Source of the DNA: Bacteroidota bacterium
GTDB taxonomy: Bacteria; Bacteroidota; Bacteroidia; J057; JAJTIE01
Direction: 5' to 3'
NCBI GenBank assembly: GCA_021300195.1
Contig: JAJTIE010000014.1
Span: 1 to 42,940, forward strand
DNA length: 42,940 nucleotides
In this document: piece after piece, positions 1-42,940 of the stretch
Position numbering within the stretch: position 1 is the first letter of the stretch
Layout of the letters: each line of letters starts with the position of its first letter
Notes under the pieces: model-generated
Told to the model about the DNA's origin: nothing
The model's input: only the letters and a program-made list of their open reading frames with translations
Databases searched by the model: none
Made by a program: the position numbers and the translations under genes

Positions 1-63
1 CTCATCCTGGCCTATATGCGCGCCCTCCGCGCGGGCGATACCGAGGTGGTGGTGCGGGGGTAG
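1..63 (+). CDS. C-terminal end of an unidentified protein (partial)
   Basis: The window opens inside an open frame whose last 20 codons (ending EVVVRG) are followed by TAG at 61-63. The K+ channel gene begins 26 nt later on the same strand. High-GC third positions match the neighbours, so it is probably the tail of a real gene. The fragment is too short to assign a family. Confidence 0.55.
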   Translation, partial: LILAYMRALRAGDTEVVVRG

Positions 64-89
64 TGCCCATTTGTGCGTAATTTGGCCCC

Positions 90-3264
<3,175 letters not shown>

Positions 3265-3275
3265 CCGGATGCTGT

Positions 3276-4406
3276 ATGAAGAGAAAGACAGGGCGGCGCA
3301 AGATTGCCATCATTTGTTACGGGCTCGATAAATCTGTTCAGTTTGAGGAGGTTGCCTGCAGGCTGAATCCTGACCTCTTTTCGCAGAAGTATCTCTTCCT
3401 GAAGCTCCACGCCCGGAAGTCTGACTTCGAGTCTTTCCTGGATACTGCGGGTATTCCTTACCTAACTATACGCTGCGATAGAGGCAGTCGATATCCCTGG
3501 GCCTTTATCCGGATTTTTATAGAGCTGATAAGATACCGACCTCATGTGGTTCACACCCATTTACTAATTGCGAACTACTTGGGCTTGCTTGCTGCCCGTA
3601 TAGCACTTGTAAAACGACGATACTACACCCGGCATCACTCCATTGAGCATCATCTGGTGAGCAAGAAGGCCGTATGGGCCGACCGCATTTGTAATTCACT
3701 TGCTACCAAGGCGATTGCCATCTCGCCCATGGTCGGGCGTATCCTGGTTGAAAAGGAACACCTTTCGGCGGATAAGGTGTATCTATTGCCACATGGATTC
3801 AACCTGGATCTATTCTCAAAGGTAGATGCCGCTCAGGTTTCTGGTATACGGGCCAAACATGCCATCCCCTCAGATCGTGTAGTGATTGGTGTTGTGTCCA
3901 GATTTGTAGTTTGGAAGGGTTATCAGTACATCATTCCTGCCTTTCAGCGGCTCTATGCGGAGCACCCCGAGGTACATCTGGTAATAGCCGGGAACAACGG
4001 GGTGTATAGAGCGGCAGTAGAGCAGTTGCTCTCCTCTCTACCGCAAGGCAGCTACACAGTAGTAGGTTTCGAGCCGAATTCTTATGCCTTGTATAAGACG
4101 TTTGATCTCTTTGTACATGTACCCATCGGTCCTGAGCGCGAAGCCTTTGGCCAGATCTATATTGAAGCACTGGCTGCTGGAGTGCCCAGTATCGTTACCC
4201 TGTCTGGTATTGCACCGGAGATTATGCGCCACAAAGAGAATGCCTGGGTTGTACCTTTCGAGGACAGCGCAGCGATCTACACAGGCTTGAAATTACTGCT
4301 GGATACAGACCTCCGGAATAGGCTGGTGAATCAAGGAAAAAAGGATGTTGCCCCCTATGGTATAGACATTATGGTAAAGCGCCTGGAAGAGCTCTATAGC
4401 AGCTAG
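3276..4406 (+). CDS. GT4-family glycosyltransferase
   Basis: 376 aa, GT-B fold. The N-terminal acceptor half contains HVVHTHLLIANYLG, typical of family 4. The C-terminal nucleotide-sugar half has VSRFVVWKGY and the retaining-enzyme E-x7-E motif in EREAFGQIYIE near residue 290, followed by AAGVPSIVT. It probably transfers a sugar from a nucleotide donor during surface polysaccharide or glycoprotein assembly; donor and acceptor are unknown. Hand counts on three 60-base lines give about 45-50% GC, against about 65% for a gyrB line, which suggests acquisition from a lower-GC source. It lies 12 nt behind gyrB with no other sugar gene around it, so cotranscription with gyrB is possible but functionally unexplained. 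Confidence 0.88.
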   Translation: MKRKTGRRKIAIICYGLDKSVQFEEVACRLNPDLFSQKYLFLKLHARKSDFESFLDTAGIPYLTIRCDRGSRYPWAFIRIFIELIRYRPHVVHTHLLIANYLGLLAARIALVKRRYYTRHHSIEHHLVSKKAVWADRICNSLATKAIAISPMVGRILVEKEHLSADKVYLLPHGFNLDLFSKVDAAQVSGIRAKHAIPSDRVVIGVVSRFVVWKGYQYIIPAFQRLYAEHPEVHLVIAGNNGVYRAAVEQLLSSLPQGSYTVVGFEPNSYALYKTFDLFVHVPIGPEREAFGQIYIEALAAGVPSIVTLSGIAPEIMRHKENAWVVPFEDSAAIYTGLKLLLDTDLRNRLVNQGKKDVAPYGIDIMVKRLEELYSS

Positions 4407-4551
4407 CACCCCACACCCCTGCTCTCTCTTTTCCGCGTCTCCTTTTTAGCCAGGTTTTCTTTTTAACACATCCTTAACGTATGCCCAGCGTGCAGCTTAT
4501 GTGCATAGGCGTGCTTTGCGGCTTGGGGGAGAAAAAGGCTAATTTTCCCGC

Positions 4552-4559
4552 TATTTTTG
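4552..4559 (+). promoter_or_regulatory. Candidate -7 promoter box directly ahead of the response regulator
   Basis: TATTTTTG fits TAnnTTTG exactly and ends 4 nt before the ATG at 4564. Transcription from it would start at or next to the start codon, giving a leaderless or nearly leaderless mRNA. A TTG at 4523-4525 is 26 nt upstream, longer than the usual 19-21 nt spacer. Confidence 0.45.
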
Positions 4560-4563
4560 TGTT

Positions 4564-5259
4564 ATGGCATCCAAGCTGTCGAAAAAGAGAATCCTGGTTG
4601 TAGACGATGAGCCAGACATCGTGGAGTTTATCGAGTACAACCTGAAGGGGGAGGGCTACGAGGTGTATACCGCCCACGATGGCCTGCAGGCTCTGGAGGT
4701 GGCCAAGGTAGCCAAGCCCGACCTGGTGCTGCTGGACATTATGATGCCCAAGATGGATGGTGTGGAGGCCTGCCGCCGCCTGCGTGAGCTGCCCGAGGCC
4801 CGTCATGCCTACATTGTCTTCCTCACTGCACGGGCAGAAGAGTACAGCGAGTTGGCTGGCTTTGATGCCGGTGCGGACGACTACATCACCAAACCCGTTC
4901 GCCCCCGCGTACTTACCAGCAGGCTGAAGGCCCTCTTTCGCCGGGGAACCGAGGAGGATGCAGTCCAGGAGGCCGGAACCCTGGAGGTAGCCGGCCTGCG
5001 CATTGTACGGGATGAGTTTATTGTATACCGGGGCGATAGCCCCATCAATCTGCCCAAGAAGGAGTTTGAGCTGCTGTACTTCTTGGCCAGTAAGCCTGGC
5101 AAGGTGTTTAGCCGCGAAACCCTGCTCGAAAAAATATGGGGGAACGACGTGTATGTAGTACCCCGTACCATAGACGTGCACATCCGCAAACTGCGCGAAA
5201 AGCTGGGTGAGCAGTATATCCAGACGATCAAGGGCGTTGGCTACAAGTTTGCCGGATGA
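4564..5259 (+). CDS. OmpR/PhoB-family response regulator
   Basis: 231 aa two-component regulator. The receiver domain (about 8-122) has acidic pair D14/D15, phosphoacceptor D58 in LVLLDIMMP, T88 in FLTAR and K110 in ITKPV. The C-terminal winged helix (about 135-230) contains the OmpR-type recognition region TIDVHIRKLREKLG and ends IKGVGYKF. The next gene overlaps by 4 nt (ATGA) and encodes a matching histidine kinase, so they form a coupled pair. The closest general type is PhoB/PhoP, but no phosphate-uptake genes are adjacent and the signal is not identifiable. A 157-nt gene-free leader separates it from the glycosyltransferase. Confidence 0.95.
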   Translation: MASKLSKKRILVVDDEPDIVEFIEYNLKGEGYEVYTAHDGLQALEVAKVAKPDLVLLDIMMPKMDGVEACRRLRELPEARHAYIVFLTARAEEYSELAGFDAGADDYITKPVRPRVLTSRLKALFRRGTEEDAVQEAGTLEVAGLRIVRDEFIVYRGDSPINLPKKEFELLYFLASKPGKVFSRETLLEKIWGNDVYVVPRTIDVHIRKLREKLGEQYIQTIKGVGYKFAG

Positions 5260-6317
5260 GGCCACTTAGGCACCAGACACTTACTACCTTTCTGCTTAGC
5301 CTGTTGCTATCTGCCGGGCTGGCTTGTTTGATCTATTTATACAGCGGACAGCTTCCTTGGCAGCTGGCTGTGGCGTCCTCCGGCCTGGTATTGCTGGTCA
5401 TCGGCCTAGCGCTGGAGGTGCTGCTGTATGGTCCGGCCCGCCGTATGCACCGCCGCCTGCGTACTGCCCTGGGCCGCAATGACGGCGATGGCCCACGGCT
5501 GCACCTGGCACAGCCCCGGGGGAACCCCATCACCGCCCTGTATGGCACCATTCTGAAGGCCACCGGGGCCATGCGGCGCGAGTATGCCGAGCTGCGCAAG
5601 ATCGAGATGTTTCGCCGAGAGTTTCTGGGCGACGTGAGCCACGAGCTAAAGACACCCATCTTTGCCATCCAGGGCTTTATCGAAACCCTGCTGGATGGCG
5701 CACTGGAAGACAAAAAGGTAAACCGCAAGTTTCTGCGCAAGGCACTACGCAATGTGTTTCGCCTGGAGGCACTGGTGCAGGACCTGCTGACCATCAGCCA
5801 GCTGGAGACGGGCGAACTGCGTATGGAGATGACGGAGTTCAAGCCCTACGACCTGGTGCTAGACGTGTTTGAAACCACCACCTACAAGCGCAAAAAGGAG
5901 GGCCAAAAGGCCGAGCTACGCCTCCGCACCAATAACCTGGAGAATCAATACGTAAGGGGCGACCGCGCCCGCATCAGCCAGGTTGTTGAAAACCTGGTAA
6001 ACAATGCCATCCAGTATGGCCGGGATGAGGATGCCTGGGTGGAAGTGGTGCTGGCCATGCGGGGTGCCAACGGTAAGCGCAAGATGGTGATAGAGGTGCG
6101 AGACAATGGCAAGGGCATAGCCGAGGAGCACCTGGAGCACATATTCGAGCGCTTCTATCGCATAGACAAAAGCCGAAGCCGAGAGATGGGCGGCACGGGC
6201 CTGGGCCTCAGTATTGTGAAATACCTGCTGGAGGCACACGGGGAAGAAATAGAAGTGGAGAGCACACTGGACGTAGGCACTACCTTCCGCTTTACCCTGG
6301 CCCCCGTTATTAAGTGA
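5256..6317 (+). CDS. Membrane sensor histidine kinase (PhoR-like)
   Basis: 353 aa partner of the upstream regulator, sharing ATGA with its stop codon. Two transmembrane helices (about 11-29 and 37-58) leave almost no periplasmic loop, so sensing is probably within the membrane or cytoplasmic. The HisKA domain has DVSHELKTP with phosphorylatable H129. The HATPase_c domain shows the N-box VVENLVNNAIQYG, G1 VRDNGKGI, F-box FERFYRID and G2 GGTGLGLSIVKYL. No PAS or HAMP domain is obvious, making it shorter than typical PhoR. All catalytic motifs are intact, unlike the phytochrome kinase at 23942-26266. Confidence 0.94.
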   Translation: MRPLRHQTLTTFLLSLLLSAGLACLIYLYSGQLPWQLAVASSGLVLLVIGLALEVLLYGPARRMHRRLRTALGRNDGDGPRLHLAQPRGNPITALYGTILKATGAMRREYAELRKIEMFRREFLGDVSHELKTPIFAIQGFIETLLDGALEDKKVNRKFLRKALRNVFRLEALVQDLLTISQLETGELRMEMTEFKPYDLVLDVFETTTYKRKKEGQKAELRLRTNNLENQYVRGDRARISQVVENLVNNAIQYGRDEDAWVEVVLAMRGANGKRKMVIEVRDNGKGIAEEHLEHIFERFYRIDKSRSREMGGTGLGLSIVKYLLEAHGEEIEVESTLDVGTTFRFTLAPVIK

Positions 6318-6355
6318 GGAGCTGCGGGCAGCACCCCCAATTTTTGTGCAAAAAG

Positions 6356-6388
6356 TTTGGGAGCGGTGCACAACTCCCTGTACATTTG
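6356..6388 (+). promoter_or_regulatory. Bacteroidota-type promoter of the nuoI-like gene
   Basis: TTTG at 6356-6359 and TACATTTG at 6381-6388 are separated by 21 nt, a full match to the TTTG-N19..21-TAnnTTTG pattern. The predicted start is near 6395, leaving a leader of about 40 nt that contains a run of ten C before the ATG at 6435. Confidence 0.6.
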
Positions 6389-6406
6389 TGTACCGTAGTC
6401 TATATT

Positions 6407-6416
6407 CCCCCCCCCC
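6407..6416 (+). repeat. Homopolymer run of ten C in the nuoI leader
   Basis: Ten consecutive C lie between the predicted transcription start (about 6395) and the ATG at 6435. Such tracts can slip during replication and are error-prone in sequencing; no function is shown. Confidence 0.7.
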
Positions 6417-6434
6417 TCCTATACACGCATACCT

Positions 6435-7010
6435 ATGGCAACACACATAAAGACCGCACCGGCTGATGAGCGCCGCCTGAACTGGTGGCAGCAACTGTAT
6501 TTTCCGGAGATCTTTAAGGGCATGTGGTTCTCCTTCAAGCACATGTTTCGCAAGCAGGTAACCATGCAGTACCCCGAGGTGAAGCCGCAGCTGGGCCCCG
6601 AGTTTCGCGGGCGCCCGGTGCTGGTGGAGGAGCACAACCAGGAACGCTGCGTGGCCTGCGGCCTGTGCGCCCGCGCCTGCCCCCCTCTGGCTATCAGCAT
6701 GCAGGCAGCCGAAACCCAGGACATTAAGGAACGCTACCCTGCCCGCTTTGAGATAGACATGCTCCGCTGCATCTACTGCGGCCTGTGCGAAGAAGTGTGC
6801 CCCGAGGAGGCTATTGTGATGAGCGAGGAGTACGACCTCGTTTTCCACACCCGCGACAGCGCCATTATGGACAAAGCCAAGCTGCTGGTAAGCAAGGAAA
6901 AACTACAGCCCCGCCTGGACTGGCTACGCAAAAAGCGTAATCCCAACTACGGCGAGGTGTATGCACACCAGCACGAAAACAACCACCACTCCGTACGCAA
7001 CCGCCCCTAG
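6435..7010 (+). CDS. nuoI: NADH-quinone oxidoreductase subunit I-like 2x[4Fe-4S] ferredoxin
   Basis: 191 aa. NuoI carries electrons through two [4Fe-4S] clusters in the peripheral arm of complex I. Both motifs are present: CVACGLCARACPP and CIYCGLCEEVCPE, each CxxCxxCxxxCP. The N-terminal segment (YFPEIFKGMWFSFKHMF) is the amphipathic membrane-anchoring part of NuoI, and PVLVEEHNQERC precedes cluster one as in the family. The C-terminus is extended and His/Asn-rich. No other nuo gene is nearby, although nuoI normally sits in a nuoA-N operon; complex I may be dispersed in this genome or this may be an extra copy. It has its own promoter. Confidence 0.88.
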   Translation: MATHIKTAPADERRLNWWQQLYFPEIFKGMWFSFKHMFRKQVTMQYPEVKPQLGPEFRGRPVLVEEHNQERCVACGLCARACPPLAISMQAAETQDIKERYPARFEIDMLRCIYCGLCEEVCPEEAIVMSEEYDLVFHTRDSAIMDKAKLLVSKEKLQPRLDWLRKKRNPNYGEVYAHQHENNHHSVRNRP

Positions 7011-7169
7011 CCGACCCCACAGGGGCGCAGGGAGTGAGGTAAGGAGTGGGCGAATGTGAAAAGCGGCACCACGAATGGGGAGCCTGCCTTCCGGCTGGTG
7101 TGCGCAAGAAGCCCAAGTGGTGCCTGCGCCGGATGGCGGCAGCACTTATCTTACAAGCACGTAAAGCAA

Positions 7170-7559
7170 ATGGAGTACCTGATACTGATCCTTATTGGCC
7201 TGGCAGGTGGCCTGCTCAGCGGCCTGTTCGGCATAGGCGGCGGGCTGGTAATGGTGCCCCTCATGGTGTTTTTTTTGCACTATGGGCAGAAGGAAGCACA
7301 GGGCACCAGCCTGGCCCTGCTCACCCTGCCTGTGGCCTTCGTAGGTGCCTACCAGTATTACCGGGCGGGCTATGCCCAGCCCCGCTCAGCCCTCATCATG
7401 GCCGTAGGCTTTATGCTGGGCGTGTTTGTTTCCAGCAGGCTGGCCACCGCCCTGCCTGCCCAGCTACAGCTGGGTCAGCTGGTCATTAGCTCCCCATCCA
7501 GGCGGCTGTTTGCCTTGCTGATGATTGTGATGGGGTTCTACATCTTGCTGAAAAAATAG
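7170..7559 (+). CDS. Half-length TauE/SafE-family membrane transporter
   Basis: 129 aa from the ATG at 7170; an upstream in-frame start at 7056 would add 38 residues with no membrane or family character. The hallmark GLLSGLFGIGGGLVMVPL follows the first helix, then further hydrophobic segments near 45-62, 73-92 and 108-127. Full TauE/SafE proteins have two such repeats (about 250 aa), so this single-repeat version probably works as a dimer. The family exports sulfite or organosulfonates, or takes up related anions; the substrate here is unknown. It is preceded by a 159-nt gap in which I see nothing clear. Confidence 0.85.
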   Translation: MEYLILILIGLAGGLLSGLFGIGGGLVMVPLMVFFLHYGQKEAQGTSLALLTLPVAFVGAYQYYRAGYAQPRSALIMAVGFMLGVFVSSRLATALPAQLQLGQLVISSPSRRLFALLMIVMGFYILLKK

Positions 7560-7567
7560 ACCCCCGA

Positions 7568-7597
7568 CCAGAAGAGGTCTGGATTTTGGATTTTTTT
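7568..7597 (+). terminator. Weak candidate terminator after the TauE/SafE gene
   Basis: CCAGA / TCTGG form a 5-bp stem with a 5-nt loop (7568-7582), followed by a T-rich stretch ending in seven T near 7591-7597. The stem is short and the T run is offset, so support is limited. Confidence 0.3.
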
Positions 7598-7652
7598 CCT
7601 GCACATAGCGTGCAGAACTGTCACAGCCCCGCCGCCCATGCGTCCAAGGGGC

Positions 7653-8072
7653 ATGATGAAATCCATACTTTTTGCAACGGCCCTGCTAGGACTGGTAGCC
7701 TGCAATTCCCCAAAAGCGAAAACCTCCGCCGAGACAAAGACAAGCGACCGACCGGTACCCGTGCCGAATGGCGGCGCGGTGGAAGTAGTAATCTACAAGA
7801 CCAAACCGGGTATTGCCGATGCCGAGGCGATAGAGAAAGCACGTTCGGTGAACGAATTTATCCGCAGTCAGGATGGCTTTATCCGCCGCACGTTTGGCAA
7901 AACCCGCGAGGGCCAGTGGGTGGATGTAATACAATGGGAGTCGGTAGAGAAGGCACAGGCAATCTTCCAGCGTGCCATGGAGTCGGACGTGCCCAAGCCC
8001 TTCTTAGAAACCATCGATGAGAAGAGCATGACCATTCTGCATGCCGATACGCTGTTTACCCTAACGCGCTAG
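7653..8072 (+). CDS. Small lipoprotein with antibiotic-biosynthesis-monooxygenase-like domain
   Basis: About 139 aa from the ATG at 7653 (ATGs at 7638 and 7656 are also in frame). The N-terminus MMKSILFATALLGLVAC is a lipoprotein signal with lipobox LVAC. After a Lys/Thr-rich linker comes a region of about 95 aa (VEVVIYKTKPG..., GFIRRTFGKTREGQWVDVIQWES) that resembles the dimeric alpha/beta barrel of the ABM family. The W and the GFI pattern fit, but no catalytic residues can be assigned and the enzyme activity is unknown. It is predicted to be anchored in the periplasm or outer membrane. It does not obviously belong to either neighbour's operon. Confidence 0.75.
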   Translation: MMKSILFATALLGLVACNSPKAKTSAETKTSDRPVPVPNGGAVEVVIYKTKPGIADAEAIEKARSVNEFIRSQDGFIRRTFGKTREGQWVDVIQWESVEKAQAIFQRAMESDVPKPFLETIDEKSMTILHADTLFTLTR

Positions 8073-8135
8073 GCCCATACACGGCCATCAGGTGCAGCTT
8101 CTGTTCACGCCCTGCATGGGGTTAGCAGCGGCTGC

Positions 8136-8837
8136 CTAGCTGCCTTTGCCCTGGCTTGCAAAGGGTCTCCACACCGCCAGGGCAGGCGGCTCGGCCGTAA
8201 AGGTGCGCACCTCCTTCAGCGTAGGGTGGGTAATGCGGAGCTGCCGGCTCCACAGGGCAATGGATCGATCGGGCAGGAAGTCCGACTTACCATACTTTAC
8301 GTCCCCCACAATGGGGCAACCCATGGCTGCCAGCTGCACGCGTATCTGGTGCTGGCGGCCGGTGCGTGGCACCACCTCCAGCAGGCTATGGTCTCCTACG
8401 CGTGCCAGCAGCCGGTAGTTCAGCACGGCCTCTTTGGCCCCCTGGCCCGGGTTCTTGTAGGCCCGTACAATGTTCTTGTCGGGTAGTTTGCGTAGCCAGT
8501 GCGTCAGGGTGCCGGTGGTTTCGGGCGGCACACCATGCACCACCGCCCAGTAGGTCTTCTGCACCTGGTGGGCCTGCCAGTCCTTGCTCAGCCGGGCAGC
8601 AGCCTTGCCCGTCTTGGCCAGCAGCTGCACACCCCCCACCGGCCGGTCCAGCCGGTGCAGCAGTGCTAGGTACACCTCCCCGGGCTTGTGGTAGGTTGTT
8701 TTCAGGTAGTCCCGCGCCCAGTCAAACACGCTTTTGTCTCCGCTCTCGTCCCCCTGGCTCAGCATGCCCCCTGGCTTGCACACGGCCAGCAGGTGATTAT
8801 CTTCGTACAGGATGCGGGGGGCTAGGGGGCTTTCCAT
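8136..8837 (-). CDS. RluA-family RNA pseudouridine synthase
   Basis: 233 aa from the ATG at 8837; the frame extends to a TTG at 8852. It isomerises uridine to pseudouridine in rRNA or tRNA. The catalytic-Asp motif appears as LLHRLDRPVGGVQLL, and RTGRQHQIRVQLAAMG plus GCPIVGDVKYG follow as expected for RluA/RluC/RluD. There is no N-terminal S4 domain, so it is of the short RluA/TruC type; the target cannot be deduced. The Asp motif reads RPVGG where many relatives have RDTSG. It is divergent from ccmE and convergent with the lipoprotein gene. Confidence 0.92.
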   Translation of the reverse strand: MESPLAPRILYEDNHLLAVCKPGGMLSQGDESGDKSVFDWARDYLKTTYHKPGEVYLALLHRLDRPVGGVQLLAKTGKAAARLSKDWQAHQVQKTYWAVVHGVPPETTGTLTHWLRKLPDKNIVRAYKNPGQGAKEAVLNYRLLARVGDHSLLEVVPRTGRQHQIRVQLAAMGCPIVGDVKYGKSDFLPDRSIALWSRQLRITHPTLKEVRTFTAEPPALAVWRPFASQGKGS

Positions 8838-8915
8838 CCTCAAATATCCCAAAATACTACACCCAATGGGGGAACCCGTGCTTTTTTGCCATCGTTTTCA
8901 GAACTTGCAACCGTT

Positions 8916-9326
8916 ATGAAAACGCGCAATATTTTTCTGCTGGTGCTGATCGCGGTGGCCTTTGCCTGGCTACTGACGGACCTGCTAAGCTCTGCCAGCC
9001 GCTATAGCGACTTTGAGTCGGCACGCGGCCAGCAGGCCGAGGTTCACGTTATTGGCACCTGGGTGCGCCGGACCGAGAAGGACTTTCGCCCGGAAGACAA
9101 CTACTACAGCTTCTATATGCAAGATACCCTGGGCCAGCAGGCACAGGTGGTGTACCGCAAGGGCACCCTGGGAGATATGAGCCAGGCTGAGCGCATGGAT
9201 GTGGTGGGCAAGTGGGAGGGCAATGCCTTTGTGGCCAGCAAGATCCACCTGAAGTGCCCCAGCAAGTACAACAATGCCGGGCCAGAAACCACCGTACAGG
9301 GCCCTAACCCCAGCCGCACCGAATGA
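8916..9326 (+). CDS. ccmE: Cytochrome c maturation heme chaperone CcmE, Cys-x3-Tyr type
   Basis: 136 aa from the ATG at 8916 (an in-frame start at 8886 adds ten unlikely residues). A single N-terminal membrane anchor (about 6-25) is followed by an OB-fold periplasmic domain. CcmE carries heme from CcmABCD to the CcmF ligation complex. Classical CcmE binds heme through His in HxxxY; here the position reads KCPSKY, with C114 and Y118, which is the CxxxY variant known from system I* in some archaea and deltaproteobacteria. His111 lies close by. The stop overlaps the ccmF start by 4 nt (ATGA), confirming the functional assignment. Confidence 0.9.
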   Translation: MKTRNIFLLVLIAVAFAWLLTDLLSSASRYSDFESARGQQAEVHVIGTWVRRTEKDFRPEDNYYSFYMQDTLGQQAQVVYRKGTLGDMSQAERMDVVGKWEGNAFVASKIHLKCPSKYNNAGPETTVQGPNPSRTE

Positions 9327-12300
9327 CCGCCGGCACCTGGGGTTTCCTGCTCAGCGACCTCGCCTTTGTATCGGCTGTGCTGGCAGCCGTGGCCTATGGC
9401 CTGGCCTGCACACGGCCTGCCGCACAGGCATCCTGGCAGCGCTTTGGCCATGTCAGCTTTGGGCTGCATGCGCTCTCGGTTATCGGCATCCTGGCCCTGC
9501 TCTGGGGCATGATTTTTAGCCGGCAGTACCAGTATGCCTACGTGTATGACCACAGCAGCAATAGCCTGCCCCCGCAGTACATAGTGGCTAGCCTGTGGGA
9601 GGGGCAGGAGGGCAGCTTCCTGCTCTGGATGTTCTGGCATGCCCTACTTGGCCTCCTGCTCATGTGGCGGGCCGGGCGCTGGCGGCCCGGGGTGCTGGCT
9701 GTCATCAGCAGCGTGCAGGCTGTGCTGGCCAGCATGATACTGGGCGTAAGTGTAGGCCCAGCCCTGGCGCAGTGGGGCCTGGCCCTGCTGGCACTTTTTC
9801 TGCTTGGCCTCTTGCTGTGGCCCTATCGCAGCTGGCCGCTGCGTATGCCGCGCAGTACGCAGGGCATCGACTATTTCAGTGTGGTGCCGGTGGCTGCCGG
9901 GGTGGTGTGCACACTTTTGCTCGTGGCACTATTCCGGGGTCAGACGGCGTGGTGGAGCCTGGCACTACAGGGTAGCCCCGCTCACCTGCTTCAGCTCCTC
10001 CTCCTGCTTGCCCTGCTCGGGCTACTGATACTGGGCTATAGGCGGGGCCAGCTTTCCATGCACATCCTGGCCTCGGGGCTGGCACTTGCAGCGCTCAGCT
10101 ATGTGCTGGGGCATGTGCAGCCCGGCGCCTTCAAGGTTGGGAGCAGTCCCTTTCTTACCCTTGCCCAGGCCTTTCCGGCCAATGAGATGCTACAGCGGCA
10201 GCCCGGCTTTGTGCCACCAGACGGCGAGGGCCTGAATGCCCTGCTACAAAACTACTGGATGGTCATCCATCCGCCTACCCTCTTCCTGGGCTTTGCCAGC
10301 ACGGTAGTGGCCTTTGCCTACGTACTTACAGGCCTGTGGCAGCGCAGGTATGCCGAGTGGATAGCCCCGGCCAGCCCCTGGGCCCTCTTCTCGGTCATGA
10401 TCCTGGGGGTAGGCATCATCATGGGTGGCTACTGGGCTTATGAGACGCTGAACTTTGGCGGCTACTGGAACTGGGACCCCGTGGAAAACAGCAGCCTGGT
10501 ACCCTGGCTGGTGGGCGTGGGTGGCCTGCATGCCATGCTCAGCTACCGCAAGAGCAAGCGCAACCTGCGGATGGCCATGATCCTGATGAGTGCCACCTTT
10601 GTGCTGGTACTTTACAGTACTTTCCTTACGCGCTCGGGCATATTGGGCGAAACCAGCGTGCACAGTTTTACCGACCTGGGCCTCAGTGGCCAGCTGCTGC
10701 TGCTGCTGGGGGTATACTTTAGCGGGGTTATCCTGCTGTTTGTGCAGCACTGGCGCCACATCCCCACCGGGCCACGCTCCACCAGCGTATACAGCCGCGA
10801 GTTCTTCCTCTTCCTGGCGGCCATTGTGCTCAGCTTCACCGCCATCGAGATCCTGCTGGTTACCAGCATACCGGTGCTAAACGCCATCTTTGGCACCCGG
10901 ATGGCCCCTCCCGGCGAGGTGCAGTACTTCTACTATCGCTGGAATGTGTGGTTTGGCCTGCTCATAGCCCTGCTTTCGGCCATAGGTCAATTTTTCTACT
11001 GGACCAAAATCGAGAAGGCAACCCTGCAAAAGGCGCTTTTCCGGCCCTTCTTGCTCGCGGCCCTGTGCACGGTACTGGTTATGGTGCTTATCTGGCAGGG
11101 CGGCTGGGAGTTTGCCTTTCAGGAAAAGTACCGTGCTGCCCTGGCTGCTGCCCGAGATCAGGGTCTGTGGGCCCAGGTTCGCGCCTACCTGAATACGGCC
11201 ATACTTGTTTTTGCGGATGACTTGCTGCTCTTTGCCGCGCTCTTTACCCTGCTGGCCAATGGCACCATCATCCTGCGCCTGCTGCGCCGCAGCCGCCGAA
11301 ACCTGCGCCACACAGGGGGTAGCCTGGCACACATCGGCTTTGGCCTGATGCTGCTGGGTATCCTCTTCAGCAGTGGTTATGAGCAGATGCTCTCCATCAA
11401 CCTGAACCCGGCCCAGCTGGAGGCAGGCATGGGGGCAGACCAGGCACGTACCAACGTGGTGCTGGCACGGGAGAAACCCGTAGACATCCGGGGCTACAGG
11501 CTGGTGTACCGGGGGGTACGCACGGCGCAGCCCCCATTCTCAAACTATCGACTCATTACGGCAGCAGATGACATTGCCCGCATTGGTTTTACGGACGCTA
11601 CGGGCGAGGACTTTGGCGTGTCGCTACCCGTACCCTATTTCCTGAAAGAGCGGGCAAACGGTGCCGGAGACGCGCATGCGCTGGAGAGTTATCTGAACTT
11701 TGACAAGATTGCCTACTATGTGAGCAATCAGGCTCCCATGCTGCCGCTGGAGATGCTGAATGGGCGCAAGCTGTATACCGTAGACTTCTACCCGCTGGAC
11801 TATGGCCCCAGTGGCGCGGTGGAGGTGCAGTACGGCCGTGCATTCCGGCTTTTCCCCGAGGCTGAGCCGCAGGGCGAGGACGGCATCATAGCCCACCCAG
11901 ACAGGGCCATATTTATCGATAAGGACATCTATACCCACGTAACGGGCCGCCCGGGCGAGGCGGATAGCAAGCTGGAGTGGGAACTGGTGCAGCCGGAGGT
12001 GGCCCTGTCTGCCGACAGTGGGGTGGTGGTGGATGGCATCCGCCTACAGGTAGGTAGGCCGGAGCGCCTACCCACACCCGACAACTTTGGCCCCCATGAG
12101 CTACTGACCCACCTGCCCGTAACAGCCCGTACGGAAGACAGCAGCTGGACGGTGTACCCCAAGCTGATGATCAATAAGCAAACGGGTATCGTAACCATGG
12201 TGGATGCCTGGCTGCCACAGCTGGACTGGCGCGTGCGCTTCTCTGGCGTGGCCACCGAGGCCGACCAGTACCGCATAGCCGTGGCGGAGCGCAAACCCCA

Positions 12301-12499
12301 GCAAGACTACGTCATCCTGAATGCGCGTAGCAAGCCCTGGGTAAACCTGCTGTGGCTGGGTACGGTGGTGATGACCCTGGGCTTCCTGCTGGCCATCTGG
12401 CGCAGGCTGGGCGAACTGCACCCCCGGGACAAAGGGCCTGCACAACCCCCCACCGAGCGCGAGCCAGAACCCCGCCCGGCTACCCCCCGGCCTGCATGA
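9323..12499 (+). CDS. ccmF: Cytochrome c maturation heme lyase CcmF
   Basis: 1058 aa polytopic membrane protein that ligates heme to apocytochrome c in the periplasm. The tryptophan-rich WWD region is seen as NFGGYWNWDPVENSSLVPW near residues 378-396, and HPPTLFLGF near 317 supplies one of the family's conserved His residues. At least a dozen hydrophobic segments occupy residues 1-690. A long soluble, presumably periplasmic region of about 320 aa follows, before a final helix at about 1006-1026 and a Pro-rich tail. It is much longer than E. coli CcmF (about 650 aa); long versions are common in Bacteroidota. It overlaps ccmE and the following gene by 4 nt each. CcmA-D and CcmH are not in the window. 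Confidence 0.95.
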   Translation: MTAGTWGFLLSDLAFVSAVLAAVAYGLACTRPAAQASWQRFGHVSFGLHALSVIGILALLWGMIFSRQYQYAYVYDHSSNSLPPQYIVASLWEGQEGSFLLWMFWHALLGLLLMWRAGRWRPGVLAVISSVQAVLASMILGVSVGPALAQWGLALLALFLLGLLLWPYRSWPLRMPRSTQGIDYFSVVPVAAGVVCTLLLVALFRGQTAWWSLALQGSPAHLLQLLLLLALLGLLILGYRRGQLSMHILASGLALAALSYVLGHVQPGAFKVGSSPFLTLAQAFPANEMLQRQPGFVPPDGEGLNALLQNYWMVIHPPTLFLGFASTVVAFAYVLTGLWQRRYAEWIAPASPWALFSVMILGVGIIMGGYWAYETLNFGGYWNWDPVENSSLVPWLVGVGGLHAMLSYRKSKRNLRMAMILMSATFVLVLYSTFLTRSGILGETSVHSFTDLGLSGQLLLLLGVYFSGVILLFVQHWRHIPTGPRSTSVYSREFFLFLAAIVLSFTAIEILLVTSIPVLNAIFGTRMAPPGEVQYFYYRWNVWFGLLIALLSAIGQFFYWTKIEKATLQKALFRPFLLAALCTVLVMVLIWQGGWEFAFQEKYRAALAAARDQGLWAQVRAYLNTAILVFADDLLLFAALFTLLANGTIILRLLRRSRRNLRHTGGSLAHIGFGLMLLGILFSSGYEQMLSINLNPAQLEAGMGADQARTNVVLAREKPVDIRGYRLVYRGVRTAQPPFSNYRLITAADDIARIGFTDATGEDFGVSLPVPYFLKERANGAGDAHALESYLNFDKIAYYVSNQAPMLPLEMLNGRKLYTVDFYPLDYGPSGAVEVQYGRAFRLFPEAEPQGEDGIIAHPDRAIFIDKDIYTHVTGRPGEADSKLEWELVQPEVALSADSGVVVDGIRLQVGRPERLPTPDNFGPHELLTHLPVTARTEDSSWTVYPKLMINKQTGIVTMVDAWLPQLDWRVRFSGVATEADQYRIAVAERKPQQDYVILNARSKPWVNLLWLGTVVMTLGFLLAIWRRLGELHPRDKGPAQPPTEREPEPRPATPRPA

Positions 12500-13317
12500 T
12501 GGGCGGCCACCGGCTCACGCTCATCGGGGCGGGTGGCCTGGCCCATAGCCTGGCTCACGCCTTTGTGCAGCGTAGCCCTCATCAGGTAGTGCAGGTGCTG
12601 AGCCGAACAGGCACCACGGCCGAGCTGCTGGTACGGCAGCTACCCGCCGCCCGCGCCGGAGACATGCGGCAGGCCGTGCACACAGGGGTGCAGGCGGTCC
12701 TGCTCTGCGTGCCAGATGGCCAAATCGTCACCCTGGCCCATGCCCTGGCCCCACAGCTGCAAGCCATGCCTGGGCCACCCCTGCTGCTGCACTGCGCCGG
12801 TTCCGTGCCACTATCGGCACTGGCGGCAGCCTATCCGGGGCCGGTGGGGGTACTGTACCCCCTGCAAACTTTCAGCCGAGGCCGTGCGGTAGACTGGGAT
12901 CCGATTCCACTCTTTCTGGAGGCTAATGCCGGCGGCGCAGACCTGCTCCGGCAGCTGGCCACGGGCCTGCGCCCTGCTGCCTGCCACTGGATAGACAGCG
13001 AGCAGCGTGCCCAGCTGCACCTGGGAGCTGTTTTTGCCGCCAATTTTGTGAATGCCCTAATTGCCCAGGCGGCACGCATAGCGGCCCCCATCGGGCTGGG
13101 CGATCAGCCGCACAGACTATACCTGCCCCTGGTGGAGGAGGTGGTGGCCAAACTGCATAGCCTAAGCCCGAAGCAGGCGCAGACGGGGCCAGCAAGCCGG
13201 GGCGATGCCCATACCCTGGCACAACACGATGCCCGGCTCCGCCTGCTGGCCCCGGAGCTGGCTGAGCTGTACCGCCTGATGAGCCAGCTTATCCAGGATT
13301 CATCAATGGAAACGTGA
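12496..13317 (+). CDS. Rossmann-fold protein with DUF2520 domain
   Basis: 273 aa from ATGATG at 12496, which overlaps the ccmF stop. The N-terminal Rossmann domain (about 1-125) has the dinucleotide motif LIGAGGLAHSLAHAF. The C-terminal helical DUF2520 domain (about 135-260) contains GVLYPLQTFS and the strongly conserved HLGAVFAANFVNAL. The architecture resembles ProC and F420-dependent reductases, so an NAD(P)-dependent reductase is likely, but no substrate is known. Translational coupling to ccmEF suggests joint expression rather than proving a role in cytochrome maturation. The convergent asnB gene ends 24 nt downstream. Confidence 0.85.
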   Translation: MMGGHRLTLIGAGGLAHSLAHAFVQRSPHQVVQVLSRTGTTAELLVRQLPAARAGDMRQAVHTGVQAVLLCVPDGQIVTLAHALAPQLQAMPGPPLLLHCAGSVPLSALAAAYPGPVGVLYPLQTFSRGRAVDWDPIPLFLEANAGGADLLRQLATGLRPAACHWIDSEQRAQLHLGAVFAANFVNALIAQAARIAAPIGLGDQPHRLYLPLVEEVVAKLHSLSPKQAQTGPASRGDAHTLAQHDARLRLLAPELAELYRLMSQLIQDSSMET

Positions 13318-13341
13318 ACCTGAAGGCGCAAACTGTGCAGC

Positions 13342-15228
13342 CTAAGCCTGGGTGGCCAATGTACGCCGGTGCCAGTGCTGAAACACAATAAATGCCCAGA
13401 GTGTCCACTCCTCTCGGGTAGATTGTCCGTGCACGATGCGCTGCCACAGCTGCCGCAGTGGTGCTATGTGGAAGAGCCCCTGCGCCCGCAGGGCTTCCTC
13501 GTCCAGCAGTTTCTGCTCTATATAGCTGCGCATGGGCCCCAGGTACCAGCTGCGTAGGGGCACCTCAAAGCCCTGCTTGGGCCGGTTGTACAGCTGGGGC
13601 GGTAGCAGGGGGCGCATGGCATCTTGCAGCAGGCGCTTGCGCTGCTGCCCCAGCACCTTGTAGTGCACGGGTAGGCCCATTACATAGTCCACTACCCGAT
13701 AGTCCAGAAACGGTACGCGTACCTCCAGGCCGTGCGCCATGCTCATGCGGTCGGTCTTTACCAGCATGTCTCCCCCCAGCACCAGCTGCATGTCTGCCCC
13801 CAGCACTTCGTTCAGGTCTCCCGCCGGACTGAAGTGTGCTACATAGGGTGCCAGCAGTTCTGCCTCATCGGCCGGCTGGACCAGCAGCTTCGCCACCCAA
13901 TCTTTTTCGGCCACGGCGGCCCAGGCCAGGTAGCGCTCGGCGGGTGGCCTGCGCAGCCCGGCAGCATAGCGCTGCAGCTGGTATAGCCTACGGCCCCGCG
14001 CGCTGTGGCGATGGGCAGGCAGCCGCTGCAGCACCGGGCTCAGGCTGCGCAGCAGCTTGTTCCTCAGGCTGCCCTGCCGGCTGTACACCTCGCCCAAGTG
14101 CTTGCTGTAGCCGCCAAACAGTTCATCCGCCCCGTCGCCACTCAGGGCTACGGTTACGTGCTCCTTGGTACGGCGGCTTAGCAGATATAGGTTCAGTGCG
14201 CTAGCATCGGCAAAGGGTTCTTGCAGGCTGTTCAGCATGTCGTCCAGCTCGGCATACAAGTCCTCTGCGCCAAGGGTAAAGACCGTATGCTCGGTGCGGT
14301 ACATGCGTGCCACGGCCTGCGCATAGGGGGTTTCGTCGTACAGCTTGTCCTCAAACCCGATGGAGAAGGTGTGCAGATGTGATGTATGCCGGGCGGCCAG
14401 GGCCGTGATGCTGCTGCTGTCTATACCCCCGCTCAAGAATACGCCCACCGGTACATCCGCCACCAGGCGCTGTTTCACTGCATCCTCTAGCAGCAGCAGC
14501 AGCTTTTCCTGGGCTTGGGTATAGCCAGGTTCTGGCTGTGTGGGTGCCAGGGGCAGCCGGTACCACTGCTCTACCAGCATGGTATTGTGCTGCAGGTAGG
14601 CAAAGTGCCCCGGGGGTAGCTGCTGCACCTGCCGGACTAGGCTACTGTGTGGGGGCAAGTAGTTTAGGCGGAAATAGCAGGCAAGCGCAGCCTGGTCTAT
14701 CTGGTAGGGCATGCCCAGGGCTGCCAGGGCACCCAGCTCGCTACCAAAGCGTAGGGCTACCGCATCCTGGTGCAGGTATAGGGGCTTAATGCCATAGCGA
14801 TCTCGTGCCAGAAAGAGGCTTTGCTCCTCGCGGTCATAGATGGCGAACGCAAAAAAGCCATTCAGCATTGGCAGGCAGTTTCTCCCCTCCTGTATGAATA
14901 GCTGGAGCAAAACCTCTGTGTCCGACCGAGTGTGCAGGTGCACCCCCCGCCTTTGTAGCATCTCTGCCAGTGCCTGATGGTTAAAGACCTCGCCGTTGAA
15001 GACAATGGCATAGCGGCCATCAGGGCTTAGCATGGGCTGGTGGGCCCCGGTGCTGAGGTCCAGGATGCTCAGGCGGGCGTGACCCAGGCCTACACGGCCC
15101 GCTACCAGTTGATTTTGATGGTCGGGCCCCCGGTGGCGCAGGCGCAGCACTGCCTGCCCGAGCTGGGCGGCCGTAGGGAGGCCGGGGGCCTCGGGCTTAA
15201 AGGCAAACCATCCGGCTATGCCACACAT
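13342..15228 (-). CDS. asnB: Asparagine synthetase (glutamine-hydrolysing)-type amidotransferase
   Basis: 628 aa class II amidotransferase. Met removal exposes Cys2 (MCGIAGW), the glutaminase nucleophile; RLSILDLSTGAHQP and FNGEVFNH follow in the same domain. The synthetase domain has the PP-loop SGGIDSS near residue 268 and ALSGDGADELFGGY. Length and motifs fit AsnB. It is the last gene of a minus-strand operon (methyltransferase, glycosyltransferase, 14-nt gap, this gene). Amidotransferases in such company often amidate sugar acids in surface polysaccharides, so the product may be a glycan-modifying paralogue rather than the housekeeping asparagine enzyme. Normal high GC, unlike the operon's first gene. 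Confidence 0.88.
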   Translation of the reverse strand: MCGIAGWFAFKPEAPGLPTAAQLGQAVLRLRHRGPDHQNQLVAGRVGLGHARLSILDLSTGAHQPMLSPDGRYAIVFNGEVFNHQALAEMLQRRGVHLHTRSDTEVLLQLFIQEGRNCLPMLNGFFAFAIYDREEQSLFLARDRYGIKPLYLHQDAVALRFGSELGALAALGMPYQIDQAALACYFRLNYLPPHSSLVRQVQQLPPGHFAYLQHNTMLVEQWYRLPLAPTQPEPGYTQAQEKLLLLLEDAVKQRLVADVPVGVFLSGGIDSSSITALAARHTSHLHTFSIGFEDKLYDETPYAQAVARMYRTEHTVFTLGAEDLYAELDDMLNSLQEPFADASALNLYLLSRRTKEHVTVALSGDGADELFGGYSKHLGEVYSRQGSLRNKLLRSLSPVLQRLPAHRHSARGRRLYQLQRYAAGLRRPPAERYLAWAAVAEKDWVAKLLVQPADEAELLAPYVAHFSPAGDLNEVLGADMQLVLGGDMLVKTDRMSMAHGLEVRVPFLDYRVVDYVMGLPVHYKVLGQQRKRLLQDAMRPLLPPQLYNRPKQGFEVPLRSWYLGPMRSYIEQKLLDEEALRAQGLFHIAPLRQLWQRIVHGQSTREEWTLWAFIVFQHWHRRTLATQA

Positions 15229-15242
15229 GGTTGGGTGGGAGA

Positions 15243-16352
15243 TTAGGTTGGGGCCAGTGTTTTCTTTTCCGTTAGTTGCCGAAAGGCCTGCAGGTAACGA
15301 TCACGCTGTGAATGTACCGAATATCGCTCAATCACCGTCTGGCGTGCTGCCCGGCCCAGGCGTTTGCGCAGCTCGGCATCCTCTATCAGGCGGCTCAGCT
15401 GGTGTACCCAGTCCGCCTGGCTACTAGCCAGCAGGCCATTTTGCCCATGTTGAATGATCTCGGTATTTACCCCCACGGGCGAGGCAACGGTGGCCGTCTC
15501 CATGGCCATATAGGCCAGGGCCTTAAGTCCACACTTACCTTTGCTCCATTCATCGTCAGGCAGGGGCATGATGCCAATATCAAAGGAATTGAGCGTAGGT
15601 ACCTCTGCCTTCTCACTCCATGCCAACCCCTGTATACCTAGCTCCTCGTTTTGGTAGCCAGCATCTCCCATTACCACAAACCGTACTCTACTGCCATACT
15701 GCTGCTTGATATGAGCCAGTGCAGGCTCTACCAGGCGGAAGTGGGGGAGAGTGGTGTGGCTGCCGCTCCAGCCAATTACGATGGGCGCATCGGCGGCATT
15801 ATTCTCGCTTCGGCCAGGTTTGTGCAGATCGGTATCAATGGTGGTGGGCACGATCCACACGTTGGGGTTGTAGGCACGTACATGGTCTGCCAGATACGAA
15901 TTTCCGGCAAAGACCAAGCTTGCAAGGGGTAGTATACGATGGGTTTTTTCTGGGTCCTTCAGGAAGCCGAAGCGGCGGTTGGCCTGGCTTACGTTGGGCA
16001 GCCAGATGGCATCGTCCAGATCGAAAAGAATAGGCACCCCTGCCCGCGCCACACCCCGCTCAAAGAAGGTGTGGCGGGTGAGTAGGGCCTCTCTGAATAT
16101 AAAGACAAGATCATAGGTTTTTATCTCTCTAAGCTCCGAACGGCGTTGCCAATAGTGACTGAGTAGAGCACCCAGTTTGGCGACATGGTGTCCTGGGCGA
16201 TAAAAGAACACATCTTGTCTGGGTGTAATCAGAACACTCGATTGACATTCAAAGCCAGCCTCAGCCAGAAAGTATATATATTGTTCTATTCGATATCGTT
16301 GTCCAGGAGAGCGTCCGTGGTAGTGAGAAAGTACCAATAACACGCTCTTCAT
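15243..16352 (-). CDS. GT4-like glycosyltransferase
   Basis: 369 aa. The N-terminal half begins MKSVLLVLSHYHG-RSPGQRYRIEQY, a pattern of GT-B enzymes that process surface glycans, and includes FDLDDAIWLPN. The C-terminal half has VIGWSGSHTTLPH, FDIGIMPLPDDEWSKGKCG and LKALAYMAM, as in family 4 transferases. Donor and acceptor are unknown. The start overlaps the methyltransferase stop by 4 nt. The coding sequence is compositionally split: hand-counted lines give about 38-48% GC near 15660-16140 (N-terminal half) and about 65% near 15361-15420 (C-terminal end), suggesting a recombination join inside the gene. Confidence 0.83.
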   Translation of the reverse strand: MKSVLLVLSHYHGRSPGQRYRIEQYIYFLAEAGFECQSSVLITPRQDVFFYRPGHHVAKLGALLSHYWQRRSELREIKTYDLVFIFREALLTRHTFFERGVARAGVPILFDLDDAIWLPNVSQANRRFGFLKDPEKTHRILPLASLVFAGNSYLADHVRAYNPNVWIVPTTIDTDLHKPGRSENNAADAPIVIGWSGSHTTLPHFRLVEPALAHIKQQYGSRVRFVVMGDAGYQNEELGIQGLAWSEKAEVPTLNSFDIGIMPLPDDEWSKGKCGLKALAYMAMETATVASPVGVNTEIIQHGQNGLLASSQADWVHQLSRLIEDAELRKRLGRAARQTVIERYSVHSQRDRYLQAFRQLTEKKTLAPT

Positions 16353-17257
16353 GCCCCGGTCTTTTTCCCAACTGCATGCCAGAATGGAGCGTTCTCTGAG
16401 AAGACAATGTCTTCGAGGCCAGATTGCTTCATCATATCATAAATCTCTGCCTTTGTAAAGCGTTGCTCTAGCGGTGTGCCCATGCGGTCCAATGCATCAT
16501 TTCGGATAACATGCCAGCTTTTATCCTGATAATAGCTAAGTGGAAATTTTGAACCCACTGCCTTGCCTGCCACGGCGGAAACTACGCGAGAGAGCAATAT
16601 AAGTGGCAGGTATACGGTAACAGCGAATGCGTCGCAAACAAAATGCTTGGCCACCCTGGGTAGCTTTGAAATGCCCTTTCTTAGTATGTTCGTCAGGTAG
16701 AAAAGTGCACGATAGATTTTTCCTCTGTTTTCTAGCTTGTAGTAGATGTAAAGCAGAAAATGCCCGTTTTTTTTGAGCTTTCTTGCTGCCTTTTTTAATG
16801 CTTCTGCCGTGTCGGGCACGTGATGGAGCACGCCCAGGCACATGATAAAGTCAAAGCTTTCATCCGAAAATGGAATGTAGTCGATGCCTGCCTGTGTTAC
16901 CCGAACATTGGGTAAGTCTTTATTAAGCTGTGTAGCCGAAATGACAGCCTTGCTGGGATCGATGGCCTCAATAAACCGGACATGTGGCGCAAGATAGCGA
17001 GACCATCTGCCGCTGCCACACCCTAGGTCTAGCACTACGGAGTCGGGCGAGCAATGCACTGCCTGTATGATATCGAAGTACTCTAACCCAATCTTTTGAA
17101 TCTCTTGTTCAGAAAAACGATTGAATTTTGTCCATTCCTCTCCGAAGGCCGATATGGTTTTGGAATCAATGTGTGAACCATCAGCCTGCACAAAGCTATT
17201 GATCTGCTCACCATCATGTAGTAGCTTTCGGCTGGGCGCTGACAGGTAGGGGACCAT
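16349..17257 (-). CDS. Class I SAM-dependent methyltransferase
   Basis: 302 aa from the ATG at 17257; a TTG at 17278 would add seven residues. The SAM-binding motif I is VLDLGCGSGRWS near residues 88-99 and motif II region includes IEAIDPS. SFDFIMCLGVLHHVPD is the typical motif IV/post-region of Methyltransf_11/25 enzymes. The N-terminal 65 residues (with FGEEWTKFNRFSEQE) resemble methyltransferases of polysaccharide clusters. It is the first gene of an operon with a glycosyltransferase and AsnB-like protein, so a sugar or small glycan intermediate is the likely acceptor. GC is low (35-53% per hand-counted line), pointing to horizontal origin. Confidence 0.87.
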   Translation of the reverse strand: MVPYLSAPSRKLLHDGEQINSFVQADGSHIDSKTISAFGEEWTKFNRFSEQEIQKIGLEYFDIIQAVHCSPDSVVLDLGCGSGRWSRYLAPHVRFIEAIDPSKAVISATQLNKDLPNVRVTQAGIDYIPFSDESFDFIMCLGVLHHVPDTAEALKKAARKLKKNGHFLLYIYYKLENRGKIYRALFYLTNILRKGISKLPRVAKHFVCDAFAVTVYLPLILLSRVVSAVAGKAVGSKFPLSYYQDKSWHVIRNDALDRMGTPLEQRFTKAEIYDMMKQSGLEDIVFSENAPFWHAVGKKTGA

Positions 17258-17381
17258 ACGGTGGTGATAGGGGGCCAAGGGCTAAAACGAGTGGCTAAGG
17301 CTAGGCCGGAGCCAAAGTTGCACATTTTTTTGCAATGGCGTGCCCTCGTGTTTTCCAGTGCTGGGGTGATTGGTTTTTTCC

Positions 17382-17389
17382 TAGTTTTG
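17382..17389 (+). promoter_or_regulatory. Candidate -7 box for the DUF177-rpmF-plsX block
   Basis: TAGTTTTG matches TAnnTTTG and lies 24 nt before the TTG start at 17414. The preceding 19-21 nt window has no clear TTTG. The divergent methyltransferase starts at 17257, so this 156-nt gap should hold promoters for both directions. Confidence 0.4.
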
Positions 17390-17413
17390 TAGCCCTGTTT
17401 TTCAAAATTCGTT

Positions 17414-17968
17414 TTGTCGGCATCTTTCCAAATCGAACTACCCAAGCTCAAGCTGGGCCCTAATGCCTTTGATTTTGAGCTGGATACAGCCTTTTTTGAG
17501 GATTCGGATGCCATTGCCGGGGCCACAGTGAAGGTGCGTGTGCTGCTGGAAAAAACAGACCGCCTGCTGGATGCCCGCTTTGATTTTCAGGGTTTGCTCA
17601 CGCTGGGTTGCGACCGCTGCCTGCAGCCCTATGCACAATCGCTCTCGCTTTCGCATCGCATTGTATACACCTTTGACGAGGGGCTGAAGGATCTGGAGGA
17701 TGCAGAGATCGTGTTCGTTACCCGTAACATGCACTACCTGGACCTGTCGCAGGATTTTTACGACCTGGTGAGCCTGCAGGTGCCGTATAGAAAGGCTCCG
17801 TGTGAGCAGCCGGGCTTTGGCTGCCTGGCAGACGACAAGGTAAAAGCACTGCTGGCCGAGGCCCAGGAAGTAGCAGAGGCAGCCATAGAACCCCAGGACG
17901 AAACCGTGCCCAAAACCGACCCCCGCTGGGAGGCACTCAAAAAACTACGAGATACCGAAGAAGAATAG
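17414..17968 (+). CDS. DUF177 (YceD-like) protein
   Basis: 184 aa. Members of this family are encoded directly upstream of rpmF, as here (24-nt gap), and are linked to 23S rRNA accumulation and ribosome assembly. The sequence has a Cys pair in LGCDRCLQPY near residue 72 and a second pair in CEQPGFGC near 131, a plausible metal site. The C-terminus is charged (ALKKLRDTEEE). The only usable in-frame start near the promoter box is TTG at 17414, because a stop precedes it at 17390; this gives a protein starting MSASFQIELPKL. TTG starts are uncommon, so the initiation point is the least certain aspect. Confidence 0.82.
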   Translation: MSASFQIELPKLKLGPNAFDFELDTAFFEDSDAIAGATVKVRVLLEKTDRLLDARFDFQGLLTLGCDRCLQPYAQSLSLSHRIVYTFDEGLKDLEDAEIVFVTRNMHYLDLSQDFYDLVSLQVPYRKAPCEQPGFGCLADDKVKALLAEAQEVAEAAIEPQDETVPKTDPRWEALKKLRDTEEE

Positions 17969-17980
17969 CGCGATAAATCT

Positions 17981-17988
17981 TAACTTTG
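17981..17988 (+). promoter_or_regulatory. Candidate -7 box immediately ahead of rpmF
   Basis: TAACTTTG fits TAnnTTTG and ends 4 nt before the rpmF ATG at 17993. It would give a leaderless rpmF-plsX transcript in addition to readthrough from DUF177. No -33 TTTG is evident. Confidence 0.4.
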
Positions 17989-17992
17989 CACC

Positions 17993-18175
17993 ATGGCACA
18001 TCCCAAACGTAAAATAAGCCGTACCCGTAGAGACAAGCGCCGTACGCACGATAAAATCACGCCTAAGCCTTTTTACATCGACAACGTGAGTGGCGAGGCT
18101 ACGCTATACCACCGTGTAAATCTGGAGAGCGGCTACTACCGCGGGCGCCAGATGATGAAGGGCGAGGACGAATAA
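17993..18175 (+). CDS. rpmF: 50S ribosomal protein L32 (Cys-free form)
   Basis: 60 aa. The N-terminus MAHPKRKISRTRRDKRRTH is diagnostic for L32, and GYYRGRQ near the end matches the family's final strand. Zinc-ribbon versions have two CxxC pairs; here all four positions are replaced and the protein contains no Cys, so it cannot bind zinc in the usual way. The last residues (MMKGEDE) are acidic. It lies between DUF177 and plsX, the common rpmF-plsX arrangement that links ribosome and lipid synthesis. Confidence 0.95.
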   Translation: MAHPKRKISRTRRDKRRTHDKITPKPFYIDNVSGEATLYHRVNLESGYYRGRQMMKGEDE

Positions 18176-18197
18176 GCCCCTCCGTTCGCGCTCTCTT

Positions 18198-19160
18198 ATG
18201 CGTATTGGCCTGGATGTAGTAGGGGGTGATCTGGCACCCACAGCTGCCTTTGATGGTGCGGTTGCCGCGTGCGCTGCCCGCCCGGATATTGAGCTGATTC
18301 TGTATGGACCCGAGGCGGAAGTAGAGCCCCTGCTCGCAGCCCTCAGTGGCCGGCCGCCGGCCAATCTTGGCCTGGTTCACTGTCCGGATATGATAGCCAT
18401 GGATGCCCACCCGGCCCAGGCCATGCGCCTGCAGCCGCATAGTAGCATCTCCGTAGGCCTACAGCACCTGAAGGCAGGCAAGCTCGACGCGTTTATCAGT
18501 GCAGGTAATACCGGTGCCCTTACAGTAGGCAGTGTATATCTACTAGAGCTCTATCCAGGCATTCATCGGCCATGCATTGCGGGTTTTTATCCCACCAACG
18601 ATGGGTATAGCCTGCTGCTGGACTGTGGTGCCAATACCGACGTAAAGCCAGACTATCTGCTGGAGTTTGCCTACCTGGGCAGCGCCTATATGCGCGAGGT
18701 GTACCACATAGCGCGGCCGCGTGTGGCGCTCATCAGCGTAGGCCACGAGCCCAGCAAAGGAAACCAAATCGTAAAGCAGGCGCACGCCCTGCTGGCTCAG
18801 CACACAGATACCCTCAATTTTATCGGAAACGTAGAGGGCTGGGACTTGAACCGCAATACTGCCGACGTATACGTATGCGACGGCTTTACTGGCAATGTGA
18901 TTACCAAGCTACTGGAGAGTTTCTATCCCTATCTGAAGCAATATGCCCCAGATAATCAGCAGCTAGAGAAGATAAACTTTGAGTACATAGGGGGCTTGCC
19001 CCTACTTGGGGTTCGGGGTAATGTGCTTATCGGGCACGGCAGCAGCACAGCTCTTGCCTTCGAGAACATGGTGTATCGCGCTGCCGAGTTATCCAGCAGC
19101 GAGCTGCTCACCCGCATGCCCTCCTTGCTGGAGGGGCTGGCGAGCCGTGCTACCAGCTAG
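18198..19160 (+). CDS. plsX: Phosphate acyltransferase PlsX
   Basis: 320 aa. PlsX converts acyl-ACP to acyl-phosphate for the PlsY step of phospholipid synthesis and acts as a peripheral membrane enzyme. Motifs: MRIGLDVVGGDLAP at the N-terminus (usually DAMGGDxAP), FISAGNTGALTVGS near 100, VGHEPSKGN near 178 and VCDGFTGNVITKLLE near 230. Length is normal. It starts 22 nt after rpmF. The 124 nt to fabH carry no gene and only a poor promoter-like TAGCTTGG. Confidence 0.95.
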   Translation: MRIGLDVVGGDLAPTAAFDGAVAACAARPDIELILYGPEAEVEPLLAALSGRPPANLGLVHCPDMIAMDAHPAQAMRLQPHSSISVGLQHLKAGKLDAFISAGNTGALTVGSVYLLELYPGIHRPCIAGFYPTNDGYSLLLDCGANTDVKPDYLLEFAYLGSAYMREVYHIARPRVALISVGHEPSKGNQIVKQAHALLAQHTDTLNFIGNVEGWDLNRNTADVYVCDGFTGNVITKLLESFYPYLKQYAPDNQQLEKINFEYIGGLPLLGVRGNVLIGHGSSTALAFENMVYRAAELSSSELLTRMPSLLEGLASRATS

Positions 19161-19284
19161 ACCCAATGTTTTTTCTTCGAACCGAGAAATAATCCGTGCC
19201 CCAGGGCTCCGGCCTCGGCCCCTTGCATATCACAGGGGTATACCGTAGCTTGGCACACTTCATTCAGATCTAGATATCAGGAAA

Positions 19285-20277
19285 ATGCCAATACGCGCAA
19301 GTATAACAGGAGTGGGTGGATACGTGCCTGACTATGTGCTGAACAATGCGGAGCTGGAAACCATGGTAGACACCACCGATGCGTGGATACGCGAGCGAAC
19401 CGGAATCGTGGAGCGCCGCATCCTGAAGGGCGAGGGCCTGGGTAGCAGCTACATGGGCATACGTGCAGTACAGAATTTGCTGGAGAAAACCGCCCTGGAC
19501 CCTACGGAGATAGACCTGATTATCTGCAGTACCGTAACGAAGGACCATGTCTTTCCTTCTACTGCATCTATTATAGCCGAGGGTGTAGGTGCCACCAGAG
19601 CCTGGGGCTATGATGTGGAGGCAGCCTGTAGCGGCTTCTTATTCGGGCTTTCCACAGCCACGCAGTTCATTGAGTCTGGTCGATACAAAAAAGTGGTCAT
19701 TGTGGGCGTAGACAAGATGAGCTCGATTGTGGACTACCAAGACCGCAATACCTGTATCATCTTTGGCGACGGGGCCGGAGCCCTGCTGCTGGAGCCGGAT
19801 GAATCGGGCGTAGGCATCCTGGATTTTGCAAACTTTAGCGACGGCAGTGGCTTCAAGTACCTGCATATGAAGGCAGGCGGCAGTGTGAAGCCGCCCAGCA
19901 TGGAAAGCGTGAACGCCAAGGAACACTACATCTATCAGGAAGGGCGTGCCGTGTTCAAGCGAGCCATACCAGGTATGATAGATGCTGCCGAGGCCCTGCT
20001 GCAGCGCAATAGCCTGCGCAAGGAGGACATAGCCTGGCTGGTACCCCACCAGGCAAACATGCGCATTATAGAGGGCGTAGCCCAGCGCATGGAGATGCCC
20101 ATGGAGCGCGTGATGGTGAACATTACCCGCTATGGCAACACCACCGATGCAACCCTGCCCCTGTGCCTGTGGGACTATGAGTCGCAGCTTAGGCGCGGAG
20201 ATAATATCCTGCTGGTCTCTTTTGGGGGTGGCTTCACCTGGGGGGGGGTGTACCTCAAGTGGGCCTATGGCGGCTAG
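19285..20277 (+). CDS. fabH: 3-oxoacyl-ACP synthase III (FabH)
   Basis: 330 aa. FabH condenses acetyl-CoA (or a branched starter) with malonyl-ACP to begin fatty-acid synthesis. The catalytic triad is visible: C115 in EAACSGFLFG, H255 in PHQANMRII and N285 in RYGNTTDAT. The N-terminal TDAWIRERTGI is characteristic, and the protein ends GGGFTWGGVYLKW. Near the 3' end, a run of nine G (20240-20248) lies in the coding sequence at TWGG. The gene follows plsX, as in many bacteria. Confidence 0.96.
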   Translation: MPIRASITGVGGYVPDYVLNNAELETMVDTTDAWIRERTGIVERRILKGEGLGSSYMGIRAVQNLLEKTALDPTEIDLIICSTVTKDHVFPSTASIIAEGVGATRAWGYDVEAACSGFLFGLSTATQFIESGRYKKVVIVGVDKMSSIVDYQDRNTCIIFGDGAGALLLEPDESGVGILDFANFSDGSGFKYLHMKAGGSVKPPSMESVNAKEHYIYQEGRAVFKRAIPGMIDAAEALLQRNSLRKEDIAWLVPHQANMRIIEGVAQRMEMPMERVMVNITRYGNTTDATLPLCLWDYESQLRRGDNILLVSFGGGFTWGGVYLKWAYGG

Positions 20278-20341
20278 CCCCATGCGCCCAGGTGGGGAGC
20301 GGGCAGGCTGCTGCTCGGCAGTTCAGTTCTCAGGATGGCCT

Positions 20342-21307
20342 GTGGGACGCCCTGCCCTGACGCGCCTGGTGGCACTGGTAGGCTCCATGCTATTGCTGGC
20401 CTGCAATGGCTTTGATAACGATGAAAAATTTGTGCCCAAGTACCGCTTCAGCCTCGTACTGGTGCAGCAGGCCGACGGAAAAACAATACTCTACCAGGCA
20501 TCCGAGTCGGGCATATTCCCGTACGACTACGGCCAGCCCCCCCTGGCAGATAGCATAACAGACCTGGCCTGGCACGAAGACTACCTATACCTGGCCGTGC
20601 CCAACCAGCGCCTGGTACGCAGGATCAACCTGAAAGAGCAGCGTGAGACGGCCCGCTATTCGCTCTACGCCACCTCGGTAACAGATGGCGAGAAGGGCGT
20701 GCTGGCAGCCGGGGCAGGTGGCGCACAGTTTATCGAGTACCGCCGAGACAGGCAGACAAACATCGGCCTTACGGTCGGACGTTACCAGAAGGGTATTTAT
20801 GCCGCCCAGCGCTTTTACGTGCTGAATGAGCAGGCCGATGGCTGGCACCTGGCTGTGGTAAACGAAAAGGCCCTGACCGAAGAACGCAGCCCCCTGCTGG
20901 CCAATTTTCCTGTGGATATTCAGCTGAGCCGCGCTTTTAACCCCACGGTACTGCAGCAGGCGCCCGACCGCTACCTGCGGCAGGAGATGAGCGCCAATAG
21001 CCGAGAGCTATCTGCACCGGTGGCTGTGGACTACCAGCACTTTGCCCTCAGCAGCCTGCTGAAGGATCCCTACGAGACCGCATTTCTGGCCGATCTGTTT
21101 GTGGTAAATGGCCGGCTGCGCCAGGACCAAGTGCCGCTTAGTATTCCCGACAGCGTATACAGCCTGGCGCTGGATAGCTGGGGTAGCAGGCTGGTGTACA
21201 CCGCCCGAGACTCGCTAAAGTTGTACGACCTGAAAGCGAGCCGTTACCTGAGTGCAGCCCCTGCACCCGGCCACATCCTGAAGGCTATACACTACTACAA
21301 CTACTAG
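20342..21307 (+). CDS. Unidentified lipoprotein in the fabH-efp interval
   Basis: 321 aa from the GTG at 20342. This start gives a compact lipoprotein signal (GRPALTRLVALVGSMLLLAC, lipobox LLAC). ATGs at 20282 and 20267 are in frame but would make an over-long charged leader. The mature protein has recurring beta-rich segments such as ITDLAWHEDYLYLAVPNQRL, LYATSVTDGEKGVLAAGAG, RFYVLNEQADGWHLAVVNEK and SLALDSWGSRLVYTARDS, reminiscent of a WD/NHL-type beta propeller, but I recognise no family. It is predicted to be tethered to the membrane facing the periplasm or cell surface. It separates fabH from efp in an otherwise familiar gene order and has normal GC. Confidence 0.78.
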   Translation: MGRPALTRLVALVGSMLLLACNGFDNDEKFVPKYRFSLVLVQQADGKTILYQASESGIFPYDYGQPPLADSITDLAWHEDYLYLAVPNQRLVRRINLKEQRETARYSLYATSVTDGEKGVLAAGAGGAQFIEYRRDRQTNIGLTVGRYQKGIYAAQRFYVLNEQADGWHLAVVNEKALTEERSPLLANFPVDIQLSRAFNPTVLQQAPDRYLRQEMSANSRELSAPVAVDYQHFALSSLLKDPYETAFLADLFVVNGRLRQDQVPLSIPDSVYSLALDSWGSRLVYTARDSLKLYDLKASRYLSAAPAPGHILKAIHYYNY

Positions 21308-21356
21308 CCGCTTCAGAAAAAGTCTTAATTTCACAGCCCAAACGTATCATTCACTT

Positions 21357-21923
21357 ATGGCTTCTACGGCAGATATCCGCAACGGACTGGTGATCCGCTT
21401 TAACAACGACCTCTATTCGGTCGTTGAATTTTTACACGTAAAGCCCGGAAAGGGGGCTGCTTTTGTGCGTACCAAGCTACGCAGCCTTACTACCGGCCGC
21501 GTGCTGGAGAACACTTTTCCCAGTGGCGCAAAACTGGAAGACGTGCGGGTAGAGCGCCGCAAGTACCAGTTCTTGTATCAGGATGGAGATGAGTTCCAGT
21601 TTATGAACAGCGAAAGCTTTGAGCAGATACCCGTTCCGTCACACCTGATAGAGGCGGCAGAATTCCTGCAAGAGGGTGCTGAATGCGAGGTAATGGTAAA
21701 TGTAGACGACGAACAGCTGCTGACGGTGGAGATTCCCAACTTTGTAACCATGGAGGTAACCTACACGGAGCCAGGTATAAAGGGCGATACCGCCACCAAC
21801 ACCCTGAAGCCCGCTACCGTAGAGAGCGGTGCCGAGGTGCGCGTACCTCTGTTTGTAGACATTGGCGATAAGATCAAGATCGATACCCGCACCAAGGCGT
21901 ACATGGAGCGTGTAAAAGCATAG
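21357..21923 (+). CDS. efp: Elongation factor P
   Basis: 188 aa, the normal length. EF-P relieves ribosome stalling at proline runs. The KOW-like N-domain has the modification-loop residue K32 in [13 protein letters not shown]. The OB domains follow, with the conserved C-terminal stretch [17 protein letters not shown]. Its modifying enzymes (EpmA or others) are not in the window. It is followed 34 nt later by accB. Confidence 0.97.
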
Positions 21924-21957
21924 TATTCCCCCTAACCCTATTCCAAAAAATTCGGGC

Positions 21958-22458
21958 ATGGATATCAAATCAATTCAAGAAATCCTCCGGCTTGTAAACA
22001 AGTCGGACCTTACCGAGGTAGAAATCGAAGATAAAGGTTTCAAGCTCGTGGTGAAACGTGGTGGCCAGGGCCCGGTTGCACACGTGCTACACAGTGCCGA
22101 TATGCCCCAGCTGCTAGCGGCACAGCCCGTAGTAGCACCCCAGGTAGCCGGCAGCTCGGCAGCTGCCGCCACCCCTGCCGAGGATGCGCCCAAGGCAGCA
22201 TCCGGCGGTAGTGCCCGGGCACATGTGATCAAGAGCCCCATGATTGGTACCTTCTACACCAAACCCTCTCCAGACAAGCCTACCTTTGTAAAAGTGGGCG
22301 ACAGCATAGGCCAGGGACAGGTGCTGTGTATCGTGGAAGCAATGAAGCTTTTCAACGAAATAGAGAGCGAGGTAAGTGGCAAGATCGTGAAGATACTGGT
22401 AGAAGACTCCAGCCCCGTGGAGTACGACCAGCCGCTGTTTGAAGTAGAACTTGCCTAA
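21958..22458 (+). CDS. accB: Biotin carboxyl carrier protein of acetyl-CoA carboxylase
   Basis: 166 aa. Carries biotin between the carboxylase and transferase sites of acetyl-CoA carboxylase. N-terminal [18 protein letters not shown] is typical of AccB, an Ala/Pro-rich linker covers about 50-88, and the biotinyl domain has the attachment site [10 protein letters not shown] with K130. accC starts 6 nt after its stop, so the two are coupled. Confidence 0.97.
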
Positions 22459-22464
22459 GCGCCT

Positions 22465-23829
22465 ATGTTTAAGAAAATATTGATCGCCAACAGGGGCGAG
22501 ATAGCGCTACGCATCATCCGCACCTGCAAGGAGATGGGGATATCTACCGTAGCGGTATACTCTACGGCCGATAAAGACAGCCTGCCCGTTCGCTTTGCCG
22601 ACGAGGCCGTATGTATAGGCCCGCCCGCCAGCAAGGATAGCTACCTTTGCATTCCCAACCTGATTAGTGCTGCTGAGCTGACTGGTGTAGATGCCATTCA
22701 TCCCGGTTATGGCTTCCTGAGCGAGAATGCCAAGTTTAGCGAGGTGTGCCGCGAGTATGGTATCAAGTTTATAGGCAGTCCGCCCGAGATCATCAACACC
22801 ATGGGAGACAAGGCCACGGCCAAGGCTACGATGAAGAAGGCGGGAGTACCGGTAGTGCCCGGTTCGGACGGGCTGCTGGATAGCCTGGCTAAAGCCCGGA
22901 AGGTAGCTGCCGAGATTGGCTTCCCGGTCATCATCAAGGCCACTGCTGGTGGTGGTGGGCGCGGTATGCGCATCATCTGGAAGGATGACGAGCTGGAAAA
23001 AAACTGGGATAGTGCCCGCCAGGAGGCCAAAGCTGCCTTTGGCAACGATGGTATGTACATGGAGAAGTACATAGAGGAACCGAGGCACGTGGAGATCCAG
23101 GTGATGGGCGACCAGTATGGCAACGTAAGCCACCTGAGCGAGCGCGACTGTAGCGTGCAGCGCCGACACCAGAAGCTGGTGGAGGAAAGCCCCAGCCCCG
23201 TGGTGGATGCACGCCTGCGGAAACGGATGGGTGAGGCTGCTGTGGCTGCCGCAAAAAGTGTGAAGTACGAAGGTGCGGGCACCGTGGAATTCCTCGTGGA
23301 TAAATTCGGAAAATTCTACTTCATGGAGATGAATACCCGCATCCAGGTAGAGCACCCGGTAACGGAGGAAATCTTCTTCTACGACCTCATCAAGGAGCAG
23401 ATAAAGGTAGCCGCAGGCGAAAAAGTGTCTGGTAGGCACTACCTACCCACCGACCGCTTTGCCATGGAGGTACGGATAAACGCAGAAGACCCCATGAATG
23501 ACTTCCGCCCTAGCCCCGGCCGAATCACCAATATGTTCAACCCCGGAGGCCATGGCGTACGCTTTGATAGCCATGTGTACGCGGGCTACACCATACCGCC
23601 CTATTACGATTCCATGATCGGCAAGCTGATCGTATCGGCCTTCAGCCGCGCGGAAGTGATAGAAAAAATGACCCGCGCGCTGGATGAACTCGTGATAGAG
23701 GGCATCAAAACTACCGTTCCTTTCCACAAGGCGCTGATGCACAACAAGCAGTTTCAGGAGGGTAAGTTCAGTACAAACTTCCTGAATGAGTGGGACTGGC
23801 GCTCGGATATAAAGAAGTACATCGGATAA
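22465..23829 (+). CDS. accC: Biotin carboxylase subunit of acetyl-CoA carboxylase
   Basis: 454 aa. Carboxylates biotin on AccB with ATP and bicarbonate. The N-terminal domain begins [18 protein letters not shown] and has [15 protein letters not shown]. The ATP-grasp domain shows [36 protein letters not shown] and the catalytic [14 protein letters not shown]. The C-terminal domain is complete. It is the last gene of the lipid block and is followed by a strong terminator. AccA and AccD are not in the window. Confidence 0.97.
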
Positions 23830-23858
23830 GGGGTATCCATCCAGTTCTGATACAAACG

Positions 23859-23900
23859 CGCGGGCTGCCTGTTCATACACATAGGCAGCCCGCGTTTTTT
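23859..23900 (+). terminator. Strong intrinsic terminator after accC
   Basis: A perfect 12-bp stem (CGCGGGCTGCCT at 23859-23870 with AGGCAGCCCGCG at 23883-23894) encloses a 12-nt loop and is followed by six T (23895-23900). It separates accC from the convergent phytochrome gene; the upstream A-rich bases on the opposite strand are too few for clear bidirectional action. Confidence 0.9.
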
Positions 23901-23941
23901 GTCCACTTGTCGTTGCAGTCAGTACACTGCTGCCAGCCTGT

Positions 23942-26266
23942 CTACGCCTCCGGTGGCCGTTCCCACAGGCTAAAGTAGAAGGTGGCTCCCATGTGGGGTT
24001 TGCTCTCGGCCCATATCCGCCCCTTGTGGCGGTGCACAATGCGGTAGGCAGTAGCTAGCCCAATGCCATGGCCGGGATACTTACTATCGTCATGCAGCTG
24101 TCGAAACGGTACAAACAGCTCCTGCATCCGGTGGTCAGAGAAACCAATGCCGTTGTCTTTTAGATAAAACACGGTACGCCCGTTGTGCTCCAGCTTACCA
24201 CAGGATATCTCGGCCACTTCGCGCTCTTGGGTAAACTTCAGGGCATTGCTCAGCAGGTTCTGCATGAGCATTTTCAGCAGGATGGGGTCTCCAATGGTAT
24301 GGAGGTTCTCTTCCATATGCCAGTTGATCTTTCGCTGCGGATACAGGCGCTGCGCATCCATGATTAGCGTACGCATTACCTGTCCCAGGTTTACGGGTTG
24401 CACCTGCATTTGCTGCACATTTAGGCTCGATAGCCTGAGCAGGTGCTCCAGCATATCACTCAGCTGGCCAGCCCGGTTTTTTATGTTTCCAATCAGCTCC
24501 TGCTCGGCCCGCACGTTTTGCAGGGCATCATTGGCGGGTGGGGGGGCTGCCAGTCCATTCTCCAGCTGTTCGGCAAGGCCCCTTATGGCCTGCAGGGGCT
24601 CTTTTAGATCATTGCCTATGCTTTCGGCAAAGGCACGTGCCTCCTCGTGCATAAACTCCAGCTGGGCGGTTTTCTCTTCCAGCTGCATACGCTTGTTCTC
24701 CAGCCGCTGGGCGTGGTGGGCCAACAGCGTTAGCAGCAGGTTTCGGGCCTCCTGGGCCAGGGTTGCTTCCCAGTCAGTCCAGGGTTTGGATTGTCCCTTC
24801 ACCTCTTCCTTCCACTTCGCAAAAGACTTGCGGGGAGACAGCCGAATGCCCGGCTCATCCTCACCCGTTTTTTCTTCCACCTTTGCATGCTGTGGGTCTC
24901 CGCCCCAGTATACGATCTGTGATTGCTCCTTGCGGAAGAACAGCAAGTAAGAATGATCGAAGCTGCTGAGTGGGAGGGCCATGAAGCCAGGCAGCAAAAC
25001 ATCCTCTCGTGTTCTTAGCTGGGGTATATGCTGGCCGCTGTAGGTGGCGAAGAAGTTTGTCGACTTCACCAGCTCGGGTACCCGCTCCATCAGGGCACTC
25101 AGCTGCTCTAGCCTGGGTACGCTGCCCTCATGCGCCTGGCGGTCTCCGTGCACCAGTATGCAGCCATGTGCTTCCATCAGCCCCATTAGCTTGTCCAGCT
25201 CGGCAGAGATGGACGTCCAGTAATTTTCGGTGCGCAGCAGGCGCTCCAGCATGCCAGTCAGGATACTTTTAGACTGGCTCTCGGCCTTCTGCTGGGCTGC
25301 CAGCAGCTTTTCCTTCAGCATGAGGCTAAAGATCTGGCCAATGAGAAGCGCCTTCCGGCGGGCCACCGCCCCCAGGTAGTAGGGGCTGTAGTGGTGGCAG
25401 GCCACCATGCCCCACAGCTCGCCATTCAGGAAGAGGCTAATGACCAGTGTGCCCACTACCCCCATATTGCCCAGGTACTCAATGTGCAGGGGCGATACAG
25501 CCCGCAGAGTGCTCAGGCTCAGGTCCAGTGGCTTTTGGGTGGCCGGGTTTAGCATGGGCACTAGCTGCACGGGGTCGTAGTGTATGTCCGGTATCATGCG
25601 GATTACGTTGCGCCGATACAGCTCGCGTGCCTGGACCGGTATATCCGTGTGCGGATAGTGAATGCCCAAAAAGGGCTGTAGGTCTGCCCGTTTGGCCTCG
25701 GCATAGATCTCGCCATTCCATTCGTGGTCAAACTTGTAGATCATCACCCGGTCATAGCCGGTGATGGATCGGATCTCATCTGCCACGGCCTGGCAAAAGT
25801 GCTGCTCGCCCTCTATGTCTTGCAGGTTTGTAAAAGCCTCATTGAGCTGGCTGAACTGTCCGCCAAACATTTCGTCCGGATCGTAGGCACTGGGCTCCAT
25901 CTCCAGGATAATTAGCCCATCCTGCTGGAACAGGTTGATGTTCCATAGCCCAAAGCGTCCCCAGTCTACATGCGACAGATAATAGGGGGTACCCCCTGCT
26001 CCTTTCTGTACACTATTCAGCGTGCGGTGCAGGAAGTTTATCTGGTCTTCGGAGAGGATGCTGCTGAGGGGGCGGCCCAGCAGGTCTTCGGGGGCCAGGT
26101 GGATATAGCTGCGGGTGTTTCCGCTCACCTGGTTTATCACCAGCGTATCGGCCTCCATGGCTAGCAGCACACCATGGCTCTGGATAAAGCCGGGAATGTG
26201 GATCGGCTCCTTCTCGCAGTTGTGCAGGTCGTACCGTTGCTGCTGTTGTTGTAGCTTTACTCTCAT
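23942..26266 (-). CDS. Bacteriophytochrome with kinase-like output lacking the H-box histidine
   Basis: 774 aa biliverdin-binding photoreceptor. The PAS domain has chromophore cysteine C17 in HNCEKEPIHIPGF. The GAF domain has PHTDIP at 205-210 with D208 (usually PxSDIP) and CHHYSP with H291. The PHY tongue shows PRKSF at 478-482. A coiled segment (about 518-545) leads into a kinase-like module: the H-box reads ESIGNDLKEPLQAI, so the position of the phospho-His is N552 (codon AAT). The HATPase_c motifs are intact: N-box QNLLSNALKF, G1 LKDNGIGF and G2 GHGIGLATAYR. It may bind ATP without autophosphorylating on His, or may control a separate kinase. No response regulator adjoins it. The heme oxygenase gene lies 48 nt upstream in the same orientation. 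The N-terminus has a Q5 run. Confidence 0.93.
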   Translation of the reverse strand: MRVKLQQQQQRYDLHNCEKEPIHIPGFIQSHGVLLAMEADTLVINQVSGNTRSYIHLAPEDLLGRPLSSILSEDQINFLHRTLNSVQKGAGGTPYYLSHVDWGRFGLWNINLFQQDGLIILEMEPSAYDPDEMFGGQFSQLNEAFTNLQDIEGEQHFCQAVADEIRSITGYDRVMIYKFDHEWNGEIYAEAKRADLQPFLGIHYPHTDIPVQARELYRRNVIRMIPDIHYDPVQLVPMLNPATQKPLDLSLSTLRAVSPLHIEYLGNMGVVGTLVISLFLNGELWGMVACHHYSPYYLGAVARRKALLIGQIFSLMLKEKLLAAQQKAESQSKSILTGMLERLLRTENYWTSISAELDKLMGLMEAHGCILVHGDRQAHEGSVPRLEQLSALMERVPELVKSTNFFATYSGQHIPQLRTREDVLLPGFMALPLSSFDHSYLLFFRKEQSQIVYWGGDPQHAKVEEKTGEDEPGIRLSPRKSFAKWKEEVKGQSKPWTDWEATLAQEARNLLLTLLAHHAQRLENKRMQLEEKTAQLEFMHEEARAFAESIGNDLKEPLQAIRGLAEQLENGLAAPPPANDALQNVRAEQELIGNIKNRAGQLSDMLEHLLRLSSLNVQQMQVQPVNLGQVMRTLIMDAQRLYPQRKINWHMEENLHTIGDPILLKMLMQNLLSNALKFTQEREVAEISCGKLEHNGRTVFYLKDNGIGFSDHRMQELFVPFRQLHDDSKYPGHGIGLATAYRIVHRHKGRIWAESKPHMGATFYFSLWERPPEA

Positions 26267-26314
26267 GTTCTATCTCGTTTGGTCGTTGGTTGGCCTGGTT
26301 TTGGCGGGCTATGG

Positions 26315-26875
26315 CTATAGCCAGCCCGCCAGCAGCTGGTAGGTATAGGTGGCGGCAGCGGCTACCTGGTCTGCACTTCCATCGTCTTCGGCTGCTGCCA
26401 GTTTTTGTTGTATTGCCTGCCACAGGCTGTCTGTCTCTTCCTGTGGTTGGTCAAAGTAGTCAAGCTGAATGGGTGGCGTTCGGCTAGCCAGCTGCCTGTG
26501 TATGTGTATGCCACCCAGGCGCGACCCCTCCAGTACATAGAATGCCCCCAGGCCCCAGCCTTTCTGCTTGCGCTCGGGGGGGAGTTCCCAGTCGGGCAGG
26601 GGTGCTTTTTCGTGGCTGCTGCCTATTCGCTTCAGGTCGGCCTCCAGGTCGTGCACGCGCTTGCTGGGCGCATAGTCCATGGGCAGGATGGGCCAGTCTG
26701 TCGACTGGGCAATGTGTGCCTCCAGCACCCGGTGCATGCCATAGTACTTCAGCAGCGTTTTTGTCAGGTCTTCCGCCCTTAGCTCCTTCTGGGCCATCAG
26801 TCTGCCTAGCTCACTTTTTACAAGCGTATCGTGTAGCCCTCTGGTGGTTGTTTTTAGTAATGTGCCAAGTGCCAT
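26315..26875 (-). CDS. Biliverdin-producing heme oxygenase (BphO-like)
   Basis: 186 aa from the ATG at 26875; the frame is open to 26938, but the extra 21 residues are not family-like. Heme oxygenase opens heme to biliverdin, iron and CO. Proximal heme ligand H15 lies in TTRGLHDTLVKSELGRLM, and the distal helix shows AFYVLEGSRLGG, the usual LEGSxLGG motif. It is separated by 48 nt from the phytochrome gene on the same strand, so its role is most likely supply of the chromophore. The 135 nt upstream (to the protease stop at 27011) should hold the promoter, though I see no clear TAnnTTTG box. Confidence 0.9.
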   Translation of the reverse strand: MALGTLLKTTTRGLHDTLVKSELGRLMAQKELRAEDLTKTLLKYYGMHRVLEAHIAQSTDWPILPMDYAPSKRVHDLEADLKRIGSSHEKAPLPDWELPPERKQKGWGLGAFYVLEGSRLGGIHIHRQLASRTPPIQLDYFDQPQEETDSLWQAIQQKLAAAEDDGSADQVAAAATYTYQLLAGWL

Positions 26876-27010
26876 ATTTTCAACCAGTAGTTTATGTAGA
26901 CCAGGTATGGACGCAATGCAGAAAGCGGCCAGCTGCAAAATCAGCTTTCCGTTTGTCTTACTTACGGAGTAGTGCGGGCCGGGGTTATGGCTGGGGCCAA
27001 CCTTTTCTGC

Positions 27011-28741
27011 CTACTCATCGGATTCGCGCATGGTAGATTGCTTCTCATCATCCACCGCCTCTTCCAGGTTCTGGTTTAGCCGCAGGCTGCCATCCAGCAG
27101 CTGCGCATAGGTGGTGGAGATGCTTAGTGCCTCCACCGCCTTTTGTATATAGGGGTCCTCGCTAAAACCGGCCTCAATAAAGCCCGCCTGGTTGTAGTAG
27201 CGGCGTGCGATCTCCTCGCGCAGGATGAGCTTGATTTCCTCCTTGTAGTCCTGAATGTCTTGCTGCTTCTGCAATGTAATGGTTTGTGCCAGCTGGTCGT
27301 AGGCGGGTTTTACAGCTGCATAGTATTTTTCTTCAGCCAGCATCTTCTCCAGGTTCTTCAGCTCTTGGGCAAAGCGGCTTTCGTACTCGAAGCGGGCGGC
27401 CGCTACATAGGCTACAAACGCCTGATACAGTTCGTCCGTTACCCGGAAGTCTCGTGCAGGGCCTATCTCCGGGTGGTTTCGGTGATACTGTGTAGCGAAG
27501 TCGAAGATCAGGTCCTTGCTCACCAGTTCCTGGGTTATCTGGTGGTACCGGGTTCTGGGCACGATGATGTCTGGAAATATGCCGCCGGCATCGGTTACCG
27601 GCCGTTTGTTTCGGGTATAGTAGGTGCTACGCAGGCTGTCGGCTATTTTTACCACGCTACCCCCCTTTTCCCGGTGGCTATAGTCTATGGCCTGTATGCA
27701 GCGGCCACTGGGGGTATAGTAGCGGCTGGTGGTCATCTTTATCTGGCTGCGGTAGCTAAGGGGGCGGGTGGTCTGCACCAGGCCCTTTCCGTAGCTGCGG
27801 CGGCCTATGATTACGGCCCTGTCCAGGTCTTGCATTACCCCGCTCACAATTTCGCTGGCACTGGCACTATGCCCGTCTATAAGTACAGCCAGCGGGATGT
27901 GGGTGTCGATGGCTGTATTCTCGGCCAAGAAACGGCGGAAGCTACCTTCCATCTTCCCTCGGGTTTCCACCACCTTTTCGCCCTTGGGGATGAACACATT
28001 GCTTACGTTTATGGCCTCGAATAGCAGTCCGCCCGGGTTTCCGCGCAGGTCCAGGATCACGCCTTTTAGCCGCTCATTCTTTTTGAGGGCGGTCAGGGCC
28101 TGCACCACTTCGCTGCCTGCATCTTTGGTAAAGCCGGATAGGCTGATGTAGCCAATCTCGTCGTTCACCATGCCATAGTAAGGCACATTGTTCACCTTGA
28201 TGGTTTCGCGGGTGATGTCTACCGCGAGGGGCTTGGCCTCCTGTATGCGGTTCACCAGCAGTTTTACACTGGTGCCCGGGGTGCCCCGCAGCAGGTTCCG
28301 CACATCCAGGGTGCCCAGGGTGGTGCCGTCTACGGCCTGGCCATCTATCTGCAGGATCTCGTCTCCTGCCCGCAGGCCCGCCTTGTACGCCGGTCGGTCT
28401 GGGTAGCACTCGCGCACCATTATCTTCTGGTTGCGCTTGGTAATGATGGCCCCAATGCCGCCATACTGCCCGGTACTTTGGTACTGGTAGTCCTCTATCT
28501 CGCTGGCGCTGATGTAGGTGGTATAGGGGTCCAGGCTGGATAGCATGGCGTCCAGGCCGATGCGGATGAACTCGTTTGGCTCAATGTCATCCACATAGTT
28601 GTTGTCTACCTCGCGCAGTACCTTGCCAAAGATGTCTATGTTTTTGCTGATCTCGAAATAGTGGTCGCCTGGCCTGAAGGCCAGCCACAGGGCCGCACCG
28701 GCTAGCAGTGCGATAAAGAGGGGTGTACGTAGCTTTTTCAT
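27011..28741 (-). CDS. C-terminal processing peptidase (S41 family, CtpA-like)
   Basis: 576 aa periplasmic serine protease with an N-terminal hydrophobic signal/anchor (about 6-22). The PDZ domain (about 85-175) includes GIGAIITKRNQ and AGLRAGDEILQI. The tail-specific protease domain has DLRGNPGG, the nucleophile S294 in HSASASEIVSG, general base K319 in GRRSYGKG, and Q323, spaced as in E. coli Prc (Ser to Lys 25, Lys to Gln 4). A long helical C-terminal region (about 420-576) may be a regulatory or docking segment. Its start overlaps the yidD stop by 4 nt, so the two are coupled. Likely substrates are C-terminal tails of envelope proteins; none can be named. Confidence 0.94.
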   Translation of the reverse strand: MKKLRTPLFIALLAGAALWLAFRPGDHYFEISKNIDIFGKVLREVDNNYVDDIEPNEFIRIGLDAMLSSLDPYTTYISASEIEDYQYQSTGQYGGIGAIITKRNQKIMVRECYPDRPAYKAGLRAGDEILQIDGQAVDGTTLGTLDVRNLLRGTPGTSVKLLVNRIQEAKPLAVDITRETIKVNNVPYYGMVNDEIGYISLSGFTKDAGSEVVQALTALKKNERLKGVILDLRGNPGGLLFEAINVSNVFIPKGEKVVETRGKMEGSFRRFLAENTAIDTHIPLAVLIDGHSASASEIVSGVMQDLDRAVIIGRRSYGKGLVQTTRPLSYRSQIKMTTSRYYTPSGRCIQAIDYSHREKGGSVVKIADSLRSTYYTRNKRPVTDAGGIFPDIIVPRTRYHQITQELVSKDLIFDFATQYHRNHPEIGPARDFRVTDELYQAFVAYVAAARFEYESRFAQELKNLEKMLAEEKYYAAVKPAYDQLAQTITLQKQQDIQDYKEEIKLILREEIARRYYNQAGFIEAGFSEDPYIQKAVEALSISTTYAQLLDGSLRLNQNLEEAVDDEKQSTMRESDE

Positions 28742-29001
28742 GACAATTTTTTGGGTGCAGGTATCGGATCATGGCCATGCCCACCCCAGGGGTGGCAGCG
28801 GGCTATCCGGCGTATGCCCATCCAGCAGCCCCGCGCCCAGCCATGTGCCCGCACAGCCTGCACGGCATACTCGCTACAGGTGGGCGTATAGCGGCAGGCC
28901 GCAGGGAATAGTGGGCTAAGGGCATACTGATAAAACCGGAATAACCCCAGCACCAGCACACGCATAACGCCGTTCAGAATCTGCAAGAAAGATACCAGCA
29001 T
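28738..29001 (-). CDS. yidD: Membrane protein insertion efficiency factor YidD
   Basis: 87 aa. The family signature is clear: YQYALSPLFPAACRYTPTCSEYA followed within about 20 residues by RCHPWGGHGHDP. An N-terminal amphipathic/hydrophobic helix (about 6-24) places it at the inner membrane, where it helps YidC-dependent insertion. YidC is not in the window. It lies 57 nt downstream of the Omp85 gene and overlaps the peptidase start by 4 nt, an unusual partner but within an envelope-biogenesis block. Confidence 0.93.
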   Translation of the reverse strand: MLVSFLQILNGVMRVLVLGLFRFYQYALSPLFPAACRYTPTCSEYAVQAVRAHGWARGCWMGIRRIARCHPWGGHGHDPIPAPKKLS

Positions 29002-29058
29002 GGTAGAACAACGTTCAAGTTAGGCTAAAATAGGTGAATGTTGCAATGCTTTTTTGGC

Positions 29059-30867
29059 TTAGAACTGGGCAGCCAGGCCCAGGTGCACCCGGCCCCGATC
29101 CGGAGCGAAGGGGAGGCCGGGCAGTGTGCCCACAGCATAGCTCAGTAGCAGCTGGCCGGCGGGGGTGGGCAGGCTGAAGGCCAGGCCGGTGGCAATGGGC
29201 TGGATGGGGGTGCGATCATCCAGCACCGTGCGCTCCATATAGCCCCCTTCGGCAAATAGGCCCATGTAGGCATCCCGGCTCAGGCGCAGGCGCAGCTCCA
29301 CATTGCCCAGCAGGTACTGGCTCACCAGAAACTGATTTTCGTTGAAGCCGCGCAGGGAGCTAGCCCCGCCGATAAAGCTGAGGTCATTCTGGTAATACTC
29401 CTCCAAGCCCAGCCAGAAGTAGCGTGCCCCCAGTACCCAGGTAAAGGCCTGCATGGGCAGGTAGGCAGTGGCAAACAGGCGTAGCTCCTGCCGGGGCTGC
29501 CGCTCCAGCAGGCGGGTTACGTCCAGGCTATCCAGGCCTGCGGGACGGCCAAACTCCTTGGTGCCCACGGCGAGGTCCGAACCCAGCTCATAGCCCTTTC
29601 GGGGGTTTAGCAGGTAGTCTATCCGGGTGTAGCGGAAGCCCACGCCGTACAGCGTGTTATCCGAGTCCAGGTTTGGTGGGGGGGGCCACACCACCCGGCG
29701 GAAGGCGGTGGTGCTGAGCAGGCGTGAAACAAAGCGCCGGTAGGTAAACAGGCCGGTGAGGTAGGGGGTAAACTGATACGAACCCTCCAGGCTCAGGGTA
29801 CGGTTCAGAAAAGTGGTGTCGCGCCGCAGTAGGCTGAAGCCGAAGGCCCCGCTAAGGGGGGTGCCCAGCAGGTAGGGGTAGCGAAAGGAAAAATCGAGGT
29901 TCTGGCTCTGGTCTGGCAGTAGTTCCAGCTTCAGGCTGATGACCTCGCCCGCGCGGAAGGGGCTCACCAGCCGGAAGTTGCCCGAGCCTGTCCACTGTAG
30001 GCGCTCGCCCTCTTCCCGGGGAGGCAGAAAGCCCACTACCGCCTCAAAGCGGTTGGCCTTTCGGGCTGTGGTCTCTATCCGCAGCCGGGCGCTATCTGGG
30101 CTGTAGAAAATGCGGGGTGCCTGGGTGTTCTGGAAGTAGATTCGGTTGTCCATCAGGATCGGGATCTGCTCCACGCGGTCGCGTGCCAGCACATCGCCCG
30201 GCCGCAGGCGTATCAGGTTGTGCACCAGCTGGGGCCGCTCGCGTATGTTTCCCACAATCTCTATCTCGCTGATGTAGTAGCGCTTGCCCGGGTGCAGCAC
30301 ATACTGCGGCCGCACGTTGTAGCCCGGCTGGCGGCCCTGTGCTGTGGGCTGGTAGTGCAGCGTTCGTAGTTCTACCCGCGCAAAGGGGTAGCCCAGCTGC
30401 TGGTATAGCGCCAGCAGGGCATCTAGCCGCAGCTGCAGCAGCTGTGGGCGGTAGGGGCCGGGCTTGTCCAGGTCTGCTTCGCGGATAAGGCCGGGGTCGG
30501 CCCCTAGTACCTCCAGGCTATCCAGCCAGTAGCGGGGGCCGGGCCGGGCCAGCAGCATCACCCGCCTGCCCGTGCTGTCGGGCACCATCAGGCTATCTAT
30601 CTGTGCCTCCAGGTAGCCTAGCTGCTGCCAGCTGTCTAGCAGGCGGCCAGCCAGCCCCTCCAGGGGTTTCCCCTTCTGTCGTCTTGCCGCCTTCGCCAGG
30701 GCCTCGGGCAGGCTATCTGGCAGGGGTGCCCAGTTTTTCAGGGTCTGCGCCTGCACAGGGCGCATGGGGCACAGTGCCAGGCCCAGAAAAATACCCATTG
30801 CCAAGCCCGCCACCAGTGGGCGTAGGCTTGTTCCTGCTAGGTATCCTGGTTTTCTCCCTGCACCCAT
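29059..30867 (-). CDS. Omp85-family outer-membrane protein (BamA/TamA-like, POTRA plus barrel)
   Basis: 602 aa from the ATG at 30867 (a GTG at 30909 is in frame). The signal peptide ends near PVQAQ. The N-terminal third has POTRA-like repeats (for example GYPFARVELRTLHY and ISEIEIVGNIRERPQLV, with LRLRPGDVL-like sequence nearby). The C-terminal half is a beta barrel with alternating aromatic strands; the Omp85 motif appears as GGASSLRGF near residue 503, and the chain ends with Phe. It is shorter than BamA (about 800 aa), fitting TamA or a Bacteroidota surface antigen relative that inserts or secretes outer-membrane proteins. The gene is followed by yidD and the S41 protease on the same strand. 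Confidence 0.88.
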   Translation of the reverse strand: MGAGRKPGYLAGTSLRPLVAGLAMGIFLGLALCPMRPVQAQTLKNWAPLPDSLPEALAKAARRQKGKPLEGLAGRLLDSWQQLGYLEAQIDSLMVPDSTGRRVMLLARPGPRYWLDSLEVLGADPGLIREADLDKPGPYRPQLLQLRLDALLALYQQLGYPFARVELRTLHYQPTAQGRQPGYNVRPQYVLHPGKRYYISEIEIVGNIRERPQLVHNLIRLRPGDVLARDRVEQIPILMDNRIYFQNTQAPRIFYSPDSARLRIETTARKANRFEAVVGFLPPREEGERLQWTGSGNFRLVSPFRAGEVISLKLELLPDQSQNLDFSFRYPYLLGTPLSGAFGFSLLRRDTTFLNRTLSLEGSYQFTPYLTGLFTYRRFVSRLLSTTAFRRVVWPPPPNLDSDNTLYGVGFRYTRIDYLLNPRKGYELGSDLAVGTKEFGRPAGLDSLDVTRLLERQPRQELRLFATAYLPMQAFTWVLGARYFWLGLEEYYQNDLSFIGGASSLRGFNENQFLVSQYLLGNVELRLRLSRDAYMGLFAEGGYMERTVLDDRTPIQPIATGLAFSLPTPAGQLLLSYAVGTLPGLPFAPDRGRVHLGLAAQF

Positions 30868-31040
30868 TGGGCCCGGCTTTTGTTGCGTGTGGCAGATACA
30901 CGGGCGCACAAGCTACACCCCGCTGCCTGCATCTGCCCCGCACCCGGCACTACCGAAGAGGAGGCACCACAACTCCCTACAGCCAGACCCTCAGTTTCAG
31001 CCTGCCAGCCCGGCCGGGGGTGCTGATCGTAGCCCGGCGC

Positions 31041-31490
31041 TTATCTTGATACAATGAGCTTGCGCGACTGTACAATTTTACCTGCCACCTCCAGGCTACA
31101 GAAGTAGATGCCCGGCTGATAGTTCTTTACACTTAGGCGCAACGAACCATTGGCCTGCTCTAGTACAAATTTCTCAACCTCCTTGCCCAGCATGTCATAC
31201 ACCCGTACGGTGGCCGCCGAAAAACCGTTTTGCAGCTCGTACTGCAGGGTGGCAAACTGGTTCGCCGGATTCGGGTAGGGCTGGCCCAGCCCTCCGGTCA
31301 GGCTCTGGTCTGTCGCCCGGGTGGCGGGCGGGGCAGACTGGTTCAGCACGTATGCCAGCTCGGTGCCTGTCTGCACCTGCGGCTCGTCCCTTAAGCCCGC
31401 ATATTCAGGATAAGCGAAGCGCTGAGCCCAGCCGCTCGATGTAGCTGCTAGCAGGCCTGCGAATAGGAAAAGTGCATAAAGAGGCTTCAT
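31041..31490 (-). CDS. Very small secreted protein ending in a type IX secretion sorting domain
   Basis: 149 aa. A signal peptide (1-22, ending SSGWAQ) is followed by about 44 unclassified residues, then a type A T9SS C-terminal domain from about residue 67: QPYPNPANQFATLQYEL, VRVYDMLGKEV, NYQPGIYFCSLEVAGK and the terminal SRKLIVSR. T9SS substrates cross the outer membrane and the domain is usually cleaved as it anchors them. Here almost nothing remains besides the sorting domain, so the mature product would be a short peptide of about 45 residues. It could be the remnant of a larger cargo, but the frame is intact. An upstream TTAG-N20-TACCTTTA pattern near 31520-31551 (minus strand) may be its promoter. 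Confidence 0.85.
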   Translation of the reverse strand: MKPLYALFLFAGLLAATSSGWAQRFAYPEYAGLRDEPQVQTGTELAYVLNQSAPPATRATDQSLTGGLGQPYPNPANQFATLQYELQNGFSAATVRVYDMLGKEVEKFVLEQANGSLRLSVKNYQPGIYFCSLEVAGKIVQSRKLIVSR

Positions 31491-31656
31491 ACGCGTTCTC
31501 TTTTCGGGTTTATTCAGATTGCCGAATATAAAGGTACGGGCATTGGTCTAAAAAAGCTAACGATTCGGAGGCCGAAACGGTCAATTCATACATGAATTTT
31601 CTACACCGTTTCTTCATACAGGGCTGTCTTCTGTGTGTGCGTATGGGTATCCGGGT

Positions 31657-33270
31657 CTAGCGGAAGTAGATGCCCACCGTAGTCATAATGGTCAGGAGGT
31701 TTTCCTGGATGTAGGCATTGTTGGCAAAATTATCGGATACATAGGTGGTAGCCAGGTCGTCCTGTATGCGGTACATGCCAGCCACATTCAGGTACACGCC
31801 ACTCTCGGCCCGGTAGCCCAGGCCTCCGGTTATAAACTGCCGACTGTCCATCATGTGCTGCAGGTCTCCCTGGGTATCCAGGTAGCGGCGGCCCTTCTCA
31901 TTGTACACACTGGCGTAGTAGGCATAGCCTCCCCGGATGTAGAACTGCTCGGCCACGCGGAACTCTGCCCCGATGCGAAAGTTCAGGCCGTAGTCGAAGA
32001 AGTTGTCTATACTCCGGTTCAGCCCGCTGAAGACAGCGCGGGTGGCCCCCGGGTTGGGGTCCAGGTCTTCGGTGCTGCGCAGGTTAGTTACCCGGTAGTC
32101 CGTAAACTCCACATCGGCGGACAGGAGGCCAATCTTATCGATCAGGTACATGGTGCCAAAGTTGAGGCGGTAAGGCAGTACCATGCGGTAGTTGAACTCG
32201 TTTTCGGCACTGGCCTTGGTGTCCTGGTTGCCAAAGTCGTCGCGCAGGCTCAGGCTGGTGCTGAAGCGGTCTCGCATGCTTAGCAGGCTAGGGCTGTGCA
32301 GGGCCAGGCCCATGCGCAGCTGGCGTATGGGCTGGTAAGTAAAGCCCACACTGGCATTTACGCCCACCCCACTGGTGCGCACCTCTTGCTCGTACTGCAG
32401 CTGGTCTATGGGCAGTATGGCCAGGTCATCCGGGTCCAGCTCGTTCACCCGGTTTACATCCCGCTCGGTATAGGTGCGGGTTTGGCGCCAGCTCAGGTCG
32501 TTGATGCCCAGTTTGGCCCCGAAGTAGAACTTGTCGTCATAATTCCCCCCCCAGGCAAAGGCCCATTCATTGTGGCGGCCCCGCTCACGGTACTCCACCG
32601 TCTGCTCGATCTGGGCAATGTCAAAGGCCCCCTGATACACGTAGTTGCCAGTACTTTCATCATAATCGGGCGCGGGGCCGATGAGGTACACAAACTGCTG
32701 CTGGTTGCCATTCACCGTGGCATCGAAGCCGGTGTTGTACGCCATGTCTGCCAGCTCGGTGGCGCCGTACACATAGCCCGGGTCTTTGAATAGGTCCGCC
32801 TCGGGTATTCCATTTGCCTGCTCTGCCAGGTCGTGGCTAAAGCTGCTGAAGACGTTGAAGCCCGTTACCGTAGCGCGGCGCAGGTAGTTGCCCAGCTGGT
32901 TGTAGCCCACAGCAAAGCTCCAGCTTTTGAGCTGCCCCGCAGGTTCGGTATTGGTAAACACCAGGCCGAAGCTGCCGATGCCCGGCAGGGCGCGGCTATC
33001 ACTGCCGCTTACATCCAGGTAGTCGGTGTTGCTGCTGGAGATATTCAGGTAGGGACTTATGCTGATGTCGGACCCCCGATACAAGCCCAGGCCCGCCGGG
33101 TTCAGGGTGGCACTGGTAAAGTCGGCCCCCACAGCGGTGTAGGCACCGGCCATGCCCAGGCTACGGGCCGTGCCGGTAGGGTTCATCTGGTTGAAGCGGT
33201 GTGCGTCTTGCAGGGTTTGGGCTTGCGCATAGGTCATCAGGCAGCCCAGTATACAGAGGATGCGTTTCAT
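31657..33270 (-). CDS. OmpP1/FadL-like outer-membrane beta-barrel protein
   Basis: 537 aa. Signal peptide 1-18 (MKRILCILGCLMTYAQAQ). The start of the mature protein contains the family-typical GTARSLGMAGAYTAVGADFTSATLNPAGLG, the plug region of FadL-like transporters. Alternating hydrophobic strands run to the C-terminal TTVGIYFR. The family imports hydrophobic molecules across the outer membrane; the substrate here is unknown. Homologues are widespread in Bacteroidota. It precedes the mini T9SS cargo on the same strand with a 166-nt gap that probably holds the latter's promoter. Confidence 0.85.
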   Translation of the reverse strand: MKRILCILGCLMTYAQAQTLQDAHRFNQMNPTGTARSLGMAGAYTAVGADFTSATLNPAGLGLYRGSDISISPYLNISSSNTDYLDVSGSDSRALPGIGSFGLVFTNTEPAGQLKSWSFAVGYNQLGNYLRRATVTGFNVFSSFSHDLAEQANGIPEADLFKDPGYVYGATELADMAYNTGFDATVNGNQQQFVYLIGPAPDYDESTGNYVYQGAFDIAQIEQTVEYRERGRHNEWAFAWGGNYDDKFYFGAKLGINDLSWRQTRTYTERDVNRVNELDPDDLAILPIDQLQYEQEVRTSGVGVNASVGFTYQPIRQLRMGLALHSPSLLSMRDRFSTSLSLRDDFGNQDTKASAENEFNYRMVLPYRLNFGTMYLIDKIGLLSADVEFTDYRVTNLRSTEDLDPNPGATRAVFSGLNRSIDNFFDYGLNFRIGAEFRVAEQFYIRGGYAYYASVYNEKGRRYLDTQGDLQHMMDSRQFITGGLGYRAESGVYLNVAGMYRIQDDLATTYVSDNFANNAYIQENLLTIMTTVGIYFR

Positions 33271-33349
33271 ATATCAAGCGGGTAAAAGCAGAAAAGGTGT
33301 GTGGACAGGTAGGGTAGTGCGGTACACGGCGGTGGGCATACACACAGGC

Positions 33350-34642
33350 TTATCGGCCTCGGCCCCCACCCCCACTACTGCGGCTAGGCGCGGTGCGCGC
33401 TGGTGCCTGTCGGCTGGGCGTGTACGAGGGCCTGCTGGGTGTATAGGTGCGGCTAGGCGCATTGTTGGCGGGTGCAGGCCTGCTAGGTGCCGGTGTATAG
33501 GTGCGCGTGGGGGTCGTTTTGTTTTGGCTGGGCGTGTAGCTACGGCTGGGTACGCTTCGGCTGGGGCTGTAGGTGCGGCTGGGCGTACTGCTACGGCCCG
33601 GCACCGTATAGGTACTGCGGCTGGGCGCGGTGCCCCCACCTGGGCTGGCACTGCGTGTGGGCGTAGTGGTTTTGTACTGGTTGGCGCGGTTTTGCGGGCT
33701 GCTGTAGTTGGATCGGCTGTTGGTGCCCACACGTTCGGCCCCACTGCCCCCGCCCGTGTTGTACTGCACGGCCCGTCCGCCACTGGTTGTTTTGCCCACC
33801 CCTGTGTTGTAGCTTGGGTTGGTGCTGCCGCGGTACACGTTGCGGCTGCCGGCCCCACGTGGGCTGGCATACTTGGTGGTGTAGCCATAGTAGCCACGGT
33901 GGTAGTAGCCGCCGTAGTAGCCACCATGATAGGCGGGGCCATACCAGGGGTCGTACCAGCCACTGTAGTAGGGGTTGCCCCAGCCCCACGGCCGGTATCC
34001 CCAGCCGGTGCCGTAGCCTACACCCCCCCAGCCCCAGCCGTAGCCAATGGATACGGACACACCTGAGCCATAGTAGGGCCTGCGCCAGCCATACCAGGGG
34101 TCATTCCAGTAGGGGTGGTGCCAGTAGGGGTTGAAGACGGGGTCCGGCCCCGGCATTACGTATACCACCGTGGGGTTATCCCAGCGGCGTATCTGGTTGG
34201 TATAGTATAGGTCTTCTTCGGCCTCTTCGTTGTAGTAGCGCTCGCCGTTGCCATTATCTCCTTCATACTTGTCGGCCTGGTTGGCCTCATAGCGCTGTTC
34301 GGCCTCATAGTTATGGTTTCGGCTGTCCGGCTGGCCCTGCACATCATCCTTGTACCCGGTCCCGTTCGGGTTATCCTCGGCGGGTGCAGGCTCGGCCTGC
34401 TTGTCGCGGCCGTTCAGCTCATCGTCCAGCTCATTCAGGTCTTCATCCATGTCGCCATAGGCCTTGGCTTTGCGGTCCTCGGCCTCCTGTTTCTGTGTTC
34501 GCTTGCTTTTGCCCTTGTCTTTTTCCTTTCGGTCGCTGGGCGCGGCGTATACGTCGTCCTGCGCCCGCACAGCCAGGGGGGCTAGCAGGGGTGCTGCCAG
34601 CAGGCCCAGGGCACATATTTTTATGATCAGGTACGTTCTCAT
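33350..34642 (-). CDS. Uncharacterised secreted protein, acidic then Tyr/Trp/Gly-rich then Ser/Arg/Pro repeats
   Basis: 430 aa in four parts. A signal peptide (1-28, ending AVRAQ) is followed by a highly charged region (about 35-150). A central aromatic core then follows (about 158-255) with NPYWHHPYWNDPWYGW at 171-186 and many GY/GW pairs. The C-terminal part (about 260-430) is Ser/Thr/Pro/Arg-rich, with repeats like PSRTYTPSR, ending GGGGRGR. The only Cys is in the signal peptide. No enzymatic motif is visible. The layout suggests a disordered, exported structural or matrix protein, and similar low-complexity secreted proteins occur in Bacteroidota, but I cannot name a family. The gene stands 79 nt upstream of the FadL-like gene. 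Confidence 0.8.
   Translation of the reverse strand: MRTYLIIKICALGLLAAPLLAPLAVRAQDDVYAAPSDRKEKDKGKSKRTQKQEAEDRKAKAYGDMDEDLNELDDELNGRDKQAEPAPAEDNPNGTGYKDDVQGQPDSRNHNYEAEQRYEANQADKYEGDNGNGERYYNEEAEEDLYYTNQIRRWDNPTVVYVMPGPDPVFNPYWHHPYWNDPWYGWRRPYYGSGVSVSIGYGWGWGGVGYGTGWGYRPWGWGNPYYSGWYDPWYGPAYHGGYYGGYYHRGYYGYTTKYASPRGAGSRNVYRGSTNPSYNTGVGKTTSGGRAVQYNTGGGSGAERVGTNSRSNYSSPQNRANQYKTTTPTRSASPGGGTAPSRSTYTVPGRSSTPSRTYSPSRSVPSRSYTPSQNKTTPTRTYTPAPSRPAPANNAPSRTYTPSRPSYTPSRQAPARTAPSRSSGGGGRGR
33353..33660 (-). repeat. Degenerate repeats coding for PSR/TYTPSR units
   Basis: The last 100 or so codons of the 33350-34642 gene contain imperfect tandem units of the form (T/A)PSRxYTPSR and TPTRTYTPAPSR, giving a repetitive GC-rich stretch on the DNA. 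This is coding repetition, not a mobile element. Confidence 0.7.
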
Positions 34643-34774
34643 CTCTTGGTGTATTTTTCTTTGCGTTCCCGTATGTATGCACAGGCATCTCTATGAAATA
34701 CGTGCAATAACCATACCATAGTTTCTTTCCAGTGCTTTTCGTTGCAAATTTGCCCAATAGAACACACCAAAGAT

Positions 34775-36247
34775 ATGGCAAAAAACCTGAGTACACGTGC
34801 CGAGGACTATGCCGAGTGGTACAACCAGCTGGTGGTACAGGCCGATCTGGCCGAGCATAGCGGCATAAAGGGCAGCATGGTGATCAAGCCCTATGGCTAT
34901 GCGATATGGGAGAAGATGCAGCGTATACTGGACGATGCCTTCAAGGCAACCGGACACCAGAATGCCTACTTCCCGCTACTGATCCCCAAAAGCTACCTGA
35001 GCAAGGAGGCGGCGCACGTAGAGGGATTTGCCAAAGAATGTGCCGTGGTAACCCACTACCGGCTGAAGACCAGCCCGGACGGCAAAAGTGTGGTGGTGGA
35101 CCCCGAGGCTAAGCTGGAGGAAGAGCTCATTATACGCCCCACCAGCGAGACGGTGATCTGGAGTACCTTCAAAAACTGGATACAGAGCTACCGAGACCTG
35201 CCCCTGCTGATCAATCAATGGGCCAACGTGCTGCGCTGGGAGATGCGCACCCGCCTCTTCCTCCGCACCTCCGAGTTCCTGTGGCAAGAGGGACACACCG
35301 CCCACGCCACACGCGCCGAGGCCATAGCCGAGGCGGAGCAGATGCTGAAGGTGTATGCCCATTTTGCCGAGCAGTACATGGCTATGCCCGTGCTGCAGGG
35401 CATCAAGACCGCGAATGAGCGCTTTGCCGGTGCCGAAGAGACCTACTGCATAGAGGCCCTGATGCAGGACGGCAAGGCCCTGCAGGCTGGCACTAGCCAC
35501 TTCCTGGGTCAGAACTTTGCCAAGGCGTTTGATGTAACCTACCTGACACGCGAGCAGCAGCCCGAGTACGTGTGGGCCACCAGCTGGGGCGTAAGCACCC
35601 GCCTGATGGGTGCCCTGGTGATGACCCACAGCGACGACCACGGGCTGGTGCTACCCCCCCGCCTGGCACCCATCCACGTGGTGGTGGTGCCGGTGTACAA
35701 GAGCCTGGAAGACCTGGCCCACATAGGCCAGCAGCTGGCCCCGCTGATAGCCGAGCTGCGCGCCGCCGGCTATACCGTAAAGCTGGACGATGACGACACC
35801 AAGCGCCCCGGCTGGAAGTATGCCGAATGGGAGCTGAAGGGGGTGCCCCTGCGCCTGGCCGTAGGCATGCGCGACCTGGAGAATGGCGTGGCAGAGGTCT
35901 TCCGCCGCGATACGCTAACCAAGGAAAGCCTGCCCCTGCCGGGCCTGGCCCAGCGGCTGGCAGCTCTGCTGGAGGAGATCCAGCAGAGCCTGCTGGACAG
36001 AGCCCGTAGCCGTATGCAGGCACAGACGTATACTGCCGACAGTTACGCAGACTTCAAGCAGAAGCTGGAAGCCGGGGGCTTTATCCGCGCCCACTGGGAC
36101 GGCACTACCGAGACGGAGCAGAAGATAAAGGACGAAACCAAGGCAACCATCCGCTGTATACCGCTGGATGAGCCGGCAGAGGCAGGCACCTGCATCTACA
36201 GTGGCCAGCCCAGCAGGCAGCGCGTGGTGTTTGCCCGCGCCTATTAG
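34775..36247 (+). CDS. proS: Prolyl-tRNA synthetase, archaeal/eukaryotic-like type
   Basis: 490 aa from the ATG at 34775 (a TTG at 34742 is in frame). Charges tRNA-Pro. It starts [20 protein letters not shown] and lacks the editing INS domain of the standard bacterial enzyme. Class II motifs: [18 protein letters not shown] (motif 1 region), [26 protein letters not shown] (motif 2), and [21 protein letters not shown] (motif 3 region). The C-terminal zinc-like domain ends in Tyr (VVFARAY), as in the archaeal/eukaryotic form common in Bacteroidota. A single-mismatch -7 box (CAAATTTG, 34745-34752) with TTTC 19 nt upstream is a weak promoter candidate. Confidence 0.96.
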
Positions 36248-36333
36248 GGCTCCCGGCTCCTTTGCGCTTTGGGCCACAAGTTGGAGGGCTTGCCTGTGCT
36301 TACAGACGCTACCTAAGAGTTTCAATACACGGC

Positions 36334-37479
36334 ATGAAAGAATACGAGGGCCTGGGCCTGATGAGTGGCACCAGCGGAGACGGGCTGGATGTGTGCTATG
36401 CACGCTACCGGCAGCAGGGCGATGCCTGGCAGGGCGAGATACTGGAGGCTGAAACCCTGCCCTACACCGACGACTGGCACCACCGGCTGATGACGGCACC
36501 CCAGCTGGGTGGCGAGGCGCTGGCCAAGCTGCACACGGACTATGGCCACCTGCAGGGCCTACTGCTCCGCCAGTTTGTGGTGCGGCACCGGCTGAAGCCC
36601 CAGTGGGCGTGTGCCCATGGGCACACCGTGTTTCACCAGCCCAAGGCGCAGCACTTTAGCCTACAGATAGGCGATGGCGAAACCCTGGTAACGTACCTGG
36701 ACTGCCCCCTGGTGACCAACCTGCGGGCGCGTGATGTGGCCCAGGGAGGCGAGGGAGCCCCCCTGGTACCCCTGGGCGAGCAGCTGCTATTTGAGCATGC
36801 CCTGTTCCTGAACCTGGGCGGGATAGCCAACCTGAGCGCTTTTGCACCCCAGGGGGCAGGCTGGCAGCTGTTTACCCAAAAAGGCCCTAAACCCTATGTG
36901 GCCTACGACCTGGCACCCTGCAATATGGTGCTGAACGAGGTGCTGCACTGGGCCAGGCCCGACCTCCCTTTTGATGAAGGGGGCCAGCTGGCAGCGCAGG
37001 GCCAGCTACTACCGCTGCTGTATGAGCAGCTGGAGCGGCTCCCCTTCTACTACCTGCCGCCACCCCGTAGCCTGGGCCGGGAGTTTATGCTAGCCGAGGT
37101 GCTACCCCTGCTGGAGCCCTACCGCGCGCAGGTGGCAGATGTGCTGCACACCTGGTGCCAGCATGTGGCCAGCCGCCTGGTGGCAGAGCTGGACCGCTAT
37201 GGCATACACGACAGTAGCATCCTGCTAACCGGGGGTGGGGCGCATCACAGCTTCCTGCTGCAGTGCCTGGCCCAGCGGCTAGCCGCCCTGCGCATCACAC
37301 CATCGCTCCCTTCTCCGCGCATTATCGACTTCAAGGAAGCCTACATCTTCGGCTTCCTGGGCCTGCGGGCCCTGCTGCGCCAGCCCACCGTGCTGCCCGC
37401 TGTTACCGGTGCCCGTGTGGCTGTCTGCTCGGGCAGCATCCACCTGCCCGAGCACTGGGCCACCCCGCTGCTGGGCTAG
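36334..37479 (+). CDS. anmK: Anhydro-N-acetylmuramic acid kinase
   Basis: 381 aa from the ATG at 36334 (a TTG at 36262 is in frame but adds an unrelated leader). AnmK phosphorylates and opens 1,6-anhydro-MurNAc during cell-wall recycling. Motifs: GLMSGTSGDGLDVC at residues 7-20, the conserved HGHTVFHQPKAQ near 93 and LNLGGIANLSAF near 171, with LLTGGGAHHSFL in the C-terminal half. Its stop shares bases with the convergent pyrD stop (CTAG at 37476-37479). No MurQ or other recycling gene is adjacent. Confidence 0.94.
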   Translation: MKEYEGLGLMSGTSGDGLDVCYARYRQQGDAWQGEILEAETLPYTDDWHHRLMTAPQLGGEALAKLHTDYGHLQGLLLRQFVVRHRLKPQWACAHGHTVFHQPKAQHFSLQIGDGETLVTYLDCPLVTNLRARDVAQGGEGAPLVPLGEQLLFEHALFLNLGGIANLSAFAPQGAGWQLFTQKGPKPYVAYDLAPCNMVLNEVLHWARPDLPFDEGGQLAAQGQLLPLLYEQLERLPFYYLPPPRSLGREFMLAEVLPLLEPYRAQVADVLHTWCQHVASRLVAELDRYGIHDSSILLTGGGAHHSFLLQCLAQRLAALRITPSLPSPRIIDFKEAYIFGFLGLRALLRQPTVLPAVTGARVAVCSGSIHLPEHWATPLLG

Positions 37480-38492
37480 CTCTTGGGGCCGTGTAGCCGT
37501 GCATTCAGGTAGGCCAGTATCTGCGGCACAAGGCCCGGGCCTGCATATATGAAGCCCGTATATACCTGTATCAGGCTGGCACCGGCCTGTAGCCGCGCAT
37601 GGGCCGTGGGGCCATCCAGTATGCCCCCTACGCCCACAAATGGAACTTGCTGCGGGGCCAGGTGCTCGGCTATCTGCTGGGCACGTGCACACAGGGGTGC
37701 CCCACTCAGGCCGCCCGCCCCCAGTGCCTCTACCTGGCTGGCAGCGGTGTGCAGGCCCGCGCGGGATAGGGTAGTGTTTCCGGCAATCAGGCCCGCAGTG
37801 CCGGTATCGCGTACTACTTCGCCGATCTCTTGTAGCTGCTCCTCGGTCAGGTCTGGCGCAATTTTTAGCAGAATGGGTTTGCCCAGCTTATTGAGTGCCT
37901 GCAGGCTGCCCAGTATCTGCACCAGGGCCTCCCTGCCCTGCAGCTGGCGCAGGCCCGGGGTGTTCGGGCTACTCACATTCACCACGAAATAATCGGCCAG
38001 GGCCTGCAGCCGGCTGAAACAGCGTACATAGTCCTGCACGGCCTCCTCATTGGGGGTATCCTTGTTCTTGCCGATGTTTGCCCCCACTATCAGCCCCTGG
38101 GGCCGCTGCTCCAGGCGCTTGGCCATGGCCTCCACGCCCTCATTGTTAAAGCCCATGCGGTTTAGCAGAGCCTGGTCCTTCGGTAGCCGGAACAGACGCG
38201 GCCTGGGGTTGCCTACCTGTGGCCTGGGGGTTACGGTACCCACCTCCACAAAGCCAAAGCCCAGGCGCTGCCAGAATGGCAGCAGGCGGGCGTCCTTGTC
38301 CAGGCCCGCCGCCAGCCCCAGGGGGTTGGGAAACGAAAGTCCGAAGGCCTGAGTGGCCAGCGCCGGGTACTGGCTGGCATCCTGGCCGGGTACCAGGCGG
38401 CCCAGTGGGCTGCCTGCCAGCCGCAGCGCCAGCAGGTGGGCGCGCTCTGCGTCCAGCCCGAAAAAAAACGGCTTTAGAAGGGATCTATACAT
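37476..38492 (-). CDS. pyrD: Dihydroorotate dehydrogenase (quinone, class 2)
   Basis: 338 aa from the ATG at 38492, because MYRSLLKPFFFGLDAERAH is the usual class 2 N-terminus; a start at 38522 would add ten residues. It oxidises dihydroorotate to orotate, passing electrons via FMN to quinone at the inner membrane. Motifs: NPLGLAAGLDKDA (FMN), NRMGFNNEG, NVSSPNTPGLR with catalytic Ser, LLKIAPDLT, and FVGVGGILDG near the C-terminus. It overlaps anmK tail to tail and lies 100 nt downstream of the TlpA-like gene on the same strand. Confidence 0.96.
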   Translation of the reverse strand: MYRSLLKPFFFGLDAERAHLLALRLAGSPLGRLVPGQDASQYPALATQAFGLSFPNPLGLAAGLDKDARLLPFWQRLGFGFVEVGTVTPRPQVGNPRPRLFRLPKDQALLNRMGFNNEGVEAMAKRLEQRPQGLIVGANIGKNKDTPNEEAVQDYVRCFSRLQALADYFVVNVSSPNTPGLRQLQGREALVQILGSLQALNKLGKPILLKIAPDLTEEQLQEIGEVVRDTGTAGLIAGNTTLSRAGLHTAASQVEALGAGGLSGAPLCARAQQIAEHLAPQQVPFVGVGGILDGPTAHARLQAGASLIQVYTGFIYAGPGLVPQILAYLNARLHGPKS

Positions 38493-38592
38493 CACATTGC
38501 TCAGGGTAGTGCCCAGGCCCATATCTCCACTTCACGGCGGGCCCGCATGGGCTTAGCCCACTCCTACGGGTCCTCGTGGTAGGGCGAATAGT

Positions 38593-40035
38593 TTATTTGG
38601 ATTTTTCTGCCAGCAGTTCCTGGATCCGGGCCTCCAGCTGCTCGCCCCGCAGGCCTATGGCGGCTACCCTGCCCTGCCGGTCTAGCAGGAAGGTGTTGGG
38701 GATGGAGTTTACCTGGTAGGCGCGGGCGTGCTTGCTCTGCCAGAAGCCCAGGTCGCTCACATGGTAGGGCCATGTCAGCTTGTCTTGCTCAATGGCCTTT
38801 ACCCAGTTGTCCTTTTCCTTGTCCAGGCTTACGCTGAAGATCTCGAAGCCCTGATCTTTCAGCCGACTGTACATGGCCACTACGCTGGGGTTTTCGCGGC
38901 GGCAGGGGCCGCACCAGCTGGCCCAGAAGTCTATGAGTACTACTTTCCCCTTCAGGTCGCTCAGCCGGTAGGTTTTGCCATTCGGGTTCACTTCTTCTAT
39001 CTCCGGGGCCTGCCCACCTACGCGCACCATACCCGCTATGTAGGTCAGGTTCTTCTGCACATTGGCCGAGAAGTGTGTGTTTGGGTAGGCCTGCAGGTAC
39101 TGCTTGCCCAGGCGGTAGTACAGCTCGGTAAAGTCGGGGCGCTGATCCTGTACATTTGGGTCTGCCGCGCCGTCCAGTGCTGCCAGCATAAACACCTCAT
39201 GCGCCCGGCTTCCCGGCTTCAGGCTTTCCGCATAGGGTTGCAGGGCTTTTTCCACCTCGTCTATTGGCTGGCCGTAGCTGCCCATCAGGCTGCTTACATA
39301 GCTGCGTACACGCTGGTAGAACATGGGCATGTACCCCAGCTCTTCGGCCTGAAAGGGCACCCGCCGCAAAAATTCGGATTTGAAATAGGCGGTTTGGGCC
39401 TCTGGGTTGTTCTCCTCTCCAGCCTTGGCCTGGTAGGGGGCAAAGTAGTACAGCACTGCCAGGGTGCCCAGCAGGTCTTTCCGCTCAAGGTAGCCCTGGT
39501 GGTAGCGCACCTGCACCTGTGCCAGCGAGTCTAGCTTTGCCTTTGCGCCCTGCGCCCGGCTTGGGTCCTGCTGCGCCAGCTGCATGTACTGCTGTGCCAG
39601 CTGCTGCTGCTGCTGCTGCCACAGTTGGGTTTGGCGTACAAAGTCTTGGGCCGCCGTGTTTAGCGCATCGTCTTTGTACGTGGTGGCCCAGGTGCGGGCA
39701 TCGGCAGTAAGCTCAATTTGGCCTTGTGTATCGATGAGCAGCAGGGTACCCTGTAGCTGGTTCTGGTCTGCCAGGGTGCCCAAAAAGTACCCACCCGCAT
39801 GCGGTACGCTAGCCTGTAGGCTAAACCGGCCATCGGCCTGCATGGCAGCTGCACCCAGCGGCTCGTAGTAGCTGCCTATGGCCTGGTAGAGGAAGATACT
39901 GTCTTGGCTATAGTTCGTTATCTGGCCCTGTAGCTGCAGCCGGTGTGCCTTGGCCCCGTGTGCGCTGTGTGCTGCCTGGCTGCAGGCGGATAGAAACGCA
40001 AGTACAAGAAGGACAAGGGAGTGGAGGGGTAACAT
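38593..40035 (-). CDS. TlpA-like thioredoxin-fold lipoprotein with N-terminal DUF4369-like region
   Basis: 480 aa. Lipoprotein signal with lipobox LSAC, C18 lipidated. The N-terminal beta-rich region (about 32-115) resembles DUF4369, and a helical Gln-rich middle segment carries a Q6 run at about 140-145. The C-terminal thioredoxin domain (about 340-478) has the redox motif W374-C375-G376-P377-C378 and the cis-Pro region NSIPNTFLLD. This architecture is common in Bacteroidota periplasmic thiol-disulfide reductases. A role in reducing apocytochrome c or other envelope thiols is possible; ccmEF lie 30 kb away. Not obviously in an operon with gatB (72-nt gap). Confidence 0.92.
   Translation of the reverse strand: MLPLHSLVLLVLAFLSACSQAAHSAHGAKAHRLQLQGQITNYSQDSIFLYQAIGSYYEPLGAAAMQADGRFSLQASVPHAGGYFLGTLADQNQLQGTLLLIDTQGQIELTADARTWATTYKDDALNTAAQDFVRQTQLWQQQQQQLAQQYMQLAQQDPSRAQGAKAKLDSLAQVQVRYHQGYLERKDLLGTLAVLYYFAPYQAKAGEENNPEAQTAYFKSEFLRRVPFQAEELGYMPMFYQRVRSYVSSLMGSYGQPIDEVEKALQPYAESLKPGSRAHEVFMLAALDGAADPNVQDQRPDFTELYYRLGKQYLQAYPNTHFSANVQKNLTYIAGMVRVGGQAPEIEEVNPNGKTYRLSDLKGKVVLIDFWASWCGPCRRENPSVVAMYSRLKDQGFEIFSVSLDKEKDNWVKAIEQDKLTWPYHVSDLGFWQSKHARAYQVNSIPNTFLLDRQGRVAAIGLRGEQLEARIQELLAEKSK
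39601..39615 (-). repeat. (CTG)5 trinucleotide repeat coding for a Gln run
   Basis: Five consecutive CTG on the plus strand (CAG on the coding strand) lie in the TlpA-like gene and encode part of its Q run near residues 140-145. The repeat is short but potentially variable in length. Confidence 0.75.
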
Positions 40036-40107
40036 AAATGGAAGGTAGATGATGGGTTGGTATAATAAACGAAAACAGGCGGGGATACGGTGGGCAAGAT
40101 AGCCTGG

Positions 40108-41568
40108 CTATACGGGCTGGTCTTCGGCCAGGGACTGTAGGATTAGTTCATTAATTACCTTGGGGTCTGCCTTGCCGCCGCTTGCCCGCATGATCTGGCC
40201 TACAAAGAAACCGAGCAGGCCCGTTTTGCCACTGCGATAGGCAGCTACCTTATCCGGGTTCTGTGTCAGCACTTCGGCTATCATAACCGTTAGTTGTGCC
40301 GTGTTGGTTTCCAGCAGCAGGTCCATCTCGGTGGCCAGGGCATCGGGCGCGGCGCTGGGCTGCTGCAGTAGGGCGGGCCACAGCTGGTCTTTGGCGGCAC
40401 TGTGGCTTATTTTTCCGGCATCTATCAGGTGTATCAGCTGCCCCAGGGTTTCGGGGGAGAGGGGGAAGGCCTCCAGCTCGATGGCATATTCATTCAGGTA
40501 ACTTTTTATCGGCCCGTTCATCCAGTTGGCTGCTGCCCGGGGGTTCTCGGTGTGCTGCAGCACAGCCTCGTAGTAGTCGCTGTAGGTCTTGCCCTCCGTC
40601 AGCAGGCCCGCGTCGAAGTCGCTTAGTCCCAGCTCCTGCGTATAGCGTGTGTACAGGGCCTCGGGCAGGCTGGGCAGCTGGGCGCGTAGCCGCTCCAGCA
40701 GGTCTGGGCCAATGTGCAGGGGCTGCAGGTCGGGCTCGGCAAAGTAGCGATAGTCGTCCGCCGTTTCCTTATCGCGCAGCAGGGTAGTTTTGCCCGCCAC
40801 GGCATCCCAGGTGCGCGTTTGCTGCTGTACGGCCTCGCCTGCTTCCAGCAGGTTTATCTGCCGGTCTATCTCGTAGGCTATGGCTTTGCTTACGTTGCTT
40901 ATGGAGTTTACGTTCTTCGTCTCCGTGCGGGTGCCCAGGGGGGTTCCGGGCTTGCGCACACTCACATTCACATCCACCCGCAGGTTGCCCTCCTCCATGT
41001 TTCCGTCGCACACGCCCAGGTAGCGCACCAGCTTTCGCACCTCGCCCACATAGGCGGCGGCCTGCTCGGGCGTGCGCATGTCCGGTTCGCTCACTATTTC
41101 TATCAGGCCTACGCCTGCGCGGTTCAGGTCTATCAGGCTCTCAAAGGGGTCCTGGTCGTGCAGGCTTTTCCCGGCATCCTCTTCCAGGTGTATGCGGGTA
41201 ATGCCCACGTGCTGCTTCTCGCCCCGCTCGCCGGTGCGGATGGCCAGGTAGCCGCCCCGGCAGATGGGGGTGTTGTCCTGGCTGATCTGGTAGCCCTTGG
41301 GCAGGTCGGGGTAGAAGTAGTTTTTGCGTGCAAAATGGCAGTGTTCGGCTATCTGGCAGTGGGTGGCCAGCCCCATCAGGATGGCCAGCTCCACGGCTCT
41401 TTGGTTCAGCACCGGCAGCACCCCCGGTAGCCCCAGGCTGAGCGGGCTAATGCGCGTATTGGGTGCGCCGGCAAAGCCCACCGCGTCGGACGAAAAAATC
41501 TTGCTCGCGGTGCTGAGCTGTGCGTGTATCTCCAGGCCGATAACGGCCTCGTATCCCCGAAACATCAT
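40108..41568 (-). CDS. gatB: Aspartyl/glutamyl-tRNA amidotransferase subunit B
   Basis: 486 aa from the ATG at 41568 (second ATG at 41565; the open frame to 41622 is not supported). With GatA and GatC, it amidates Glu-tRNA-Gln or Asp-tRNA-Asn. N-terminal YEAVIGLEIHAQLST and LGLPGVLPVLN are diagnostic, as are YPDLPKGYQISQ and the signature region DLNRAGVGLIEIVSEPDMR. Within that signature the usual Pro (GVPL) is Gly (GVGL). The C-terminal YqeY-like helical tail ends VINELILQSL. GatA and GatC are not in the window. A perfect TAnnTTTGC promoter box sits 5 nt before the start codon. Confidence 0.96.
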   Translation of the reverse strand: MMFRGYEAVIGLEIHAQLSTASKIFSSDAVGFAGAPNTRISPLSLGLPGVLPVLNQRAVELAILMGLATHCQIAEHCHFARKNYFYPDLPKGYQISQDNTPICRGGYLAIRTGERGEKQHVGITRIHLEEDAGKSLHDQDPFESLIDLNRAGVGLIEIVSEPDMRTPEQAAAYVGEVRKLVRYLGVCDGNMEEGNLRVDVNVSVRKPGTPLGTRTETKNVNSISNVSKAIAYEIDRQINLLEAGEAVQQQTRTWDAVAGKTTLLRDKETADDYRYFAEPDLQPLHIGPDLLERLRAQLPSLPEALYTRYTQELGLSDFDAGLLTEGKTYSDYYEAVLQHTENPRAAANWMNGPIKSYLNEYAIELEAFPLSPETLGQLIHLIDAGKISHSAAKDQLWPALLQQPSAAPDALATEMDLLLETNTAQLTVMIAEVLTQNPDKVAAYRSGKTGLLGFFVGQIMRASGGKADPKVINELILQSLAEDQPV

Positions 41569-41573
41569 AGCCG

Positions 41574-41581
41574 CAAAGGTA
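41574..41581 (-). promoter_or_regulatory. Candidate -7 box directly ahead of gatB
   Basis: On the minus strand TACCTTTG, followed by C, matches TAnnTTTG. It ends 5 nt before the gatB ATG at 41568, implying an essentially leaderless transcript. No TTTG appears 19-21 nt further upstream. Confidence 0.5.
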
Positions 41582-41719
41582 CAGAGTCTTGGCGTGCGCG
41601 GCCCCGCCATGCTGCCACACATCCGGCGGAGGAAGCAGTTTTTTTTTGTTTTTCGAACGATTCAGGCACTGTTTTTTCCCATTCAGCCATCTGGTAGCGA
41701 AAATCCTTGCAAGTATTCC

Positions 41720-41727
41720 TATTTTTG
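41720..41727 (+). promoter_or_regulatory. Candidate -7 box in the gatB/adhesin gap
   Basis: TATTTTTG matches TAnnTTTG and lies 125 nt upstream of the ATG at 41852. A weaker TAACTTCT-type site lies 5 nt before that ATG. The rest of this 283-nt divergent gap shows a T-rich tract near 41640-41660 but no RNA gene or repeat that I recognise. Confidence 0.3.
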
Positions 41728-41851
41728 GGCGTTGGAGCGTGGGAGTGCAGCCTGCATACAGCACACAGCTGTACAGATTGTTGCTCCCGATGCCTCGTAT
41801 TTTGAAATTTGCCAAAGCCTGAAGGTTTTAAATCGTATTTTAACTTCTGCC

Positions 41852-42940
41852 ATGCAGCCTTATTCATTCCGTTTTCGGCGCTTGTTCCTGTTCTTATTTC
41901 TTGCCTGCTTCCTAGGGGCCTTTTCGGCGAGGGCGCAGTTTTCGAACCAGCGGATCATCTCCGAACCCTCCTCCTACACGGCTGGAACACCCTTCAATGT
42001 GGTTGTGCGCGTGGATTTTGAAGACGAATCGGGCTTCGATTGCGGTGTGGCCGATTTTCTTGCGTATGTGGGTGTGGATATGCCCAGCGACTGGAGCGTT
42101 ACGAATGTAGCCACCACCATACCCGGTGTGCCCACGCTCCCTCCGGATGCCAGCAGCCTGACGGCAGCCCTTACCACTGGCCCCCCTTTTGGACCAGGCT
42201 GCTCTGCGGCTTCCGTAAACCAGTACGATGCTTATTTCTTCAGGAACACTGCTCTATTCTGCGAGAATCCAACTTCTTTCGATTTTACAATAACCTTTTC
42301 ACCTGGTAGCGCTCCGTCCTTTCCCGGTTTTAATCTGGTGGTTTCTACCTACGCGGGGGGGGCTACCTTCTTTCCTACTGCACAGGATTGTCCAGATAAC
42401 AACATTGTAGATCGCTTGTCGCTACAGGGCGGTACCATCGCCGCCAATCAGGCCATCTGCGCGGGCAGCGACCCCGCTGCCTTTACCAGCACGGCTGCCG
42501 CCAGCAATGGCACTGCCCCCTATGCCTACCAGTGGCAGAGTGGGCCCAGCAGCACCGGCCCCTGGACAGACATTACAGGCGCAACAGCCCAAACCTACGA
42601 CCCCGGGGTGATAGCCGCCGCAGGCACCACCTACTACCGCCGCCGCGTGCGCGATGCTGCTGCCCCCGTAGCCGAGGCCTTCAGCAATGTACTGAGCATT
42701 ACCACGACGGCTGTTCCCACGGCCAATGCTGGCCCCGACCAGAGCGGCGCTACTGCCGTATGCGGCACCACGGCCACACTGGCCCCCACCCCCGCAGGGG
42801 GTAGCTGGAGTGTGGTAAGCCAGCCGATGGGAGCGAGCGCCAGCCTGAGCGGCAACACCGCCGGGAACCTGACGCTGCCCGGCACCTACACCTTCCGCTA
42901 CACCGTGGTGGGCACAGGCGGCTGCCCCAATGCCACAGAC
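41852..42940 (+). CDS. Large secreted surface protein with Ig-like repeats (5' part, runs off the window)
   Basis: An uninterrupted frame of 363 codons from the ATG at 41852 to the window end. The signal peptide (about 1-29, hydrophobic core LFLFLFLACFLGAF, ending ARAQ) is followed by a 160-180 aa domain with a few Cys (GFDCGVAD, FGPGCSAA, LFCENPTS). Next comes an Ig-like repeat of the type found in Bacteroidota adhesins (GGTIAANQAICAGSDPAAF ... YQWQSGPSSTGPWTDI ... YYRRRVRD), then the start of another domain (ANAGPDQSGATAVCGTTATL) typical of gliding-motility-associated and PKD-like proteins. The C-terminus is missing, so a T9SS sorting domain cannot be checked. Predicted to be displayed on the cell surface. 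Confidence 0.85.
   Translation, partial: MQPYSFRFRRLFLFLFLACFLGAFSARAQFSNQRIISEPSSYTAGTPFNVVVRVDFEDESGFDCGVADFLAYVGVDMPSDWSVTNVATTIPGVPTLPPDASSLTAALTTGPPFGPGCSAASVNQYDAYFFRNTALFCENPTSFDFTITFSPGSAPSFPGFNLVVSTYAGGATFFPTAQDCPDNNIVDRLSLQGGTIAANQAICAGSDPAAFTSTAAASNGTAPYAYQWQSGPSSTGPWTDITGATAQTYDPGVIAAAGTTYYRRRVRDAAAPVAEAFSNVLSITTTAVPTANAGPDQSGATAVCGTTATLAPTPAGGSWSVVSQPMGASASLSGNTAGNLTLPGTYTFRYTVVGTGGCPNATD

Follow-up and report, generated by a model that had tools for sequence, protein, structure and literature searches.

Histidine kinases of the HisKA type require the acceptor histidine of their dimerisation helix for autophosphorylation, as seen in CrdS, whose H371A variant has no kinase activity (PMC3510030). 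The phosphatase activity of that variant is reduced only modestly, and the equivalent histidine of EnvZ 'is not required but enhances' phosphatase activity (PMC3510030). Among the bacteriophytochromes, DrBphP has no kinase activity and is a light-activated phosphatase that needs ATP and in which a Glu four residues beyond the histidine (H+4) is critical (PMC8292422). Two further proteins lack the acceptor altogether: DivL, which has Tyr for His, is devoid of both kinase and phosphatase activity and acts by binding DivK~P (PMC4211667), and Arabidopsis PHYB, which has no acceptor His, keeps the N, G1, F and G2 boxes and uses its histidine-kinase-related domain (HKRD) as a dimerisation domain (PMC5712524). 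A literature search of open-licence papers for a described His-less bacteriophytochrome turned up only the plant case. Here we report a bacteriophytochrome in which the acceptor position is occupied by Asn.

The window, that is, the whole 42,940-nucleotide stretch of Bacteroidota DNA that was analysed, carries on its minus strand an unbroken open reading frame for this 774-residue protein (Table 1). PAS_2, GAF, PHY and HATPase_c domains are all recovered above their Pfam cut-offs and in this order, HATPase_c with 76.1 bits; the HisKA match, at 22.6 bits, falls under the gathering score of 26.9. The best solved homologue is SaBphP2 (E 2.5e-110, residues 11-771 aligned), and DrBphP and PaBphP are among the solved bacteriophytochromes that align over the entire length of the protein. 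AlphaFold2, run on a 28-sequence alignment, gave a model (mean pLDDT 81.4) in which residue 552 lies within a long helix spanning residues 498-571, and a Foldseek comparison of this model with the PDB returned full-length phytochromes and bacteriophytochromes. In the same alignment, which includes the protein itself, the chromophore-binding C17, the D208-I209-P210 (DIP) motif, the pocket histidine H261 and P478-R479-S481-F482 are invariant; a CHH motif is also present and the PRxSF motif of the tongue reads PRKSF. Hence, light sensing appears intact, and by all sequence tests the protein is a bacteriophytochrome. It lacks, as discussed below, the acceptor His that is a defining feature of sensor histidine kinases and, on this evidence, should not be classed as a functional kinase.

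Table 1. Features of the phytochrome locus, in coordinates of the window
Feature	Coordinates	Strand	Basis
Bacteriophytochrome, 774 aa, PAS_2-GAF-PHY-HisKA-like-HATPase_c	23942..26266	minus	ORF, Pfam, PDB homologues, AlphaFold2/Foldseek
HATPase_c domain with intact N, G1 and G2 boxes	23963..24292	minus	Pfam and alignments
Glu556 codon (H+4), counterpart of the DrBphP phosphatase determinant E536	24599..24601	minus	Alignment; PMC8292422
AAT codon for Asn552, position of the phospho-acceptor His	24611..24613	minus	Sequence and alignments
Cys17 codon, chromophore-binding Cys aligned with the Cys of other bacteriophytochromes	26216..26218	minus	Invariant alignment column
Heme oxygenase (BphO-type)	26315..26875	minus	Pfam Heme_oxygenase, ATG start

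The H-box reads ESIGNDLKEPL, with Asn at residue 552. A preliminary description of this DNA had called the acceptor His absent and had predicted that relatives would carry His at this site, and alignment upheld both points. All 39 other histidine-kinase phytochromes of a 40-sequence alignment have His in the acceptor column; in the same alignment, 61 columns have a conservation of at least 90%, and the protein agrees with 59 of them; it deviates by V187I and H552N, of which only the latter is non-conservative. A wider survey covered 211 distinct phytochromes, drawn from samples of the protein's class and phylum, of the order of genome G377 and of two proteobacterial classes, and from relatives fetched by pattern. 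Here, 139 sequences, the present one counted, have a letter in the acceptor column, and in 136 of them it is His; the three exceptions are the Asn of the present protein, a Val (locus L314) and an Arg (locus L195). Given these counts, the missing His exceeds chance variation, and since the acceptor is replaced, classical autokinase signalling by this protein is very unlikely. The usually conserved positions 543 (L to A, H-9), 548 (Y to E, H-4) and 551 (S to G, H-1) of the helix are also changed, as are position 544 (H-8) and, in helix 2, the usually conserved residue 614 (R to S). These changed neighbours seem mildly to favour an established substitution over an isolated base error, although the dimerisation domain, taken whole, is no outlier (rank 14 of 138).

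The nucleotide-binding half of the output module presents a different picture. The residues N670, N674, D704, G706, G708, G734 and G736 of the N, G1 and G2 boxes are all kept in the 28-sequence alignment, as are all 14 ATP-domain columns conserved at 90% or more in the 40-sequence alignment. The identity of the catalytic domain minus that of the sensor ranks 73 of 138, so that the ATP domain, lying mid-range in this divergence ranking, has diverged no further than those of His-bearing kinases. ATP binding thus appears intact, and the preliminary reading of Cys17, a PAS-GAF-PHY sensor and an intact ATP-binding domain was borne out by both Pfam and the alignment columns. Around the acceptor, D553 (H+1), E556 (H+4) and P557 (H+5) are retained. 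Glu at H+4, present in 57 of 145 aligned phytochromes, is also common among those that bear the His, and so is permissive rather than diagnostic.

The coupling to a heme oxygenase, likewise noted earlier, holds: the product of the upstream gene matches Pfam Heme_oxygenase with 27.3 bits (cut-off 23), and this gene, on the shared strand, terminates 48 nt ahead of the phytochrome start, so the two genes likely lie on one transcript. A sequence search for solved relatives of this heme oxygenase at E 0.001 found none. Among 40 further phytochromes of the class, 32 lie close to a related heme oxygenase (E 1e-13 to 1e-58), so this linkage is typical. A heme oxygenase of its own would provide the bacteriophytochrome with biliverdin. 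At the other end, a GC-rich inverted repeat followed by a T run (23860-23901), likely a terminator, separates the phytochrome from the convergent, plus-strand accC. Insertion of the locus by transfer beside the S41 protease gene was considered and set aside: although the protease gene of the nearest genome stands among other neighbours and has no phytochrome beside it, rearrangement blocks a clean empty-site comparison. The window gave no match to Rfam, and a scan for viral contigs gave none either.

The genome, whose 2.67 Mb are spread over 71 contigs, encodes this phytochrome and no other, together with 22 receiver matches and 24 HATPase_c matches, the latter including gyrase-type proteins. 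The response regulator closest to the phytochrome lies 18.7 kb away (4564-5259) and is paired with a kinase (5256-6317). Besides this OmpR-type regulator (Response_reg and Trans_reg_C) and its HisKA kinase (57.5 bits), no further two-component pair was noted in the window. The preliminary description had seen in the absence of an adjacent regulator a fit to a non-classical output. This argument falls away: among the 40 other loci of phytochromes in the class, a same-strand regulator lies within 100 nt in only 16, and at least 17 phytochromes that retain the His lack any regulator within 1 kb, so that its absence is uninformative, and we reject it as a sign of a special output. Elsewhere in the genome, a single-domain receiver of about 140 residues (G000:C2:89821-90177; 7792-8220, minus strand, in L130) has no HATPase_c match listed nearby; this orphan is a possible partner of the phytochrome.

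The two other exceptions in the survey provide a context for the loss. In L314 (also L347; genome G1661), which belongs to the same class, the H-box reads AVDLRNPI where the His form is AHDLRNPI; its ATP boxes are intact and a gene for an NtrC-type regulator lies about 0.5 kb downstream. A congener, G1674, has a phytochrome (L333/L348) that is 71% identical to L314, keeps the His and has the same NtrC-type regulator at the matching place. L314, like the present protein, is a HisKA-type phytochrome that has lost the His, and unlike it has a downstream regulator and a His-bearing congener. In L195 (also L349; G739:C14) of Rhodospira trueperi, the motif is LSRELRDPL, with His replaced by Arg; here both N-box Asn residues are gone too, unlike in the present protein. 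L195 adjoins a heme oxygenase, and the second phytochrome of that genome retains the His. Loss of the acceptor His is, across the sequences surveyed, rare yet recurrent among phytochromes, and appears to have arisen independently in the present bacterium and these two others. The two cases lower the likelihood that artefact explains such losses in general, though they do not date the loss in the present protein. Relaxed constraint on the output domain after the loss was also considered, and we make no claim of it, as His-bearing clades overlap and the present protein is not outlying: the dimerisation domain of the L314/L333 pair stands at +6.3 against +19.2 in the pooled controls, with several His-bearing clades at +4 to +7 when stratified. 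In a separate observation, two class relatives (L165 and L189) are phytochromes of about 500 residues that end after PHY and have no kinase module, and the order of G377 has many further open frames of 500-560 residues.

With the classical acceptor absent, but both chromophore pocket and ATP-binding domain conserved, the non-classical output proposed in the preliminary description is reasonable; that description left out a phosphatase-type output, as in DrBphP (PMC8292422), which is the best backed biochemically. Our leading reading, at a tentative probability of roughly 0.42, is that the protein may be a light-gated, ATP-dependent phosphatase for, or binder of, a response regulator phosphorylated by another kinase. 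The output module with Asn552 would be unable to autophosphorylate, yet would still dimerise, bind ATP and dock a response regulator; in one light state it would promote the dephosphorylation of the regulator phosphorylated by the other kinase, or sequester it. This reading is based on the retention of Asp at H+1, Glu at H+4, Pro at H+5 and the conserved ATP site, and draws support from the behaviour of DrBphP, CrdS and EnvZ described above and from L314, which with Val for His retains its ATP boxes and the NtrC-type regulator of its His-bearing congener. We infer, rather than show, that autokinase activity has been lost, that the protein binds ATP, that it docks a regulator and dephosphorylates it, and which partner, if any, would be involved. 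Against the phosphatase stand other mutants of the acceptor, PleC H610A (PMC3510030) and HK853 H260A (PMC5727384), in which phosphatase activity is lost or lowered; that no partner regulator can be named and that H-1, H-4, H-8 and H-9 of the helix are also changed likewise count against it.

The binding half of this behaviour could also be all that there is. Like DivL as described above, the protein may be a pseudokinase without phosphate chemistry that holds on to either a phosphorylated regulator or some other kinase and exerts allosteric control over it, light altering the grip. The acceptor is gone, the fold (as modelled) and the docking helix remain, and the receiver and HATPase_c matches of the genome mean that possible partners exist; however, DivL binds ATP weakly (PMC4211667), whereas the ATP site is conserved here, and no partner kinase gene adjoins the phytochrome. 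We regard this as unlikely, though worth serious consideration. Improbable too is a recent inactivation or an assembly error, by which the true or recently ancestral codon would be His and Asn552 would carry no functional meaning. CAT and AAT differ by a single base, the gene is known from one assembly, and almost all of the highly conserved columns are otherwise intact (2 of 61 deviate). Further, among the 22 genomes searched in its order, a PHY domain was found in only one other, in a divergent protein whose sensor is 24% identical; the order thus offers no close orthologue by which to date the loss, and if the loss were very recent the conserved ATP site would be uninformative on function. 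On the other hand, the rest of the gene is intact and the heme oxygenase retained, the usually conserved positions 543, 548, 551 and 614 differ as well, and a separate His-to-Val case stands in an intact gene of another genome.

There is little to recommend an output of the plant type, in which the module would be mainly a platform for dimerisation and protein interactions, without phosphate chemistry on a regulator. The PHYB precedent, with its boxes kept and its His lost, speaks for it, but the Asp at H+1 and Pro at H+5 are retained as in active bacterial modules. Also to its detriment, no bacterial counterparts of the signalling partners of plant phytochromes are known. Finally, an unusual kinase, phosphorylating itself at some other residue or, within a mixed dimer, the His of a different kinase, is very improbable despite the intact ATP-binding domain, as a search of the helix found no alternative His at a conserved or plausible position (the column of H540, at H-12, usually has N or Y) and the genome offers no second phytochrome for pairing.

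More generally, we would suggest, with more doubt than conviction, that phytochromes that lose the His and keep the ATP domain, such as this one (His to Asn) and that of G1661 (His to Val), might constitute a recurrent functional class in bacteria, namely kinase-free light-gated phosphatases or regulator-binders that have lost the same residue as plant phytochromes. The loss of the acceptor His is one of the steps separating plant phytochromes from the bacterial kinase phytochromes, and the present protein, with its intact ATP site, and the Val/His pair of G1661 and G1674 make the remaining function of such modules testable. By itself the present protein is of moderate interest, to which the congener pair differing at the acceptor residue adds. 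Were the phosphatase reading true, it would offer optogenetics a kinase-free light switch of natural origin.

Placed beside the known systems, the protein shares with the classical HisKA phytochromes Agp1, SaBphP2 and PsBphP the domain order, the Cys, the PAS-GAF-PHY core and an intact ATP-binding domain, and differs in having Asn where they have the acceptor His. With DrBphP of Deinococcus radiodurans (PMC8292422) it shares the fold, the Glu at H+4 and the ATP domain; kinase activity is absent there and predicted to be absent here. In DrBphP, however, the His is kept and the acidic H+1 residue lost, whereas here the H+1 Asp is kept and the His lost, and DrBphP acts on DrRR, while the present protein has no regulator nearby. 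DivL of Caulobacter (PMC4211667) likewise has a HisKA-type kinase fold with the His replaced, but it is no phytochrome, has Tyr rather than Asn and binds ATP weakly. The HKRD of plant phytochrome B (PMC5712524), like the present module, has no acceptor His and keeps all of the ATP-binding boxes; unlike the bacterial protein, phytochrome B has an extra pair of PAS domains and a nuclear signalling role. Of all these, it is the plant phytochromes that are the closest analogue.
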